A DNA stretch of 64,000 bases from positions 1,488,001-1,552,000 of the forward strand of contig NZ_CP035730.1 of assembly GCF_012222305.1 (NCBI RefSeq), read 5' to 3'. How positions within the stretch are numbered: the stretch's first letter is position 1; each line of letters starts with the position of its first letter. Shown piece by piece: positions 1-64,000 of the stretch. The DNA comes from Sulfolobus sp. S-194 (GTDB lineage Archaea; Thermoproteota; Thermoprotei_A; Sulfolobales; Sulfolobaceae). The position numbers and the translations under genes were made by a program. The notes under the pieces are model-generated. The model did not search any database. It saw nothing but the letters and a program-made list of their open reading frames with translations, and was not told the origin of the DNA.

Positions 1-2396
1 CCGTAGTTCTTTACCACATAGTAATAAAGAACAGTAGAATATAACTCAATTCTTCCGGTAGGTGTAGCAACTGGTAAATCCCATGGCATTCTTTCGTGAT
101 TATTAAAGTATTCATCAACAGTACGGATTATTAATACTCCGTTATTTCTCAATATCTCATACATTTTCTCTACTGGCACACCAGTCTTCTTTGATAAAAA
201 TGATAGCTTAGCTTCTCTCCAAGCCTTTGCAGTGAAGCTTCCCCAAGGTGGATATCCATTATTCTGGATCAAGTATTGTTGATATTTAGGCATTTCCTCA
301 TTAATTATTTGTTTGAACACTTCTTTATCAATAGACACGGAATTTGCCATTGCGTTAATATAGTCGTCACCTTTACCAAGCATATATGCAAACATAACGA
401 ATAAGTCAAGACCGTTAGCAGTGTTAGGATAAAGTACAGGTATAGCTTGCCATCTCCCTCTTAATGTATAATCCATTGCTGGACCATCATATCTAAAAGC
501 TTCATCTCTCTCTAGGTATGACACATCTGGGAGAATCACATCAGCATATAATGTGTCTTCAGTGGGCTGAATATTTATATCAATATAAAACGTATTCTTT
601 AAAATTTCTTTATACTGATCCCACTGAAAGTTAACTGGAGTGCCTCCATATGACATTACAGCCTTTATCTTGTATGGTTGACCGTTCCATACCACTTGCC
701 CTTTAACGGCTTCATAGACTCCAGAATCGACATATAATGTGAAAGCACCAGCTGGTTTCTTCCCTTGTTGGACTAAATTTTGATTATAAACATATTGTAC
801 CGCTGGGAATCCAGTAGACCAGAAATTGGGATTATTGTACGTATAAATGATCGCAAAAATTGTAAGTAGATTACCTGGGAGGTCAAGGAGAGGGACTTTC
901 GCTAAGATTTCGGGTCTCTGAAGCAATATTCCAGGTTTTGAGGAGCCTGAGGAGATTGAGGAATTATATACCTCAATTACTTCCTTCATCCCTTCTCTAT
1001 ATTTTCCGGAGTACACCCAACCTCCTCTTACATCAATATTTCCTGTAAGAGCCATTATCATTGCTGTTGCCTTCCTAAATTGCGGTGAACTATCTCCCCA
1101 GAAACCTTTTAATCCCGTAACTATCAACATGGGTTTTGTAGTCGATATCCTATAAGCAAACTCTTGAAGCATGCTTAGAGGAACATCACAGACTTTTGAC
1201 GCATATTCTAATGTATAACTACTTACACGATCAGCTAAAAACTGAAAAACAGTCCTTATTTTTTTACCGTTTACCTCTAAGTCTGGTGCAAACAATGCTG
1301 GCCTTATTTCAGTACCATCTACAGAATACATGTTAGTATTAGTAAATGGCGGAACTTTTACTATTTGCCTTGTTATTTCGTCATATACGTAAAAGGCTTT
1401 AACAGTGCCATCTTCATAGTCCTCTTCTAGGAGTTTTACTACACCGTTTTCTTCATAAGCTAAAAAAGGAGCATTAGTATGATATCTTACAAAATATTCA
1501 TCATAATATCCGTTCTGAATTATGTAATTAATTATTGCCATAGCTAAGACTAGGTCTGTACCAGGCTTAATTGGAATCCAAAGGTTCGCCTTTGATGCAG
1601 CTTCTCCAACTCTAGGGTCTATAACTACAACATAAGCACCATTGGCTATGCCTTCACCAAATCTTACACCTCTGTTAACGAATATTCCAGCTGAGAATGC
1701 ACTAGTTCCCCAAGACACTATTAGCCTAGAATATGTCATATCATCCATTATGTCGCTCGCATGAAGATCAAAACCCCCTATTACATATCCTACAGACTGC
1801 TGGAGAGAGAACATACAACTTTGCATTGGTGTTCCATTTATATTAGGCATCTGAGTACCTAAAGTAAAGGGAATGAAGTATCTCTTATAATTAGCACATG
1901 GCATACCTCCACCAATTAGAATTACTTCCCAAGGCTTAATATCGAGCTCCCTAAACTTCTGCATAATGTAATTAATTGCCTCTTCCCATGTAGCCTCTCT
2001 AAAACTCCATGTTCCTTTTGGTCCTGTCCTTATTAATGGAGTCTTGATTCTGTCCACATTATAGGTTCTAAATATGCCGGCTCTTCCTCTGGGACAAATC
2101 TTCCCCTTATTTAACGGGGATAATGGGTTTCCATCTATCTCTATAGCCCTTATGTAAGTTCCTTTCTTTTCTACCCTTACTAGAATATCACAAGTAGATG
2201 AACAAAAGGCACAAACATTAGGTACATACGAATATTCCCATCCTGGTTGTGGAGTCTCATAATCTACTGGTGGAGCTAACAAGTTAAAGTTGAACTTACT
2301 TGCAGCATAAGCGGCACCACTACCTACAGCTGCTAAGGCCGATGCCTTTAAGAAGTCTCTCCTGGTTAAGCGGATTGATTTGTAATCTTGTGTCAT
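1..2396 (-). CDS. sreA: Molybdopterin oxidoreductase, sulfur reductase catalytic subunit SreA-like (3' end outside window)
   Basis: The 798 visible codons encode a catalytic subunit of the polysulfide/thiosulfate/sulfur reductase type. A twin-arginine signal (TRRDFLKA, residues 11-18) directs export in folded form. An N-terminal [4Fe-4S] site follows with C62, C65, C69 and C101. C194 in MQSCMF is a candidate Mo ligand. Near the window edge the frame reads [10 protein letters not shown], typical of the C-terminal molybdopterin domain, so the protein continues beyond base 1. The start ATG at 2396 lies about 25 bases from a TATA-like box, so the mRNA is probably leaderless. The role as sulfur reductase is inferred from family and from the hydrogenase operon next door, as known in Acidianus. 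A related oxidoreductase with another acceptor is possible. Confidence 0.8.
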
Positions 2397-3272
2397 TATG
2401 ATGTATTATGCAATCTACTTTATATTATCCAGTTTATAATATCTAAGTTTTAACTCATTAACTCTGTTAAATAATTACTATTTTTACTATATAAAATGAT
2501 GTACTATGTATTTTTAATTTGATATGATTAAACATTATGGACCAGTAAAAATAAATAGATATATTAACTAAGTTAATAAATCAAATAGAATTTATGTAAG
2601 AATCTTAAGCTCTAAGCTGTATCTACTTATTGCACCCTATAACGATAAAAAAAGAGATTTACATTTTTTTTACTTTATCAAATCTGGGCTATATTCTTAA
2701 ATAAATATAGCCATTCTTCTCACAAAATAACATTTCTAAGAAAAAGAAAATAGTCGTATTTACCAGATTATGAATACTTACTTTGATATTTGTCCTTTAT
2801 TTTTGTTTATACGAATAGATGATAGGACAACAGCATTAATATAAAGATTATATAATCTAATACTAAATTTCTTAAAAACTATATAACCTTATAGTTCTAT
2901 GCAAAATGCTCTTCGAACCACTCAAGGAGTCTGCATCAAGCTCTTTCTGAAGTTTCACTTTCTTCTTAAGTTTTATTCGAAATCTGATCTTTTATGTAAA
3001 TCATAGAAAACCTGTCTCATGATTTAAGTTATAGAATAAGTCATTAAAAACCATCATTAGATAATTGATTTTAATTAATGCTTCTTCTTTGTCATATCAA
3101 ATATCTCCCTAATACTTCCATCTTAAGATAAAGAAAAGAGTATAAAACTAAAATTAACTTTCTTCTCTTTAATATACTTAAGAACTTTTCTGATATCCAG
3201 CTGAGTAGACTTCTTATCCATAAAAATATCTGTTTACTTTATTGATTGGTAAACCTAGGCTATGTACACAAA
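2397..3272. other. Non-coding gap between sreA-like gene and hydrogenase operon
   Basis: These 876 bases are very AT-rich and contain no convincing gene. Short minus-strand frames, for example one of 32 codons starting near 3222 (MDKKSTQLDI...), have no recognisable family and no clear ribosome site. Apart from the TATA box close to 2420, no repeat, tRNA or hairpin stands out. Confidence 0.5.
2417..2429 (-). promoter_or_regulatory. TATA-like promoter of the sreA-like gene
   Basis: Read on the minus strand this is GGATAATATAAAG, with the AT core about 25 bases upstream of the ATG at 2396. That is the spacing expected for a leaderless transcript in Sulfolobales. The assignment rests on position and composition only. 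Confidence 0.5.
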
Positions 3273-3730
3273 TTACCATGGTGAATCTTTCCGGCTTTTC
3301 ACGCATTGAATAACCTGATCAACATCCACGTTAAATCCCATTTTTTTCAAAAAATCTGAATATTCTGAAAGCAATTTCCTCATCCTTTCGATAACTTCCT
3401 CACTGATTCCTGGCCAATCTAATCTTTCCGGCTTTACAGCAATAATATAAGCTTTTTGAGGTTCCCTTCCAGATTGTTTTGCTAATGAAACTATCTGAAT
3501 AGGCGAAAGCCTATGTGCATCAGATATTTCTACTCCTTGAATCTCATCCTTATTTATCTCGAACAGTCCATATTCTTCTTCCATTAACATAGTATCCAAG
3601 AAAATGACTATATCACCTTTTTCTATGAAAGTAAGTGCATCAAATCCATTGGCTGACGCATCATAGACGCCCATGCACTCAGCAGCTACCGATCCTATTG
3701 CATCATCTCCATAAAGTCTGTTTCCAAGAC

Positions 3731-3749
<19 letters not shown>
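3273..3749 (-). CDS. hynD: Hydrogenase maturation endopeptidase (M52/HybD family)
   Basis: This protease removes the C-terminal extension of the hydrogenase large subunit after nickel insertion. The 158-aa protein begins with the family signature [13 protein letters not shown] (residues 7-19). D16, D52 (in FLDTM) and H79 (in DAHRLSP) match the three metal-sensing positions of HybD-type enzymes. It is the last gene of the hyn operon and its start overlaps the end of the preceding 144-aa gene by 19 bases, so translation is probably coupled. The partner substrate, HynL with an intact 20-residue tail, is encoded in the same operon. The family is secure. The symbol hynD is a naming choice. Confidence 0.88.
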
Positions 3750-4161
<412 letters not shown>

Positions 4162-4165
<4 letters not shown>

Positions 4166-4383
4166 GAGTTTTTACCTCTAATCTTTCTGATGAGCTCTAA
4201 AAGGTCTTTAGCTTGGTAATCCTTCAATAACTTTTCCTTATCAACTTGCTGGATAGTAGATTTAATTTCGTAGATAGACTTAAGAGATTCTCGCATTGCC
4301 GGTCTCTTAATCCCGTATATCATAGAATCTTTTAGAGCGTCAAGTTCCATTATAAACTCTATTATGGAATTCAGTCTCTTCAT
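4162..4383 (-). CDS. Small hydrogenase operon protein, 73 aa, unknown function
   Basis: This short, highly charged protein is predicted to be mostly helical, with many Lys, Glu, Ile and Leu residues and no cysteines or membrane segment. No family is recognised. It sits two bases after the hypE stop and overlaps the next gene by four bases, so it belongs to the hyn operon. Its size and helical character would suit an assembly chaperone or adaptor, which is inference from context only. Confidence 0.6.
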
Positions 4384-4385
4384 GG

Positions 4386-5402
4386 TTAACAGATCCTCGG
4401 AACTATGTCTCCTGTTGGCATTTCTAATATCTTTGCACCTCCAATCTCAGTCTTTACAATAACAAGATTCTTGTTCTCCTTATTTTTAGGTTCAATGACT
4501 TTTCCAATTACAGAGGGTTCAAAACCGAGTTTTTTAAGCTTCTCCATAATCTCATTTTCCTTTGTTGAAGGAACAGAAAGAACCGCTATTCCCTCGTTAG
4601 CTAGGACTAAAGGATCTAAACCTATAATGTCAGTAATGGATCTTACTTCTTCTGGAATAGGAATTTTTCCTTCCTCTATGATTATCATCTTTCCCGACAG
4701 CTGAGCCCATTCATTAAGTGTTGCAGCAAGTCCACCTCTAGTAGGATCTCTTGCCGCATGGATCTCTTTTCCGAATTCTTTAAACAGATCCAGCAAGCCT
4801 ATCAGAGGTCTAACATCACTCTTAATTCTAGTATCTATACCGTATTGCATTGCCGCTATAACTGTACCGTGAACGCCTATGGGTCCAGTGACTATTATTG
4901 AGTCACCATCCTCTATTTTGTCTACTATGGGATATTCTGTAATTCCTATTCCTACAGTATTTATTATTATTCCCTTCATTGACTCTGAGGGAACTACCTT
5001 AAAATCTCCGCCAACAAGAGGAATTTTTAATTCTTTTAAGAGCGACAACATATCCTCTATTATCTTATCAAGATCTGCCATAGGGAATCCTTCCCCTACT
5101 ACAATAGAGTCCAGCATTGCAATAGGCCTAGCACCCATCATTATTAGATCGTTTATTGTCCCAGATATTGACAAGGTTCCTATACTTCCACCTGGGAAAA
5201 AGTAAGGATATACTGTGTGAGAATCAGTTGCAATAACAATATTATTATTAATTACTGCTCCATCATCTGGATAGTTAATACCCACACCATCTTCGGTTCT
5301 TTTAAGTTCTAAAGGCAGCTTTGAAAATATTAACCTCTGTAGCAAAAGTTGAGTGTCTTTTCCTCCATTCCCATGGTTTAATAAAATCCTATCTTCCATC
5401 AC
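4386..5402 (-). CDS. hypE: Hydrogenase expression/formation protein HypE
   Basis: HypE dehydrates the carbamoyl group placed on its C-terminal cysteine to thiocyanate, the source of the CN ligands of the NiFe site. The 338-aa protein has the PurM-like N-terminal region ([11 protein letters not shown] near residue 7, DGAVI near residue 47, VGGDF near 133) and ends in the diagnostic PRIC, so the acceptor cysteine is the last residue. Length is normal for the family. Its start overlaps the hypC stop by 14 bases. HypF, which supplies the carbamoyl group, is not encoded in this window. Confidence 0.96.
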
Positions 5403-5709
5403 CTTGCACCCCTAAATCTTCAAGAATACCTTTCATACTCTCCAGATAACTTTTTACAGCTTCTTCAGGATCTTCTCCTAATAACTGGGCTGTCTCTCTG
5501 ATCTGATCTGAGATGAACTTAATGTTTTCCCAAACTTCTTCTTTTCTGAGCTTTGCTATTATAACCCCAGCATGAACCATTACATAGTCTCCTATTTTTA
5601 CATCATCAACTCCTATCGCTACCTTTTTCAATGTATTTTGACCTAAATCTACCGTTGCTATAACATCAGAATCTATTGAAACAACTTTAGCCGGAACTGC
5701 CCAACACAT
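5389..5709 (-). CDS. hypC: Hydrogenase assembly chaperone HypC
   Basis: HypC, together with HypD, carries the Fe(CN)2CO unit to the large subunit. The 106-aa protein starts [10 protein letters not shown]. Cys2, exposed once Met1 is removed, is the functional residue of the HypC/HybG family. The rest is the small beta-barrel ([14 protein letters not shown]) followed by a helical tail that is slightly longer than usual. It is separated from hypD by one base and overlaps hypE by 14 bases, giving the order hypD-hypC-hypE. Confidence 0.95.
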
Positions 5710-5710
5710 A

Positions 5711-6898
5711 TCACTTCACCTCTGAAACTGCATCCTTTATTCTCTCATACGATCCGAATCTAGCCCAAACAGCACAGGCTCCTTCCATGGAAACCATACA
5801 TGGCCCCCAAGGCCTTGCTGGTGTACAAGCTTTCATAAATAAAGGACAATCTGTGGGATAAGCCAGACCAAGTGTTACTTCATTACATTTACATCCTGGA
5901 GGTAAGTCGTAATCCCACGGTCTCTCTTTTATCCCTAGCTGTGTTTTTGCATCATACTTTTTGAACTTTTCAGACAACGTTAAACCACTTTTTGGTATGT
6001 TTCCTATTCCTCTCCAGATTGTATCCACTACATTAAATGCAACCTTTATGTTCTCTAATGCAAAAATGTTGCCCTTATAAGTGGCTACTCTCTTATATTC
6101 TAAATTTGTAAACTCAGCCTTACCTATGTACAAATTATTTAAAATCACTAAAACTCCCGTCAAGATATCAATTGGTTCAAAGCCAGCTACTACAGCAGGA
6201 ATACCATATTTTTTAGGGAAGAAGTCCCAGCTAATTGCACCTATTATTGTTGATACATGACCAGGACCGATAACTCCAGATACTGGAGGCCTTTTAGCTT
6301 CTTTATGAAGCTGAACTGCATATTCAGCTGCAGGAGCTGTAAGCTTCAGTGAAGAATAAAACATTAAATTCGCTGGGACTTTCTCCTTAGTAAATAGTAC
6401 AGCGTAGCTGGGAGCCGTAGTCTCAAAACCAATACCAAAAAATACGGAGGATTTACCATCTTTTTTTGCCTCTTCGATTGCGTCAGCAAAGCTATAAACT
6501 ATTCTAACGTCAGCACCAGATGCTTTTGCCGCAGCTAGGCTTCCTATTTCCCCACTCTTGTAGTGTTTAACTGTGGGTAGTTTGAAAACATCACCAAAAG
6601 TATATATCCTATACCCTTCCATTGCAAGTTTTATAACGTTCTCGATATCACTTGAAGGAGTAACACAAACAGGACAGCCAGGACCGGGAATAAGTTCTAC
6701 TTCGGATGGCATAAGTGCACGAAGACCATAATGTGTAGTTGTCCACTCATGTGAGCCACAGAAATTCATAATTTTTATTTTATCTAGGCCAAGTTTCTTG
6801 GCTACTTTAGGAGCTAACTTACTTATCTCTTCGGATATTTTGCTTGCGAGAACTGGATTTTCCCTAAATAAAATTTCGATCTGTTTAGGTAGATCCAT
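5711..6898 (-). CDS. hypD: Hydrogenase formation protein HypD
   Basis: HypD is the [4Fe-4S] scaffold that, with HypC, assembles the Fe(CN)2CO centre. The 395-aa length is close to the family norm. Visible signatures are NFCGSHEWT (C47), [10 protein letters not shown] (C75, C78), the GIGFETTAP segment, GPGHVS, and a Cys-rich C-terminus ([20 protein letters not shown]) that holds the iron-sulfur ligands. The start overlaps the end of the preceding 224-aa gene by 14 bases. Together with HypC and HypE this gives the late half of the ligand pathway. HypA, HypB and HypF must lie elsewhere. Confidence 0.97.
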
Positions 6899-7559
6899 TT
6901 AAATCCCCTTTTTCTGTTTTTATAATATTTTTATTATTTATTTGATTTTGAGATTTAAAAAGATTAATTACAAAGGAATTTAAAAAAGAATTTAAAAAAT
7001 CAGAGATCTCGTCCATTTTAGCCTTTAACATCTGTATTTGCGTTACCACTTCCTCATAATTTCCTCTCACATAAAAGTTTATCATATATCTTTTGAGCTC
7101 ATCGTTTATCCTTGTTAATGAAATCTGTTCATATTTCTTTGAGCCAATTGGATTCCTGGATATTATAAACCCTCTTATATCCCAATCTCCAGATCTGACG
7201 AATTCAACCTCAAGGACTTTTTCGAAGCTTACTGATAATTCTGCATAGTCTACAGTATCTATCCCACTTTCTCTTAATGCCCTAACTAATTCACCAGAGG
7301 CTAATTGAAAATTGCCGAAATCGTTCGAAACAACTGTAAACGTTCTAGGCTGATAGAATATTTGACTATAATTTTTCTTTGCAAACGATCCTTCGCCGTC
7401 TACGGGAATATAAGCATATCCAGACATTCCACTAATTTTTATCTCTGCAACAGAGTAACCCAGTCCTACTAATCTTCCCGCAAATACATAAAGATCTGGA
7501 TCACTAAATGTTCTAATTGTAAAGATTGCTGTGAACCCAGAAGCTGATATCTCACTCAT
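6885..7559 (-). CDS. Hydrogenase operon protein of unknown function, 224 aa
   Basis: No family is recognised. The protein is soluble-looking and contains only scattered motifs: an N-terminal beta-rich region (residues 1-60), a middle region with a long run of charged beta strands, and a C-terminal helix-rich tail (residues about 160-200) that could form a coiled coil. It ends in an Asn/Lys-rich stretch. It overlaps the Rieske gene by eight bases upstream and hypD by 14 bases downstream, so it is co-translated with them. The position between an electron-transfer protein and the maturation genes suggests an accessory or assembly function specific to this hydrogenase type. Confidence 0.7.
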
Positions 7560-7875
7560 GAATTATTACCTCATCGCCTTTAACTTCCACGATATACGTT
7601 CTTAGATTTTCTTTTGCAGGACCATCCACTACTTTGCCAGATTTTACATCAAAGACAGAACCGTGCCACGGACATACAATCTTCCCATCTTCTGTTAGAA
7701 ATCCGTCCTCTAGGTCTAAGTGATTATGTGTACAGAAAGCATCAAGTGCATAAAAATTATCCTTAAAATTTACAATTAAAACTGCTTTTCTCTCCCATGG
7801 TTTCCCATCTGGAAAGTAAAACTCTACCATAGAATCCTTAGGTATTTCACTTTTTTTAATTATTAGCTCAGTCAT
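7552..7875 (-). CDS. Rieske-type [2Fe-2S] ferredoxin
   Basis: A 107-aa soluble Rieske protein. The cluster ligands are visible as C48-T-H50 and C68-P-W-H71 within a standard Rieske fold ([27 protein letters not shown]). The disulfide cysteines of respiratory Rieske proteins are absent, which places it with dioxygenase-type Rieske ferredoxins. There is no signal peptide, so it acts in the cytoplasm. It overlaps the hynL stop by four bases. It may serve as electron carrier or as a factor in maturation of the oxygen-exposed hydrogenase. The role is inferred. Confidence 0.9.
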
Positions 7876-9770
7876 GTGTTACACACCGGAGTTATAACAT
7901 GCTTTAACTCCTTTCCAGTTCCTTTAATTTCGAAATGAGCAGCACAGACAAGACAGGGATCAAAGCTTCTGATAGCCCTAAGAAAATCATATCCTATCCA
8001 CTGCGATGGGGGAACTTCTTCCATAATTTTAGTGTTTATTACGGAAAGCTCAAAAGCACCTATTGCTTTTCCATTGTTACACCATGGCCCTTTACAGTTA
8101 TTATCTCTAGGTGAGACATTTTGCGTGGTCGGTGCTTGATATTGATAATTGGCTATTGAATAGTTCTGTACTACCATCCAATGTCTTACTGTTCCTCTTG
8201 GCACTTCGTACATACCCACACCGAGAGAGAAAGACGGCTGCTTCCAAGGTCTTGAAGTCTTTGGACTTGTTTGATTCTTCATAAAGAGTTCAAGCCCGTA
8301 TTCAAGGTTATCCCAACCAGCAAATATAGCAGCCGCCATATCGACAGCCCTTCCCAATATTCTACTCAAGGTAGTTGAGTAATCGGGGACCTCCCACTCA
8401 ACTGTCCACTTCTGCATAGAGCCAGGTGCTTGAGAACTTAACCACGCTGGAACCTCGTTAATTGTTGGAAGCTCAATGTAGATTTTACCGTTCTTCACTA
8501 TTGGACTGTTAGGATGAAAATGTGACACTGCGTGCAATCTAGCCCATGGGCCCGTTTCATAGGACCACATTGTTCCATCCTTCCATACAAGCCTAGGCTC
8601 CGCATCCCAACTGTACTTTTCCATGAAGTTAGGTGCTACTGGGTTTGGTATAGTGGTCTTATTCCATAAGTGATACATATAGTAAGGTGTTCCATCTGGT
8701 GCAGTAAGTCCCCAAGCTAGCTTATTACCCACAGGGTCTGTTTCAGTTAACGGTGAAGTTGTCTTTGCCCAGTCCGAGTAGAATGACGAGTTAACAAACT
8801 CTAGCGAGGATACATTAATATCAATAAAGCTCTTACTGAGAAGTTCTCCGTTTCTTACCATTGTAGGCCTAAATACTGTTTGTGGGCCTTCAGAAGCTTC
8901 CTGAATGATTGAATCTATATTCTGATATATTGTGGTATAGTTGTCACCAAGATTAGAGTAAAGTTCTGGACTCTCGTATCCATAACCAGTGATATATGTA
9001 GGTTTTTCAAAAGTAAGTCCTTGTTTTTCATAGTCACAATTATCAATTAAGAAGTTTGCTAAGTCCATCCATGCTGCAATAACTAATTTAGTCCATGCAG
9101 TAAGTATCGTCAATCTATACATATATTGTAAAAATATTGATTCTCCGACAGACAAATCAGTTCCTATTCCGCCTGGTATGAGCATTGGTGGATGAGAGTG
9201 TCTTCCATATATAAGCACACCAGCTTCTCTTGCAAGTATTTGTGCCTTAACTGCGTGAATCCATAACCATCCAGTGAAGGGATTAAGAGCTGCCATTATA
9301 TCTGCAATTGTACTGAACCCATGAATATCTGTATATTCAGCCTTAGTCTGCTTAGCTGCTTGCCAGCATGATGAATAGTAGTTCTGAAAAACTTGGGCTG
9401 AGAAATCTGGTCCTTCTAAGACGTTTAAGATTATGCTATGATCGTAGATTGTATCAGTCATTACGTATGCCATATTCCTCAAAACAACACCTAAGGGATA
9501 AGGCACTGCTCCAAGAGCCATGTCATTTGCTCTAGTAGACCCGTTAGCATGAGCAGCCCCACAAACGCCACAAGACCTTGAAGTTATGTGTATAGCATCA
9601 GGTGGTTGTCTTCCCCTTAAGAATACTTCAAATCCCCTAAACATAGTTACGTAAGTCCAAGCTTGGTCACTTACTACTTGTCTTGTATTTGGATCAACAT
9701 ATGCGGTTAAGCCTAAATGACCAGCTACCCTAGTTATGGGATCTATAACCATTTTTATAGGAGAGGACAT
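7872..9770 (-). CDS. hynL: NiFe hydrogenase large subunit HynL
   Basis: The catalytic subunit that binds the NiFe centre and splits or forms H2. The start chosen is the ATG at 9770, preceded four bases away by the strong ribosome site GGTGAT (9780-9775). An in-frame GTG at 9779 and ATG at 9776 lie within that site. Counting from the chosen start, the proximal motif [10 protein letters not shown] gives C67 and C70, and the distal motif DPCLVCAAH gives C606 and C609. A 20-residue tail follows the final His and should be removed by the maturation protease at the end of the operon. The long, divergent middle region and the gene set fit group 1g membrane hydrogenases of Crenarchaeota. Confidence 0.95.
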
Positions 9771-9829
9771 ATACATCACCTTTTAAATTAAGTTTAAATC
9801 GAATATAGAAAAAGAAAAATATACATACC

Positions 9830-11188
9830 TTACACCTTTTTAATTCTATCTGCCAAAAGATCCACTATATGCTTTACTTGGGTGTTAGCATGATAGTAGT
9901 TAACTGCAAAGCTTATGCTTTCAATACATACTGGACATCCAGTTAGTACTTCAGATGCTTTAACCTTGTTGATCTCATCTACCTTTAGCTTTCCCGCATT
10001 TATTAAAGGTACAATAGTTGAATCCAAGAATTTCTTTGACTTATCATCAATCGTTATGCCTACAAGCTTAGCCATCTCCTCGATCATCGTAGGCAATCCA
10101 CATCCACCACCTCCTCTACTACAACAAATACTATTCACACCATGACTAGGTAACTCCTTAAAGTTCTTAGATAGAGCTTTCATTAATACTCTTGGTGCTT
10201 CAAATACTCCACCTCTTCTTCCTAACTGACAAGGATCATGCCATGTGATTGCCTCCTCCACTGATTCAATTGTAAATCTTTTCATTTCGTACCACTTAGC
10301 TAAGAGCTCCGTTACATGTACTACCTCGTATTTCGGTTTTATTTCGAACACCTCGTGCATAGTGTATCTAAGGGCTGGATACTCAAATCCTCCAGAAGTA
10401 AGCATAACATATTTTGGAGACATATCAGTGAAGTAATCTAAAATCCTTTTCATTACTTCTGCAGCACCTTCCTTATCTCCAAGGATTAGCCCCAGTGGCG
10501 GTCTTATACCTAGTGGTTTTGACATGAAAGTCCAATCTACTTTAAGTGTATCTAATATCTTAGCCACTTTCATTAGCACGTCAGGGTATACTAGAGCTTC
10601 ATAAATACTTGCATAGAACAAGACTTCACTAGACTTCTTATCTAATGGTATATCTTTTCCTAATTGAGATTTCATCTTACTTATGAGCCCTTCCCATGCA
10701 TCCCTAAAGGCTTTTACTTCCCAGTACTTTCCAGAGACCTCAAGTTGTTCTATTTCTTTGTAAATTGAGGGAACTAATCCAGCCTTAAAAGCCACTTGTC
10801 TTAGAAGATCAACAAGTGCTCCGCTGTCTATCCCCATAGGACAAACAAACATACAAGCTCCACAATTTGTACAGTGCCAAACATAATCCACCATTGTTTC
10901 TACTTCCTCAAGTTTTAGATATTTTTTACTTCCTCCTATTGCCCTACCTATTGTCCTTCCCCACACCGTAAATCTGAACCTATAAAGTTGTCTAGCGACC
11001 TCTGCTTTGTTAACTGGAGAGTACTTAAGAGATGTAGATGTGAAAGGACAAGCTGCTTCACAAGCTTTACAATTTACACATGATTGGAGATAGTAAAGTA
11101 TTGTTGAATCAATCTGGTTATAGAATACATCATCTATGGCCTTCTTCAGAGCTTCCATATTAATTTGTTCAGTTATTACTTGGGTCAT
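9830..11188 (-). CDS. isp2: Hydrogenase-associated HdrD-like iron-sulfur protein Isp2
   Basis: Isp2 is thought to pass electrons from the hydrogenase via Isp1 to the quinone pool or a terminal reductase. The 452-aa protein carries two ferredoxin motifs near the N-terminus (C37, C40, C43, C47 and C107, C110, C113, C117), then two cysteine-rich CCG domains ([11 protein letters not shown] ... [10 protein letters not shown], and GCPVCIES). This is the architecture of heterodisulfide reductase subunit D. It abuts isp1 directly. The gap of 59 bases to hynL is the largest within the operon. It has no membrane helices and should act on the cytoplasmic face. Confidence 0.9.
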
Positions 11189-12004
11189 TTATTTCATCCC
11201 TCTCCTCATAATCATAAAGTACCATTCTCTTATTTTACCTAGGTAAAACTCAAACATATGAAAACCTCTAGTAAAGGGCAAAGTCACTATTATAATTTCA
11301 GCAATCAGAATGTGTGCTCCTAATAAGTTATCATACCAGAACACATTATTGGGAATATGGGAGGTGGCTAAGAAGCCTAGAACTACGTCTATGAAAAGAA
11401 GCACAAAGAACCACCAGTCTCCAGCCCTTATACTGAGTCGCTCCACTACTACCGAAAATTTATGAGCTAAATATATTGCTAAAAATATTAGTAGTAGATA
11501 TGTTAAGTATTGCCCATTAAGTATTATTGTTAAAGGTCCCCAAATATCATGAACGAATGGATATGGTGTAGAGGTATAGGGATTAGATCCTCTAAAGAAT
11601 GCTAACTGCCCATCAGCTGAGCTCTCTGGTAATGCTAGAGGGAACAATATTTTGTAAGGAGGAATATAATAAGCCCAAAAGATCATATGTTGTGCAAGTA
11701 AAAATATGATAAGTACAAGGACTATATGCATAAGAAGACCTGCAGCCGTCGTAGCTGGTTTTCTTTTTATCCCTACTCTGCTAGAATTGGCAAAAGTATT
11801 AAATAACTCTATAATTTTTTCTCCTTGAGATATGCCTCTTACTTGGGTACCATAAACAATAAATGGTTTATTATAAGTTGCAAAATATCTTGTTACGCGA
11901 TAAGATGCACCAGCAAAGAAAATAAATATTGTTGGTATAAACAAGTCTAACGCTAATGGATATAGATTTAGCCCCACAGGATATGGACCAAATGGTATCT
12001 GCAT
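11189..12004 (-). CDS. isp1: Hydrogenase membrane subunit Isp1 (cytochrome b-type)
   Basis: An integral membrane protein with about five hydrophobic helices (for example [62 protein letters not shown]). It resembles the NarI/HdrE-type cytochrome b subunits that anchor Isp-linked hydrogenases and take electrons across the membrane. Histidines occur near helix ends ([21 protein letters not shown]) and may ligate heme. The start at 12004 follows the hynS stop by one base. An upstream in-frame ATG at 12052 would add 16 Arg-rich residues lying inside hynS and is less likely. The final residues are basic. Confidence 0.85.
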
Positions 12005-12005
12005 G

Positions 12006-13283
12006 TCACTTCGCCTTTTCCTTACTCTTAACAAGCATCTTCTTTTCTGCATAAGCTGCTAAAGCTCCCAGTGCTATTCCACCTGCTATTAAACCCGCTG
12101 TAGTGGTTACACTAGATGGAGTAGGGACTTGAAGAGGTTTATAGAATGGTTCATATAGATCTGTAAAACCTGGCATAGTACATCCTATACATACTGCACC
12201 AGTCCTTGTAGGTCCTCCTACACCCCCAACCCAGCCATATTTATTCCACGGGCAATTTGATACAGGACCTTTACATCCAACTTCAAATAAGCAAGCGGCT
12301 GTAGGTTCACCCGGTTGAGTTCTGAACACTCCAGAAGCATACCAGGCCGCTCTAGGACACTGCTCATGGACTGTATATCTGAAGAAATACAAAGGTCTCC
12401 AATACTGGTCAAGTTCTGGCAGAGGAGCTAATCCTCCTGCCCATAAAACTAGATTAGCAAGAGTCCTCATTATTCCATTACCATTCGCAGGGCATCCTGG
12501 AACAGCAATTGCAGGTTTAACAGAGGCAGAAGAAGATGGAGTTACATCTAGATATACATTAGGATTCTTCACAAAGGTATAGAAGGGTTCGGCCCATTTA
12601 GAAGCATCGGGCTGAAGGTTACTACAGCACTCTTGTTTATAGATTTTTGTTAATAATCCTTCATACCCTCTAAGGGGATCGTCAAAAAAGCCTACAGCAC
12701 CTGTAGGAGATGGTGACCAACTGGGAGTAATGAAGAATGGAGGGGGTTGGTAAACCTTGTCCGATGGTATTCCGCCATAACTTGCACAGTTACCTACAGC
12801 TAATACTGCAACAGCATTTTTCAGTAGCATTGCAGTCCATTCATTTAATGTTTTATCACCTAACATACCCCAATAACCAGGATTATTTGGATTGTATTTT
12901 CGTGCAGTTGCCTCATCAGGAAAACTTCCTTCTAAAACCAATACGTAAGGGTTCAACTCTCCTCTAAATGCAGCCTCTAATATAGCTGTAGCTTGTTCTC
13001 CTTGCTGAGGCATGAGAGAAGGCCAAAATGAAATCTTAACACTTCCTGGTCCCACAAGGGGACTAGCCCCAAAAAGTACTTGGACTACATCAGGGTCGGT
13101 AGCCTGTATAATTGCAGTAGTGTTTCCCTCACACGCCTGAGCTTCAAACCAGATTATATTAACATCACCATTTTTTATCATATCTACAGCTTTAGTCACA
13201 ACTTTATCCCATTCAGGGGCTGCTATCATTGTTGCCGTGAGTGCTAATTTTATAAAATCTCGCCTAGATATTTTGAATGACAT
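12006..13283 (-). CDS. hynS: NiFe hydrogenase small subunit HynS (Tat-exported, C-terminally anchored)
   Basis: The electron-transferring subunit with iron-sulfur clusters. A twin-arginine motif (SRRDFIK, residues 6-12) shows that the HynSL complex is exported folded, and a hydrophobic C-terminal helix ([15 protein letters not shown]) anchors it. Cluster cysteines appear in [46 protein letters not shown] and [11 protein letters not shown]. The 425-aa length is typical. It is the first gene of the operon, with a TATA-like box 25-30 bases upstream of the ATG. An active site on the outer face means H2 oxidation contributes to proton motive force. Confidence 0.95.
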
Positions 13284-13307
13284 TTAGTATATGTTGCGAT
13301 TCTTGTT

Positions 13308-13320
13308 ATTTTAAATATTT
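13308..13320 (-). promoter_or_regulatory. TATA-like promoter of the hydrogenase operon
   Basis: On the minus strand the core is AAATATTTAAAATA, some 27 to 35 bases before the hynS ATG at 13283. The resulting mRNA would have a leader of only a few bases. The divergent promoter for the TPR gene lies about 110 bases away. Confidence 0.5.
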
Positions 13321-13422
13321 CTTAGATAAATGATACAAACAGTCGTTAAATGATGTTATCCTCTTTCTTCAATAAGAAAATTTTACAACTTTAAAGAGAA
13401 AACCAGCGCAATCTAAAACAAT

Positions 13423-13434
13423 AATATTTAAAAT
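13423..13434 (+). promoter_or_regulatory. TATA-like promoter of the TPR gene
   Basis: The AT core TATTTAAAATTT is centred about 28 bases before the ATG at 13457, which predicts a leaderless transcript. Confidence 0.5.
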
Positions 13435-13456
13435 TTTACCGATTAAGAATAAATTA

Positions 13457-13978
13457 ATGGAAAAGATAATTGATCCTAGTTTAAGAATAAAAGAACTGCA
13501 ACTGCTAATAAATGCTAATAAAAAAAATCCGTGGTATCATTTTGAGCTAGCCCAATTATTAGAACTTACAGAGCCTCAAAAAGCATTAGAAGAATACAAT
13601 TTATCTATTAAATTAGACCCTCACGTAGAAGATTTCCATTACAAAAAAGCCTTGCTTTTACAAAGATTAGGTAAATTAGAGGAGGCATTAAAGGCTTTAG
13701 AATGGGCTGCGGTGATAGATTATCAACATGCTTTATTCTATTATTACGTTATAGGAAGTATGTTGGATAGAGAGGGCAGATTTGAAGAAGCTATAAAAGC
13801 TTATAAAAAAGCACTAATAAAAGATCCTAACAACGAATGGTTAATAGAAGCTATAGTCCTTGATTTATTAGAATTAGGCAGAAAAGAAGAGGCTTTACAA
13901 TTTCTTGAAGAAGCTATAACCAGAATAAGAAAAGAAGAGTTAGTTAACTTTAAAAGAGAAATTCTAAGGCTAAAATGA
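13457..13978 (+). CDS. Tetratricopeptide repeat protein
   Basis: A 173-aa protein made almost entirely of TPR units. Repeats are recognisable from about residue 20 (NPWYHFELAQLLE), residue 40 (ALEEYNLSIKLDP), residue 57 (DFHYKKALLLQRLGKLEEAL) and residue 110 (GRFEEAIKAYKKALIKDP). No catalytic domain, signal peptide or membrane segment is present, so it should be a cytoplasmic scaffold. It is divergent from hynS with separate promoters. A link to hydrogenase assembly or regulation is possible but rests only on proximity. Confidence 0.85.
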   Translation: MEKIIDPSLRIKELQLLINANKKNPWYHFELAQLLELTEPQKALEEYNLSIKLDPHVEDFHYKKALLLQRLGKLEEALKALEWAAVIDYQHALFYYYVIGSMLDREGRFEEAIKAYKKALIKDPNNEWLIEAIVLDLLELGRKEEALQFLEEAITRIRKEELVNFKREILRLK

Positions 13979-14452
13979 TATTATGACTAATAACGGAGAA
14001 AGTTTTGCAAAAATGAATAGTAAAGAAATATAATATTTAATTTCTATTAATTTACCGAGTATTTTCTTTAATAAAGAAAGACATAAAAACTTTAATCTTA
14101 TATATTGCTAATTTATAAAATCAGTATTTGGAAAAGAGATACTTTATTTATTTCGTAATCTACATAGAGTCTGTAAGGAAGAGTAATAAAATTATTTGAT
14201 TAATGAAAAATTGCTAATTTATCTTAGTTTAATTAATCATAGAATTATGACAACAGAACTAAAATAATGGATAAGCTTTTTAAAAGACAAGCAAAGTAAA
14301 AACCACTAATGTAGAACAATATATATATTAAATATACTAAAGATGTCCAACTTATATAAAGCTCTATTATTTTAGTTAAAGATTACAAAATAAACCCTTA
14401 GCTGCACATTCTCAGCTACGCCGTAAAGTAATATAATTACACCTATTGCAAT
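13979..14452. other. Non-coding AT-rich gap before the accessory island
   Basis: No gene, tRNA, clear hairpin or repeat is visible in these 474 bases. The far boundary of the element that integrated at tRNA-Ala (19.2 kb) might be expected around here, but no copy of the tRNA 3' half is present. Confidence 0.5.
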
Positions 14453-14978
14453 CTAATTACTGATGTAAAATGAAGGGTATAGGAGGACTAAACCCAGTAC
14501 GTTAGAAATTATTAGCATTGTTTTCCTTCCCAAAACGTCTGATAATACACCGCTATCAAATACGAAAATTGAATCCATCAAGCCCATTAATAACGTTGCT
14601 AAAAAACCCAATTGCACCGGTAATATCTCTAACGATTCCATAATAGCTGGAACTAGTATTGCACCAACGTAAAATATGGTTCCTAAAGAACCGGCTAATA
14701 AAGTACCTATTAAAACCTCCTTCCAGTATTTCTTAAATAACTCCTTTGAGGGCAATTGCAAAATCTCGTTGTTCTCCTTAACCTTTTCAAAGGCTTTAGT
14801 TTCTTCAACTTTTTAGCCTAATAATGAGACCTATAACTGTTAAGAGGAATGAGAGTAGGAATGGTATTCTCCAACCCACATTTAACATAAAAGTTGGGGA
14901 AGTCAAAGAGGAGAGGATTAGGAATACCAGGCTTCCCAGAATTAAAGCAATTCCAACAGTGGATTGTATTAAGTTATC
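14453..14978 (-). pseudogene. MFS transporter fragment (metabolite:H+ symporter type), truncated and frameshifted
   Basis: Two reading frames together give the middle of an MFS transporter. Residues QSTVGIALILGSLVFLIL and GWRIPFLLSF (about 14820-14978) come first, then EETKAFEKV and LLMGLMDSIFVFDSGVLSD (14453-14812). The frames join if one A is removed from the T5 run at 14810-14814 (A5 on the coding strand), giving LKVEETKAFEKV, the usual MFS central loop. The N-terminal third and C-terminal half are missing and there is an in-frame TAA at 14979-14981, so this is a dead fragment. Confidence 0.75.
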
Positions 14979-15086
14979 TTATGTCAAATAAGTGTCTATT
15001 ACGAAATAGTATATTATAAAAATGTCCGTGAAATTAAGAAGAGTGAATATGATCAGAATGGTTGTTATTTCTTTAGGTAACTTCAT
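14979..15086 (-). other. 35-codon membrane-helix ORF at the junction of two transporter fragments
   Basis: The frame encodes MKLPKEITTI followed by one long hydrophobic helix and ends at the TAA that precedes the MFS fragment. Its first 20 bases (15067-15086) are identical to 15341-15360 inside the neighbouring transporter gene, where they encode the same MKLPKEI. It is probably a leftover of a duplicated or recombined transporter rather than a gene. Confidence 0.4.
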
Positions 15087-15159
15087 ACTACCACTTTGTG
15101 TTCAAGTTTCATACTTTTAATAAAGGCTTTATAAGTGTTGAAAACTCGGAAAGTTTTTA

Positions 15160-16316
15160 TTACTTCAGCACATCTCTAAACGTCAATAAAGCAACTATAA
15201 CATAACCAAGTAAGAGTAGTGAGGCGATTATTACAACGTCCTTTTGTCTTACTACTAGCTCTAGGAAAGATAACGAAATGTTCCCTAAAGCACCGAAAAT
15301 ACTACCTAAGGTAGCGAGTAAGCCGTTATAATATGCGATAATTTCTTTAGGTAACTTCATCTGGAAAATAGGATTTGTAAATGAGCTGTAAAGGGTTAGG
15401 AAAAGCCAATAGAATACTATAAGGATCAAGGAAAACTGAGGCTGAACAAAAGCTAGAGAGGCCAGAAGTACTACGGATATAATACCCCTAAAAAATAGAA
15501 AAATATAACGCAAACTATTTCTGTATTTTTCCACGTTATTTGTAGTAAAAATTAAAAGTGAAATACTGCCATATACTATAGTTATTGAATAATACACCAT
15601 GTAATTGAGGATGAAATATGTTTGTGCGAAAAACACCAAGAAGACGGGCAATAATCCGCTTATAAAGTTTGCGAAAAGTATGTCCACGAGAAAGAACATC
15701 ACTGCCCTATCCTTCTTAATCGCTGAAATCGAAAGGGAGAAAAGGAGTTCCGCATTACCAGTACCTTTAGGGTATTTGATCTTAAAAATTAAAGGAGTGT
15801 GTATTAATAGCATAAACAGTCCGAGGACTAGAAGTAAAGTTCTTAAGCCTATTACGAAAAAGGTTAGGTACAAGAACACGATCGCAGAAGCAGTTCTTAT
15901 AATGTTTACAGCGATCCATACAACTCTGTATTCTGATGAGGAACTTACCAAGTTCCTTAAAACCTTTATGTGATTCGGCCCCTTAAAAGAGTGTATAAGT
16001 AGGATTACAGTGTAAGCTAGGAAAATAAAAGCTGGTTCGGAAAGATAAAATAAATAGAAGAGTAAAAAGGAGATTCCGCTCGACAGTGAAAGTATTAGAT
16101 CGTACCCCCTAGTGTTTACTATATAATCTGATGTCCTATCACGTAAGAAATGCTTAGTAAACCAGCTACCAGTAAGAGGTTTTTAGTCTGTAAGAAAAGG
16201 TAAGCGGGGAATGCTACTGAAATAACTATTACGGGTTGTATAAAGTGTTGTAAAAAGTAAAGCCTAACGTTGGTATTAGACAATATCCTACTCGGCTTCG
16301 ACTCCAACAGCCTCAC
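15160..16316 (-). pseudogene. MFS-like transporter gene with one frameshift, in the radical SAM cassette
   Basis: A GTG at 16316 opens a frame (RLLESKPSRIL, then helices) that ends at a stop near 16120. The protein resumes in another frame with SDYIVNTRGYD and runs without a stop through about ten more hydrophobic helices to 15160. One missing base near 16128 (in GGACATCAG on the coding strand) would restore a 385-aa, twelve-helix transporter. The total length of 1157 bases is one short of a multiple of three, in agreement. It overlaps the restored end of the radical SAM gene by 29 bases, so the two were translationally coupled. It was probably the exporter or importer of the cassette. Confidence 0.65.
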
Positions 16317-17303
16317 CTAACTCGTGCAATCTAGGACAGCCCTTACTTAAGGGTGATAAGGATATATTTAGCCCATCTGTGGATCTTAGTTTCATCAATC
16401 ACTATATTCCCATCTTCTTCTATATAGCCTACTGATTCCTCACCTATCATTACAGTTAGAGGACATTTGAATAATTTACCATCATTTCTTATAATTATAG
16501 AAAATGGATACAATGCGTCACATAAATCATCCGTTGCTGGTGTGCCATCAATTTGAAGTAATGTATTTTTATCCGGTCTATTTAAGCCCAGTTGCTCAGC
16601 ATACATATATAATTCTCGGATTATTTCCATTCTGTTTTTAGGTTCTATTACTTTTAGGTTTTTATCGTTATCTCCACCAGATCTAGTCACTGGGAAAAAA
16701 GTGAAGTAATATCTTTTATCTCTGCTAAAGTACTTAGACGCTAGGTCTAAGAATTTCTTAATCGAGTCTATATTATCTGGCATTACGTTTGATCTTATAA
16801 ATACGAAGAACTTATCATTTACATTTCTCGTTTGAATAAGGTTTTCGAATATCCTATCAAATGTAGGCTTACCATTTAATAATGGTCTGAGTTTATCGTG
16901 AGCATCTTTATAACCATCTATTGTAATCTGAAATATTTTTACATTTTTTCTAACAGAATCTTGAATTTTGTTATATCTAAGAGGTAGCCATTAGTTATAA
17001 TCTCACCAACTATGTCTATTTTATATGTTTTTGCCATTAAATTGGCGAAATCCATAATATCTTTAATAGTTTTAAAATCTAGTAAAAGGCTCTCCTCCAT
17101 ACCATCTGATATGGACTTTCTTGAAAAAACAGTCTTAATATTATTTTCTAGGAATAATTTTATTCTTTTTATTATTTCTGGTGTAGTTAGTATATTTCTA
17201 ATTCTAAAATGATCATTTTCATAACAATAAATACACCTAAAGTTACACCAACTAGACGGAATAATAATTATTAAAAAATTTTGTTACCTTGCATTTCTAT
17301 CAT
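16288..17303 (-). pseudogene. Radical SAM/SPASM-type maturase, broken by three single-base indels
   Basis: The frames read in order as a radical SAM enzyme. They give MIEMQGNKIF, then PSSWCNFRCIYCYEND with the CxxxCxxC cluster motif at about 17235-17255, then EIITNGYLLDITKF. The last blocks are SVRKNVKIFQITIDG with HDKLRPLLNG, and an auxiliary-cluster tail (LCDALYP, FKCPLTV, LSKGCPRLHELG). Restoring the frame needs one extra T near 17275, one extra G near 16962 and one T fewer near 16352. The net change makes 1016 bases into 1017, an exact 338 codons plus stop, which supports a single ancestral gene. The cysteine-bearing tail suggests a SPASM/Twitch domain, as in peptide-modifying enzymes. 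It follows a 63-codon peptide ORF by 55 bases. Confidence 0.75.
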
Positions 17304-17358
17304 ATCATCCACCTAGCTTACATATATTTATTTTCGTTACTAGGCTTCATGCGCATAT

Positions 17359-17550
17359 TTATGCTGTCCGTAACGGACAGATATCTATGTTATTAGGCTT
17401 CGGAATTTTAAAATCTTGTATATGCCAACATGAACTATATAAACCGCCACCACCTGGACCAGCCTCACACACTATTTCACTCGCTCTCTTCATCTCTAGG
17501 TTTTGGTATATTTCTTTATATATTGGCTCGATTTGTGATACATTTTTCAT
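17359..17550 (-). CDS. 63-aa Cys/Gly-rich peptide, possible RiPP precursor
   Basis: The ORF starts at the first in-frame ATG (17550) and encodes a Lys/Glu-containing first half (residues 1-27, KNVSQIEPIYKEIYQNLEMK) and a second half with CEAGPGGGGLYSSCW and a final ICPLRTA. Cysteines lie at 28, 41 and 58. A leader plus Gly/Cys-rich core just before a radical SAM/SPASM gene is the usual order for ribosomally made, modified peptides. No known precursor family is recognised. The frame is intact although the downstream enzyme gene is broken. It could still be a chance ORF or a remnant. Confidence 0.45.
   Translation of the reverse strand: MKNVSQIEPIYKEIYQNLEMKRASEIVCEAGPGGGGLYSSCWHIQDFKIPKPNNIDICPLRTA
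17364..17380. repeat. Perfect 8-bp palindrome with one-base loop at the end of the peptide ORF
   Basis: CTGTCCGT-A-ACGGACAG covers the last codons of the 63-codon ORF (encoding part of CPLRTA). Its GC content stands out from the AT-rich surroundings. It could be an operator, an RNA hairpin separating peptide and enzyme translation, or an insertion target. No second copy was noticed in the window. Confidence 0.6.
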
Positions 17551-17681
17551 AGACTTTATTCGTTTCGCCCATCGTTATTTAACTTAAAATTTAGTCTTAT
17601 TTTTTGACATAATACCTTAAGTGTTTTTAGAATCCATAATGAAAAGATTTTTAAATATTTTATTAATAATGATAATTTAGA

Positions 17682-17794
17682 GTGTGGCGTTCAGTAATAA
17701 ACCTTTCGGTCAAACTTCAAGCATAGTATTAGCTAACATTGCCACGTGGGTCCTTTCAACCCACGTGGCGATTAAGGGGGAAGGGTTTCTTTAA
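17682..17794 (-). ncRNA. IS110 element 3' flank with strong hairpin, candidate guide RNA region
   Basis: Directly after the transposase stop lies a perfect 11-bp hairpin: GCCACGTGGGT at 17741-17751, a seven-base loop, and ACCCACGTGGC at 17759-17769. The segment from 17682 to about 17829 recurs at 39226-39366 with roughly four-fifths identity by eye, and the hairpin is kept there with two mismatches. IS110-family elements carry a structured guide RNA in a non-coding end (bridge RNA or seekRNA). This is a candidate for that RNA, but expression and target loops cannot be shown here. Confidence 0.4.
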
Positions 17795-18826
17795 TTATTT
17801 GGGCTCATAAGGCTTATTATTATACCAAACACTCCATACAACCCTAGCCAACTTCCTAGCCAAAGCAGTGTATAACTTCCTACCGTGAAGTCTATTCCTA
17901 TGAGACTCGTAAAACCTCAATAAGGTTAGATTCCTAGAATAATTCACCTAAACCAAAAACAAACTACGCAAATACTTACTACCCCTCTTGGAAATCCCCC
18001 TACTTATTACAGCTCTTCCACTCCTCTCAACACCACAATAAGCCACAAAGGACTCTGGTTTAGGAAAACGCCTAATATCACCAACAATACCAATAATAAT
18101 ACCAGCTGCAAGCCTCCCAATTCCCGGGATTGTTAATAAAACGTGATTATCCGGTACTTGTTCCTCGATCATCCTCCTAACTTCTTTCAATCTCTCTTTA
18201 ATCTCAAGAAGGTTTTTAGCCAGGACTTTGATCTCCTCAAGTACTAGGGGAGTATATTCTAGGTTGTAGAGTTCTTCTTGTGTAAAATCTCCAACCTTTC
18301 CTTATTTATCTTATCATTGTCACTTACTAGGAATAGTGCCCTCTTTAGCCTATTCTTGTATTTCGTCTCTATGTCCTTGAGGAAGAGGTAGAGTGTTACT
18401 AGTTCTCTTAAGGGGTTGTAATCGTACTCCTTAGCCTTGTTAACCATGTTTTCTAATTTTTCTGCACGTAAAAATCTGTTTTCTTTCCCCTAAACTCCTT
18501 TTCTCTTGATAACACGTTTGGGCTGACTTGTAGTACTCTTATCCCTTGAAGTATTGTGAAGGCCTTATTGCGTATACTCCGGTAGGCTCTAGGACTATTG
18601 TGCAAGGTTTCATCTTGAGGATTTCCTCATAACCCTTCTTACTGTTCTCGTATCTTCTCACCCTCCCCCTACTTGTAATTAAATGTTCTTTTGATACATC
18701 TATTCCTATTACCCCTACCTCTTTATCACACCTATATTCGTGAATTTTATCACAATGTTCAGTCCGATGGTAGGGGTTTGTCACGTCACACTCCGAAGAC
18801 TGTGCTTCAGATATTGCCTCGACCAT
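17795..18826 (-). pseudogene. IS110-family transposase, multiply frameshifted
   Basis: Pieces of one transposase lie in order on the minus strand. The N-terminal RuvC-like DEDD region has GVIGIDVSKEHL and IVLEPTGVY (18539-18740). Next come GIRVLQVSPNVLSREKEF and AEKLENMVNKAKEYDY, then TQEELYNLEYTPLVLEEIK. The C-terminal Tnp domain has LLTIPGIGRLAAGI and ISKRGSKYLRSLF, and the end is NYSRNLTLLRFYESHRNRL...EPK. At least four frame changes separate them (near 18540, 18465, 18275 and 17950), so the element is dead. The true start is probably near the GIDVSK motif. No terminal inverted repeats are seen, as usual for the family. Confidence 0.85.
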
Positions 18827-19009
18827 GTTTCCTCAGCCGAGGAGAGTATTACCCTCCCCGACTAATATACCACACTCGCAGTGGATTTCGAAATTCAATT
18901 TTTTGCAAAACTGTGGGATTGTTATCACTTTCTTTCAACTCCACGGGCGATATGATAGTTACCAATCCTTAAATAGCCCCCACGTGATAATTATAAATGG
19001 GCTGAGGCT

Positions 19010-19180
19010 ATGGGTAATAAAGTTTTCACATTTGGTGATATCAGAATTAGGGAAGTTAAGGGAAAGTATTATGTTTACTTAATAGAGAAGGATGAAGACG
19101 GTCAGAGAAAAGACCGTTACGTAGGACCTTTAGATAAGGTTGTAAAAATAGCATTGGGGATGTTAGGGGTGTCCCCCTAA
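19010..19180 (+). pseudogene. SSV-type integrase N-terminal fragment, int(N)
   Basis: The 56 codons encode VFTFGDIRIREVKGKYYVY and DRYVGPLDKVVKI, closely matching the N-terminus of fuselloviral (SSV1-type) tyrosine recombinases, which read GDY.LRE.KG.YYVYK and ERYVGPL. After a stop at 19178-19180 a one-base shift re-enters a frame that reads DRPGFEPGTSR through the antisense of tRNA-Ala, exactly as SSV integrases do at their att site. This is the attL half left when such an element splits its integrase on integration. The catalytic C-terminal half, int(C), is absent from the window. Confidence 0.82.
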
Positions 19181-19183
19181 CAC

Positions 19184-19259
<76 letters not shown>

Positions 19260-19562
19260 AATAAATTAGATTTAACTAAACGATTTAAAATTTTTGTTAA
19301 GCTTAACGCATAAAGCATGCTAAATTATAATAGATCTAAATGACCTTGCTAGAGAATAATGGATATTAAAATTTTCTTTTCTTCTTGCAGATTTAAAATT
19401 AATTTATTAAGGGAATTAAATGAGTATCAATGTAAGGTTTAAGGAATAAAAGAAAAATATCGGTTTAACTTATATTTCGTGAAGTCTAAAGGGGCTTAAA
19501 ATGAAATTAAATATCATAAAGCTTAAGTTTCGCCATAAGATACGCATAATAAAAATTAAATT
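19260..19562. other. Non-coding spacer after tRNA-Ala
   Basis: About 300 AT-rich bases between the tRNA and the convergent end of the kinase gene. The antisense frame of the integrase att region runs about 15 codons into it before becoming meaningless. No other feature is seen. Confidence 0.5.
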
Positions 19563-20204
19563 TTACTGATTTTTATTTGATAAATAGAGTAAACTAATGA
19601 TTTCTTCGATATCGCGGTGCTTTTTATACATATTGGCTAGATGAGGAAAATTAAGCCAGCTTAATATTGAGGTAACATTGAGAGGATTTTCTTTGAAACT
19701 TGCAGAGTCATAATCTATTATATAGACCCTATCAGGTTTAACTATCACATTTTTGTAAGGCCTGGCTAATTCCTTATGTTCGATCTTTTTATATTCCAAT
19801 TCTTTTGCTTTTCTAAGTAAGTCTACTATAACATCTATTTTTTCATCCCTAGTTAAATGTCTTCCATTAACATATTCCATAATTATAAAATTTCTACCGT
19901 AATTGTGCACTTTCGGAGCAACTGGGAATGCTTTTATCTGAATCTTAGCTTCTATTTCTAACGTTTCTTTAGGAGAATCACTTCTTCTAATTTTTATTAC
20001 CTTATTATCATCAACAAGAACCACTATTCCTGTTTTTCCTTTCCCTATAACATTTACCTTACCTAGATTTACAGATCCAAAAGAGTGAAGTTCTTTTATA
20101 CCGTGTTCTATTAATTCTCTCTCAATATTTTCATCATATCTTGGATAGATAAAATCTCTTACTTTAACCAACTTGGTGTTTTTCTCAGAAATGAGTTTAT
20201 CCAA
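19563..20204 (-). CDS. Predicted RIO/Bud32-like Ser/Thr protein kinase (COG2112 type)
   Basis: A small archaeal protein kinase of about 200 aa. Recognisable kinase elements are a glycine loop ([13 protein letters not shown]), the ATP-binding lysine in NKVIKIRR, a conserved glutamate in ETLEIEAKI, the hinge FIIMEYVNG, and the metal-binding [10 protein letters not shown]. The catalytic HxD region is degenerate ([13 protein letters not shown]), as in other members of this reduced family. A TTG at 20204 overlaps the cca gene by 46 bases. A TTG at 20171 is an alternative start. It is co-transcribed with the CCA-adding enzyme and ThpR, but its substrate is unknown. Confidence 0.75.
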
Positions 20205-21400
20205 GGGTCATCTACTTCCTCATTAAGCCATTGTAATTCATAACTAAACTTTTGCTTAAAGGATAAATTCTTTTTTATTATTTCCTCCACCGTGTACTTT
20301 CTTCTCTTAATAGAATATAGCCTACCATCTTCACCAATCCATACGTTCTCGTTTTCTTCTATGAAGTCTTTTACATTATGAAGATAAAAGTAAGGGCCCA
20401 CATTTAGATAATACTCACCAATGCTCTTGCTTTCCAATTGTATACCAATAGTTATATTCTCAGCATCCCCCCAAGCAGAAATATCAATAACTCTATAGCC
20501 TTCATGACTTATCAATGTTTTTAACTTTTCCACATTTCTCCAGACTTGACCCCATACTATATCTTCTACAGTACTTTCCTCAATTTTCACTTTCACAAGA
20601 AGAATGTCACCTTTTATTGTTTGCCTACCTGGTTTAGAGGGAAAAAAGAATTCCATAGAAGGTTTCTCAAGATAAATTTTTGAAGCTAAGGCAAAAGTTG
20701 CTAAGCTTTTTAATGATACAGCTGATGATGCATTTCTTTTAGGATCTACAGGATCAGGAATAATTAGTGGGGAATCAAATTCCTTCTTTGGTTTCACTAA
20801 TTCTATTCTAACTGGTGGACGAAACTTTGACGCATTTCTAAGAGCTTCTTTAAATGAACCATAATAGATTATTAAAAGCTCAGTAACATAACCAGAAAAC
20901 CCTTTAACCTTGATCTCTGCCCCATATACTCCGATTCCTTTCAGAAATTTCTTTAATAGTCTTACTTCATCTCTCCCCTTTTCATCTAAATGAGAAATTA
21001 CATACTTGGTGTGGAAAGGAGTTCTATCTGCTGCAGTAATCGCTTCTTCTCCAGATTCTATGTCTAAAGCCGGAACTATATCTATCTCGACATCATCAAT
21101 ATTCACTATCAAATAAGGATGTTCAGCATAGGCAATTTTATAGTTTAAATCACGGAATCTTTCTATTAATTCTTTTAAAGCCTTCTCTTTAAGGTACTCT
21201 TTACCAACACTTTTAGGGAAAAATATGAAAATATCTATATCAGTATCTCCTTTTAGCCATGTACCTTTCCTGAATGAACCTTCAATTTCAGCATGATAAC
21301 CCTTTAGTCTATCTAATATAATCTGGGCTTTTTCCCTTAACTTCTCTTCGTCTTCTTTACTAGGTTTTATTCTCTTCAGAACTTCCTCCTCTATTGTCAT
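20159..21400 (-). CDS. cca: CCA-adding enzyme (class I tRNA nucleotidyltransferase)
   Basis: Adds or repairs the 3' CCA of tRNAs without a template. This is needed here since neither tRNA gene in the window encodes CCA. The 413-aa length is typical for the archaeal class I enzyme. The nucleotidyltransferase signature [18 protein letters not shown] begins at residue 41, with catalytic aspartates D54 and D56, and a third carboxylate lies in VEIDIVPAL. Its start overlaps the thpR gene by 41 bases and its end overlaps the kinase gene, making a compact RNA-processing operon. Confidence 0.96.
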
Positions 21401-21947
21401 TAGAGGTCACTTCTAATAATGGATCATATATTGGTCCCTTAGGTGTTAAGGTACTCTTAAATAAAATTATCTTATTAACGACTATTTCTCCAAACTCTGT
21501 ATTCTGATACTCATTAATCACGTTAACTAAATTCATCATATTTGAAGGACCTTTAACTCTACCAATTGTTAAGTGAGGAGTAAACTCCTTTTCATCTTCT
21601 GGTTTAATACCTATGGCTAGTAACTCTTTCAATAAGTTACCTCTTATTGTCCTTAATTGTTGTAGCCCTCCTTCAATCCCTATCCAAACTACTCTAGGTC
21701 TAGATAAATTAGGAAATGCACCAGCTCCTTTTAGCTTTATTTTGAAGGAATGAAAATCTATTCTAGCAACAGCTTCTTTTACTAAATCTAATTTATTTTC
21801 TTGGATTTCACCAATAAAAACAAGAGTTATATGTATGTTGTATGGTTCAACAAGTTTTACATCAGCACCAGTCCTTTTAACAGCTTCCATAAATTCAAGA
21901 ACTTTAGGAAATTGAGGAATATCAACTGCTGTAAATAGCCTGATCAA
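21360..21947 (-). CDS. thpR: RNA 2',3'-cyclic phosphodiesterase (2'-5' RNA ligase family)
   Basis: A 195-aa 2H phosphoesterase that opens 2',3'-cyclic phosphates on RNA. The two catalytic motifs are H39-I-T-L and H125-L-T-I, in the usual spacing, and the N-terminal RLFTAVDIP is typical of the family. It is the first gene of the ThpR-Cca-kinase operon and diverges from the UPF0200 gene. Its partners suggest work in tRNA end or splice-product processing, which is inference. Confidence 0.92.
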
Positions 21948-21986
21948 TTTTTATATCCCCATTAATGAGATAATTGGTGGTCACTA

Positions 21987-22511
21987 ATTAAAATAATTGC
22001 AATTACTGGTATGCCCGGATCTGGAAAAGGAGAACTTGCCAAGATCCTCAGAGAAAAGGGAATAAAGGTAATCACTATGAGTGATGTCTTGAGAGAGAAG
22101 TATTATAAAGAAGCAAAAGAAGGAGAAAGACTAATGGATTTTGCAAAAAGAATTAGAGAGTTATACGGAAAAGGAGCAATAGCGAAACTTTGTATAGAAA
22201 AGATTGAAAGAGAAAAGATTGTGGCCTTTGACGGAGTGAGGAATTGGGAAGAGATAGAGGAGTTTAAGAAGATAGGCGATGTAACTATAATTGCAGTTCA
22301 CTCTCCTCCGAAGCTAAGATATGAAAGACTTCTTAAAAGAGGTAGAAAGGATGACACTTTAACCGTAGAGGGATTAGTGAAAAGGGATTGGGAGGAATTA
22401 GAGATGGGGATAGGGAATGTAATAGCGTTGGCTGATTACATATTAATTAATGATTCTACGATAGAGGAATTTAAGAGTAAGGCAGAAGAATTATTAAAGC
22501 GAATATTATGA
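21987..22511 (+). CDS. UPF0200 family P-loop nucleotide kinase-like protein, apparent AUU start
   Basis: A dephospho-CoA-kinase-like P-loop protein. The Walker A loop is [12 protein letters not shown]. The first ATG (22011) would remove the beta strand IKIIAIT that leads into the loop, so it cannot be the true start. In frame, no ATG, GTG or TTG exists between the upstream stop (21966) and 22011. An ATT at 21987 gives (M)[13 protein letters not shown], as in homologues, and is preceded by GGTGGTC at 21976-21982, a good match to the anti-Shine-Dalgarno CACCU. The rest has a lid region ([12 protein letters not shown]). It overlaps the UPF0201 gene by four bases. Substrate unknown. Confidence 0.85.
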
Positions 22512-22945
22512 CAAAGATTATCATAGAAGTAGAGGTTAGACCTTCAGAAGATGAGAATAAAGTACTTCAAGCTATTAGAAATTTATTTGATTTTGAAAAT
22601 CTGAAAGAAGAAAAAAGAGGTTACATAAAGATACTAATTGCAGAATCACACACACTTGTCAGTTTGCAGAAGTTTCACAGAAAATTAAGAGAAGAAAGAA
22701 TTCTTGATGCAGCAAGAAAGTATTTAACTAAGAATATGATTGGGAACGTTATTTCTTTTATGTTAAATAAACAAGCAGCAGCCGTAGGTAAAGTTTCTTT
22801 TGTAGATGATGAAAAAGAATCCCCCCTAGGGCCTATAAAGGTAACAATAGAGTATAAAGACCCACAAGCACTTATTGATTGGTTAACTCCTAAGACTGCT
22901 AAAGGTGTTCCTCTCTGGGAGAATCCTATTCCTTCTGACGAATAA
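22508..22945 (+). CDS. UPF0201 family protein (COG1325, predicted RNA-binding exosome-like subunit)
   Basis: A 145-aa archaeal protein with the family start [20 protein letters not shown] and a mixed alpha/beta RL5-like fold. It contains the conserved segment [18 protein letters not shown] in slightly varied form ([19 protein letters not shown]). Its start overlaps the UPF0200 stop (ATGA), a conserved pair in Sulfolobales. Its 3' end overlaps the convergent RNase Z gene by 20 bases. The exact function is not established. Confidence 0.85.
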
Positions 22946-23807
22946 TGTAATAAGATAATGGTTCAGCAATAAAAGTTTTTTCAAAAATTCTTTTAGCCAT
23001 AATTAGCATTTCATATGTATCATCATATCTTGGACTTATGTGAAAAAGAGCTAACCTTTTTACATTAGCTTTTAATGCTACATATGCTGCATCATAACTA
23101 TTTGAATGTCCATATTTATAAGCTTCTTTTTCATCAATAAAAGTAGAATCATGGATGAGAAGATCTACATCTTTTACAGCATTTATAACTTTTTCACAAG
23201 GTCCCGTATCTCCAGTATATGCAATTCTTATACCTTTTTTAACGATTAAATAATCTTCCGGCAATAGAACTTTTCCATTTATTTCCACTCTTTTCCCTTC
23301 TTTCAGCATCCTTATAACTCTCCAATCCTTTATTCCCTCTTTTCTCAATTTATCGATATCAATCTTTAGTCTATCCTTTTCCTCAAATAAATATCCTTGT
23401 GACTCTATTGTATGGCACGTTTCAAAGGTACTGATCTTAATATTTTCATCTTCGTATTTATCTATTATCTGTATTTCAAAATTCGGGTAAAAATAAGTTT
23501 TTTTAAAAATATCTTCTAGAAATTCTTTTAATTCTTTTGGTCCCATTAAAAATAATGGTTCTTTTCTACTATACATACCCATGGTTTCGATCATTCCGGG
23601 TAAGCCTAAAACATGATCACCATGCATATGAGTAATTCCAATGAGTTTTATTTTCATAAAACTAAGATTATGCTCCATCATTCTCCATTGAGTTCCTTCA
23701 CCACAATCAAACAGAGCATCAAAACCTTCCCTTCTAATCATAATTGCTGGCAAGCCCCTTTTATTAGGAGCTCCTCCGCCAGTACCTATAAAATATACTA
23801 TAATCAT
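22926..23807 (-). CDS. rnz: Ribonuclease Z (tRNA 3' endonuclease)
   Basis: Cuts the 3' trailer from tRNA precursors. The 293-aa metallo-beta-lactamase fold shows the zinc motif H60-M-H62-G-D64-H65, GEGTQWRMM near residue 37, the YTGDTGPC segment near residue 197 and a final histidine in [10 protein letters not shown]. The length matches the short form (RNase ZS). It overlaps the tRNA methyltransferase gene upstream by four bases. With Cca nearby this region covers both 3'-end steps of tRNA maturation. Confidence 0.95.
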
Positions 23808-24724
23808 TTCTTTCTTACCACGTATATTGCTCTGCTTAAACTTTTATGCTCATAAATAAAATGGATTGAAATATCATTAAAACCGACTTCCTTTAACTTA
23901 TCTCTCCAATCTAGTTTAGAATCCGTAGTAAAAACTAAAGTACGCGTTATATTGCTTGCTGAATAGAAGAAGCCCTCATACAGATTGTTTATCCCCTCCT
24001 TTACACTTAAAGACCTACCGTATGGAGGATCAGTTACAATAGCTTCAACATTATTAAAAGGTAAAGATGTTGCATCTCCTCTTAAAATATCACACTCATA
24101 CCCAAAGTACCTCAAATTAATTAAGCTTTTTTCGATCATTTTACTATCCACATCAAGACCAAAACAATTAAGTCCTAACCATTTAGCCTCTATTAATATT
24201 GTACCAGTCCCTACAAAAGGATCTAGGATCATTTTTCTACTTTTAGAAAGATTAACCATTAATCTTCCTATGTCTGGAGATAAGGTACCAGATTGAGAAT
24301 AAGGCTTTTTAGAATGCTTAAATAAGCTTTCGTTATCCTTTTCCTCAACCCTAAGACCAGCTATAATTAATCCTTCTGTAAAGATCAAATCCATTTTTTT
24401 GCATTTTTTAGATAATTTTATATTATTTGTAATTCTCTCATATATAGATAAAAACTCACTTTTATATTCCTTAGTTATAACAGTAGGATCAACGGAAAAA
24501 CATTCACCCTTTATATTTTTTATTATTTCATTCACATCATGCGATATAACAATAACTCTTCCGCTATATTTAATTAAGCTTGATCTTTTGGCAACATTAT
24601 TAGATTCTTTATTAAATAAAGCTACACCATGATAATATTCTATTTCATCAGAATCTATTATTGCTTTAAGTTCTTCTATGGATAAAAATAGATTATTCTG
24701 GTTTAAAATAGCATAAGATTTCAT
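23804..24724 (-). CDS. tRNA (guanine-10-N2) methyltransferase, Trm-G10/Trm11 type
   Basis: A 306-aa SAM-dependent tRNA methyltransferase with an N-terminal THUMP-like region (about residues 1-110) and a Rossmann methyltransferase domain. Motif I is ILDPFVGTGTILIEA (from residue 167). The N2-guanine-specific catalytic motif is D232-P-P-Y235. RGDATSLPF forms the adenine-binding segment. It shares four-base overlaps with rnz downstream and prs upstream. G10 of tRNA is the expected target from family knowledge. Confidence 0.88.
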   Translation of the reverse strand: MKSYAILNQNNLFLSIEELKAIIDSDEIEYYHGVALFNKESNNVAKRSSLIKYSGRVIVISHDVNEIIKNIKGECFSVDPTVITKEYKSEFLSIYERITNNIKLSKKCKKMDLIFTEGLIIAGLRVEEKDNESLFKHSKKPYSQSGTLSPDIGRLMVNLSKSRKMILDPFVGTGTILIEAKWLGLNCFGLDVDSKMIEKSLINLRYFGYECDILRGDATSLPFNNVEAIVTDPPYGRSLSVKEGINNLYEGFFYSASNITRTLVFTTDSKLDWRDKLKEVGFNDISIHFIYEHKSLSRAIYVVRKK

Positions 24725-25596
24725 ATTTTTCTCGCTATAGCTGGTGATACGTCAACTATCGTTACTTTTGATAAATCTTGTGGTATAGTATTAGTTGTCA
24801 CAATCTCCTTAACTCCACTATTGATTAGCTTTTCGTAGGCATCCCCCAAAAATAATGAATGCACAGCTACAGAAATTACTTTTCTAGCTCCATGATCATA
24901 AGCAGCCCTCGTAGCCTGAATCATTGTACCTCCAGTGCTTATTATATCATCAACAATAATTACATCTTTTCCACTTAGTCTTAATTCTGGTAAATTCTTT
25001 ATTCTAACCTCTCCTGTATCCCTATCTCTCTCTTTTTCTATATATGAATACTCTGCATTAAGTTGTTCAGCTAATCTCTTAGCTCTTTCCAAAGCGCCCC
25101 TATCTGGTGCCAAAACAAATGGTTTCTCAACCTTTTTACTAACTTCTTTAGCTAGTTCTGGCATTGGATCAGCAATTTTAACTTCTTTACCGAAATAGCT
25201 TAATTCCTCTTCTTTGTGTGGTTCGATTACTATTAATACGTCAGCTCCAGCTCTAGCAATAGCATTAAGGATTGTTTTTATGCTAATTGCTTCTCCATCT
25301 TTGAATCTTCTGTCTTGCCTAGAATACGCTAAATAAGGAACTATGGCTGTAATCTTATTATTCTTCATGTCTGCTAATGTTTCTAAAATTAAAAGTAATT
25401 CAACAAAATGCTTATCTTGTGGCGGATATAATGATTGAACTACTAAAATCTCCTGATTTGTTATATGTTGAGGAATTCTAATATATGATTCCCCATCTGG
25501 AAAAATCTTGTGTTCTACCTTCAGAAGGGGAATTGAAATAAGTTTCGATAAATTCTCATCTATTCCGTTTGTTGCTGTTCCTCCAATAATAATCAT
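24721..25596 (-). CDS. prs: Ribose-phosphate pyrophosphokinase
   Basis: Makes PRPP from ribose 5-phosphate and ATP for nucleotide, His and Trp synthesis. The 291-aa protein has the N-terminal KIFPDGESYIRIP, the SRQDRRFKDGEAIS loop and the PRPP-binding motif VDDIISTGGTM near residue 213. It is the first gene of the prs-trmG10-rnz operon and diverges from the GPN GTPase across 49 bases, which hold both promoters. Confidence 0.95.
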   Translation of the reverse strand: MIIIGGTATNGIDENLSKLISIPLLKVEHKIFPDGESYIRIPQHITNQEILVVQSLYPPQDKHFVELLLILETLADMKNNKITAIVPYLAYSRQDRRFKDGEAISIKTILNAIARAGADVLIVIEPHKEEELSYFGKEVKIADPMPELAKEVSKKVEKPFVLAPDRGALERAKRLAEQLNAEYSYIEKERDRDTGEVRIKNLPELRLSGKDVIIVDDIISTGGTMIQATRAAYDHGARKVISVAVHSLFLGDAYEKLINSGVKEIVTTNTIPQDLSKVTIVDVSPAIARKI

Positions 25597-25645
25597 TAAC
25601 TATTTAATTTAGGGAGTAGTTTTTAAGATTAAACTCGGGAATAGC

Positions 25646-26410
25646 ATGTACTTCATATTTATCTTAGGTACGGCGGGATCAGGTAAAACAACATTAGTGA
25701 AATCTCTTCAAGATTATTTACTAGATAATGAAATGGATACTGCTATAATAAATTTAGATCCAGCAGTAGAGCAAATTCCTTATAAACCAGACTTTGACGT
25801 AAGAGAATTAGTTGATGCGTTTGAAGTAATGGAAAAATATAGTCTAGGACCTAATTCTTCACTCATAGCATCTATAGATCTTTTACTGACTAAAGCAAAG
25901 GATATTAAAGAAGAGGTCAATAGAATTGAAGCAAACTATGTTATAGTAGATACGCCAGGTCAAATAGAATTATTTGCCTATAGAGAAACAGGTAGGATTC
26001 TCTCTTCACTCATAAGTGAAGGAAATAAATCAGCCTCAGTCTTTTTGATGGACTCTTTCTTGGCAAAAGATGCTAGAAGTTATATCTCTCTTCTGTTACT
26101 TTCTAGCTCGATAAAATTCAGATTAATGATACCACAAGTGTTGATACTATCAAAAGCTGACCTATTAACACCACAAGAGTTAGAAAGAATAAGAAATTGG
26201 ATAGAAGAAGGGAGCATTATAGATGAGTTGGGAGTAATTGATGAGTACTCATATGAACTTGCCAATACGATTATAGAGAATTTGGATAATATGCCAATAC
26301 CAGTATCCTCAATTACTGGAGAAGGACTTGATGAACTTTACGCTGAGCTCCAAAGAATATTTGCTGGAGGGGAGGATTACCTTACAGAAGAACCAAGTCC
26401 TAAGCTTTAA
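25646..26410 (+). CDS. GPN-loop GTPase
   Basis: A 254-aa dimeric GTPase of the GPN/XAB1 family. The P loop is GTAGSGKTT (residues 8-16), the signature Gly-Pro-Asn lies in SLGPNSSL near residue 72, switch II is DTPGQIELF, and the base-specificity motif is LSKAD. In eukaryotes GPN proteins help RNA polymerase II assembly. The archaeal role is not settled. It is followed 26 bases later by PCNA. Confidence 0.92.
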   Translation: MYFIFILGTAGSGKTTLVKSLQDYLLDNEMDTAIINLDPAVEQIPYKPDFDVRELVDAFEVMEKYSLGPNSSLIASIDLLLTKAKDIKEEVNRIEANYVIVDTPGQIELFAYRETGRILSSLISEGNKSASVFLMDSFLAKDARSYISLLLLSSSIKFRLMIPQVLILSKADLLTPQELERIRNWIEEGSIIDELGVIDEYSYELANTIIENLDNMPIPVSSITGEGLDELYAELQRIFAGGEDYLTEEPSPKL

Positions 26411-26436
26411 AACTCTATTTCGATAATGACTTATAT

Positions 26437-27177
26437 ATGAGAGTTAAAGTTATTGACGCAGATGCTTTTTCGTATATTTTCAGAACATTAGAGGAATTCA
26501 TAGATGAAATAACACTTGATTTTACCTCAGATGGATTAAAAATTAGGGGTATTGACCCTTCTAGGGTTACATTTATTGATATTTTAATTCCTGCTGGTTA
26601 TTTTGAAGAATATGATGTAGAGAAGGAAGAAAAAGTAGGAGTAAAATTAGAGGATTTTACTGATGTATTAAAGACTGTTACAAAGAACGATAGCTTGTAC
26701 TTAGAAACAGATGAAAATCAGAACATAAAAGTTACTCTTGATGGTGTATATGAAAGAACCTTTACTTTCCCATCGATAGTTGCTTCTGAAATAGAAACTC
26801 CAAATCTAAACCTAGAATTTCCATTTAAGGCAAAGGCTCTTACAGTAACATTTACTGATATAATAGATGAAATAGAAGATATAGGTGGAGACTCAATTAC
26901 ATTCAAAGCTGAAGGAGGAAAACTATACCTTTCTGCAAACTCAGACATGGGATCTTCTACTATAGAATTATCAACAGAGAATGGAGGTCTTTTAGAAAGT
27001 GAAGGAAGTGATGCAGAAAGCGTATATGGTCTTGAATACGTAATAAATACATCAAAAATGAGAAAACCTTCAGATACTGTAGAGATAGCCTTTGGATCAC
27101 AAATACCATTGAAACTAAGATATAATTTACCTCAAGGGGGGTACGCAGATTTCTACATTGCACCAAGAGCAGAATAA
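26437..27177 (+). CDS. pcn: DNA polymerase sliding clamp, PCNA2-type
   Basis: A 246-aa PCNA subunit. The two-domain clamp fold is recognisable from VKVIDADAFSYIFRT, GIDPSRVTFIDI and the interdomain connector region, to the C-terminal SQIPLKLRYNLPQGG and YIAPRAE. Sulfolobales use a heterotrimeric clamp. The location immediately before priS and gins23 is that of PCNA2 in Saccharolobus, so this is most likely the PCNA2 subunit. The two other subunits are not in the window. The priS start lies inside its last codons. Confidence 0.93.
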   Translation: MRVKVIDADAFSYIFRTLEEFIDEITLDFTSDGLKIRGIDPSRVTFIDILIPAGYFEEYDVEKEEKVGVKLEDFTDVLKTVTKNDSLYLETDENQNIKVTLDGVYERTFTFPSIVASEIETPNLNLEFPFKAKALTVTFTDIIDEIEDIGGDSITFKAEGGKLYLSANSDMGSSTIELSTENGGLLESEGSDAESVYGLEYVINTSKMRKPSDTVEIAFGSQIPLKLRYNLPQGGYADFYIAPRAE

Positions 27178-28114
27178 GATAATTAAAATTCTTTTTTCAG
27201 AATATTATGAGAAAGTTGAGTTAGATTTACCAAATGATATGGAACTAAGAGAATTTGCATATCAACCCTTTGATTCTGAAGCATATGTAAGACATTTATC
27301 CTTTTCATCCCCACAAGAGTTAAAACAGTATATACTTCAAAACGTACCACTACATCTGTATTACTCTTCAGCAAGATATCAATTACCTTCAGCAAAAGAA
27401 ATGGATGAAAAAGGATGGTTAGGCTCAGATTTGCTTTTCGATTTAGATGCTGATGAAATATGTGAAGCTAAAGTAAGAAGATTTTGCCCTCAAGACGGAT
27501 ATGAGACTCTAGCTTCTAATTGTAACGGAGAACCTCCAATTGAATATACTGAAATAACTACTGAATGCATTATGAAAGTTTTTCAAAAAGCTCTCCTTAT
27601 TAAGGATATTCTTAAGGAAGATTTTGGGCTTGATGCACGAGTTTTTTTCTCTGGAAATAGAGGGTTTCATCTTAGAGTAACTTGCTACGAAGACTGCGCA
27701 TTACTTGACCCAGACGATAGAAAAGAAATAGCCGAGTATTTTACATCTCCAAAACCCCCAGTTATATATGAAGAAAACCCAGGTTGGTCTGGAAGAATAG
27801 CAAAAGGAATAGAAGGTATTAATATTGATACTCAGGTTACTATTGATATTAGAAGACTAATTAGAATTCCTGGTTCATTAAATGGAAAAGCTGGATTAAT
27901 GGTTGTGGAAATAAAAAATGATAAATTTGAATACGGTGAATGGTTATCTCCATTTGATGGCGATTGCGTATTTTTACCCTATGTTTCTGCAGAGTTAACA
28001 CTATTTAACAAAAAGTATACAGTTAAGAGAAACTATCCAATAAAAATTGATACAAGGATAGGAGTATATTTAACATTAAAAGGATTAGGAAAGGTGAAAG
28101 CATATGTTAGATGA
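27158..28114 (+). CDS. priS: DNA primase catalytic (small) subunit PriS
   Basis: Synthesises RNA/DNA primers with PriL. The TTG start at 27158 overlaps pcn by 20 bases and yields HQEQNKIIKILFSEYY, aligning with known PriS N-termini. Catalytic aspartates D95 and D97 lie in SDLLFDLDADE and the SGNRGFHLRV motif follows near residue 167. The cysteines C102, C110 and C122 lie where other PriS proteins carry a zinc stem, though the knuckle is less regular (RFCPQDG). VTIDIRRLIRIPGSL contains the third acidic residue. It overlaps gins23 by 11 bases. Confidence 0.94.
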   Translation: MHQEQNKIIKILFSEYYEKVELDLPNDMELREFAYQPFDSEAYVRHLSFSSPQELKQYILQNVPLHLYYSSARYQLPSAKEMDEKGWLGSDLLFDLDADEICEAKVRRFCPQDGYETLASNCNGEPPIEYTEITTECIMKVFQKALLIKDILKEDFGLDARVFFSGNRGFHLRVTCYEDCALLDPDDRKEIAEYFTSPKPPVIYEENPGWSGRIAKGIEGINIDTQVTIDIRRLIRIPGSLNGKAGLMVVEIKNDKFEYGEWLSPFDGDCVFLPYVSAELTLFNKKYTVKRNYPIKIDTRIGVYLTLKGLGKVKAYVR

Positions 28115-28544
28115 GATAGTATTAAATGAAACCTTAAAAGAGGAACCTAGCGAAATACAGTTAAAAGATTTAAACCAGTTAATAGTACAGTTGAGAAAAC
28201 TTAGGAGAAAATATAATGATGAGCTACATAAAAAAGAAATTGAAATTTACGAAGAGTTGGCAGAATCACTCTTTGAATTAAGAATTGGTAAACTTGTTGA
28301 AGGGAAAGAAATAAAAGGATTTGATGCTGACTTTTTGCAAGTTCTAAATTCAATGAAGAGAATTTATACTAATTTCCTTTCTGGAAAATATTTTAATCTA
28401 GAAGATAAAATATTATGTTATGTCAATGTCCAATTTTCTATAAAAAATAAGACTCTTCACCCTGGTGACTTAATCTTATTGCCTTTAAGACAAGTTTTAG
28501 CTTTAATAACCTTAAACTATATTACTCCATTAGAAGTAGAATGA
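28104..28544 (+). CDS. gins23: GINS complex subunit Gins23
   Basis: Part of the archaeal replicative helicase complex (CMG), bridging MCM, Cdc45/GAN and primase. The sequence alone is weakly diagnostic: a 146-aa, helix-rich N-terminal region ([18 protein letters not shown]) and a small C-terminal beta domain ([18 protein letters not shown]). The identification relies on the fixed order pcn-priS-gins23 known in Sulfolobales. The ATG at 28104 has the ribosome site GGTGA (28093-28097) six bases ahead and lies inside priS. Confidence 0.85.
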
Positions 28545-28828
28545 AAGTTCCCAAAGTTATAACTACATATTGCCCCAAATGCAAAACTCACACTGAGCAC
28601 TCTGTATCCTTATATAAAGGTGGTAAGAGAAGAACCCTCTCTGAAGGACAACGAAGATATGACAGAAAAAATCTGGGTTATGGAAGCAAAAGAAAACCAG
28701 AGCAAAAAAGATTCGCTAAAACAACCAAGAAACAAACACTGGTATTAAAATGTCAAAAATGTGGATATACTATAATGAGAGAAGGATTAAGAATGAAGAA
28801 AATTGAACTAGTTGAGGTGGTTAAATGA
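28541..28828 (+). CDS. rpl44e: Large ribosomal subunit protein eL42 (L44e)
   Basis: A 95-aa zinc-binding ribosomal protein with the cysteine pairs [12 protein letters not shown] near residue 10 and [10 protein letters not shown] near residue 75. The middle is basic ([15 protein letters not shown]), as in archaeal L44e. Its start overlaps the gins23 stop and its stop overlaps the S27e start by four bases. Confidence 0.96.
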
Positions 28829-29025
28829 AGGCTAAGTTTAAAGTTTTGATCCCAGAACCTAAAAGTAAATTTCTTAGAATCAAATGTCCTAACTGCGGAA
28901 ACGAACAAACAGTGTTTAGCCACGCAACTTTCCCAGTAAGATGTTTGTCTTGTGGTACACAGCTTGTATATCCTAGGAGCGGTAAGGCTAAAATAGTCGG
29001 TGAAATAGTTAGAATACTTGGTTAA
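28825..29025 (+). CDS. rps27e: Small ribosomal subunit protein eS27
   Basis: A 66-aa ribosomal protein with one zinc site formed by [10 protein letters not shown] and [10 protein letters not shown]. The segment [11 protein letters not shown] is the family signature. It is co-translated with L44e (ATGA overlap) and followed two bases later by aIF2-alpha. Confidence 0.96.
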
Positions 29026-29027
29026 AA

Positions 29028-29815
<788 letters not shown>

Positions 29816-29819
<4 letters not shown>

Positions 29820-29986
29820 AATGGAAAATAAAAAAGTGCCCTAAAGACGGCACGTATACTTTAAAAGATTCATGTCCTATTTGTGGTACTACTACAATTA
29901 TTCCGCATCCAGCTAGATTCTCTCCGATAGATAAATATGTAAAATATAGAATAGAGTTGAAAAAAGGTATAAAATTAAATTGTTAA
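29816..29986 (+). CDS. nop10: H/ACA ribonucleoprotein subunit Nop10
   Basis: A 56-aa component of the H/ACA guide RNP that makes pseudouridine in rRNA. The zinc ribbon is [19 protein letters not shown] and the conserved [15 protein letters not shown] follows, as in other archaeal Nop10 proteins. Its ATG overlaps the aIF2-alpha stop (ATGA). It ends overlapping the convergent aglB gene by four bases. Confidence 0.95.
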
Positions 29987-32286
29987 GTAGTTATTGTAGT
30001 TCCATTTTCTTGTATTGCTAAAGGTAGAATAACGTTTGGTTCTACAAACTGATAAACTACAACAATTATATATACTATTGCTTCTCCGCCCACTGCAAGC
30101 TCAGCAGTAACTGGATAAAGTGAAATATATACTGGTCTAAAGTAAGGTAAAACAACATTTGGCAAAATACCACTAGGATTAATTAAAGTAGCATTACCAC
30201 CAAATGCTGAAGATAACTGACTTAAGGATACTGAAAATGGAGCTTGAACTGGACCTTGGTTTAATGCTTGGACTCCTTCAATAAACATGTTAACTATTAG
30301 TGAATTATACGCTCTAGGTGTCCAAGCCATTGGTAATGAATTAGCAATTATTGAAGCTAATTGAGTTTGTCCAGCTTGTGCTAAAGTTGATGCTGTCTCA
30401 TTGACATAAGTGAAGTTGACATAGCTATACATATTATAACCAGCTATAGTTGTCATTGCACCCATCGCCTTAGCAATATCGCCCAAACTTGTAGTATAAC
30501 CTATAAATTCTCCTGGGAAGTTTGTTGGATAACCAATAAACCATACTGATTGCCCAGAACTTGAAATATATTGGGTTACAGCATCGTAGGCCACTATATA
30601 AACTGGTATGGTATAGTTTGGACTACCGTAAGGATACAAATGAAAATCATTCTCTAAAACATTAACAGCAAAAGTCTCATTGTTTAGGAACATTTCTGCC
30701 ATAAGCTTAATTTGAGTGCCGTTAAGTGTATTATTTTCATCAATAACGCTCCGATTACCCACTACTTCAATCCAGTATCCGTAATCCCACCAACTTAGTA
30801 TAAAGGAGTTCTTGGGTGTATTATGATTTATCCAATCCAATGCTGATATCCATGCATAGTTAGTAGTTAAAAATGAGGTTGCCGCATTATAAATAGCTGT
30901 AGGCTCATAACTAATTTCCATCGATATTCCAGCGTCAGCTAATAAGGATACACCAATAATTCCTAGCATAATTAATGGTGCTATTCTTATACCCCTAGAC
31001 TTGCTCTCTGCAAATCTATTTGCAATTTCAGCAACACCTAAACCAGCTAATGCTGCAACAATATATGCAGTATAATTAAACAGATATGGCTGCTCTGAAG
31101 TTCCATAAATACTTGCAACGCCTAAAACTAAGAGCCATAAACCAGATAATTGAGCTCTTCTAGTAATTATGAAGTACATTCCTATAATTGAAAGAAATAA
31201 TGATATTCCGAAATCTTGAATCATTGCTGTTACAGGCTGAGGAATATATTCAGCTACTGTCCTATCTATAGGCACTGAAAACTGAAAGAATGGATTAACT
31301 ATTGCATAATATCTTTGTGGTATTGGAGATTTCCCTAAAGCAGCTAAACCTAAAATTCCTAATGCTAGAATAAACACTATTGCAGCACCGATTAGTATGT
31401 TCTTTGAATCTAATATTTCTTTAGGAATAATTTGTCTAATGTAAAGCTCTATATAAAGGAATAGTGGAATTACAAGGAGTGACAAACCGTGAGCTAATCC
31501 AGACATGAAACCAATATTATTTGGAGCCAACGACGTAAGAAAAGCTGAAGTTACAGCCAATATAGTTAAGGTCTTTGCAGTAATCTCATCATTTTTATTA
31601 AGCAACACTAAGAGGAAAGCAGCAATTGCGAGACTTAAGTCAATGTAAGTATATCCTCCCCATGTAATATTAGCTAAAAATATCATTATACCTGATGGAA
31701 TACCATAAAGAGGGTTCTTTCTCTTAATAGCAAGAGTAACGAAATATATTGAAAAGAGTACAAATACTGCTCCCCATGAAGTTTTTGGCAATCCACCAAG
31801 TAAGTTTTTGTATGTAAGTGATGGAGAAACTGCAACTATAGCAGCTGCAATGTATGCACCAATCCTATTCTCAGTAATTACATCAATAGCCAAAAAGGCA
31901 GCAACTACTCCTAAGCCATCTAAAAGTATATCAGAGAGAACTGCAACTGTATATACTGCATTAGAACCAAATTGCCCATAAAAAGGTAACGAAAACAATG
32001 AGACTAACCATGGTAATCCGATAGTATTTCCTAGTTCTATGAAATAGCCCCATGGAAACCAACCGTGAACATCTGGTGGTACAGCGTACCAGTTTCCACC
32101 ACTCTGAGCAATTAAAAGTGCATTATAGAAAAGATACCATGGGTCAAACTCATTTACACTTTGAGGAAAGGCAAGTATATTCACTGTTCTTATTAAAATC
32201 GATACTATAACTAGTCCACTTATAACAGCAACATCAAGAAACTTAAATTTATCAAATTTAGGAATAACTTTGGTACTTGACTGCAT
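29983..32286 (-). CDS. aglB: Oligosaccharyltransferase AglB (STT3 family)
   Basis: Transfers lipid-linked glycan to Asn-X-Ser/Thr of surface proteins. The 767-aa protein has about a dozen N-terminal membrane helices, the first catalytic acidic site in NEFDPWYL (D48), and the STT3 hallmark WWDYGYW followed by [12 protein letters not shown] near residue 500. The C-terminal third is extracytoplasmic. The highly glycosylated S-layer of Sulfolobales requires it. It has its own upstream region (32287-32545) and is convergent with nop10. Confidence 0.95.
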
Positions 32287-32545
32287 CGAAATACCTATTT
32301 ATTTAGGTTATATAAGCTTAATCCATAAGCACAAATTTGACAAATTAATAAAAATTATATTAAAAATTAAAATTACATATAATAAGATAGTAATTATTTT
32401 AGTATATTAAATCAATATTTTATTTTTATTTATAATCTGCATAAAAATATAAGTAAATTAAGCATATACACCTTAGTTACGATATTTTTTGTGGGAAGTC
32501 ATGAATCAAAAAATTCAAATATCACTTGAGTAATCCATTACTAGA

Positions 32546-32642
32546 GGGGCCGTAGTCTAGCTTGGACTAGGATGCCAGCCTGGGGATACTTCCCTAACCA
32601 CCGGAACGCTGGTGGTCCCGGGTTCAAATCCCGGCGGCCCCA
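32546..32642 (+). tRNA. tRNA-Pro (anticodon GGG) with 21-base intron
   Basis: The acceptor stem GGGGCCG/CGGCCCC, T arm CCGGG-TTCAAAT-CCCGG and discriminator A bound a 97-base gene. The anticodon stem CCAGC (32575-32579) pairs with GCTGG (32608-32612). The loop starts C-T-G-G-G-G with anticodon GGG at 32582-32584. Removing 32586-32606 after position 37 leaves 76 bases. Position 37/38 is the standard archaeal intron site cut by the splicing endonuclease. The gene ends exactly one base before the convergent Kelch gene's stop codon. Confidence 0.93.
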
Positions 32643-34772
32643 TTACCAATAATTATCACCCCTTTCTCTTAATATTACCAAAATCATTAACAATGCTATA
32701 ACAAATACAGCTATAACAATTATGGCAGATTTTAAATCTATGTTAGACGTCCGTAAAGGAGCATCTGTATTTTCACCATTTACTATTTTTATTTGAGGAA
32801 CAGAAATTGAAATAACAGTAGAATTAATTACAACTATGTAATTATGTAAGTCATGAATAATGTAAGGAGCAGACTTATAGTAAGCATTAGCCGCATAAAC
32901 TTCTATTTCGTTCTGCCCAATTGTAAGATTAAATGTAAAAGTAGTGTTAGTAGTATTAGTTACTAGCTTACCGTTATTATAAATTAAATAGTATTCGGCA
33001 CCAATAACTTTGCTCCAATTTAGTGATATTGTATTTAACGTAATAGACCAGTTAACAGTTGGCGAGGCCGGCTGAATATAATAAATCAAAGTGAAAGTAT
33101 ATTCTGTTATTCCGGCTGTGTTAATGGCCTCTAAAGATATATTATAAACACCAAATGGAACTTTAACGAAATACGAAGTATTTGTGGTACTTACATTAAG
33201 TAAAACAATATTTTCTTTACTTACTGTTAATATATATTTAGCCTTAGAAGTAGAGTTCCAACTTACTAGAAAACCATTTATCTTTTTATATACTGTTACT
33301 GTAAGATTAGCTTTTGATGCGGCTATAAAAGAAACTTCGGTAATACTACTATTCCCAATTTTATTATACGCAATAAGCTCTATAGTATAAAGCTTTCCAG
33401 CCGTTAAATTGGTAAGCACATATGATGTAATATTACCCACGTTTACTCCTTTGCCATTTATATAAAGATAATAACCCTCAATAGGATATCCTCCATCAAA
33501 TGTATCATACCAAGTTAGAGTCGCATTAAGGTTGCCGATTTTTACTTTAATAACTGGCGGATTAGGAACTGAAGATGGAGTTGCAGAAACAATATCTGAA
33601 GGTGCACCATTTCCAAGAGAATTATATGGAATTATTTGAATATAATACGTTACACCATCCTTTAAATGCTTAATAGTATATGAAGTTACATTTCCTACAT
33701 TTATAGTTACTTTTTGAGAAAAGTTTGACCAGTAAGTTATATAATATCCAGAGGTGTTTGTATCATACCATTTTAATGTAATAGTTTCGTTACCACTTGC
33801 TACTGACGCTATTTGGGGTTTAGGCGGAGGAAGATAAATTGAAACTGTTTGCATTGCATTGGAAGGAATGTTACCTGGTCCAAAACCACCTAGGATAATT
33901 AACCTATTCCCTATCTGTACGCTGGTACTAAATTGCGTAGGTATTTGCTCCTGAATATTCGTATTTCGCCATGTGCCATTATAATAATATAATATCTCTC
34001 CTAGCTGGTATGCTCCATTAATATAGTATAACCCTCCAACAAGGTACAAATACCCATTATAATATCCCAAGACTCCACCTGCTTCAACACCCGGTAATGA
34101 AGGAAATGAAATCCATGTATTATTTTCTGGGTAATAAACAAAAACTGAGGAAGTTAGAGTCGCAGACTGAGTAAATCCACCAACTACAAATAAGGCTGAA
34201 CCGTTAAAATAGTACGCAGAATATGCTAATCTTAAAGGAGCATTACCAATAATTTCCCAAGAATTTGTCTTTAAATTATATACTTGAATATAATTTACTG
34301 GGGGAACTAAAGAATTACCAGAGTAATTCATACCACCTATAACGTAAATCTTATAGTCATAGGAGAATACAATTGCACCATAAACTGGAATTGGCATGGA
34401 ATTAGTTATTACTTTCCACCCGTTTCCAATAAACTTAAGAATACCACCAAATATGGAAGTTGAATTAGCCCCACCTACTACATAAAGAGTATTATTACAT
34501 ACAGTTGCACCAGCTGAAGATAAAGTGAAAGGAAGACTAGGACCTAAATACCAACTTCCATTCTCATAAATGTATACGGAACTAACAGGAGTACTATATA
34601 AATTTTCTCCGCCAATAAGGAAAATTTTACCATCGTAATAAGCTGATGTAGCATAAACCAGAGAGTCTGGAATTGCTTGATTTATAGAAGTGGTAAATTC
34701 TATGTAAGCCGAACTTAGTGTAGGGAAAATCAATATTACTAAAACCAAAGCCAAAAGGGTATGCCGTTTCAT
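32643..34772 (-). CDS. Secreted, membrane-anchored Kelch-repeat and fibronectin III protein
   Basis: A 709-aa surface protein. A signal peptide (LLALVLVILIFPTLSSA) leads. It is followed by about six Kelch-type repeats with GGEN, VVGGAN, VIGGMNY, VVGGFT, LVGGLYY and ILGGFG motifs (residues 50-300), then fibronectin III-like domains (YYIQIIPYNSLGNGAPSD; YTIELIAYNKIGNSS) to about residue 600. A C-terminal helix (IVIAVFVIALLMILVIL) with a charged end anchors it. Many N-x-S/T sites suit modification by the AglB encoded upstream. The function may be adhesion or a scaffold. No enzyme residues are evident. Confidence 0.85.
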   Translation of the reverse strand: MKRHTLLALVLVILIFPTLSSAYIEFTTSINQAIPDSLVYATSAYYDGKIFLIGGENLYSTPVSSVYIYENGSWYLGPSLPFTLSSAGATVCNNTLYVVGGANSTSIFGGILKFIGNGWKVITNSMPIPVYGAIVFSYDYKIYVIGGMNYSGNSLVPPVNYIQVYNLKTNSWEIIGNAPLRLAYSAYYFNGSALFVVGGFTQSATLTSSVFVYYPENNTWISFPSLPGVEAGGVLGYYNGYLYLVGGLYYINGAYQLGEILYYYNGTWRNTNIQEQIPTQFSTSVQIGNRLIILGGFGPGNIPSNAMQTVSIYLPPPKPQIASVASGNETITLKWYDTNTSGYYITYWSNFSQKVTINVGNVTSYTIKHLKDGVTYYIQIIPYNSLGNGAPSDIVSATPSSVPNPPVIKVKIGNLNATLTWYDTFDGGYPIEGYYLYINGKGVNVGNITSYVLTNLTAGKLYTIELIAYNKIGNSSITEVSFIAASKANLTVTVYKKINGFLVSWNSTSKAKYILTVSKENIVLLNVSTTNTSYFVKVPFGVYNISLEAINTAGITEYTFTLIYYIQPASPTVNWSITLNTISLNWSKVIGAEYYLIYNNGKLVTNTTNTTFTFNLTIGQNEIEVYAANAYYKSAPYIIHDLHNYIVVINSTVISISVPQIKIVNGENTDAPLRTSNIDLKSAIIVIAVFVIALLMILVILRERGDNYW

Positions 34773-34818
34773 GATTTACTAATCTATTAAATAATACTTT
34801 ATAAATCCTACCACAAGA

Positions 34819-35556
34819 TTAGCTAAAATACTTTGAGACTATCCAATAGGTTAAACTCTCGAAAAGCCTAGCAAACTTTAGAAAGTATGGTTCAATCTTT
34901 AATTTAGAAGGAACATAAATCTCTCTCTTTCCAGTCTTTATAGCTTTTACAACTGCATTAGCAACCTTATCTGGAGTTACTGCATATTTGCTAAAAGCGT
35001 CTTCCGAATTCTTAAATGAAGGATGAGACGTAAAATTAGTTTTAACTGGTCCCGGGTAAATGCCACTAACTTTAACGTTATATTTTCTAGCTTCTGCCCA
35101 AAGAGCATTAGTAAATTGGGCTAATCCAGCTTTAGCAGCTGAATAAACAATAAGCTTAGGCGTAGCAATATATGCCGCTTCAGAGACAATATTAATTATA
35201 CTACCTTCCCTCTGCCTTACCATAATAGGATATACAGACTTAATAAAATATAGTGGTGCGATAAAAAGTGTCTTTATCATATACTCTTCTTCATCTAAAG
35301 GTGTTTCAAGAAAAGAACCATAGATACCAAAACCTGCATTATTAACTAATACATCTATTCTGCCAAACTTCTCATATACATCCTTCACAATTCTAAAATC
35401 ATTTTCCTTATCTGTAACATCAGCCTCATATATAATATCACCAACTTCTGGTTTACTCCTAGATACAGAAACCACAGTATATCCCTCATTTTTCAGCTTA
35501 AGAACTGTAGCCTTACCAATACCTTTGGAAGCACCAGTTACAATAGCAACTTTCAC
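34819..35556 (-). CDS. Short-chain dehydrogenase/reductase
   Basis: A 245-aa classical SDR with the NAD(P)-binding GASKGIGKAT at residues 8-17, the NNAGFGIYG motif, a catalytic serine in INIVSEAAY and the active YSAAKAG tetrad. An Arg/Ser-rich loop after the second strand (VSVSRSKPE) suggests preference for NADP. The C-terminus is extended by a basic, partly hydrophobic segment (YFLKFARLFESLTYWIV) that may touch the membrane. The substrate cannot be predicted. Confidence 0.9.
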   Translation of the reverse strand: MKVAIVTGASKGIGKATVLKLKNEGYTVVSVSRSKPEVGDIIYEADVTDKENDFRIVKDVYEKFGRIDVLVNNAGFGIYGSFLETPLDEEEYMIKTLFIAPLYFIKSVYPIMVRQREGSIINIVSEAAYIATPKLIVYSAAKAGLAQFTNALWAEARKYNVKVSGIYPGPVKTNFTSHPSFKNSEDAFSKYAVTPDKVANAVVKAIKTGKREIYVPSKLKIEPYFLKFARLFESLTYWIVSKYFS

Positions 35557-35590
35557 ACTCTATTTTACCTTAAACCATAATCATAAACTT

Positions 35591-36271
35591 TTACTCAAAT
35601 GCTTTTCTAAAGTTTCTTTCTACAACCTTATTAACTTCCTCTTCTGAAATCCCTTTAAGTTTAGAAATTTCTTTAATTGCTTCAGTTATATGTACTGGTT
35701 CTAATAATCTGCCTTTATACTCGTAGCCACCATCACTTTCTGTTAATATTATATCCAAAGAAGCCTTAATAACTATATTCTGATGTTTTTTCTGAAAAGT
35801 TACTGAAGGATTTACAGTTATAAAATAACCAGATCCTTCTATTTCTTTTAATAAATTTTCTGGTCCAGTATACCAGTGGAAGATCGCTCTTTTAACATTA
35901 TGCTTCTGTAGGATATTGAAAGCATCCTCCCATGCATCGAGAGCGTGGACGTTAATAAGCTTTTTCTGGTTCGAAGCCTCTTCAGCAAAAGCCTCAAAAT
36001 ATTTTAATTGAACGGATTTATCAGCCTTAGCATATCTATAATCTAATCCTACTTCCCCAATAAAATCAGCCTTTTTTGTCAACCCTAAAACCTTATTTAA
36101 ATTCTCTTCATGAACCTTCCATGGGTGTATTCCAATACCAGCTAAAATATCTGTAGATTTTAAAGAAAGAGTCTCTATAGAAGTAGAATAATCCATTGAA
36201 ACAGCTGCTATTATGAAGTTTTCATATTTTTTCTTTAAATAAGAATAATGACAATGAGCATCATAATACAT
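35591..36271 (-). CDS. TatD-related metal-dependent hydrolase
   Basis: A 226-aa amidohydrolase-fold protein. The first metal motif is DAHCHYSY at residues 4-11, an acidic ligand lies in FIGEVGLDY, histidines appear in INVHALDAW and IFHWYTG, and the final metal-binding aspartate is in LTESDGGYEY. This matches TatD DNase-like enzymes of archaea, which may act as nucleases or other hydrolases. It is located 34 bases upstream of the SDR gene on the same strand. Confidence 0.85.
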   Translation of the reverse strand: MYYDAHCHYSYLKKKYENFIIAAVSMDYSTSIETLSLKSTDILAGIGIHPWKVHEENLNKVLGLTKKADFIGEVGLDYRYAKADKSVQLKYFEAFAEEASNQKKLINVHALDAWEDAFNILQKHNVKRAIFHWYTGPENLLKEIEGSGYFITVNPSVTFQKKHQNIVIKASLDIILTESDGGYEYKGRLLEPVHITEAIKEISKLKGISEEEVNKVVERNFRKAFE

Positions 36272-36295
36272 ACATAAAAAGAAAAAAGATATGAC

Positions 36296-36706
36296 TTAAT
36301 AAATTTCATTTACGCTGATGTTTATCTTACCATAGAAATTATAAAACTCTAATTCTAATTTACCACCACCAATAAAGTGTTTGTAGAAGTCGGTACCAGA
36401 ATATGTTGTAATGAGAGTAGAATTGTCATACACTTTTACATTAAACGGAGTGCCTGACTTAATAGTTAGGCTAATATTTCCAGAGCCTGGAAGATTAATA
36501 GGATAAACATATGTACCAGAAGAATTTGCATAAACACTTATAGCAGATGAATAGTTAAAGTAGTGCGTAACGTGAGTCATAGTGGTTGTATCTACATATT
36601 TTGCGTTTGAGGATGGATTCGAAGTTATATAATGATTAAAATAGTATTCGTATCCAATTACAGCTAATAAGATTAGAAAAGTAGCTATGAGGATCTTGCC
36701 TAGCAT
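36296..36706 (-). CDS. Membrane-anchored extracytoplasmic protein, unknown family
   Basis: From the ATG at 36706 the protein is 136 aa: a single N-terminal helix (LGKILIATFLILLAVIGYEY) followed by an all-beta, Ser/Thr/Asn-rich outer domain with features like YPINLPGSGNISLTI. It probably forms a small beta sandwich outside the cell. An upstream in-frame codon at 36769 would add 21 residues and overlap the MFS gene, so it is less likely. No family is recognised. Confidence 0.65.
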   Translation of the reverse strand: MLGKILIATFLILLAVIGYEYYFNHYITSNPSSNAKYVDTTTMTHVTHYFNYSSAISVYANSSGTYVYPINLPGSGNISLTIKSGTPFNVKVYDNSTLITTYSGTDFYKHFIGGGKLELEFYNFYGKINISVNEIY

Positions 36707-36746
36707 ATTTTCTAACTGAAAAGATATAAATATATAAAATCGAGAA

Positions 36747-37925
36747 CTAGATATTACTTTTCTGAACACGTGACGCGACGGTACTGCTTTTCCATGTTGC
36801 CAGGGTTAAGAAAACAATAGCTAAAGAAGCATAACCCATTATTAATCCCCATTTGCCAGCTGAAGCTATACCAAAAGAATTAACTAATGCACCCATAATA
36901 ATACTACCTATACCACCTATTATACTCCCTAAGTTATATGTTAAACCAGTTAACATACCTCTGATCTCTATAGGGACAGATTCAACAATTAGTAATGGCG
37001 CTAATGGCCAAAAACCAGTAGTAACAGTATATAAAAGTAAACCGAACGTAATCAAATTGGACTTCTCAACCACAGCCAACATAAACGGCAAACCTACTAT
37101 CTCACCAATAACACCATACATTATTAACTTCCTCTTACTAAATTTGTCTGAAGCCCTACCAAATACTATAAAGGAGATTGCTAACAAAACGTTAGATAAG
37201 AACATTAAAAAGCCTACGTAATCTTTGCTTATTTGAATACTTTCAAGAAATTCTGGGTATACTGAGAAAATTGAATAATATGAGAAAAACATTCCAGAAA
37301 TAACAATAGTACTCCTTATTATAACTGATAAGTAGTCGGACACATTAACTTGGGTCTTCATATTTTCTTTCTTAAATGTTTTTACATCACTAACCTTAGC
37401 CAAAATATAAGGAACTAGAAAAATCGGTATCGCACCAGTTAAAAGAAATATCCTCCAATTTGTAGAAAAGAAAATGTAAACAAGTCCAGTTAAGGCATAG
37501 CCTAGCCCATAACCGGCTTGAACTATTCCATTTATTATTCCCCTCATTGAGACTGGTGCATTTTCATAAGCAATAACAGTACCAGCAGTCCACTGTGCAC
37601 CCATAAAGAGTCCTTGAAAACTTCTAGCCAATAAAAGCATAAAAACGTTAGGGGATAATGCTAATAAAACTTGAGATAAAGAGTATCCTGCAGTACCTAT
37701 ATTTAAAACCAATTTCCTTCCATAGATATCTGCAAACTTGCCGAATACATAACCACCGATTACTCTAAAAATTAAGCCTAAGGAAAAAAGTAACGTACCA
37801 ATAACTGTTGATGCACCAAAACACTTATACAATTCTTCATAAACATAAGTAATAATTAGAAGATCATAAATATTACCAGCCCATGCAAATGTAGAAGCAA
37901 TTGTTGCGTGGACCCATTTTTCCAT
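36747..37925 (-). CDS. Major facilitator superfamily transporter
   Basis: A 392-aa MFS protein with about twelve membrane helices. The family loop motif appears as GKFADIYGRKLVL near residue 62 and its half-repeat as GRASDKFSKRKLI. It resembles the metabolite:proton symporters common in Sulfolobales. The substrate is not predictable, although an organic acid or sugar is likely. It stands before the small membrane-anchored protein on the same strand. Confidence 0.85.
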   Translation of the reverse strand: MEKWVHATIASTFAWAGNIYDLLIITYVYEELYKCFGASTVIGTLLFSLGLIFRVIGGYVFGKFADIYGRKLVLNIGTAGYSLSQVLLALSPNVFMLLLARSFQGLFMGAQWTAGTVIAYENAPVSMRGIINGIVQAGYGLGYALTGLVYIFFSTNWRIFLLTGAIPIFLVPYILAKVSDVKTFKKENMKTQVNVSDYLSVIIRSTIVISGMFFSYYSIFSVYPEFLESIQISKDYVGFLMFLSNVLLAISFIVFGRASDKFSKRKLIMYGVIGEIVGLPFMLAVVEKSNLITFGLLLYTVTTGFWPLAPLLIVESVPIEIRGMLTGLTYNLGSIIGGIGSIIMGALVNSFGIASAGKWGLIMGYASLAIVFLTLATWKSSTVASRVQKSNI

Positions 37926-38686
37926 ATATAAATACTAATGTAAAGGGGTTTAAACTTCTATTTTGATAAAAAGAATAAGAATATTTAAATTTTGTATTAT
38001 CAAATAAGTAATTATAATATTAGATTGAGTGAGCAAATTATCCCTATTGTATTAACTATGTCGCATCTTTGTGATTTTGACATGTAAGAATCGTTATTTA
38101 ATACATATACTCATTATAGAGAGCTCAAACTTTCATAGTAAATAGTAGTTAAGTAATTACTATTTACTCAGCCTTATCGCTCTTTCTTCAATATGAACCA
38201 TAAATTAGTCTGATTAATATAACCATGAGTGTTATTTATATTGTTGACTCCTTATTTGATAGCTATAAAAGGATTAAAAGTAGCTAAAGAGTGCAGGCAC
38301 AGTGTTATTATTAAAATATTTATATTTTGTATTTAAACAAAGTATATAAAGACATTATCTTAGCATCTGCTCTTTATAAAGATTTTCATTAATTAATAAA
38401 TTCATACCTTAATGACGGCAAAATGGATTATATTTACAATAAAACTCTTTTCTTTATTAAATTTCTAAAACATATTAAGATTTGGATGAGATAATAAATA
38501 TATAGAACTTTGTTTATTATGATAGTTATTTAAAAATTATTAACGTTATAATACGAATAGTTTCGGTCAACTCTCTCTAATATACTTATAACTTATTTAA
38601 GGGAAGGCTTCAATATTAAGTTTTACGTAGTATAGGGTATAGAGAATATATTAATAGACCTTGGAGTGTAATATTGGTGAATTACA
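37926..38686. other. Long non-coding region with an operator-like inverted repeat
   Basis: No gene is seen in these 760 bases. The one structured element is the inverted repeat at 38137-38168. Otherwise the sequence is AT-rich with short open frames lacking start signals. Confidence 0.5.
38137..38168. repeat. Perfect 11-bp inverted repeat with 10-base spacer
   Basis: AGTAAATAGTA at 38137-38147 and TACTATTTACT at 38158-38168 are exact reverse complements. The spacing of one helical turn between arms is typical of a dimeric regulator site. One arm recurs at about 39147-39158 as TAGTAAATAGTA. The regulator and target gene are unknown. Confidence 0.6.
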
Positions 38687-38896
38687 ATTCCCATAAAATA
38701 TGTTTGTAGAAATTGTGGTTATATTTTGTATAAATTTGAAAAGGTAGGACAGGATTTTTATGGAGTAAGAACCCCTTCAGAAATTAAAATAATATTTGGC
38801 GGTAAATGTCCTAAATGTGGTCACGAATTATCTACTCCTAAACTTGAAGATATACATATAAAGGTTAGAAATAAGATAAAACCAGTAATAGAATAA
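38687..38896 (+). CDS. Small zinc-ribbon protein, apparent AUU start
   Basis: The 69-codon frame encodes a compact zinc protein: PIKYVCRNCGYILYKFEKVG and GGKCPKCGHELSTPKL place two CxxC pairs at residues 7/10 and 41/44. No ATG, GTG or TTG occurs between the upstream in-frame TGA and the first cysteine. An ATT at 38687 stands six bases after GGTGA (38676-38680), a good ribosome site, and gives (M)PIKYVCRNCG. The protein looks complete and conserved in character, so it is probably expressed. The function is unknown; similar small zinc ribbons are common in Sulfolobales. Confidence 0.72.
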   Translation: MPIKYVCRNCGYILYKFEKVGQDFYGVRTPSEIKIIFGGKCPKCGHELSTPKLEDIHIKVRNKIKPVIE

Positions 38897-39225
38897 ATTT
38901 AGATAATAACGTTTTAAATTAAAGAACGTCTTCTTCAACTAATATTAATAAATTATATTTATCAAAATTGAGAATATTTAGATAAATAAATTAAAAATTT
39001 TTCGTTAAGATAACAGTAATTAGCATTATAGCGATAAAGATATAGAACTGAAGGATTTTTATTTCACTTTTATATTCTTCTTTATTACTACTGAGTGTGG
39101 ACAAAGTATCTTCATTAAGTTATTTATATTTCTATAAATTTTTAGTAAATAGTAATATGTTAATTCAATATTTATATTCCTTATAAAGAAAGTCATTTAA
39201 TAAATTTATATGCAAATAATGACAT
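38897..39225. other. Non-coding spacer
   Basis: AT-rich bases between the zinc-ribbon gene and an IS110-end remnant. It contains a second copy of one inverted-repeat arm (about 39147-39158). Nothing else is visible. Confidence 0.45.
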
Positions 39226-39366
39226 TATGGCGTTTAGTAATAAATCTTTCGTCAAACTTCGAGTATAGTATCAGCTAACATTGCCACGCGAGTCATTTCA
39301 ACCCACGTGGCTATTAAGGGGAGGGATCTTCAATTACTTTGTCTCATCGGCCTATTATTATACCTA
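39226..39366 (-). mobile_element. Solitary IS110 3' end with retained hairpin
   Basis: This stretch matches 17682-17829 at roughly four of five bases by eye. It includes the last transposase codons (reading YNNRP on the minus strand), then the hairpin GCCACGCGAGT (39283-39293) and ACCCACGTGGC (39301-39311) with two mismatches. No transposase body is present. It is either a deletion remnant or a mobilised non-autonomous end. Confidence 0.7.
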
Positions 39367-39468
39367 ATAGGATACACTGATGGAAGCTTTAAATAAACAT
39401 ATATGAAGTATTACTTAATTCATCTCAAGTAAGCTTAATAATATTGAATGAAATATAATTTACTAATA

Positions 39469-39930
39469 ATGACTATTATTGTTAGAAAAACTCATGAGAA
39501 GGATGGAAAAAGAATTTATATTCGAATTGGTGAAAGCCCTCCAGCCGTAAAAGACGGTAAAATAAAAGATGGAGCGTTCTTTATAATAGTTGGTGATGAT
39601 GAAGGAGAGAAAAAGATAAGGCTAACGGATCAAGAAGCATTAGATGTAGCCCAAAGAATACTAACAATTTATGAGATGCATGTAAAAATGTATAGAAAAT
39701 TAGACAAGAAAACTTATCAAGAATATAAACATAGAGTGGAAAGCCTAAGAAATGATGAAAGATTAGAAAATGATATAATAAGGTATCTTATTAAATCAGG
39801 TGGCGAGGCAACAGTTGAAGAAATAAGGGACTTATTAGGTGTTAAACATGCTGATTATCTCCATATAATGGAAAAAAATGGATTAGTTATAATTGATGGA
39901 AATAAAGTTATATTAAACATGAAAAAATAA
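39469..39930 (+). CDS. Hypothetical protein with C-terminal winged-helix-like segment
   Basis: A 153-aa soluble protein from the ATG at 39469 (an ATG-like start at 39448 would add seven hydrophobic residues). The N-terminal half is beta-rich (KRIYIRIGESP, GAFFIIVGDDEGEKKIRL). A long helix follows (RILTIYEMHVKMYRKLDKKT), and the end resembles a winged helix (IIRYLIKSGGEATVEEIRDL, then a small wing VIIDGNKVIL). It may be a DNA-binding regulator, but no family name can be assigned. Confidence 0.65.
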   Translation: MTIIVRKTHEKDGKRIYIRIGESPPAVKDGKIKDGAFFIIVGDDEGEKKIRLTDQEALDVAQRILTIYEMHVKMYRKLDKKTYQEYKHRVESLRNDERLENDIIRYLIKSGGEATVEEIRDLLGVKHADYLHIMEKNGLVIIDGNKVILNMKK

Positions 39931-40379
39931 TTGTTATAACAATTTATAGTAACTAAAAAGTGTGTGCTAATTAGGATATTTTAAGGGTTTTTCCTGTTTT
40001 GTTGGCTAAAATCCTAGCTAGTTTTAAAAAGAGTTTAATTTTCATTGTGATCAATAGTCACTTCTTCTGATTACTAACCATACAAACCCTACTTGCTATT
40101 TCTTAAGTTTTTAGCGTAGAGGAAATATCTTTTTAATATATTATTTATTACATTATTATTTTTACAACTTAATTTAACAATAAATTTACGCTTACTGAGT
40201 GTAAATACTTTATGAATTGTCTCAATTTTTAAGTATTAATATAGTTTAATTCACTATAAATTCTAAATAACCGTTGAGTTAAAAATATGATTAAGGTTAG
40301 TTTAGATAAATTTTGAAGAAACTCACAAAGCAGAGCGTAGAGGAAATTTTATAAAAGTGAAAATATACTAGCTTTTAAA
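39931..40379. other. Non-coding region with a repeated 14-base motif and a promoter
   Basis: AGCGTAGAGGAAAT occurs at 40113-40126 and again at 40334-40347. The second copy runs into the TATA-like GAAATTTTATAAAAG, placed about 27 bases before the ATG at 40380, so the 148-aa gene probably has a leaderless mRNA. No gene is seen. Confidence 0.5.
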
Positions 40380-40826
40380 ATGAAAGTTATTAAGTACGAT
40401 GTGAAGGTTAAGGTTGAGGCTAAAGACCCTAAAAAAGAATTTGCAAAATTACACGGATTACTAGTTGGGCGATTTACAAAAGATGAGAGAAAATATAAGG
40501 AGCAAGTTAATAATATCCTTCAAGGTAATGCAAAATCGTTAGAAATTAATGGTATAAAAGCTACTATAGACGAAAACGCAATAGAAGTAGAAGGTATTAA
40601 ATTTAGGAAATTAATAAATGTAAGAAAATTTATTGATGAAACAACTAAAAAATATGAAATAAAATGCGGGCAATTGAACAAGTCAGAAAACTTATTAACA
40701 AAGCAATGCGAAGGAGAAAACATAAAGATTTATTTCGAGATTAAACCACAAAAGATCAAGCCAATAAAGAAAACTACCGAAGAAAAGAAAGAAGAAAGTA
40801 AAGAAACTCAACAAAGCAAGTCTTAA
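40380..40826 (+). CDS. Hypothetical soluble protein, 148 aa
   Basis: No family is recognised. The N-terminal part is beta-rich (MKVIKYDVKVKVEAKDP), there are two cysteines (residues about 97 and 109) and a Lys/Glu/Gln-rich, probably disordered tail (TTEEKKEESKETQQSKS). The tail suggests an interaction or solubility role. It precedes a small membrane protein gene by 23 bases and may be co-transcribed with it. Confidence 0.65.
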   Translation: MKVIKYDVKVKVEAKDPKKEFAKLHGLLVGRFTKDERKYKEQVNNILQGNAKSLEINGIKATIDENAIEVEGIKFRKLINVRKFIDETTKKYEIKCGQLNKSENLLTKQCEGENIKIYFEIKPQKIKPIKKTTEEKKEESKETQQSKS

Positions 40827-40849
40827 ATCTTTACACAAAATTATATCTT

Positions 40850-41248
40850 ATGCATATACATATATCCCCTATAATTGCCGAAGTTATATTTTTTATAATA
40901 TCATGGGTAATAATTTCTATTCCAGTTTGGTTAGCTTCCAAGCTAATTTCAAGACACTCCTCATTTCCAAGAGCAATGCTTGCAGTACTAGCTGGAATAA
41001 TAGTGTTTGCAATTATAACAGCTATATTTTCAGCATTAGCAGTAGGATTAGGAATACATTTGCTCTTTCCTCTCGGAATATTATTTGGGTTCATAGGTAT
41101 ATTAGGAATATACAAAGCAGTTTTTGAAACAGGCTGGTTAGGAGCATTAGGAATAGCGATATTATCAATAATCATAACTATTATAATAGCATTTATCTTA
41201 GAACTTCTAGGAATAACAATAGTAAGTTTACATGGTATAATACCATGA
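40850..41248 (+). CDS. Small polytopic membrane protein
   Basis: A 132-aa protein with about four hydrophobic helices (IAEVIFFIISWVIISIPVWL, AMLAVLAGIIVFAIITAI, LLFPLGILFGFIGILGIYK, IAILSIIITIIIAFILELL). It has no charged catalytic residues within the helices and no recognisable family. Its stop overlaps the start of the next gene (ATGA). Confidence 0.65.
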   Translation: MHIHISPIIAEVIFFIISWVIISIPVWLASKLISRHSSFPRAMLAVLAGIIVFAIITAIFSALAVGLGIHLLFPLGILFGFIGILGIYKAVFETGWLGALGIAILSIIITIIIAFILELLGITIVSLHGIIP

Positions 41249-41880
41249 AGAAAGTTATTGATTCACTTACTTTTTACGGAATAAAACTTTATAGTTATGT
41301 AAAAGAATTAAAGTTAGAATATGATGATTTTATAATAGAAAAAATTGTGTTAAATCCTCTTTATAAATATTCTTGCCAGTGCTGTGTTGATGGCTTTTAT
41401 CAGCAATATTTGTGGAGTAAGGGTAGAGATTACATAATAAGACTCGGAATATACAATCCCAACTGTAGAGTACCACCACAAATAGAATTGGGAAGGCAGT
41501 ATGATCACGAAATACATGGAATAGTTTTGCATCCTAAACATCACGGGTTTTCACTTTTGGATAAAAGACTAAAGTTTGTATATCAATTTGCAGAAGATCA
41601 CGAGCTGCCCCTTATTATACATTCACCAGAAGAATCAGAACTAAGAAAAATAGCTGAGCTAAGTGTAAGGACAAATATTGTGATAGTTTCAAATACTAAT
41701 TTAAACGTAAACTCTTCAAAGATATTTTACATTAAGGAAAAACCAACTAAGGAAAATGAGATTTATGGTAGTGGTAGTCCTTATACAAAAGATATACTAG
41801 AGAGCTTAAAGGAAAATCTTAGATTCTATAACCAAGAGAATTTCTACGTTATAGCAAAAAAATTATTTGATAAGAATTAA
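41245..41880 (+). CDS. Amidohydrolase-like (TIM-barrel metal hydrolase) protein
   Basis: A 211-aa protein with features of metal-dependent hydrolases: HEIHGIVLHPKHHGFSLLDKR near residue 91, where the amidohydrolase-2 family has a G(I/V)KLHP motif, and LPLIIHSPEESEL near residue 118 with a possible metal-binding His. A cysteine-rich segment (YKYSCQCCVDGF) near residue 40 is unusual and may bind metal. The N-terminal HxH motif of the superfamily is missing, so activity is uncertain. It overlaps the convergent treY end by 18 bases. Confidence 0.55.
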   Translation: MKKVIDSLTFYGIKLYSYVKELKLEYDDFIIEKIVLNPLYKYSCQCCVDGFYQQYLWSKGRDYIIRLGIYNPNCRVPPQIELGRQYDHEIHGIVLHPKHHGFSLLDKRLKFVYQFAEDHELPLIIHSPEESELRKIAELSVRTNIVIVSNTNLNVNSSKIFYIKEKPTKENEIYGSGSPYTKDILESLKENLRFYNQENFYVIAKKLFDKN

Positions 41881-43977
41881 AGGTAGCCTCTCAACTTTTA
41901 CTTTACTTCTTACAGTCTCGCCAGTAATTACATCGATATACTCATCCTTTATCTCAACTTCATAATCTCTATTCAGAGTCTTAAGAATAACTAAAACCGA
42001 ATCTCCCCGCATAAAACCGCAAAGTCCTCTCTGTAACTTTAAAGGCTTGTATTCACTCTTTATAAAGAAATCTCCCATATTTTTCCTTAAATTTAGAAGA
42101 ACTTTAGTAACATAGGCCTTTATCTTACCATTATTAAACAACTTCTCTTCATACTTCTTTGGAAGTTCAGAGAAAACTACTGGTCTTCTATTATCTGGAT
42201 CGGTTAATAAGTATCTGAAGTTCTCTAAACCTTGATAAAAATCAGCAACACCTGGAGAAGTTACTTTTAGAGCAACAAGAGAAAGGGATTTGACTTTACC
42301 CATCTCATCAATTTTCCTTTCAAATCCAAGGAAACTTTCCTTAAATTTTTCATCATTAAACATTTTATCAATTAGAGCAGTTATTTTCTTTTCGTACTCA
42401 GAATTTACATTTACCCAATCACTATGAACTTTAGCCTCCCTTAAAGCTTTAATCATATGAGTCTTTAACCTTTCCTTATACTCATCATTAAACCCTTCAA
42501 AACTACCTACAATAGTTTGATAAAGCCTATATTCATCGTTTTTATCAATATTAGGACTTAGAATATTATGCCATTCATTGACCTTTTTAGCCCACTCATC
42601 AGGTATCTCTGATATAGAACTAATCCTCATCCTAACATCTTCACTAAACTTTGTATCATGAGTTGAAGTAGCATTAAACGATAAAGTACCAACCCTTCTT
42701 ATATTAAATTCATGAAACTTATCACAAGGAATTGAATAATAATGTAAATTACTACCAACCTCGTTTAAAGAAATTAGTCTATTATATATAAAGAGAACCG
42801 TATCCTCATAGGCTTTAGCGAAAACCGCAGGCATATATTGTTGTAATTTCATAAAAGCAGTAACATTTTTCTTCATACTTTCATAAACTTTTTTACTACA
42901 ATTTCTTATTATTTCCTCATCTTGAAAATCATTTTCGGTTATATAAGTCCTATAGACTTTCAAACATGAAAGAAACTCTTTGACCTCCTCATAATCTACG
43001 CCTAATATCTTAGAAATTCTTTCAATATCGTGTTTGAACAGCGTATCAACTATCTTCTTTTTAGTTTCAATGATAAGTTTATCAAGATCTATATCTAATA
43101 TACTCCTATATATCTCCGTCATTTTGTCTTCATTAACTGCGAAAAGAAGATTCGAATAATTTAGAAAATCATAACCAGTAGTTCCATTAATAAAATCCCA
43201 TCTTAACTTCTCATCTATAGATAAAATTTTTTCAACAAAAATATATCTATTTCCTATTTTATTCCTTAATCTTCTTAAATATTCCTCTGGTTTAAACAGG
43301 CCATCTATATGATCAATCCTATATCCGTCTACATTAAAAGAGAGAATTTTTAGATGAGAGTCTTCAAAAACCCAATCAAGTTCTTGCCTAACAGCAATTA
43401 ACTCGTTTACAGCGAAAAATCTTCTATAACTTGGGTATTCCTTCCAATTAACTAGTTCATAATATTGAGTATTCAGCAGTTTATTGAGATCATTAAGATA
43501 CTTCCTCCCTTCTTCGTTTATAGGGAAAAGATTTCCGTGATAATCTAAGTAAGGCTCATTATTAATATATGTTATCTTAAAATTTTTATCTCCCAAAATA
43601 GGAATCCTTATCTTTTCCTCTTCCTCATAGAAATCAAAATAGTTATAGTATTTACTATTCTTTCCTTTCTTTAACACATCCATTAATCTCCAATTAGTAT
43701 GATGAACAGCCATATGATTTGGTACAATATCTTGTATAATTCCTAAACCCTTACTTTTAGCCTCATCAATCAGTTTCCTATACTCATCTTCTCCACCAAG
43801 TTCATCATTGATAACATTATAATCTGCAACATCATATCCGTGAGTGCTTCCAGGTCTAGCCTTCAAGACTGGTGATAAATAAAGATGAGTAATTCCGAGT
43901 TCAATAAAATAATCCAGATTATTTCTAATTTCGTAAAACTTCATTGGTTGAAGCCTATATGTTGAAAGTAACATCAT
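41863..43977 (-). CDS. treY: Maltooligosyltrehalose synthase TreY
   Basis: Converts the reducing-end alpha-1,4 bond of maltooligosaccharides to an alpha-1,1 (trehalose) bond. The 704-aa GH13 enzyme shows STYRLQP at the N-terminus, LSPVLKARPGSTHGYDV, DIVPNHMAVH, the nucleophile region VDGYRIDHIDGL, the acid/base YIFVEKILS and TSTHDTKFSED. The length is a little under other Sulfolobales TreY proteins. It abuts treX with no spacer, last in the trehalose operon. Confidence 0.96.
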   Translation of the reverse strand: MMLLSTYRLQPMKFYEIRNNLDYFIELGITHLYLSPVLKARPGSTHGYDVADYNVINDELGGEDEYRKLIDEAKSKGLGIIQDIVPNHMAVHHTNWRLMDVLKKGKNSKYYNYFDFYEEEEKIRIPILGDKNFKITYINNEPYLDYHGNLFPINEEGRKYLNDLNKLLNTQYYELVNWKEYPSYRRFFAVNELIAVRQELDWVFEDSHLKILSFNVDGYRIDHIDGLFKPEEYLRRLRNKIGNRYIFVEKILSIDEKLRWDFINGTTGYDFLNYSNLLFAVNEDKMTEIYRSILDIDLDKLIIETKKKIVDTLFKHDIERISKILGVDYEEVKEFLSCLKVYRTYITENDFQDEEIIRNCSKKVYESMKKNVTAFMKLQQYMPAVFAKAYEDTVLFIYNRLISLNEVGSNLHYYSIPCDKFHEFNIRRVGTLSFNATSTHDTKFSEDVRMRISSISEIPDEWAKKVNEWHNILSPNIDKNDEYRLYQTIVGSFEGFNDEYKERLKTHMIKALREAKVHSDWVNVNSEYEKKITALIDKMFNDEKFKESFLGFERKIDEMGKVKSLSLVALKVTSPGVADFYQGLENFRYLLTDPDNRRPVVFSELPKKYEEKLFNNGKIKAYVTKVLLNLRKNMGDFFIKSEYKPLKLQRGLCGFMRGDSVLVILKTLNRDYEVEIKDEYIDVITGETVRSKVKVERLPLILIK

Positions 43978-46128
43978 CTAATATTCAATCCTCCTATATA
44001 CCATTGCGGTCCTTCCCTCAATTTCTAATTCCTTACCACCATCAACAACCTTCTCATCATCTCTAAGTTCTCTTAAGTGGGAAGAAACAACTAAACTCCA
44101 TTTACCTTGCGGGAATTTGAACTTAATATTATTTGGCGAACCATTAAGAATGATTAAGAAAGAATCGTCAGCTATTCTTTCACCTCTCTCATTTACTTCA
44201 TCAATAACACTACCCTCTAGAATATATGCAATAAAATTGGTTGGCGATTTCCAAGTTTGTTCATCAGCTTCACTTCCATCTGGTTTTAAAAAAGTAACAT
44301 CTTTTAATGGCATACCGTGTAATTTCTTACCTTGAAAGTATCTTTCTCTTCTATATATTGGATGAGCTTTATAAAAATAAATCATGCTCCTAACGAAATC
44401 TTGAAATCTCTGCTTCCTTTCATCAAGATTCCAATTGAACCAAGTTATCTCGTTGTCTTGACAAAACGCGTTATTATTTCCTCTTTGTGTCCTGCTTAGC
44501 TCATCACCACCTAAAATCATTGGAACACCTTGGCTTACAAAAAGCGTTATGATAAAATTCCTTTTTTGCTTCTCTCTGCATTGAATAACATTAGCGTCAT
44601 TAGTCTCTCCCTCAACCCCACAATTCCAACTATAGTTCTCGTTCATTCCATCTTGATTGTTAAATCCATTCGCTTCATTGTGTTTTTGATTATAACTGAC
44701 TAAATCCTCTAATGTGAAACCATCATGAGAAGTTACGTAATTTATACTTGCGAAAGGAGTCTTATTATTTCCAGCATATAAATCTGGTGAACCCATAAGT
44801 CTATTAGCCAATTCCTCATAAGGGATAGCCTCGCCCCTCCAAAATCTCCGTATAGTATCTCTATATTTGCCGTTCCATTCAGCCCACAAATATGGAAAAT
44901 TGCCAACCTGATATCCGCCTGGGCCTACATCCCAAGGTTCTGCTATTAACTTAACTTGAGAAAGAACTGGGTCTTGTTGAATAGCAACAAAGAAAGTTGA
45001 AAGCATATTTACGCTGTATAATTGCCTAGCTAGAGCAGCAGCTAAATCAAACCTAAAACCATCAACATGCATCTCCAAAACCCAATATCTGAGACTATCT
45101 AGAACCATTTGAAGAACTCTAGGATGACTCAAATTTAGAGTGTTCCCAGTTCCAGTAAAGTCTAAGTAGTATCTCTTATTATCTGGAACCAACATGTAAT
45201 AAGCTAAATTATCTATACCCCTAAATGAGATAGTAGGACCTAGATGATTTCCCTCTGCAGTATGATTATAAACAACATCAATAATTACCTCAAAACCAGC
45301 GTTATGTAGCTCATTAACCATCTCCTTAAATTCATTAACTTGCTCACTCATGCATCCAGAAGATGAATATCTACACTCTGGTGAGAAGTAATTTATAGGA
45401 TTATATCCCCAGTAGTTCCGTAATCCCTTTTCAATTAAAAACCTATCATCAACAAACTGTTGAACTGGCATTAACTCAATTGTAGTTACCCCTAAATCTT
45501 TCAAATACTCGATCATCTGTTTAGATGCAAATCCCCTATAAGTACCCCTAATATTTTCTGGTAAATCTTGTCTTAACTTAGTAAAACCTTTAACGTGAAC
45601 TTCATATATAATAGTATCCTTCAACGGTATCTTCTTTCTCATAAAAAAGTGATTATCATCCCATTCAAAATAGGGATTGATTACTACACCCTTAGGAACA
45701 AATTCGTCATCGGGTCTATCATCAAAGGACAAATCTTGGTTGGGATCACCTATTTTATAGCCAAAAACAGCATCATTCCAGTTTAATGTCCCATTTATAG
45801 CCTTAGCGTATGGATCAATTAGAACTTTGTTAGGATTAAATCTTAGACCTTGATCTGGCTTATAAGGGCCATAAATTCTATATGCGTAAAGTGTCCCAGG
45901 TCCTAAACCAGGAACAAAAACATGCCATATATCACCAGATCTCTGCTTTACCTTGATAACCTCTTTAGGATACTTTTGATTCGTGGGGGAATAAATTAAA
46001 AGTTCAATCTTAGTTGCATTTTCTGAAAAGATAGAGAAGTTCACACCATCTTCTTCTTCGACCCAATTAGCCCCAAGAGGATAAGGTTCACCTGGTCTTA
46101 ATGGTCTATCCTTATGTGTAAAAACCAT
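43978..46128 (-). CDS. treX: Glycogen debranching enzyme TreX
   Basis: Cleaves alpha-1,6 branches to release linear chains for TreY. The 716-aa GH13/isoamylase-type protein has an N-terminal CBM48-like region (PYPLGANWVEEEDGVNFSIF) and the motifs IDVVYNHTAEG, VDGFRFDLAAAL, LIAEPWDVGPGGYQ and YVTSHDGFTL. Its length equals other Sulfolobus TreX proteins. It lies 35 bases after treZ. Confidence 0.96.
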   Translation of the reverse strand: MVFTHKDRPLRPGEPYPLGANWVEEEDGVNFSIFSENATKIELLIYSPTNQKYPKEVIKVKQRSGDIWHVFVPGLGPGTLYAYRIYGPYKPDQGLRFNPNKVLIDPYAKAINGTLNWNDAVFGYKIGDPNQDLSFDDRPDDEFVPKGVVINPYFEWDDNHFFMRKKIPLKDTIIYEVHVKGFTKLRQDLPENIRGTYRGFASKQMIEYLKDLGVTTIELMPVQQFVDDRFLIEKGLRNYWGYNPINYFSPECRYSSSGCMSEQVNEFKEMVNELHNAGFEVIIDVVYNHTAEGNHLGPTISFRGIDNLAYYMLVPDNKRYYLDFTGTGNTLNLSHPRVLQMVLDSLRYWVLEMHVDGFRFDLAAALARQLYSVNMLSTFFVAIQQDPVLSQVKLIAEPWDVGPGGYQVGNFPYLWAEWNGKYRDTIRRFWRGEAIPYEELANRLMGSPDLYAGNNKTPFASINYVTSHDGFTLEDLVSYNQKHNEANGFNNQDGMNENYSWNCGVEGETNDANVIQCREKQKRNFIITLFVSQGVPMILGGDELSRTQRGNNNAFCQDNEITWFNWNLDERKQRFQDFVRSMIYFYKAHPIYRRERYFQGKKLHGMPLKDVTFLKPDGSEADEQTWKSPTNFIAYILEGSVIDEVNERGERIADDSFLIILNGSPNNIKFKFPQGKWSLVVSSHLRELRDDEKVVDGGKELEIEGRTAMVYRRIEY

Positions 46129-46163
46129 GAGTTTAGTATTCTAAGCTCAGGATAAAAACTTTT

Positions 46164-47837
46164 TTAAATATTATACTTATAGACACCTACACCTTTCCTT
46201 ACTTTAATCTCCTTACCACTAACAATGTTTATAGGAAAATCAGAAGTTGAAAATAGTAACTCACCACTATACTTAGATGTTAATCCAGCATCTGAAAAAG
46301 CAACTAATAGGAAAATTTTTTCTAAGCCTATTATTAACCAATTATTACCCTTATCTACTTCAATCTTCCTAGAACATCTATTCCCAAACTCCTTTCTAAT
46401 TTTGATAAGAGTTCTATAATATTCAAGAATCTCTTTATCAATATTCCAACTTAGCTTACTATTCAAAAAGGCCTCATCAGACTGAGGATCTATAACCTGC
46501 CCATTATCCCTTAATCTACCTTCTCTAACGCCCTTAATTAAATTAGGATCTGAAAAATCAGAGAAGAAAAGAAACGGGTTTTTCTCGTGATATTCCTCGC
46601 CCATAAAAATCATTGGTATGAAAGGAGATAGGAGATATAGAGTTGAAGCAATCACATAGCTTTGCCTATCAACTAGAGTAGAAAGCCTATCGCCATTACC
46701 CCTATTACCTACTTGATCGTGGTTTTGAATATAAACAATAAACTTACACGCATTTAGATTGCCAACTGGAGCACCATGAGTCTTCTTCCTAAAGTTAGAA
46801 TACTTACCATCATATACAAACACATCTTTAAAAGCCTTAACTATGTCATCTAACGTCCCAAAATCAGAATAATAACTGTTTCTCTCCCCAGTCAAATATG
46901 CGTGAATCGAATGGTGAAAATCATCAACCCATTGTGCATTTATCTTATAACCACACTTATTATCAATAATCTTAGGATCATTCAAATCACTTTCAGCAAT
47001 AACAAACTTACCTAAAGAGTGGGAAAGTTCAGCAATATCTTGAAGAATATGTTTTGGGGAAAAATCATAAATGGCATGAACGGCATCTAAACGCAAACCA
47101 TCAATATGAAAAACCTCGAACCAATATCTAACATTATCTAAAATGAACTTTCTTACCTCGTCACTATATGCATCGTCAAAGTTAAAAGTCAAACCCCATG
47201 GTGTTTTATACTTTTGTGAAAAATAAGGACCTAAAAACACCATATAATTACCTTCCGGACCAACATGGTTGTAAACAACATCTAGAATTACTGCTAAACC
47301 TCTTTGATGAGCCTCATCAATAAATTTCATAAAAGCATAAGGACCTCCATAAGTATTCTGAACAGCATAAAGGTAAACACCATCATAACCCCAGTCATTT
47401 TTACCAGGGAATTGATGAATTGGCATAACTTCAACAGCAGTAACACCTAAGTTAACCAAATAATCAAGTTTCTCAATTGCCGAATAAAAAGTACCTTCTT
47501 GAGTAAAGGTACCCATATGAAGCTCATAGATTATTAAATCATCTGGGTTTATCTTAACTTCCTTACTCTTCCATTCATATTTAAGGGAAACTAATTGGGA
47601 TCTGCCATGAACACCATCTGGCTGATATCTACTTGCTGGATCTGGAATTTCACCTTTATCAATTATAAAAGAGTACTTATCCCCCTCCTTAGCATTCACT
47701 GTAATTCTGAAGTAACCCTTATCATCCTTCTCCATTTCATATTTCTCCTCATTAAGTCTTAAAGTTACTTTCTTCTGATAAGGAGCCCATAAAATAAACT
47801 CAACCTCATTCTCAATTAGAAAGTTAGGTCCGAACAT
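46164..47837 (-). CDS. treZ: Maltooligosyltrehalose trehalohydrolase TreZ
   Basis: Hydrolyses the alpha-1,4 bond next to the terminal trehalose unit, releasing trehalose. The 557-aa protein has an N-terminal CBM48-like domain ([19 protein letters not shown]), then [40 protein letters not shown] and [10 protein letters not shown]. The length is normal. It is the first tre gene and its start overlaps the PAP2-like gene by 14 bases. Confidence 0.96.
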
Positions 47838-48393
47838 AAAAGAAAGTATGAAACATAATATAAAACTCTAGATATGAAAGAGGAGCGAAAAACCACGCTA
47901 AAATGACTTGAGATAATGTATGTGCTTTCATTCTATATCTAACATAGGAGATTAAAATACCGAAAAGATATAGAAAAATAAAACGAAAATCTAATACAAA
48001 GACTAATAAGGATATACTGCCAACAGTAGTACTTACGTGCACACTTATCTTGAATTTTAGAGTTATCACTAAGATTATTACCGTATTTATTATATAAATT
48101 AAGAGAACATTAAACATAAAATAATCACGCATTAACAATACTAGACCAATAACGTAAGAAATTAAGGCTAAAATCATTGGAATAATTCTTTCATTTCTTT
48201 TACTGACATAGATATCACTAACAAAATTTAACTCTTTCATTATAAATACTATCAAGAAAGGTAATAGAGAATAAAAAATAGTAATAATAAGTAAAGGAAT
48301 AGGTCCAAGATTAAGATAAAGAATAACAGAAAGAAAAACTACAAAAGTAACAACAGAAGGATGAAATATAGCAGATAATACTTCACATTTCAT
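47824..48393 (-). CDS. PAP2-like membrane phosphatase
   Basis: A 189-aa protein with about five membrane helices from the ATG at 48393 (a TTG at 48408 is an alternative). The three PAP2 phosphatase motifs appear in relaxed form: [10 protein letters not shown] (motif 1), ISVHVSTT (motif 2, PSGH-like) and [18 protein letters not shown] (motif 3). It probably dephosphorylates a lipid phosphate such as a polyprenyl pyrophosphate. It is wedged between the PIN-domain gene (11-base overlap) and treZ (14-base overlap). Confidence 0.75.
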
Positions 48394-49231
48394 GTAAAAA
48401 TTCCTCAACCAAACTAATAAAATAGGGATAATTATATTCTTTTTTCATATTAACTACTTTTATCTTCTCTTCACCATAAGCCTTTTCTCTCTTTATAACA
48501 GAATACACTTGATCATTTAGAGTTATATCGATATCACTAAAATATCTAAGGCATTCAACAAGATACTCTATTGCTCCCTTACCCCTTTCCTTATCTTTTA
48601 ACAAAATTATCCTTATTTTTTGTTTAGCTGAGTTATAAACACCAGTATCGCCAGTAATAAGTATAACTTCTGGGTAGTAATACTTCAATGTTTGTATCTC
48701 GGTAATTAACTTAATGTCCGAACCACCACCCTTTTCACTAGGAACCCATTTATGTATTCTTTTATAACTATCCATTCCAAGATTAGCTAAATACAATTTA
48801 ACATCATTCTTTTGAGTAGTCTTTAACATATTATCTAACTCATGATAGGTTGAAGAAGAAGGCAATAGTTGGCCCTTAGTCAACCATCCTACTCTATCGC
48901 CTAAATTGATATAAACATTAGTATCAGCTAAGAATTTAGTATCCTTATCCGTAGCCCATCTTTTAATTTCGTCCTCTTGTTTAAATCTTAAAAAACCAGA
49001 ACGCAAAAGACAAGCCTCCATAGTACTCTTATTATACAATGTTTCATCAATATCAACACCATTTTTACTTATAGTAATGCTGGTTGAAATGTCGCCTTTA
49101 ACCTCAAGTTCAACCTTATCGGAAAGTAATAAATATAAATTCAACAGTGCCTTTAAACTCTCAATACTGATCTTAGCTTCTTTCTCTCCAGAAACAGTCT
49201 TTTTGGGGATCAAAATCAATAACTTCGCCAC
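48383..49231 (-). CDS. PIN-domain ribonuclease, likely effector half of a CARF-PIN protein
   Basis: The 282-aa product has a helical N-terminal part (residues 15-95) and a PIN-like nuclease domain with the acidic set D103 (FLADTNVYINL), E131 (STYHELDNML), D172 (GGSDIKL) and D195 (ITGDTGVYNSA). Its first 18 codons overlap the preceding CARF gene in another frame. Removing one base in the CCCCAAAAA run near 49200 would fuse both into a 416-aa CARF-PIN protein, and the joint length of 1252 bases fits this. Either the two are separate coupled chains or a fused gene has been split. CARF-linked PIN nucleases are known in CRISPR ancillary systems. Confidence 0.68.
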   Translation of the reverse strand: MAKLLILIPKKTVSGEKEAKISIESLKALLNLYLLLSDKVELEVKGDISTSITISKNGVDIDETLYNKSTMEACLLRSGFLRFKQEDEIKRWATDKDTKFLADTNVYINLGDRVGWLTKGQLLPSSSTYHELDNMLKTTQKNDVKLYLANLGMDSYKRIHKWVPSEKGGGSDIKLITEIQTLKYYYPEVILITGDTGVYNSAKQKIRIILLKDKERGKGAIEYLVECLRYFSDIDITLNDQVYSVIKREKAYGEEKIKVVNMKKEYNYPYFISLVEEFLHEM

Positions 49232-49634
49232 TCCTTACATTATAAACTACTAAGTCATGAAAAGGCACATACCCAAAAACCCTATAACCTTCGCTCTCCT
49301 CTTTTAAGTATACATACCTTATCTCCTGAGTATTAGAGTAAACATATGTGGCTAACGCCATATATTTTCTCCCCGGAGTAATATCAATAATATCCATTTT
49401 AATTCTGGGAAGTTTATCCTTCCATTCCTTTATCCATTTTCCAATAACCTCTATAGCGATACTTGAATTTATTCCAAACAGTTTAAGGATATTAGATATT
49501 TTAGTATAATCCCTCTCTGGAGTCTCTTCCGAAAGAATTAATATTTTATCTGGCTTTACACCAGTAAATACTTCAGTTAAAATGGCATTAGTTGTTGTAA
49601 CAAGCTTATTAGATCCTAAAGTTCCAAGAATCAT
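49173..49634 (-). CDS. CARF-domain protein (cyclic oligoadenylate sensor)
   Basis: A 153-aa Rossmann-like protein. The start ILGTLGSNKLVTTT parallels the first strand and loop of CARF domains, and DITPGRKYMALATYVYS near residue 83 corresponds to the ligand-binding TGGxK motif. The C-terminal YVPFHDLVVYNV is a typical last strand. It is the first gene of a run that includes the PIN nuclease, the PAP2-like gene and the tre genes, and it diverges from the metallopeptidase gene with only about 30 bases between starts. It probably senses cyclic oligoadenylate and activates the PIN nuclease. Confidence 0.68.
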   Translation of the reverse strand: MILGTLGSNKLVTTTNAILTEVFTGVKPDKILILSEETPERDYTKISNILKLFGINSSIAIEVIGKWIKEWKDKLPRIKMDIIDITPGRKYMALATYVYSNTQEIRYVYLKEESEGYRVFGYVPFHDLVVYNVRSGEVIDFDPQKDCFWRERS

Positions 49635-49666
49635 GTATATAATATATGAAGGGAGGTATAAATGTA

Positions 49667-50041
49667 ATGAAATTTCAGTATGCAGATGATGTTAAAGAAC
49701 TTGCAAAAATTGTAAATGAAAAATTTGAGTTAAAATTAGATTTAGAAAGAGTTGCCTTTATAAGAAGTCAAGGGTCAAGAAGCAAAGCAATAGCGAGAAC
49801 ATTAATGCTTCCATCACAATGGAGATTCATCTTATCGCCGTTAATACTTTATATAGTAGAAGTAATCTCTGAAAAATACGATAATTTACCTTGTGAAGAA
49901 AAAGCTTATGTTATTCTCCACGAATTAACACACATACCAAACTCAATGAAAGGGGGACTAAGAAACCATAACCACCCCCATTTCAGAAAAATAAAGAAAC
50001 CACCTTATAAAGAACTTAAAGAAATATGCAAACATATTTAA
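49667..50041 (+). CDS. Putative metallopeptidase with HELTH motif
   Basis: A 124-aa protein with the zincin motif HELTHIP near residue 90 and a second histidine cluster NHNHPHF about ten residues later that could supply the third ligand. It matches the small putative phage/archaeal metallopeptidase family. The ATG at 49667 is preceded by GGGAGGT. The in-frame ATG at 49646 lies before that ribosome site and is less likely. No export signal is present. The substrate is unknown. Confidence 0.7.
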   Translation: MKFQYADDVKELAKIVNEKFELKLDLERVAFIRSQGSRSKAIARTLMLPSQWRFILSPLILYIVEVISEKYDNLPCEEKAYVILHELTHIPNSMKGGLRNHNHPHFRKIKKPPYKELKEICKHI

Positions 50042-50065
50042 TTTCCCTTGAAGAAAATAAAAACG

Positions 50066-51154
50066 ATGGTAACGCTAGAAGAACTAAAAGCAGTCTTTAA
50101 GCCAAAATTAAAGCCAATAATTTGGAAAGAAGACAATTTGGATTTACTAGATCAATCAGCGTTACCGTTTCAGACGATATATATTACGGTAAAAACACCA
50201 GAAGAAGTTGCAAAAGCAATAAAGCTAATGCAAGTGAGAGGAGCACCAGCAATAGGAATAACAGCAGGTTATGGTATGGTTTTAGCATTAATATCAGCAA
50301 AACCAAATACATTAAATGAAGCAATAGAAGAACTAGTTAAAGCAAAACAAATAATGGATCAAGCAAGACCAACAGCAGTAAACCTTTCTTGGGCTACTTC
50401 AAGGATGCTAAACTTTGCAAAAAAGAAAATTGAAGAAGGGGAAGCTAAAAGTGTAAGGGAACTTATCCAATTAATGAAAGAAGAAGCAAACAGAATTTAC
50501 GAAGAAGAACTTGAAGCAGAATTAAAAATAGGTATGTATGGATTAGAAAAAATTAACGATGGGGATACGATACTAACCCAATGTAACGCTGGCGGATTAG
50601 CGACTGGAACAGGCTTAGGAACTGCACTCGCACCAGTAAAATTAGCCCACTACCTAGGAATGAAAGTCTCAGTAATAGCACCGGAAACCAGACCATGGTT
50701 ACAAGGAAGCAGATTGACAGTTTATGAACTAATGGCAGAAGGAATACCAGTAACATTAATCACAGATACCGCAATAGGATTAGTAATGTATAAAAATATG
50801 GTAAATAGTGTAATGGTTGGTGCAGATAGGATATTAAAAGATGGACATGTATTCAATAAAATTGGAACATTTAAAGAGGCAGTAATTTCTCATGAATTAG
50901 GAATACCATTTTACGCCTTAGCCCCATCATCATCCTTCGATTTAAAAAGTAAAGTAGATGAAATAAAGATAGAAGAAAGAGACCCAAACGAGGTTAGGAC
51001 AATTAGAGGAATTCCTATAGTACCAGAAAACGTAAAAGTATATAACCCAGTTTTTGACATTACACCACCAAAGTATATAACAGCACTAATAACTGAAAAA
51101 GGAGTAATTTACCCCCCATTCGAAAAGAACATACCAAAAATGATAGGCCTATAA
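50066..51154 (+). CDS. mtnA: S-methyl-5-thioribose-1-phosphate isomerase MtnA
   Basis: Isomerises methylthioribose-1-phosphate in methionine salvage. The protein (362 aa from this ATG) shows [15 protein letters not shown], the catalytic cysteine in [28 protein letters not shown] and the aspartate in [11 protein letters not shown] with the following [13 protein letters not shown] at 50048 could extend it by six residues, and no strong ribosome site distinguishes the two. It follows the metallopeptidase gene closely. Confidence 0.94.
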
Positions 51155-51187
51155 AACTTATTTTACCCTCAACACTTTATTCTTTTT

Positions 51188-51742
51188 ATGGTAAAATTAA
51201 TAGCAACACTTGGTACTTCACCTGGAGGAATTTTCGAAACATACACAAATCTCATTAACGGTACATATGAAAGTGAAAACCCGACTAAAATCGAAATACA
51301 AGATATTTACATAATCAGAACAAAAGACAAAGAAGTAGAGTTAGCATGGAAATTAGTTAAAGCACTCTTCATTTGTATGAAAGTACCGGCACAGATAGCT
51401 GATATACCAGTATCTGTAAATGACATATCAAGCAAAGAGGACTATGAAATTTTTAAGAAAGAGATCTTTCAAAGAATAAGTAAAGGAGACTTCATTGACT
51501 TTACTGGAGGAAGAAAAGCAATGTCGGTAGCTGCAGTGATAGGAGCAGTAAAAAAGGAAGCCTATTTGGTTACTACAATAATACCGCAACAAGAATATAA
51601 TAGAATACAACAACAGATTAAAGAATTAAAGAATAGAGAAAAAGAAATTGACGAGGCAATATCCACGGGGTCTTGTGAAAAGATTAGAGAAGATTTGAAA
51701 AAACTAATAATACATGGAGCAAAAACAATTTTGCTAACCTAA
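51188..51742 (+). CDS. crn1: CRISPR ring nuclease Crn1-type (CARF-family)
   Basis: Linearises cyclic tetra-adenylate and so switches off CARF effectors. The 184-aa protein begins VKLIATLGTSPGGIFETY, nearly the same as the Saccharolobus ring nucleases, with the catalytic-region serine S11. The ligand loop DFTGGRKAMSVAA lies near residue 103. The C-terminal helix carries lysines in the region of the known catalytic lysine. It lies about 1.6 kb from the CARF/PIN genes on the other strand and overlaps the convergent htrA end by nine bases. No cas gene is nearby. Confidence 0.85.
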   Translation: MVKLIATLGTSPGGIFETYTNLINGTYESENPTKIEIQDIYIIRTKDKEVELAWKLVKALFICMKVPAQIADIPVSVNDISSKEDYEIFKKEIFQRISKGDFIDFTGGRKAMSVAAVIGAVKKEAYLVTTIIPQQEYNRIQQQIKELKNREKEIDEAISTGSCEKIREDLKKLIIHGAKTILLT

Positions 51743-52630
51743 AGCCACTGGAGCTACCTTTATAGAAATTTTCTCTTTGCCTCTTAGAATCTTCATTTCA
51801 ATCTTCTCTAATCCAGTCTCATCTATACTAGCAACCAAATCTAGTTGAGACTCGATCTTTTTACCGTTAACCTCAGTGATTATGTCACCTCTCCGAATTC
51901 CAGCCTCATATGCTGGGCTATCCTCATCAACAGCAACAACCAAAACACCCGAATCTGAGGATAAATTAAAATAAGTACTTATAGCCTTATTCAACTTAAT
52001 GACTCTAATCCCCAAATAAGGTCTAACATATTTGCCATTATTTCTTTCTATATTTTTAAGAAAACTAAGAACAAGCTTCGAAGGAATAGCAAACCCTATC
52101 CCTTGAGCATAAGGAATCATAGCAGTAACAACACCAACAACCTCTCCCTTAGTATTTATTAGAGGACCACCACTATTCCCTGGGTTTACTGCAGCATCAG
52201 TTTGCAAAACATAAAGTGGATTACCTAAAGGAGACTGTATAGTCCTATCAACACTACTTATTATTCCCAAGGTTACACTATCTAAACCTAAAGGACTACC
52301 AATAGCTAAAACACCTTCACCAACCTTAACCTTCTCAGAAAACTTCAAAGCCTTTAAATTAAGACTAGTATAAAGAAGAGCAAGATCATTAAAAGGATTT
52401 ACAGCTATCACATCAGCCTCGCTACTAAAACCATCCTTACTAACAACCACAATATTTCTTGAATTCTGTATAACATGATAAGAAGTAATTACAAAACCAT
52501 TACCAACGCTGAACCCAGAACCTAATCCTTCAGCTACAGATGGCATTAAAAACTCATCAAGTGTTAATTGCTTAGTTAAAATAGTTACAACTGACTTGGA
52601 CACCTCTTCAACGATTGAGGAATAATCCAT
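51734..52630 (-). CDS. HtrA/Deg-type serine protease
   Basis: A 298-aa trypsin-like protease with one PDZ domain. The catalytic triad is H52 (TSYHVI), D82 (PFNDLAL) and S153 (GNSGGPL). The PDZ domain spans about residues 205-295 (LGIRVI, SPAYEAGIRRGDIITEVNG). No signal peptide or membrane helix is seen, so it acts in the cytoplasm as a quality-control protease. It is convergent with the ring nuclease gene. Confidence 0.93.
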   Translation of the reverse strand: MDYSSIVEEVSKSVVTILTKQLTLDEFLMPSVAEGLGSGFSVGNGFVITSYHVIQNSRNIVVVSKDGFSSEADVIAVNPFNDLALLYTSLNLKALKFSEKVKVGEGVLAIGSPLGLDSVTLGIISSVDRTIQSPLGNPLYVLQTDAAVNPGNSGGPLINTKGEVVGVVTAMIPYAQGIGFAIPSKLVLSFLKNIERNNGKYVRPYLGIRVIKLNKAISTYFNLSSDSGVLVVAVDEDSPAYEAGIRRGDIITEVNGKKIESQLDLVASIDETGLEKIEMKILRGKEKISIKVAPVALG

Positions 52631-52651
52631 AATTAAAACTCATCCATGAAC

Positions 52652-53359
52652 TTAAAAATATACATTAGATCCCTTTATAACGACTTTTTTTGATGAAAAA
52701 CTCTCCTCAATCTTCTTAATAATGGAGATAACATCGATAGTTGGGTTATTAATCTCATATCTATTCTTTAAAAACTTCGTCGAAATATAGGATAAAATCT
52801 CTAGATTAGGAGGAGAAATAACATTCCCATCAATGAAAACCCTTTCCTTTAGAAAAGATACGACGCCCCTATTAACAAAATAACCAACATACTTTAGCAA
52901 ATCACAATTACCTAAAATTAAAGGTCTAAATAAATCTTGTAAATACATAAGCAAATTAATAAGGCCGGCCTCACCGCAAGACAAGTTATAAACCAAATTA
53001 TTCACAACAACCCACTTATTTTTCTCTACAACCCTCAATTCTCTAACAGAAGTGTGATTAACAATAAAAGATAGTAAATCCAAATCATTGCCATAAAATA
53101 TGACCTTTCTCCTACCTAAGGAATTCACAAATGAAAATATCTTCTCAAAATTCTCTATTAAAAAATCTTGAGAAGAATAAGCAACAAAATTATTAAAAAT
53201 AAAGTAATTAGGATAAAGATACAAAGTACCAACAATCTTTTTCATCTTTTCAAGAAGCTCTTCCTTGGGAATCACATCCCTACAGATAACCTTACTTTTG
53301 CCCAAATCAATCTCAAACTCCCTAATCCTAACATTATACTTCTTTAAAAGCTCCTCCAC
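52652..53359 (-). CDS. Hypothetical protein, 235 aa
   Basis: No family is recognised. The sequence alternates strands and helices (KVICRDVIPKEELLEKMKK, RRKVIFYGNDLDLLSFIVN) and has a helix-rich C-terminal half. Cysteines are few and there is no membrane segment. It lies 21 bases upstream of htrA on the same strand, so the two are probably co-transcribed and may act together. Confidence 0.65.
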   Translation of the reverse strand: MEELLKKYNVRIREFEIDLGKSKVICRDVIPKEELLEKMKKIVGTLYLYPNYFIFNNFVAYSSQDFLIENFEKIFSFVNSLGRRKVIFYGNDLDLLSFIVNHTSVRELRVVEKNKWVVVNNLVYNLSCGEAGLINLLMYLQDLFRPLILGNCDLLKYVGYFVNRGVVSFLKERVFIDGNVISPPNLEILSYISTKFLKNRYEINNPTIDVISIIKKIEESFSSKKVVIKGSNVYF

Positions 53360-53456
53360 ATTATATTTATATACATTTTCACTTTAAAATAATTCCTTCA
53401 TTAAAGCCAGTTTTATATTAGAAAATTTTAAAATCACAAAATAATCAACTGAAAAT

Positions 53457-54533
53457 ATGTCCGAAGAGGCAGAGCTCATTATCCAATCAGCAAATGAAAT
53501 CTCAAAACGGCTAGACTCTACAAGTGAAGAACAAGGAATATTCCCAAGAAAAAACCTTGAATTATTAGCACAACAAGGATTCATGGGAATATTAGTACCG
53601 AAACCTTACGGTTTAGAATTACCAGCAAAAACGTTCGTAGACGTAGTAAAAACCATGGCAAAAGCCTCACCATCAACAGCATGGCTTTATGTAACACACG
53701 TAGCTTCAACAATAGCATTACATGCTTTTGCAAATCAACAAGTTAAAGACAAATACATGAAAGACTTAGTTGAAGGAAAATTGCTAATTGGGGCCGCCGG
53801 AACAGAAAGTGTAGGAGGAGCAATAAACGCAGTATTAAACACAACAGCAGAATTAAAGGGAGATAAATACGTAATAAACGGTTCAAAAACATTCATAACT
53901 GGTGCTGGAGAATTGGACTTATACTTATTGATCTCAAAAATACAAGGACAGCAAAAATCTGGAGTATTCTTAGTTGAGAGAAATCAAGTAAAAGCCGGAC
54001 AAAAATTCGCATCATTAGGAATGAGGGGAATCTCGTGGGGAGAATTAGTAATCGAAAATGCAGAAGTGCCTAAGGATTATATGATAATTGATGATGCAGT
54101 AAAATTCTTAGGAGTATTAGGGAGAGTAGGGATGTTAGGGGTATCAGCAATAGCTTATGGTTTAGCAGAAGGAGCGTTTGAAGAAGCCTTAAATCATGTG
54201 AAAAACAGAAAACTTGGACAAAACACTTTAGCCTCATTTGAAGGAGTGCAAATATACTTAGCAGAAATGGCATCAAAAGTTGAAGCACTGAAACAAATGG
54301 CATACCAAGCTGCAGACCAATCCACATCACTACAAGCAATATTAAAAGCCAGGATATTTAATACAGAAACAGCGCTGGAAGTTATCGATAAAGCACTAAG
54401 AGTAACAGGAGGACATGGATTTAGTAATGCGTTAAAAATAGAAAAATACTATAGAGATGTTAGGGCAACCATGTTACACTTCCAAACATTAGAATTATCA
54501 AAGAAAGTATTAGGAGGATTGCTGATATCGTAA
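53457..54533 (+). CDS. Acyl-CoA dehydrogenase family flavoprotein
   Basis: A 358-aa FAD enzyme of the acyl-CoA dehydrogenase fold, somewhat shorter than typical. N-terminal helices lead to GTESVGGAINAVLN and KYVINGSKTFITGAGELD, the flavin/substrate-binding segment, and the C-terminal helical bundle has ALRVTGGHGFSN and YYRDVRATMLHFQ. The classical catalytic glutamate position is not clear, so other reactions such as those of related nitroalkane oxidases or monooxygenases are possible. The stop and the next start overlap by one base (TAATG). Confidence 0.88.
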   Translation: MSEEAELIIQSANEISKRLDSTSEEQGIFPRKNLELLAQQGFMGILVPKPYGLELPAKTFVDVVKTMAKASPSTAWLYVTHVASTIALHAFANQQVKDKYMKDLVEGKLLIGAAGTESVGGAINAVLNTTAELKGDKYVINGSKTFITGAGELDLYLLISKIQGQQKSGVFLVERNQVKAGQKFASLGMRGISWGELVIENAEVPKDYMIIDDAVKFLGVLGRVGMLGVSAIAYGLAEGAFEEALNHVKNRKLGQNTLASFEGVQIYLAEMASKVEALKQMAYQAADQSTSLQAILKARIFNTETALEVIDKALRVTGGHGFSNALKIEKYYRDVRATMLHFQTLELSKKVLGGLLIS

Positions 54534-54952
54534 TGCCAATACGAGACGAAAAAACATATGCAAGAATGAGTTTAAACGACTTTTTAGTATCTTATGAAAG
54601 GCTTAAAAAAGGAGAGTTAAGACTATCGGCATTTAGAGCCTATAAGACAGAAAGAAGAATGCTACAAGCACTAGCAATAAAACACGACTTACATAGAAAG
54701 GATACAAAATGCGCAGTACCGAAAAAAGAAATGTTAAAAGTGGCTGAAGAACTAGAGGAGAAATATAATGGTATTTACGAAATGACACAAAAAGCACTAA
54801 AACTCTTTGAGCAATGGAAAAATAAAAACGTAGACGAAAAAAGCATAAGAGACCTACTATTTTCACTTAACTACGACTGGATAAAAGAGCATCTTGCAGA
54901 TAAAGAATTAGATAAAATAAAAAATATTCAGAAAGAGTTAGGTAATGGCTAG
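54533..54952 (+). CDS. Hypothetical helical protein, 139 aa
   Basis: No family is recognised. The protein is rich in helices and charge (YARMSLNDFLVSYERLKKGE, FRAYKTERRMLQALAIKH) with no catalytic motif. It is translationally coupled to the acyl-CoA dehydrogenase (TAATG) and its 3' end overlaps the convergent ATPase gene by 15 bases. The coupling suggests a linked but unknown role. Confidence 0.6.
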   Translation: MPIRDEKTYARMSLNDFLVSYERLKKGELRLSAFRAYKTERRMLQALAIKHDLHRKDTKCAVPKKEMLKVAEELEEKYNGIYEMTQKALKLFEQWKNKNVDEKSIRDLLFSLNYDWIKEHLADKELDKIKNIQKELGNG

Positions 54953-56296
54953 CTCACTTTTACCTTGCTGAGAAGTAATAGATTTTAAGAATCCCCTAAC
55001 CTTTTCTTCTAATATCTCATTATCACCTTGTAACACTCTTACAACCTCCATAGTACTGAACTCCAACTTATTTACAGTTGAAGGAACTTCAAGCGAAGAG
55101 GAATTTGTAACTATAAAGCGATATCTAACCGAATACTCTTTCTTCTCATGTTCTACAGTAGAGACATAGCTTAAGAGCTTAACATCTTCATCTTCAGCTT
55201 TAACCTCGTTATTATACAATTTTACTAAACCAATATAAGCCTCGTTATCTGATATAAAGAACAGACCAACAACAAAGCTCTTACCCTTAACCTCAATCCT
55301 CTTACCCCTTGGATGGACGTAAGATATATTAAACTCTTTTGATAGAGAAGAAAGAGAGTCCCTAATTAGTTTCTCTAAGTTCTTTGAATCTTCCTCAACA
55401 TTACTCAAACTATAGGAAGTCCTTATCTTCTCCTTCAAGCAATGAATACTATCACCGCATTCCTTACTAGCCTTTTCAACTTCACTCCTAACAAACTGCA
55501 AAATACTACTAACAGTATTTAGCTCCCTTCCCTTCCAAAGAGACAAGACAATAGGGAAAAGTTCCTCAGATAAAGGTTTACAGTACGCCTCAACAATCTC
55601 CTTAATATCTTCAGAAGTTAAAGAATCTAAAGAAATCCTGCTTTCATCCAATCTCCTCCTAATTGCCAAATCATTAATCCTACTATAACTATCAGTAGGA
55701 ATAGCAATAAGAATAGAAACATTTAGACCAGAATTTATCAACCTATGAATCTTAGTAATATGAGTCTCCCTTACCTCATCGATTAAAATGGCAATATTAT
55801 CAAATGACTTAAAATCTTCAATAAACTTTAACATACCATCAAAATCCCTACTATATTTTAAGCAATACAGACGCAAAAGCTTGTCGTCATCAGAAATCAT
55901 CTTTCCGCATAGAGAATCAAGATAAGACCTAAACGAAACACCGAATAATTTCTTGAAAAAGGAATAGCCATACTTCTTCTTATCCCTCTCTAACAAAGGG
56001 TAAACAAAACTCCTAATCTTATCACCACTAACCTTACTCCAAAACTCATCTTCAATCTCGCCCTTACTAGCTAAATCTAAGTAGAAAGGAGTAATAGAGA
56101 AGGAATAAACACTCTCTTCAACCTTCTTTAATATAGTAGTCTTACCCATACCAGGTTGACCAATAATTGAGGCAACTTCCTTATTTTTTACAGCATCTAA
56201 CGCCTTGTTCAAATACTGTCTATATGTAGGACCAACTAAAATAACTCCCTTGGATGACCAGGTTGTAACAGCCACTTTAGGAACATCACATATCAT
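54938..56296 (-). CDS. P-loop ATPase of the archaeal AAA/STAND type
   Basis: A 452-aa ATPase. Walker A is GQPGMGKTT (residues 46-54), Walker B is IAILIDEVRE with D173 and E174, and a downstream helical region (LTSEDIKEIVEAYCKPLSEE, residues 230-300) resembles the lid of ORC/STAND ATPases. The C-terminal part is beta-rich with no known domain. It follows the winged-helix gene by four bases, so ATPase and DNA-binding protein probably act together, either in DNA maintenance or in a defence-like response. The family name is not certain. Confidence 0.72.
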   Translation of the reverse strand: MICDVPKVAVTTWSSKGVILVGPTYRQYLNKALDAVKNKEVASIIGQPGMGKTTILKKVEESVYSFSITPFYLDLASKGEIEDEFWSKVSGDKIRSFVYPLLERDKKKYGYSFFKKLFGVSFRSYLDSLCGKMISDDDKLLRLYCLKYSRDFDGMLKFIEDFKSFDNIAILIDEVRETHITKIHRLINSGLNVSILIAIPTDSYSRINDLAIRRRLDESRISLDSLTSEDIKEIVEAYCKPLSEELFPIVLSLWKGRELNTVSSILQFVRSEVEKASKECGDSIHCLKEKIRTSYSLSNVEEDSKNLEKLIRDSLSSLSKEFNISYVHPRGKRIEVKGKSFVVGLFFISDNEAYIGLVKLYNNEVKAEDEDVKLLSYVSTVEHEKKEYSVRYRFIVTNSSSLEVPSTVNKLEFSTMEVVRVLQGDNEILEEKVRGFLKSITSQQGKSELAIT

Positions 56297-56300
56297 ACCC

Positions 56301-56801
56301 TCACCCCTTCTTCTTTATAATACCGTAAATAGAACCTTTTCTTACAAACCCCTCATCGCCACCGGCAATTAACTCATAATTACTCTCCACATGAGACCTA
56401 AACTTAGAATAAAACTCCTCCTTAGACAACCCCAATTCAAGTCTAATATCACCTAACTTAGCATAACCCAGACTATCCTTAACCCTATCATAAGCATCAT
56501 CAAAAGAAGACACAGAAAGCTTTTGCCTCTCAACAATCATATTCTGAAGCCTCTTAATCTCCTCTTTCAACTTCCTAATCTCAGAAAGTATTAATGAAAA
56601 ACCGTCGATACTTGAAACCTCATAAGCCTTACCTCCACCAACATCATACTTCTTCACTAGACCTTCTCTCTCTAGTTCGTTCAAAACTCTCTCTATTTCC
56701 TCTGGATCAGCCTTAATTTTCCTTTTTATCTTAGAAAAAGCAACGGGCTTACCATCATAAAGCTCTTTAATAACCGAAATCACATCCTCCTTAGAAATCA
56801 T
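56301..56801 (-). CDS. Winged-helix protein paired with the ATPase
   Basis: A 166-aa protein. The N-terminus is a winged helix (VISVIKELYDGKPVAFSKIK, ERVLNELEREGLVKKYDVGG). A coiled-coil helix follows (LILSEIRKLKEEIKRLQNMI, residues 73-95), then a second small alpha/beta region that may be another helix-turn-helix (LGDIRLELGLSKEEFYSKFR). It forms a two-gene unit with the downstream ATPase. Confidence 0.7.
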   Translation of the reverse strand: MISKEDVISVIKELYDGKPVAFSKIKRKIKADPEEIERVLNELEREGLVKKYDVGGGKAYEVSSIDGFSLILSEIRKLKEEIKRLQNMIVERQKLSVSSFDDAYDRVKDSLGYAKLGDIRLELGLSKEEFYSKFRSHVESNYELIAGGDEGFVRKGSIYGIIKKKG

Positions 56802-56884
56802 ATCTAGAAACTTAATTAAAACTCCTTAAATACCCTTCCCCTAATGAATAAAAATTTATAATGAGAAAAATCTAATGAAAGAGG

Positions 56885-57649
56885 ATGAAATTTTGCCCAA
56901 GATGTGGAACTCCTAATCTTGACATAGCAAACTACTGCAAAAAATGTGGAATATACTTAAACAACATCTGTCCAAGATGTGGTTATCCTAACAGACCAGA
57001 AGCAAACTTTTGTGCAAAATGCGGTTACCCACTAAAGACCAGACAGCTTGTTCCAATAACACAAACCGTAGTTCAGCAACCTACTAGAAAAGTAACCACA
57101 ATACAAAGCAGAAAAGAAGAAAAAAAGAAATTAATAATCATATCAGCAATAGCTATAGCCATAATACTTATACTCTTAATACCTTTGTCCAATATCAACG
57201 TCCATGATGAAGTTATAGGAGTTCAACCACTAACAACGCACGAAATAGATAACATATTAGGCGGAAATTGGGTCACATTAGGGCCAGAATATACTTCAGA
57301 CACAATACAAATATCAAGCATAATACACTTTCCAATATCACAAAATATAACAGCATATTATCAATTCTTTGGTTTCTCAGATTATAATCTAGTAGTACTC
57401 TACATAAACTTCTCATCTAATAAATTAGCTAAAGCGTTTTATTTAAATTATACGGAGAAATACCATGGAGTGCAAGCTACACTTAATACATATCCACTTA
57501 CTATATTACAATCAACAAATGTAATAGCTGAAATAACAGAGTTTGGACCGTATATTATATACGTAGAAATTTACTCATTACATGGAGAACCATTGAACTA
57601 TACAACAACCCAAATAGAAAAACTAATTAACTACATGGAAATAACTTGA
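56885..57649 (+). CDS. Triple zinc-ribbon protein with one membrane helix
   Basis: A 254-aa membrane-bound protein. Its first 56 residues contain zinc-ribbon CxxC pairs (FCPRCGTP, YCKKCGIY, ICPRCGYPN, FCAKCGYPL). A basic linker leads to one membrane helix (LIIISAIAIAIILILLIPL, near residue 82) and an outer domain of about 150 residues. It probably senses or signals across the membrane, but the outer domain has no recognised family. Confidence 0.75.
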   Translation: MKFCPRCGTPNLDIANYCKKCGIYLNNICPRCGYPNRPEANFCAKCGYPLKTRQLVPITQTVVQQPTRKVTTIQSRKEEKKKLIIISAIAIAIILILLIPLSNINVHDEVIGVQPLTTHEIDNILGGNWVTLGPEYTSDTIQISSIIHFPISQNITAYYQFFGFSDYNLVVLYINFSSNKLAKAFYLNYTEKYHGVQATLNTYPLTILQSTNVIAEITEFGPYIIYVEIYSLHGEPLNYTTTQIEKLINYMEIT

Positions 57650-57678
57650 TTTTTTCTAAAAAACAATTGTATAAAAAA

Positions 57679-59109
57679 TTACTTACCTAATACAATCTCT
57701 CTACCATCCTTAATTTTAGAAATGGGCACTGAAGAAAACATATTTACTATATCTTCTAAGGACATTCCCTTAGTTTCTGGTATAAAGAAATAAACAAACG
57801 CTAATGCTACTAAATCAAGTGCAAAGAATATAAACATAGAACCGCTTAATCCTACAGTAGATAGTATCACTGGGAATACCTCAATTAAAGCAAAATTAGC
57901 TAGCCAATCAATTAGAGCACCAATTGCAGCCATCCTACCCCTAATTCTAGTATCAAAATACTCAGCTTGAATCAACCAACCAGTGCCACCAACACCATAA
58001 GCAAAGAAAATTATAAAGCCAGCAAATGAGATCAGTAAACCAATATCAAAACCATATAATATCGAAATACCACCAATTAAATCAAATAAGGCCATACCAA
58101 TATATGCTGAAATACCTAGAGTCCTTCTGCCAATCTTATCAATATACCTAAAAGCAATATATGTAGCTGCAACATTTATAACCGCTAAAATAGTAGAATC
58201 AAGAACACCATCGATAGCACTATAAACAGGGTTAGTAGTTGGAGAGAAAATATGAAGCTTTGAAAGAATTATTGGACCATAATAAAATGGTACATTAATC
58301 CCGGTAATTTGTTGGAAAACTAACCACAAACCAACGAGAAGTAAAGCTTTCTTAGTAGCAGTATCTAACTTCACACTCATCTCGCTCTGAATCTCCCTCC
58401 TAGTTCTCTCTAAAACATCATCAGAAACACTTATACCGAACTTCGCTAATTCCCTCTTAAGTCTATCAAATTGCCCAGTATAAATTAACCACCTTGGGGA
58501 CTCTGGCATCATGAACCTAAATATTAAACCTATAAGAGCTGGAACAGCTGCTAAGCCTAAAATTAATCGCCAATCAAAAACATAAGCAAGCGATGGCAAA
58601 AAATAAAGAATCGCAGAACCCACAAGATAAGAACCTAAAATACCAATAGTTATCATCCACTGTTGCATAATAGCTAGAGAACCTCTCTTATCTTTAGGAG
58701 CGTATTCAGTTATATAAGCAGTAGCAACAGCAGAATCTGCACCAATAGCAACACCTATAATAGTCCTCATTATAAGTAGCATAATACCATTAATAGTTAA
58801 AGCAGAAAGAATAGCTGCAGCAGTATAAATACCAGCATCTAAAATCAGAAGAGATTTCCTACCATACCTATCAGTATAAAAATAAGCAATAATAGCGCCA
58901 ACAGCAGCTCCTAAAGAAGCACTAGCAATCTCGTAACCCAACAGGAAACCAGAATAGTGATAAGGAGCAAACTCTGCTGCAGTACCAATTACCGCAGTAT
59001 CATAACCGAACAGGAAACCGCCAATAGCCGCTAAGATAGTTATAATCCAATAAAGTCTGGTTACTTTTCTAGAATCTAAAACCTTTAACAAATCTTCATA
59101 AGATGACAT
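57679..59109 (-). CDS. Sugar-porter-type MFS transporter
   Basis: A 476-aa MFS protein with about twelve helices. Signatures are GGFLFGYDTAVIG near the start, DRYGRKSLL, PESPRWLIYTGQ before the central loop, FQQITGINVPFYYGP and the final FFIPETKGMSLEDI. These are characteristic of the sugar porter family, so a sugar or related polyol is the likely substrate. It is monocistronic. Confidence 0.92.
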   Translation of the reverse strand: MSSYEDLLKVLDSRKVTRLYWIITILAAIGGFLFGYDTAVIGTAAEFAPYHYSGFLLGYEIASASLGAAVGAIIAYFYTDRYGRKSLLILDAGIYTAAAILSALTINGIMLLIMRTIIGVAIGADSAVATAYITEYAPKDKRGSLAIMQQWMITIGILGSYLVGSAILYFLPSLAYVFDWRLILGLAAVPALIGLIFRFMMPESPRWLIYTGQFDRLKRELAKFGISVSDDVLERTRREIQSEMSVKLDTATKKALLLVGLWLVFQQITGINVPFYYGPIILSKLHIFSPTTNPVYSAIDGVLDSTILAVINVAATYIAFRYIDKIGRRTLGISAYIGMALFDLIGGISILYGFDIGLLISFAGFIIFFAYGVGGTGWLIQAEYFDTRIRGRMAAIGALIDWLANFALIEVFPVILSTVGLSGSMFIFFALDLVALAFVYFFIPETKGMSLEDIVNMFSSVPISKIKDGREIVLGK

Positions 59110-59358
59110 TAGTAATTATTTTTCATTTATACATTTTAAATCTTACTCTAATTAATTAGTAAGTAGATACTCAATTTAAATAATATTATTTTATTTATAC
59201 ATTTCAAATGAAGTATAAAATTAGCCATATTGAAATAAACAGAAACATATTTACAACTCATCTATTTCTTTAGTAAAATTTTTTAATTCAATAAAAATTA
59301 ATTTTACGTATATTTCTTATATAATTCTTTAATATATTTTTAATCAAAAACCACTATA
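59110..59358. other. AT-rich region upstream of the sugar porter
   Basis: This spacer should contain the promoter of the transporter on the minus strand. No gene or notable structure was identified. Confidence 0.4.
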
Positions 59359-59697
59359 CTATGAGATTAATCTGAATAATATTTTAACATCATTTTTTAG
59401 AATTAGAACATTTTCCTTAATTAATCTTCCTTCATGAAATCCCTCAACGTGTAATATCCAGGCTGAAATACACAACTTCTTATATCGGGAGAATTTTCAA
59501 GTTTATTAATAGAATCGAAATAAAGCTTTAAGTTCTAGTGACCTATTCGATTTATCTTAAGAATAGTTTTTTAGAATTTTTATTACTTCTTCAGCAGTCT
59601 TATAATACTTCTCACAAGCTTGAACAGCATCACCCTTAAAAAGCAACTCATCAGCCTCCTCCAAATAAACATCAGAAGAGGTTTTCAAAATCTGCAT
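59359..59697 (-). pseudogene. PaREP1/PaREP8-type (HEPN-like) pseudogene
   Basis: An ATG at 59697 opens 46 intact codons with YLEEADELLFKGDAVQACEK and YYKTAEEVIKIL, the N-terminal signature of PaREP1-type proteins. After the stop at 59557 other frames still encode ELKALF and finally WILHVEGFHEGRL, the conserved C-terminal end of the family, stopping at 59359. At least two frame changes break it, so it is inactive. PaREP1 proteins are expanded in crenarchaea and related to HEPN domains. Confidence 0.7.
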
Positions 59698-59877
59698 TAA
59701 TATATATTATTCTGACCTCAAATAAATAAATTACCATATTCTTGAAAAGAGTTCATTTTGTGACATTAAAAACGCTAAGATACCATATTAGTTATAGATC
59801 TTCTCTAATGAAATTTCATATATAGGCCAAAGAGATATAAAGCCTTGTGAAATACAGTTTGTCTTTAGACTTTCATT

Positions 59878-60051
59878 TCACTTATTTTTATCTTCATTCA
59901 TGATTGAGTGTAGAGACTTAGCCCTTAACCACCTACCAAACTTAACGATAGGTGGGTCATGAGACTCCCTAGAGCCCAATGGCACAGGACTTGCATCTTC
60001 GTTATCTGCCTCACTCTTTTGGGCATAGCTTGCATAGATATGATGAATCAC
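59878..60051 (-). other. 57-codon remnant-like ORF, possibly from a mobile element
   Basis: A GTG-started frame encodes ASPVPLGSRESHDPP and FGRWLRAKSLHS. The composition is richer in GC than its surroundings, and the frame has no promoter or ribosome site that stands out. It looks like the end of a longer, lost coding region, most likely from an insertion sequence, but the family cannot be named with certainty. Confidence 0.3.
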
Positions 60052-60233
60052 AATTTACAAGGAAAAATTTGTTATAAATTTATATAAAAAGATTTTTCTG
60101 TTTACATAAAAAAGAATTCAGCCTATTAAGTTTCCACGAATTTCTCATATAATGTAAAAACACATTACCATAATTTATGAATTTGCTCTAAAGCCTTGTT
60201 CTTGTAAAATGATTATAGTGAGAAGGAAAACAC

Positions 60234-60241
60234 TTTTTATA
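60234..60241 (+). promoter_or_regulatory. TATA-like promoter of the tricorn gene
   Basis: TTTTTATA is centred about 24 bases upstream of the ATG at 60262, but only 12 upstream of the ATG at 60250. The standard 25-base TATA-to-start distance therefore points to 60262 as the leaderless translation start. Confidence 0.55.
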
Positions 60242-60261
60242 GTTCGCAAATGTTTAGTTAT

Positions 60262-63200
60262 ATGAAAGGCTATTATTTACACCCAGACATAAGGGGAAAT
60301 CTGATAGCCTTTACTTCAGATGATGACGTTTGGTTAATGACATTAGACGATATGAAACCAATAAGGGAGACTAGCGGACAAGGAGTTGCGATAAGACCTA
60401 AAATAAGTCTAGACGGAAAGAAAGTCGCATATACCGTAATTTGGCTAAGAAAAGGTAAAGGTGGTGGAGACATATTTATAACAGGGAACGGTGAAACTAA
60501 AAGAGTTACATTTTTCAGCAGTATGAATACTAGAGTTTTAGGCTGGTTATCAGATGAGGAAATACTAGTTTTAACTGATTTCCATACGCCTTTCCCACAG
60601 TGGAGTGAGACATATAAAATAAACATAAATGATGGAACAATGGAAAAAATGCCCTTTGGTCCCGTTTCTAATATTGCAATATCTGGAGACATTATAATTA
60701 TAGCTAGAGGTTATCAAGACCTACCATTCTGGAAGGGTTATAAGGGAGGGACTAAGGGTGAATTTTGGATATCTTATGATAAAGGAAACACGTTCAATAA
60801 ATTCCTCAGTCTAGACGGGATAGTAAGCTGGCCTATGATAATTAGGGACAGAGTTTATTTCCTTTCAGATTATGAGGGAATCTCAAACCTATACTCTGTT
60901 AATCTGGAGGGAAAGGACTTAAGAAAACACACAAACTTTACTGAATATTACTGCAGAAATGCAAGCAGTGATGGAAGAAGGATAGTGTTTCAAAACGGCG
61001 GGGATATCTATTTATACGATCCGGAGAAACAAGAATTAAATCTCCTTGATATCAATCTCCCTACAGATAGAAAGAAGAAGCAAGGAAAGTTCGTTGAAGT
61101 CCTTGATTATACTACTGAAGCTGTTGCAAACGATAAGTACCTTAGTTTAATAAGCAGAGGTAAAGTGTTTTTGATGAGGCCTTGGGATGGCCCAGTAGTA
61201 CAGCTTGGAGAAAAACAAGGAGTGAGATATAAGCAAATACAGTTACTTCCTAACGGTGATGCAATAGTTGTTGATGCTAATGATGACAAACTAGCTTTTC
61301 TAGGTAAAGATGGTTCGATCAAAAAATTAAATGCAGACCTTGGGAGAATTGAAAGAATCAAAGTATCCCCAGATGGAAAGAAGATACTTATTTCGAACAA
61401 TAGGCTAGAACTCTGGCTTTACGAGGTTGATACTGCAAACCTAAAATTAATTGACAAGAGTGAATACAATGTAATATACCAGATGGACTGGCATCCAGAT
61501 AGTGAGTGGTTTGCCTATACTTTTCCAGAAAGTTATAGTACTCAGTCTATTAAATTAGCTCATATCTCTGGTAAAGTAATAAGAATAACGAGCCCTTACG
61601 GTTATGATTTTTCACCCTCTTTCGATCCTGATGGAAGATACTTATATTTCTTATCAGCAAGACATCTCGACCCAACTAACGATAAGGTAATATTTAATTT
61701 AAGTTTCCAGAGGGTTGTTAAGCCATACCTAGTAGTTCTCTCTAATACTTACTCACCGTTTAACCAATCATTAGAAGAAACTGCAAATGATAAAAAAGTC
61801 GAGATCGAAGGTATTGAAGACAGAGTAGTTATCTTCCCTGTTGATGAGGACTACTATATAAGAATTGAAGGGGCAAAGAACAATAAAGTATTTCTCTTTT
61901 CGCTTCCCATTAAGGGGTCTAGGTATCCAGGAGAACTCTTCGGCAAACTTGAAATCTTCGATCTTGATAATAAGACAAAAGAACTATATGTAGATAATGT
62001 AAAGAGTTTTTCATTAACCACTGATAAAGGGAAAATTCTGATACTATTTAAAGATTCCATAAGACTCTTGGATGTAAACATTAAACCTGATTTAAACGCC
62101 ACGGGTAAGAAAGGAGGAATAGTTGACCTCTCAAGGGTTAAAGTATATGTCGAGCCGGAAAAAGAATGGAAACAAATTCTCAGAGAAGCGTGGAAACTTA
62201 TGCAACAAAACTATTGGAAAGCAGACGGGCTTAAGGACTGGGAATCAGTACTTTTAAAATATGAGAGGTTAATTAACAGAATAAGCACTCGCTATGAGCT
62301 CTCAGACTTAATTCAGGAAATGCAAGGTGAGACAAAAACTTCCCACTCTTATGAGATGCCATATGACTATGATACTGCAGAACCTCTACCAATTGGTGGA
62401 CTAGGGGCTGATTTTGAATACGATAAAGAAAATAAATGCTATAGGATTACTAGGATTTACGTAGGTGATCCAACAAATGAAAATGAGAGAAGTCCTCTAA
62501 GAGATGCGGGAGTTCAGCTTAACTCTGGAGATTGCATAAAGGCTGTTGACAGTGAAGAAGTAAAGAATAATATTATCTCCTACCTAGTTAATAAGGATCA
62601 AGTTGTACTAGATATTATTACGAAGAATGGAAAGGCTAAACGTGTTACTGTAAAGTTATTAAAAGATGAAAGGTTCTTAATATATAGGTATTGGGTTGAG
62701 AAGAATAGGGAATATGTTCACGAGAAGAGCAAGGGTAGATTAGGATATATTCACATACCAGATATGATGTATCAAGGATTCGCTGAGTTTTACAGACTTT
62801 TCATGTCTGAATTCCACAGAGAAGGGCTAGTAGTTGACGTTAGGTTTAACAGAGGCGGTTTCATCTCCGGTTTGATTTTAGAGAAACTTCTTCTCAAAAG
62901 GATGGGCTATATGGTGAGGAGAAACGGGAAAGAACTACCTCACCCTTTCTTCTCTTCCCCAGGTGTTATTGTTGCAATAACTAATCAATATACAGGCTCT
63001 GACGGTGATATATTCTCCTATTTATTTAGAAAGTACAAGCTAGGAATATTGATAGGAAGAAGGACCTGGGGTGGAGTTATAGGAATTGACGTCAGAGACA
63101 AATTGGTCGATAATTCTGCAGTATCTCAACCCGAGTTTGCATTGCATTTTCACGATATAGGATTAAAAATAGAGAATTATGGTGTAGATCCGGATATTGA

Positions 63201-63297
63201 AGTTGACATTAAACCAGAGGATTATGCTAATGGAAGAGATCCTCAACTTGATACTGCAATTGGGCTGGCGTTAAAACAACTTGAAGAAAAAAGTTAG
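60262..63297 (+). CDS. tri: Tricorn protease
   Basis: A giant cytoplasmic peptidase that degrades proteasome products to short peptides. The start at 60262 (MKGYYLHPDIRG) is preferred to the ATG at 60250 on promoter spacing. The protein (1011 aa) contains an N-terminal six-bladed propeller and a seven-bladed propeller (residues 1-620). A helical bundle, a PDZ-like domain (about 710-800) and the C-terminal serine protease domain follow. The likely catalytic His is in KTSHSYEM (residue 695 from this start) and the nucleophile in TGSDGDIFS (Ser 913). Length matches tricorn of Thermoplasma and Sulfolobus. Confidence 0.94.
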   Translation: MKGYYLHPDIRGNLIAFTSDDDVWLMTLDDMKPIRETSGQGVAIRPKISLDGKKVAYTVIWLRKGKGGGDIFITGNGETKRVTFFSSMNTRVLGWLSDEEILVLTDFHTPFPQWSETYKININDGTMEKMPFGPVSNIAISGDIIIIARGYQDLPFWKGYKGGTKGEFWISYDKGNTFNKFLSLDGIVSWPMIIRDRVYFLSDYEGISNLYSVNLEGKDLRKHTNFTEYYCRNASSDGRRIVFQNGGDIYLYDPEKQELNLLDINLPTDRKKKQGKFVEVLDYTTEAVANDKYLSLISRGKVFLMRPWDGPVVQLGEKQGVRYKQIQLLPNGDAIVVDANDDKLAFLGKDGSIKKLNADLGRIERIKVSPDGKKILISNNRLELWLYEVDTANLKLIDKSEYNVIYQMDWHPDSEWFAYTFPESYSTQSIKLAHISGKVIRITSPYGYDFSPSFDPDGRYLYFLSARHLDPTNDKVIFNLSFQRVVKPYLVVLSNTYSPFNQSLEETANDKKVEIEGIEDRVVIFPVDEDYYIRIEGAKNNKVFLFSLPIKGSRYPGELFGKLEIFDLDNKTKELYVDNVKSFSLTTDKGKILILFKDSIRLLDVNIKPDLNATGKKGGIVDLSRVKVYVEPEKEWKQILREAWKLMQQNYWKADGLKDWESVLLKYERLINRISTRYELSDLIQEMQGETKTSHSYEMPYDYDTAEPLPIGGLGADFEYDKENKCYRITRIYVGDPTNENERSPLRDAGVQLNSGDCIKAVDSEEVKNNIISYLVNKDQVVLDIITKNGKAKRVTVKLLKDERFLIYRYWVEKNREYVHEKSKGRLGYIHIPDMMYQGFAEFYRLFMSEFHREGLVVDVRFNRGGFISGLILEKLLLKRMGYMVRRNGKELPHPFFSSPGVIVAITNQYTGSDGDIFSYLFRKYKLGILIGRRTWGGVIGIDVRDKLVDNSAVSQPEFALHFHDIGLKIENYGVDPDIEVDIKPEDYANGRDPQLDTAIGLALKQLEEKS

Positions 63298-63412
63298 AAA
63301 AATTTTTCACATTCATAGTATGAAAGGCTTATTTTATCATGAAACTAATTTCTAGGTATGATATCTCAGTGATTTTCACTATTATATAGCCGTTAACCTA
63401 TACAACTATATT

Positions 63413-63940
63413 ATGAAAAAATTTTTTACTATGCTATACATAGCTTTTAAATATAAAATGCACAAATTAACCAAAGTCGGGATAATAGTACTAGTAATAG
63501 GAATAATAATGGCTGGACTAGGATTATATTCCACATTTACTCTTGCAGGATCCTTAACAAGTGTAATAGAATTAAAAAACGCACAAACAATAACATTAAA
63601 TCCTAACTCCTCTTATAAAATATCTTATTCAATAACTAAAACACCAGCAATAGTAATGCTAGCATTAAACTCATCAAAACCAATGTCGGTCACAGTACCA
63701 GCCACATTCAGCCGACTATCACAAAATAACGAAATAGTATACGAAATGGTAACAACAACAACACAAACCGGAACAATAACCCTTTACAACAACAACACAG
63801 TACCAGTAACAGTAGAATATCAACTTGGACAAGTAACACCATCTTTACTATCAGCTTTAGTATTGCCTGGAGGCTTACTAGCAATAATAGGAATAATTTT
63901 GGCAATTATCGGTGCAATAATGGGGAGGAGAAGAAGTTAA
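63413..63940 (+). CDS. Membrane protein with outer beta domain, unknown family
   Basis: A 175-aa protein with one helix near the N-terminus (GIIVLVIGIIMAGLGLY), a Thr/Ser/Asn-rich outer domain of about 90 residues, and a C-terminal helix pair (LVLPGGLLAIIGIILAIIGAI) with a short RRR tail. A TATA-like box (ATTATATAG near 63381) suits the ATG at 63413. An ATG at 63458 is the alternative. The arrangement resembles small envelope proteins of Sulfolobales, but no function can be given. Confidence 0.65.
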   Translation: MKKFFTMLYIAFKYKMHKLTKVGIIVLVIGIIMAGLGLYSTFTLAGSLTSVIELKNAQTITLNPNSSYKISYSITKTPAIVMLALNSSKPMSVTVPATFSRLSQNNEIVYEMVTTTTQTGTITLYNNNTVPVTVEYQLGQVTPSLLSALVLPGGLLAIIGIILAIIGAIMGRRRS

Positions 63941-63988
63941 GGTTTTATCTTTGTTAACTATGTTATGAGAAAAGTGAGTGTGAAGAAA

Positions 63989-64000
63989 TGAAATATTATA
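63989..64000 (+). CDS. Possible start of a further gene, cut by the window end
   Basis: An ATG opens four codons (MKYY) at the edge. A weak purine-rich stretch (GTGTGAAGAA) lies before it. Too little is visible for any call. Confidence 0.2.

Follow-up and report, generated by a model that had tools for sequence, protein, structure and literature searches.

The locus described here raises a simple question: is a small open reading frame (ORF) next to the broken remains of a radical SAM gene and of a transporter gene what is left of a RiPP pathway in a member of the Sulfolobales, and if so, of what kind? The window, that is, the whole stretch of DNA analysed, comprises 64 000 nucleotides of Sulfolobus sp. 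S-194, a thermoacidophilic archaeon (contig NZ_CP035730.1, positions 1 488 001 to 1 552 000), and all positions below refer to it unless another locus is named. The copy used for comparison belongs to a genome of the same family and a different genus, designated G191.

Layout of the cassette

The features of the cassette, all on the minus strand, are as follows.

17428..17550 (-): precursor peptide, conserved part (putative leader and core, residues 1–41), from the ORF, the G191 alignment, a dN/dS of 0.18 and the position of the Cys codon
17359..17427 (-): run-on of the peptide frame, residues 42–63, past a TGG codon; G191 has a TGA stop there
17327..17386 (-): insertion of about 59 bp, absent from G191 and carrying the palindrome CTGTCCGTTACGGACAG; its ends are uncertain by a few bases
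16288..17311 (-), start approximate: putative radical SAM/Twitch-type peptide maturase, pseudogene with five 1-base indels relative to G191; Pfam Radical_SAM on the intact orthologue
17224..17247 (-): CNFRCIYC, the CxxxCxxC motif expected to bind the [4Fe–4S] cluster; its cysteines are kept in 35 of 36 alignment rows
15160..16316 (-): putative MFS-type exporter, pseudogene with a 25-base frameshifting deletion near 16130; MFS fold predicted for the G191 orthologue

The full peptide ORF has 63 codons (17359–17550, minus strand). The maturase frame is broken in several places. For the transporter, one frame is open between about 16130 and 15160, preceded by a different open frame that begins at 16316. 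The three frames announced in the preliminary description are thus all present on the minus strand where it placed them, with the segments CNFRCIYC, FKCPL and KGCPRLHELG in the expected parts of the enzyme. The 29-base overlap that it reported between the maturase and the transporter extends from the GTG start of the transporter (16316) to the maturase stop (16288) and is the same in the intact G191 copy (1441–1469 of locus L010). Its twelve-helix transporter corresponds to the frame ending at 15160, and the G191 orthologue is also 12-helix-like. On one side the cassette is flanked by a seemingly decayed IS110-like transposase, recognized by eye (17795–18826, minus strand), and on the other by pieces of another broken transporter (14453–14992, minus strand); with such neighbours the whole stretch looks as if it were decaying.

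Intact relative and lesions

The 146-residue C-terminal piece of the maturase was compared with 214 genomes of the order and found a single orthologue, in G191, with 86 per cent identity. In this genome both genes are whole, encoding a radical SAM protein of 342 aa and a transporter of 394 aa, and a small ORF precedes them. In nucleotide alignments with G191, the window maturase carries five 1-base indels and the transporter one 25-base deletion; the peptide has lost its stop codon and is separated from the maturase by a 59-bp insertion. The inserted sequence occurs only once in the genome of the window, which leaves an origin from a mobile repeat unsupported.

The possibility that these lesions are sequencing errors and that the window copy is functional has some appeal, because several indels affect one base and lie close to homopolymers and the dN/dS ratios between the window and G191 are still low (0.17 for the maturase piece and 0.14 for the transporter pieces, by Nei–Gojobori style counting). 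A 25-base deletion, a 59-bp insertion and a lost stop are nevertheless atypical of such errors, and most other radical SAM genes of the same genome are free of stops; we consider this explanation extremely improbable. Intact sets with an adjacent peptide are found in G191 and in a further genome, G201, as the preliminary description had anticipated for a RiPP-like cassette inactivated here and whole in relatives. The G201 pair is in locus L012 (enzyme 982–1974, precursor 846–971), and a Thermoplasmatota pair is in L143 (enzyme 1178–2122, precursor 1063–1167). The window very probably contains a decayed RiPP-type cassette of peptide, radical SAM enzyme and exporter.

The precursor peptide

The peptide behaves as a protein-coding gene under purifying selection. 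Over 41 codon pairs between the window and G191, dS is 0.97, dN is 0.17 and dN/dS is 0.18; a second pair of peptides, from G203 and G202, gives a dN/dS of 0.13. The window copy was lost late enough for this signature to survive in it.

The G191 peptide ends in GGGSDLYSAC, directly followed by TGA, so that its frame stops at the codon after 41. The window peptide reads GGGGLYSSC, with Cys41 encoded at 17428–17430; TGG comes next, and the reading frame stays open into the insertion: 13 codons (TGG included) can be aligned to G191 before the 59-bp insertion begins. The ORF of 63 residues thus makes most sense as a peptide of 41 residues followed by a fortuitous extension. Over the 13 codons from the G191 stop onward there are six differences, five of them at third positions. 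Judged from this bias, the peptide may once have been longer in the window lineage, with either TGA or TGG as the ancestral codon; this would weaken for this lineage the rule, described below, that precursors end in Cys.

Residues 28–63 had been proposed as the region that relatives should match. This proposal stands up to Cys41; residues 42–63 are run-on past a changed stop and through an insertion, and the weight once given to these last 22 residues was misplaced. The idea as a whole was to be given up if intact homologues had no small ORF beside them or if the peptide frame was not conserved; in fact the homologues have such an ORF, and conservation of the frame extends to codon 41.

The enzyme

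The G191 orthologue matches Pfam PF04055 with 61.8 bits (cut-off 29.5) and contains the CxxxCxxC motif. Its tail has three conserved cysteines (C266, C285 and C327), compared with 7–12 in the RRE-bearing enzymes used for comparison. A SPASM domain, with at least seven C-terminal cysteines and two auxiliary clusters, is thus more than this protein can hold, and the SPASM label of the preliminary description was too generous; by its cysteine pattern the C-terminal domain is Twitch-like. There is likewise no space for an N-terminal RRE (PqqD-like, about 80–100 residues), since CxxxCxxC starts at residue 24, and no such Pfam domain was found on the G191 orthologue.

These two traits go together in a tree of 95 relatives, built by a quick method with SH-aLRT as its sole support measure. 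With one bacterium among them, the archaeal enzymes form a group (support 93) that lies within a clade of 43 bacterial and archaeal members (support 99). In this clade, CxxxCxxC mostly starts at residues 16–60, too early for an RRE, and nearly all members have three tail cysteines. The enzymes outside the clade mostly have 73–192 residues before the motif and 7–12 tail cysteines. The predicted structure of the G191 enzyme (pLDDT 87) is closest to CteB, followed by anSME, ChlB and SkfB, and CteB also comes first when solved structures are searched with a sequence profile. Leader reading by these enzymes appears reasonably likely to be RRE-free and based on a motif in the leader.

Distribution of the family

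Relatives were sought with profiles of the intact enzymes. Related enzymes are present in six of about 31 Sulfolobaceae genomes, in three of 390 sampled Thermoplasmatota genomes (the phylum of G215, a Thermoplasmata metagenome-assembled genome (MAG)) and in seven of 295 genomes of the Micrarchaeota group (the phylum of G214, a Micrarchaeota MAG), so that the family is not the Sulfolobales matter that it was first taken to be. A small ORF lies directly ahead of the enzyme gene in nearly all related loci. In intact copies the candidate precursors have 34–85 residues; examples are MEIDEYGRTFGVDEEIGEFFDDVNGNCPVVNFIC, MILDQFGRIKETKGINENTIEYLILANQLTGPILKCGNFIC and, at its C-terminal end, SFDKFGRIEAFNPKVSKAIMQKMSKVKLIQCLEGKC. 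No Pfam or NCBIfam model matches the archaeal precursors.

Two features characterize these peptides. A C-terminal Cys is found in 15 of the 18 candidate precursors and in 22 of 764 other small ORFs of the same loci; a leader motif, hydrophobic-[DN]-x-x-G-[RKVI], occurs in 15 of the 18 and in five of the 764. The Fisher values for the motif and the Cys rule (7e-25 and 4e-19) overstate the surprise, because the 18 precursors were picked by eye, both features were noticed in these very sequences before being counted, and loci that are related do not count as independent; even so, the contrast is large. The window lineage has a divergent leader (QIEPIYEEIY) that departs from the common motif. The last two core cysteines are 2 to 13 residues apart, the shortest candidate ring being C-VI-C, and no one ring geometry fits all the cores. 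Among bacterial loci of the same enzyme clade, an upstream ORF with the motif was found in 15 of 25, compared with one of 46 RRE-bearing controls. This count allowed E after the G, a widening made after bacterial examples had been seen, and the check is therefore partly independent.

The organization of the loci varies. The Micrarchaeota loci and a second type present in G203 and G202 are without an adjacent MFS gene. In this second type (L013:696–839 (-) and 1018–3026 (+); L016), the candidate peptide and the maturase are encoded on opposite strands, and the exporter is replaced by a 367-aa protein that has a weak match of the MfnF kind. One locus has two tandem precursors (L148:1124–1452 (+)), and one Thermoplasmata genome, G215, contains three loci of this kind. 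In L151, a leader-like LSFDKFGRLVF is found in frame on the reverse strand upstream of CxxxCxxC, apparently fused to the N-terminus of the enzyme; a separate precursor is absent from this locus. A plasmid or phage home for close relatives was considered and dropped, as the search returned merely distant bacterial relatives (<60% identity), some on rhizobial plasmids. Those on Sinorhizobium and Bradyrhizobium plasmids (H1–H5) have 30–34% identity, Sinorhizobium meliloti being the best, and are annotated simply as radical SAM protein.

A separate and far more conserved pair exists in the Sulfolobaceae, consisting of a short ORF a few bases ahead of a radical SAM/SPASM protein of about 400 aa. 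In the genome of the window, the enzyme is at L008:994–2211 (-) and the ORF at L008:2216–2326 (-); the pair is also found in L025–L035 and L048. The ORF has 24–36 residues in most loci and a near-invariant tail, GRC[NG]YSPSWG[EDQ]; no model matches this peptide. The enzyme has its best NCBIfam matches, below cut-off, to CefB and the geopeptide maturase. These proteins of about 400 aa (L025–L035) were regarded as a distinct family, paired with another peptide, and put aside. Another Sulfolobales family (L036–L039) may be a cousin of this pair: ORFs of 37–43 residues, with a hydrophobic IVLE-type start and an NFCxxxCxxVC core, precede radical SAM proteins of about 450 aa.

Exporter, possible transfer and decay

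No Pfam model matched the G191 transporter. Its predicted structure, of moderate confidence (pLDDT 69), has LmrP and MdfA as nearest folds, which places it with the MFS, and Pfam MFS_1 is found in seven of the 11 transporters compared. Sequence divergence is much greater among the transporters than among the maturases, as if different exporters had been recruited.

The cassette maturase piece is 86 per cent identical to its G191 counterpart, and the neighbouring core gene (ORF 20159–21400, which from its sequence we take to encode a CCA-adding-enzyme-like protein) only 62 per cent; this difference suggests that the cassette moved horizontally between genera. Decay is frequent. The genome of the window carries a second cassette (L015/L130; G000:C1 ~974700–977200) with a 38-residue Cys-terminal peptide, a maturase with one in-frame TAA and an intact transporter of 412 aa. 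The copy of G188 has a frameshift, and gutted remnants are present in G203 and G201; no remnant of the window peptide was found in the gutted G203 locus (L134).

Proposed mechanism and alternatives

The window cassette is probably a dead RiPP operon with an RRE-free, Twitch-type maturase, for which a thioether is the likeliest chemistry. In intact copies, the precursor would be made just ahead of the enzyme, which would recognize its leader without help from an RRE domain. A 5'-deoxyadenosyl radical, generated at the radical SAM cluster, would remove a hydrogen from a residue of the short core stretch that is flanked by two cysteines. Meanwhile the open site of an auxiliary Fe–S cluster, itself held by just three protein cysteines, would be occupied by the thiolate of a core Cys, the C-terminal Cys being the likeliest. 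Such an open site exists in Aux I of CteB, where the crystal shows it taken by a substrate Cys, and open coordination sites are known from MoaA and SkfB too (PMC6231123); together with the three tail cysteines, this makes a substrate thiolate the natural candidate for the fourth ligand. A sactionine- or ranthionine-like thioether ring would then close, the leader would probably be removed by a housekeeping protease (no protease or immunity gene was noticed), and the MFS protein would export the resulting small cyclic peptide, plausibly for antagonism or signalling.

The nature of the chemistry is the point at which alternatives weigh most. The modification might instead be an epimerization, a Cys-independent C–C cyclophane or a change at the C-terminal Cys, the Cys pair serving for a metal or a disulfide; the variable Cys–Cys spacing would suit this, and radical SAM enzymes of similar fold (EpeE, PqqE, ChlB) do many reactions. 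The closest solved structure is nevertheless that of the thioether-forming CteB, a tail with three Cys could accommodate a substrate thiolate, and a C-terminal Cys that hardly varies would be difficult to account for if no thiol chemistry took place. We therefore regard a non-thioether product as unlikely, and mildly favour a Cys thioether. A somewhat less likely explanation is that the peptide is a scaffold for a small redox cofactor or another non-antibiotic metabolite, as in the PQQ and mycofactocin pathways, with the MFS protein moving the product. A single modifying enzyme with short precursors, an MFS protein instead of an ABC peptide exporter and a core ring as short as C-VI-C would agree with this. 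Patchy presence in about six of 31 Sulfolobaceae, frequent decay and variable cores are unlike a housekeeping cofactor, however, and no oxidoreductase that could act as a partner was seen immediately next to the intact operons; patchiness and decay would be better explained by an ecological trait that can be dispensed with, for instance a peptide for antagonism or signalling.

It is very improbable, finally, that the small ORFs serve the enzyme gene as translated leaders or regulatory elements, the enzyme itself acting on a lipid, a tRNA or a cofactor. Their position directly upstream of the enzyme gene would allow it, and some Sulfolobales radical SAM enzymes do act on lipids. Calditol synthesis is mentioned in PMC12350378. 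Against this stand the purifying selection at the amino-acid level, the leader motif and Cys end common across phyla and domains, the two tandem precursors of L148, the candidate precursor on the other strand in L013/L016 and the apparent in-frame fusion of a leader-like motif to the L151 enzyme.

If the thioether RiPP reading is extended to the whole bacterial and archaeal RRE-less family, a short hydrophobic-[DN]-x-x-G-[RKEVI] leader would be read directly, a single three-Cys auxiliary cluster would hold a core Cys (C-terminal in archaea) at its open site and a thioether would be made; among acidophilic archaea and Micrarchaeota the family would constitute a radical SAM RiPP class, traded between genera and often discarded. 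This wider picture is plausible, but we stop short of favouring it.

Comparison with known systems

Filing under TIGR04463, Clo7bot, PapB, SCIFF, CefB or the geopeptide maturases was rejected, since all scores are far below the curated cut-offs and the enzyme is thus outside all these named families. For the G191 enzyme, the best NCBIfam match is TIGR04463 (144.6 bits, cut-off 525), with PapB NF047865 at 94.5 bits (cut-off 340) and SCIFF TIGR03974 at 74.3 bits (cut-off 425). TIGR04463 is also the best match for the archaeal members and for most bacterial clade members scanned; in G191 the match begins at model position 78, and the N-terminal part of the model is missing. The bacterial clade members are likewise claimed by no NCBIfam model. 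The top-scoring NCBIfam relatives are for the most part peptide maturases. No paper was found in the open-access literature on TIGR04463, TIGR04280, or the geopeptide and Cys-every-fifth NCBIfam names.

CteB (SCIFF, TIGR03974; PDB 5wgg/5why) is the nearest enzyme of solved structure by predicted fold (TM 0.67) and by profile search, and similarly joins a radical SAM domain to an auxiliary cluster domain acting on a Cys peptide. It has an RRE and a two-cluster SPASM domain, whereas the present enzymes have neither. With PapB, the maturase of a ranthipeptide, the family would share Cys-based thioether chemistry. The target of PapB is CX3D (PMC9413430), and four Thermoplasmatota cores contain a C-x3-N (CPVVN, CTIRN, CKVIN and CSVLN). 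The window and G191 cores are without CX3D, and the window lineage is also without CX3N. In SkfB, MoaA and BtrN, as in the present enzymes, the SPASM domain is shortened to a Twitch domain with a single auxiliary cluster site; SkfB differs by its RRE and by its CX33CXC spacing, compared with C-x18-C and about 41–43 residues to the third Cys here.

Haloarchaeal lanthipeptides are likewise RiPPs from archaea, made by an unrelated enzyme class (LanM). Bulk predictions of archaeal radical SAM RiPP clusters have been made with antiSMASH, and a 2025 survey reports haloarchaeal lanthipeptides as the only characterized products, with no archaeal radical SAM RiPP among them (PMC12144867). The relatives found here are small enzyme/precursor pairs from thermophiles and acidophiles and are directly testable. 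As the loss of the RRE goes together clade-wide with three cysteines in the auxiliary domain and a common leader motif, the clade bears on how RRE-less maturases recognize leaders and on whether the open auxiliary-cluster site binds a substrate Cys. It represents a compact, little-described family of peptide-modifying enzymes, and the system appears to work like a thioether-forming RiPP maturase system that lies, by their own cut-offs, outside the named families.

What the first reader, a model, noticed from the sequence alone, without database searches (positions are those of the whole stretch)
38676..38710. Second apparent AUU start, in an unlisted zinc-ribbon gene
The 69-codon zinc-ribbon frame has two good CxxC pairs but no standard start codon. 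ATT at 38687 lies six bases after GGTGA. Two such cases in one window, both with proper ribosome sites, suggest that AUU initiation may be a regular feature in this organism, and gene finders will miss or truncate these genes.
Basis: partly seen in the sequence, partly recalled or inferred. Interest (0 to 1): 0.6.

Follow-up and report, generated by a model that had tools for sequence, protein, structure and literature searches.

The report
Conserved AUU start codons in Sulfolobaceae
A small, easily overlooked zinc-binding protein gene in a heat- and acid-loving archaeon appears to start with AUU instead of AUG, and the same odd kind of start codon is kept in many related species and in other genes, so it looks like a real and regular feature that ordinary gene finding would miss.

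Summary
The 69-codon frame 38687-38896 (+) has an in-frame TGA at 38678 and no ATG/GTG/TTG before TTG 38726; ATT 38687 follows GGTGA by six bases. It is a real gene: 31 of 31 genomes of its family (Sulfolobaceae) and 25 of 29 others of the order encode it. At the start column 21 of 31 family genomes have AUH (18 ATT, 2 ATA, 1 ATC), 5 TTG, 5 ATG; elsewhere 24 of 25 unnamed and 31 of 31 named loci have ATG/GTG/TTG. In 17 of 31 no standard start precedes the first Cys. AUH starts recur in UPF0200 kinase (window 21987; ATT in 28 of 30) and TATA-binding protein (AUH 6-7 nt after GGTG in 29 of 30; 20 of 30 without any standard start); sucD may use ACG. Most likely Met-tRNAi starts at near-cognate codons placed by a Shine-Dalgarno site; an expression-limiting role is inferred, best supported for UPF0200, not for this gene. 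aIF1 starts with ATG. Ten literature searches found no report. Expression is not shown.

The parts
38687..38896 (+). Coding sequence of the 69-aa zinc-ribbon protein, stop TAA included
   Evidence: Open frame; homologues in 31 of 31 family genomes and 25 of 29 others of the order; differences from G001 by codon position 5/6/33
38687..38689 (+). AUU start codon (inferred)
   Evidence: Aligned column is AUH in 21 of 31 Sulfolobaceae, TTG in 5, ATG in 5 (in 2 of these one codon later); standard start in 24 of 25 unnamed and 31 of 31 named loci outside the family
38676..38680 (+). Shine-Dalgarno-like GGTGA, 6 bases before the AUU
   Evidence: Sequence; GGTG upstream in 26 of 26 family loci with a non-ATG start and in 0 of 5 with ATG (read)
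38678..38680 (+). In-frame TGA that closes the frame upstream
38645..38657 (+). AT-rich promoter-like box AATATATTAATAG; would place the transcript start near 38676-38679 (inference)
   Evidence: Same box in G000-G003 and G019; no transcript data
38705..38716 (+). First CxxC (Cys codons 38705, 38714)
   Evidence: Both Cys invariant in 27- and 30-sequence alignments
38807..38818 (+). Second CxxC (Cys codons 38807, 38816)
   Evidence: Both Cys invariant in 27- and 30-sequence alignments
38726..38728 (+). First standard start codon in frame (TTG); would give a 56-aa product without the first CxxC
21987..22511 (+). UPF0200-like P-loop kinase gene with ATT start: the window's other AUU case; within about 5 kb of the zinc-ribbon gene in 27 of 31 family genomes, but 16.7 kb away here
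   Evidence: ATT in 28 of 30 family loci, ATA in 1; Pfam AAA_18 E 1.4e-15; distances
21976..21979 (+). GGTG of the UPF0200 gene, 7 bases before its ATT

Best explanation
The frame is a real gene whose translation starts at AUU 38687. The 30S subunit is placed by pairing of GGUG(A) with the 16S rRNA 3' end, the AUU sits in the P site, and initiator Met-tRNA (CAU) reads it through the first two pairs, so the protein starts with Met. This is one case of a family-wide use of near-cognate starts (AUU, AUA, AUC, perhaps ACG) at SD sites in Sulfolobaceae. Shown: the gene, the start column, the absence of a standard start in most AUH members, recurrence in other genes. Inferred: that Met-tRNAi is used, and that the weak codon is kept (most clearly in UPF0200) because it limits expression and makes it respond to start-codon stringency set by aIF1 (my probability for this throttle part about 0.45).
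For: Start column in 31 family genomes: 18 ATT, 2 ATA, 1 ATC, 5 TTG, 5 ATG; 17 of 31 loci have no ATG/GTG/TTG between the upstream in-frame stop and the first Cys. Outside the family 24 of 25 unnamed and 31 of 31 named loci have a standard start at that column. Among the 21 AUH starts 18 are ATT although internal Ile codons of the gene are mostly ATA (109 ATA, 40 ATT, 30 ATC; Fisher p 1.6e-8 with relatedness ignored). UPF0200: ATT 28 of 30; on a 29-taxon tree its start column changes 2 times against a median of 10 for 46 conserved-residue codon columns, only one of which is as constant. TBP (essential; recalled): 20 of 30 loci have no standard start and 29 of 30 have AUH 6-7 nt after GGTG; 12 of 12 loci read from two other families have a standard start. 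PDB chain 1mp9 (TATA-binding protein, 198 aa) begins YIIPDE, as the frame of G017/G009 does directly after its stop, without Met. aIF1 of S. solfataricus is reported to favour discrimination against non-canonical starts (PMC6237735, passage seen).
Against: No peptide, ribosome-profiling or reporter evidence. The zinc-ribbon start column is not unusually constant: 7 changes against a median of 8 for 26 conserved codon columns, and TTG or ATG stand there in 10 of 31 genomes, so for this gene the throttle idea is weak. Four AUH zinc-ribbon loci have a standard codon in frame close by: GTG two codons after the ATT in the 3 g3 genomes, GTG three codons before the ATA in G008. In TBP 8 of the 10 loci with a standard start have it as the GTG of the GGTG itself, in frame when the spacing is 6, so a leaderless GTG start is open there; the same holds for the in-frame TTG/GTG of Saccharolobus-like UPF0200. 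GGTG is not found 6-7 nt upstream in 8 of 30 UPF0200 loci. sucD's ACG overlaps the sucC frame, and 11 of 30 sucD loci have a standard start between the upstream stop and the conserved core. aIF1's own gene has a conserved ATG.
Confidence: 0.88

Rival explanations
1. AUU starts are tolerated rather than selected: with a well-spaced SD, Sulfolobaceae ribosomes accept near-cognate codons, and genes drift among them.
For: In the zinc-ribbon gene the start column holds ATT, ATA, ATC, TTG or ATG, with 7 changes on the tree against a median of 8 for other codons; TBP has ATA, ATC or ATT depending on the genome.
Against: UPF0200 keeps ATT in 28 of 30 loci with 2 changes against a median of 10.
Confidence: 0.4
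2. Translation starts at a standard codon elsewhere: at the GTG inside GGTG (leaderless), where needed with a frame change, or downstream at TTG 38726.
For: GTG 38677 exists; in TBP of 8 genomes and in Saccharolobus-like UPF0200 the GTG of GGTG is in frame; 73 % of S. solfataricus mRNAs are reported to be leaderless (PMC11698992, passage seen).
Against: In the window and in most AUH zinc-ribbon loci the spacing is 7, so that GTG is out of frame; in the window its frame ends at TAG after ten codons. TTG 38726 would lose Tyr5, Cys7 and Cys10, of which both Cys are invariant in two alignments and Tyr5 invariant in one and at least 90 % in the other. 20 of 30 TBP loci offer no standard start.
Confidence: 0.06
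3. The DNA AUU is changed to AUG in the RNA (editing), or a dedicated initiator tRNA reads AUH.
For: None direct; not excluded by DNA data; the tRNA set was not examined.
Against: AUA, AUC and perhaps ACG occur at the same or analogous sites, so several different edits or tRNAs would be needed; I recall no U-to-G editing.
Confidence: 0.03
4. The frame is a pseudogene or a chance open frame.
For: No standard start; the ORF listing gives it only from TTG 38726.
Against: 31 of 31 family genomes keep it, with invariant Cys residues and mostly third-position differences.
Confidence: 0.01

Closest known systems
infC (IF3) of bacteria with AUU start (recalled)
   Same: A conserved AUU start, expected to be weak and sensitive to initiation stringency
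   Different: Bacterial; the product is itself the stringency factor. Here the products are a zinc ribbon, a kinase and TBP; the archaeal factor aIF1 has an ATG start in 30 of 30 loci
sigR GTC start codon in Streptomyces (PMC5472188; abstract and section headings seen)
   Same: A non-canonical start in a regulatory gene whose translation is repressed by an initiation factor; a section heading calls the system's regulatory elements highly conserved across Streptomyces
   Different: Bacterial, one gene, shown by experiment; here several genes in an archaeal family, no experiment
Rubredoxin and rubredoxin-like zinc ribbons
   Same: Two CxxC knuckles, the first CxxCGY; phmmer finds rubredoxins at E 0.017; weak fold match Z 2.0
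   Different: Below the curated cut-off of every Pfam and NCBIfam family listed; no Trp; its own VGQDFYGVRTPSE motif
aS33 and aS34, recently named small-subunit proteins of Thermoprotei (PMC11698992; section 8 read)
   Same: aS34 is described as small and zinc-binding, with a similar distribution (Sulfolobales, Desulfurococcales and allies; passage)
   Different: It has about 80 residues, 7 Cys and one Trp; the window protein has 69 residues, 4 Cys, no Trp and no close PDB sequence match

Membership tests
Genes with a genuine non-canonical (near-cognate) start codon | No ATG/GTG/TTG available between upstream stop and conserved protein | tested here: met
   Window gene; 17 of 31 family loci in all
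Genes with a genuine non-canonical (near-cognate) start codon | Orthologs elsewhere use a standard start at the same column | tested here: met
   24 of 25 unnamed and 31 of 31 named loci outside the family
Genes with a genuine non-canonical (near-cognate) start codon | Protein N-terminus or ribosome start site observed at the codon | not testable with these tools
   No proteomic or ribosome-profiling data held
infC-type autoregulated AUU gene | The AUU gene encodes the factor that rejects AUU | tested here: not met
   For aIF1: ATG 19-22 codons before the SUI1 match in 30 of 30 loci. Whether the zinc ribbon itself acts in start selection is unknown and was not tested
Rubredoxin | Two CxxC knuckles | tested here: met
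   C7xxC10 and C41xxC44, aligned with rubredoxin knuckles
Rubredoxin | Score over a curated family cut-off | tested here: not met
   RUBY_RBDX 21.2 bits against a cut-off of 26.5; the other listed families also below theirs for the window protein (in one search the best 25 of 43 were shown)
Rubredoxin | Fold | tested here: inconclusive
   Model pLDDT 87.1; best Z 2.0 to 1t9p, rmsd 4.0 over 45 residues
UPF0200-type P-loop kinase (other AUU gene) | P-loop NMP-kinase-like domain | tested here: met
   AAA_18 E 1.4e-15 and AAA_17 5.2e-14, over their cut-offs; the name UPF0200 is recalled

The most novel reading that the evidence does not exclude
Sulfolobaceae keep a small regulon of conserved genes (TBP, a UPF0200 kinase, this zinc ribbon, perhaps sucD and others) whose near-cognate starts act as one common translational dial: their output rises or falls with start-codon stringency (aIF1, eS26 or growth state), and the zinc ribbon, encoded in most relatives beside likely tRNA-maturation genes, may itself take part in setting it.
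Probability: 0.2. Interest if true: 0.88.

Novelty: new variant of a known kind. Interest (0 to 1): 0.68.

Why it matters
A gene finder that accepts only ATG/GTG/TTG will miss or shorten conserved genes in this archaeal family, TATA-binding protein among them (one PDB sequence of TBP starts without any Met). A set of natural, conserved AUU/AUA/AUC starts in archaea, some of which are genetically tractable, also makes the question of how an initiation complex built from eukaryote-like factors tolerates or rejects near-cognate codons directly testable in vivo.

Tried and rejected
Function of the zinc ribbon: Pfam and NCBIfam gave only sub-cut-off zinc-ribbon hits; PDB by sequence gave weak rubredoxin or single-knuckle hits; Foldseek gave nothing at E 0.001 and VIA-align two rows, both Z 2.0. 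No function is claimed.

infC-type loop: rejected for aIF1, whose gene has a conserved ATG.

Further candidate genes: of two more ATT candidates in the Saccharolobus-like pair, a small frame matched only 3 of 31 family genomes with a 25-residue query and a gene at G016 C1 about 992568-993302 was not followed; an AAG hit at spacing 10 was taken as chance. A threonine-synthase-like gene (AUA or GUU) and a gene at G000 C1 about 1329296 were not resolved. The cross-genus scan gave many chance SD hits; I could pick out only the zinc ribbon and UPF0200 in it.

Rows left out of counts: UPF0200 30 of 31 family genomes (G010 matched in two pieces), TBP 30 of 31 (G021 in two pieces), sucD 30 of 31 (G005 no locus), aIF1 30 of 31 (G018 no match), ribK 30 of 31; the tree has 29 taxa (G005 and G010 missing). 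TBP outside the family: 12 loci were returned for 21 genomes with a match. UPF0200 outside: 6 genomes have a standard start at the site or up to 2 codons before; a seventh row (G051) was partial and not usable. One of the 31 named outside loci (L321) is titled as a deltaproteobacterium, and some others only as Thermoproteota or Thermoprotei.

Literature: ten searches of the open-licence library; I saw no title or abstract start that reports AUU/AUA/AUC starts in Sulfolobales. Most subscription papers are not held, so this does not show that none exists. Papers opened by passages only: PMC6237735, PMC7531240, PMC12818579, PMC8211752, PMC6412873, PMC5622118; PMC5472188 by abstract and headings; PMC11698992 by passages and its section 8.

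One script stopped on a data-type error and was rerun (whose printed list was cut); the zinc-ribbon motif matched nothing and was corrected; minus-strand loci were read on the wrong strand, mended.

Full report
What is there. At 38676-38680 the window reads GGTGA; six bases later ATT 38687 opens 69 codons ending at TAA 38894-38896. The frame is closed upstream by TGA 38678-38680. The ORF listing gives only a 56-aa frame from TTG 38726, which lacks the first CxxC. The other AUU case, which this finding mentions without coordinates, is most likely ATT 21987 of a P-loop kinase of the UPF0200 kind (Pfam AAA_18 E 1.4e-15; the name UPF0200 is recalled).

The gene is real. A homologue is found in 56 of 60 genomes searched: 31 of 31 of the same family and 25 of 29 of the rest of the order. 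The family is Sulfolobaceae: contigs of the same length as some handles are named Metallosphaera, Candidatus Aramenus and Sulfolobaceae; the window's genus, Sulfurisphaera, is my recall from genome size. Tyr5, Cys7, Cys10, Gly21, Gln22, Gly26, Glu32, Cys41 and Cys44 are invariant in 27 aligned sequences, and differences from the congener G001 fall mostly on third codon positions, 5/6/33.

The start position. Lining up the DNA at the first residue, the 31 family genomes have ATT 18, ATA 2, ATC 1, TTG 5 and ATG 5 (in two of the ATG cases one codon later). In the 25 loci of other families from the same survey, 24 have a standard start at this column (12 ATG, 6 GTG, 6 TTG) and one has TTA. A separate scan returned 37 loci with record names; 6 are Sulfolobaceae, and the other 31 all have a standard start there (25 ATG, 4 GTG, 2 TTG; this set partly overlaps the unnamed one). 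In 17 of 31 family genomes no ATG/GTG/TTG exists between the upstream in-frame stop and the first Cys; all 17 carry AUH at the column. Cautions: in G008 an in-frame GTG lies three codons before its ATA, and in the three g3 genomes a GTG lies two codons after the ATT.

Codon choice and SD. Among the 21 AUH starts 18 are ATT, whereas internal Ile codons of the same genes are 109 ATA, 40 ATT, 30 ATC (Fisher p 1.6e-8 with relatedness ignored). GGTG stands upstream in all 26 loci with a non-ATG start and in none of the 5 with ATG (read); the 5 come from three genera, so this is suggestive only. Against over-reading: on a 29-taxon tree the zinc-ribbon start column changes 7 times, about as often as other conserved codons (median 8 of 26 columns), so this gene alone gives little sign that AUU as such is selected.

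It is not alone. UPF0200 has ATT in 28 of 30 family loci and ATA in one; in the remaining one (G018) an ATG lies three codons before the column. Its start column changes 2 times on the tree against a median of 10 for 46 conserved-residue codon columns, of which one is as constant; 21 of 30 loci have no standard start before the P-loop, while Saccharolobus-like ones have an in-frame TTG and GTG within the SD. In six outside genomes read a standard start lies at the site or up to two codons before. TATA-binding protein, essential (recalled), turned up in the scan of 400 kb of the window's genome against 400 kb of a congener (262 conserved gene pairs): it has ATA (13), ATC (8) or ATT (8) 6-7 nt after GGTG in 29 of 30 family loci, and 20 of 30 have no standard start at all; in 8 of the other 10 the standard codon is the GTG of the GGTG itself, in frame. 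12 of 12 loci read from two other families have a standard start. The PDB sequence 1mp9 of a 198-residue TBP starts YIIPDEIPYK, as the 198-aa open frame of G017 and G009 does directly after its stop, without Met. sucD has ACG in 30 of 30 loci, in 26 of them 6-7 nt after GGTG, but this overlaps the end of sucC and 11 of 30 have a standard start before the conserved core, so it is weaker.

How common. In the G000/G001 sample 4 of 262 gene pairs have a near-cognate codon 7 nt after GGTG with no standard start upstream (zinc ribbon, UPF0200, TBP, sucD), while in 39 pairs an SD at 4-11 nt plus a standard start came first. In a Saccharolobus-like pair (276 gene pairs, 41 with SD plus standard start first) TBP and the zinc ribbon recur, with two further ATT candidates, neither resolved; UPF0200 is missed there by the rule because of its in-frame TTG and GTG. 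No rate for a control family was obtained.

Context. From the coordinates the two AUU genes lie within about 5 kb of each other in 27 of 31 family genomes; they are about 16 kb apart in the window's genome and two congeners and about 98 kb apart in G008. The shared cluster, read in 15 stretches of 14 genomes, looks by sequence like a ThpR-type phosphodiesterase, CCA-adding enzyme, a RIO-like kinase (PF01163, 20.3 bits, under its cut-off), a UPF0201-like RNA-binding protein (PF01877 E 1.4e-17), RNase Z, a tRNA methyltransferase, ribose-phosphate pyrophosphokinase, a GPN-loop GTPase and PCNA; only the two Pfam names were tested, the rest is my reading. This suggests, no more, a role in tRNA or translation biology. 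The AF2 model (pLDDT 87.1) has no convincing relative in the PDB.

How it most likely works. GGUG(A) pairs with the 16S 3' end, the AUU comes into the P site at 6-7 nt spacing, and initiator Met-tRNA reads it. In S. solfataricus, aIF1 is reported to favour discrimination against non-canonical starts (statement seen in PMC6237735, citing work I did not read). AUU genes should therefore be held at low output and respond to aIF1; this is inference. The infC parallel is not literal: aIF1 itself starts with a conserved ATG (30 of 30 loci). The abstract of PMC5472188 gives the closest shown precedent I found, a GTC start in Streptomyces sigR repressed by IF3. [quoted passage not shown]

Novelty. Ten searches of the open-licence library showed me no report of AUU, AUA or AUC starts in Sulfolobales; the review PMC7531240 (passages) gives percentages of AUG, GUG and UUG for S. 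solfataricus. Much of the literature is not in that library. The kind (near-cognate start) is known; its conserved use in several genes across an archaeal family is, as far as I could see, a new variant.

Noticed in passing
G000 C1:1663210-1663857 (-), L259-L288: A riboflavin-kinase-like frame without a start codon at its beginning follows a TGA in the same frame as the preceding DHBP-synthase-like gene; TGAAAAG at the junction in 17 of 30 family loci (16 as TTGAAAAG), directly at the end of that gene in 15 and after a second in-frame stop in 2. Others have an ATG near by. TTG start with a one-base slip, UGA read-through or another recoding is possible. My notebook says about 19; the recount is 17.
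   Followed up: partly
window 21987-22511; L057-L086: UPF0200-like kinase with ATT start in 28 of 30 family loci, the most constant codon of the gene apart from codon 2, AAA.
   Followed up: yes
G000 C1:1660348-1660935 (-), L142-L171: TATA-binding protein gene with AUA/AUC/AUU 6-7 nt after GGTG in 29 of 30 family loci.
   Followed up: yes
G000 C1:1480471-1481322 (+), L172-L201: sucD frame with ACG in 30 of 30 family loci at the expected start, overlapping the end of sucC.
   Followed up: partly
G000 C1:1628283-1629482 (+): Threonine-synthase-like gene with GGTGAGCTATAGTTGGAAAC at its start in G000 and G001; in G016 the next standard start is 8 codons on, so AUA or GUU may be the start.
   Followed up: no
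L001-L033 upstream regions: GGTG is present in all 26 zinc-ribbon loci with a non-ATG start and absent in all 5 with ATG: SD and start codon vary together.
   Followed up: partly
G019 C1:703998-704318 (-): The best riboflavin-kinase match of this genome covers only residues 6-110 of the query and lies in an open frame of 2784 aa; nature unknown.
   Followed up: no
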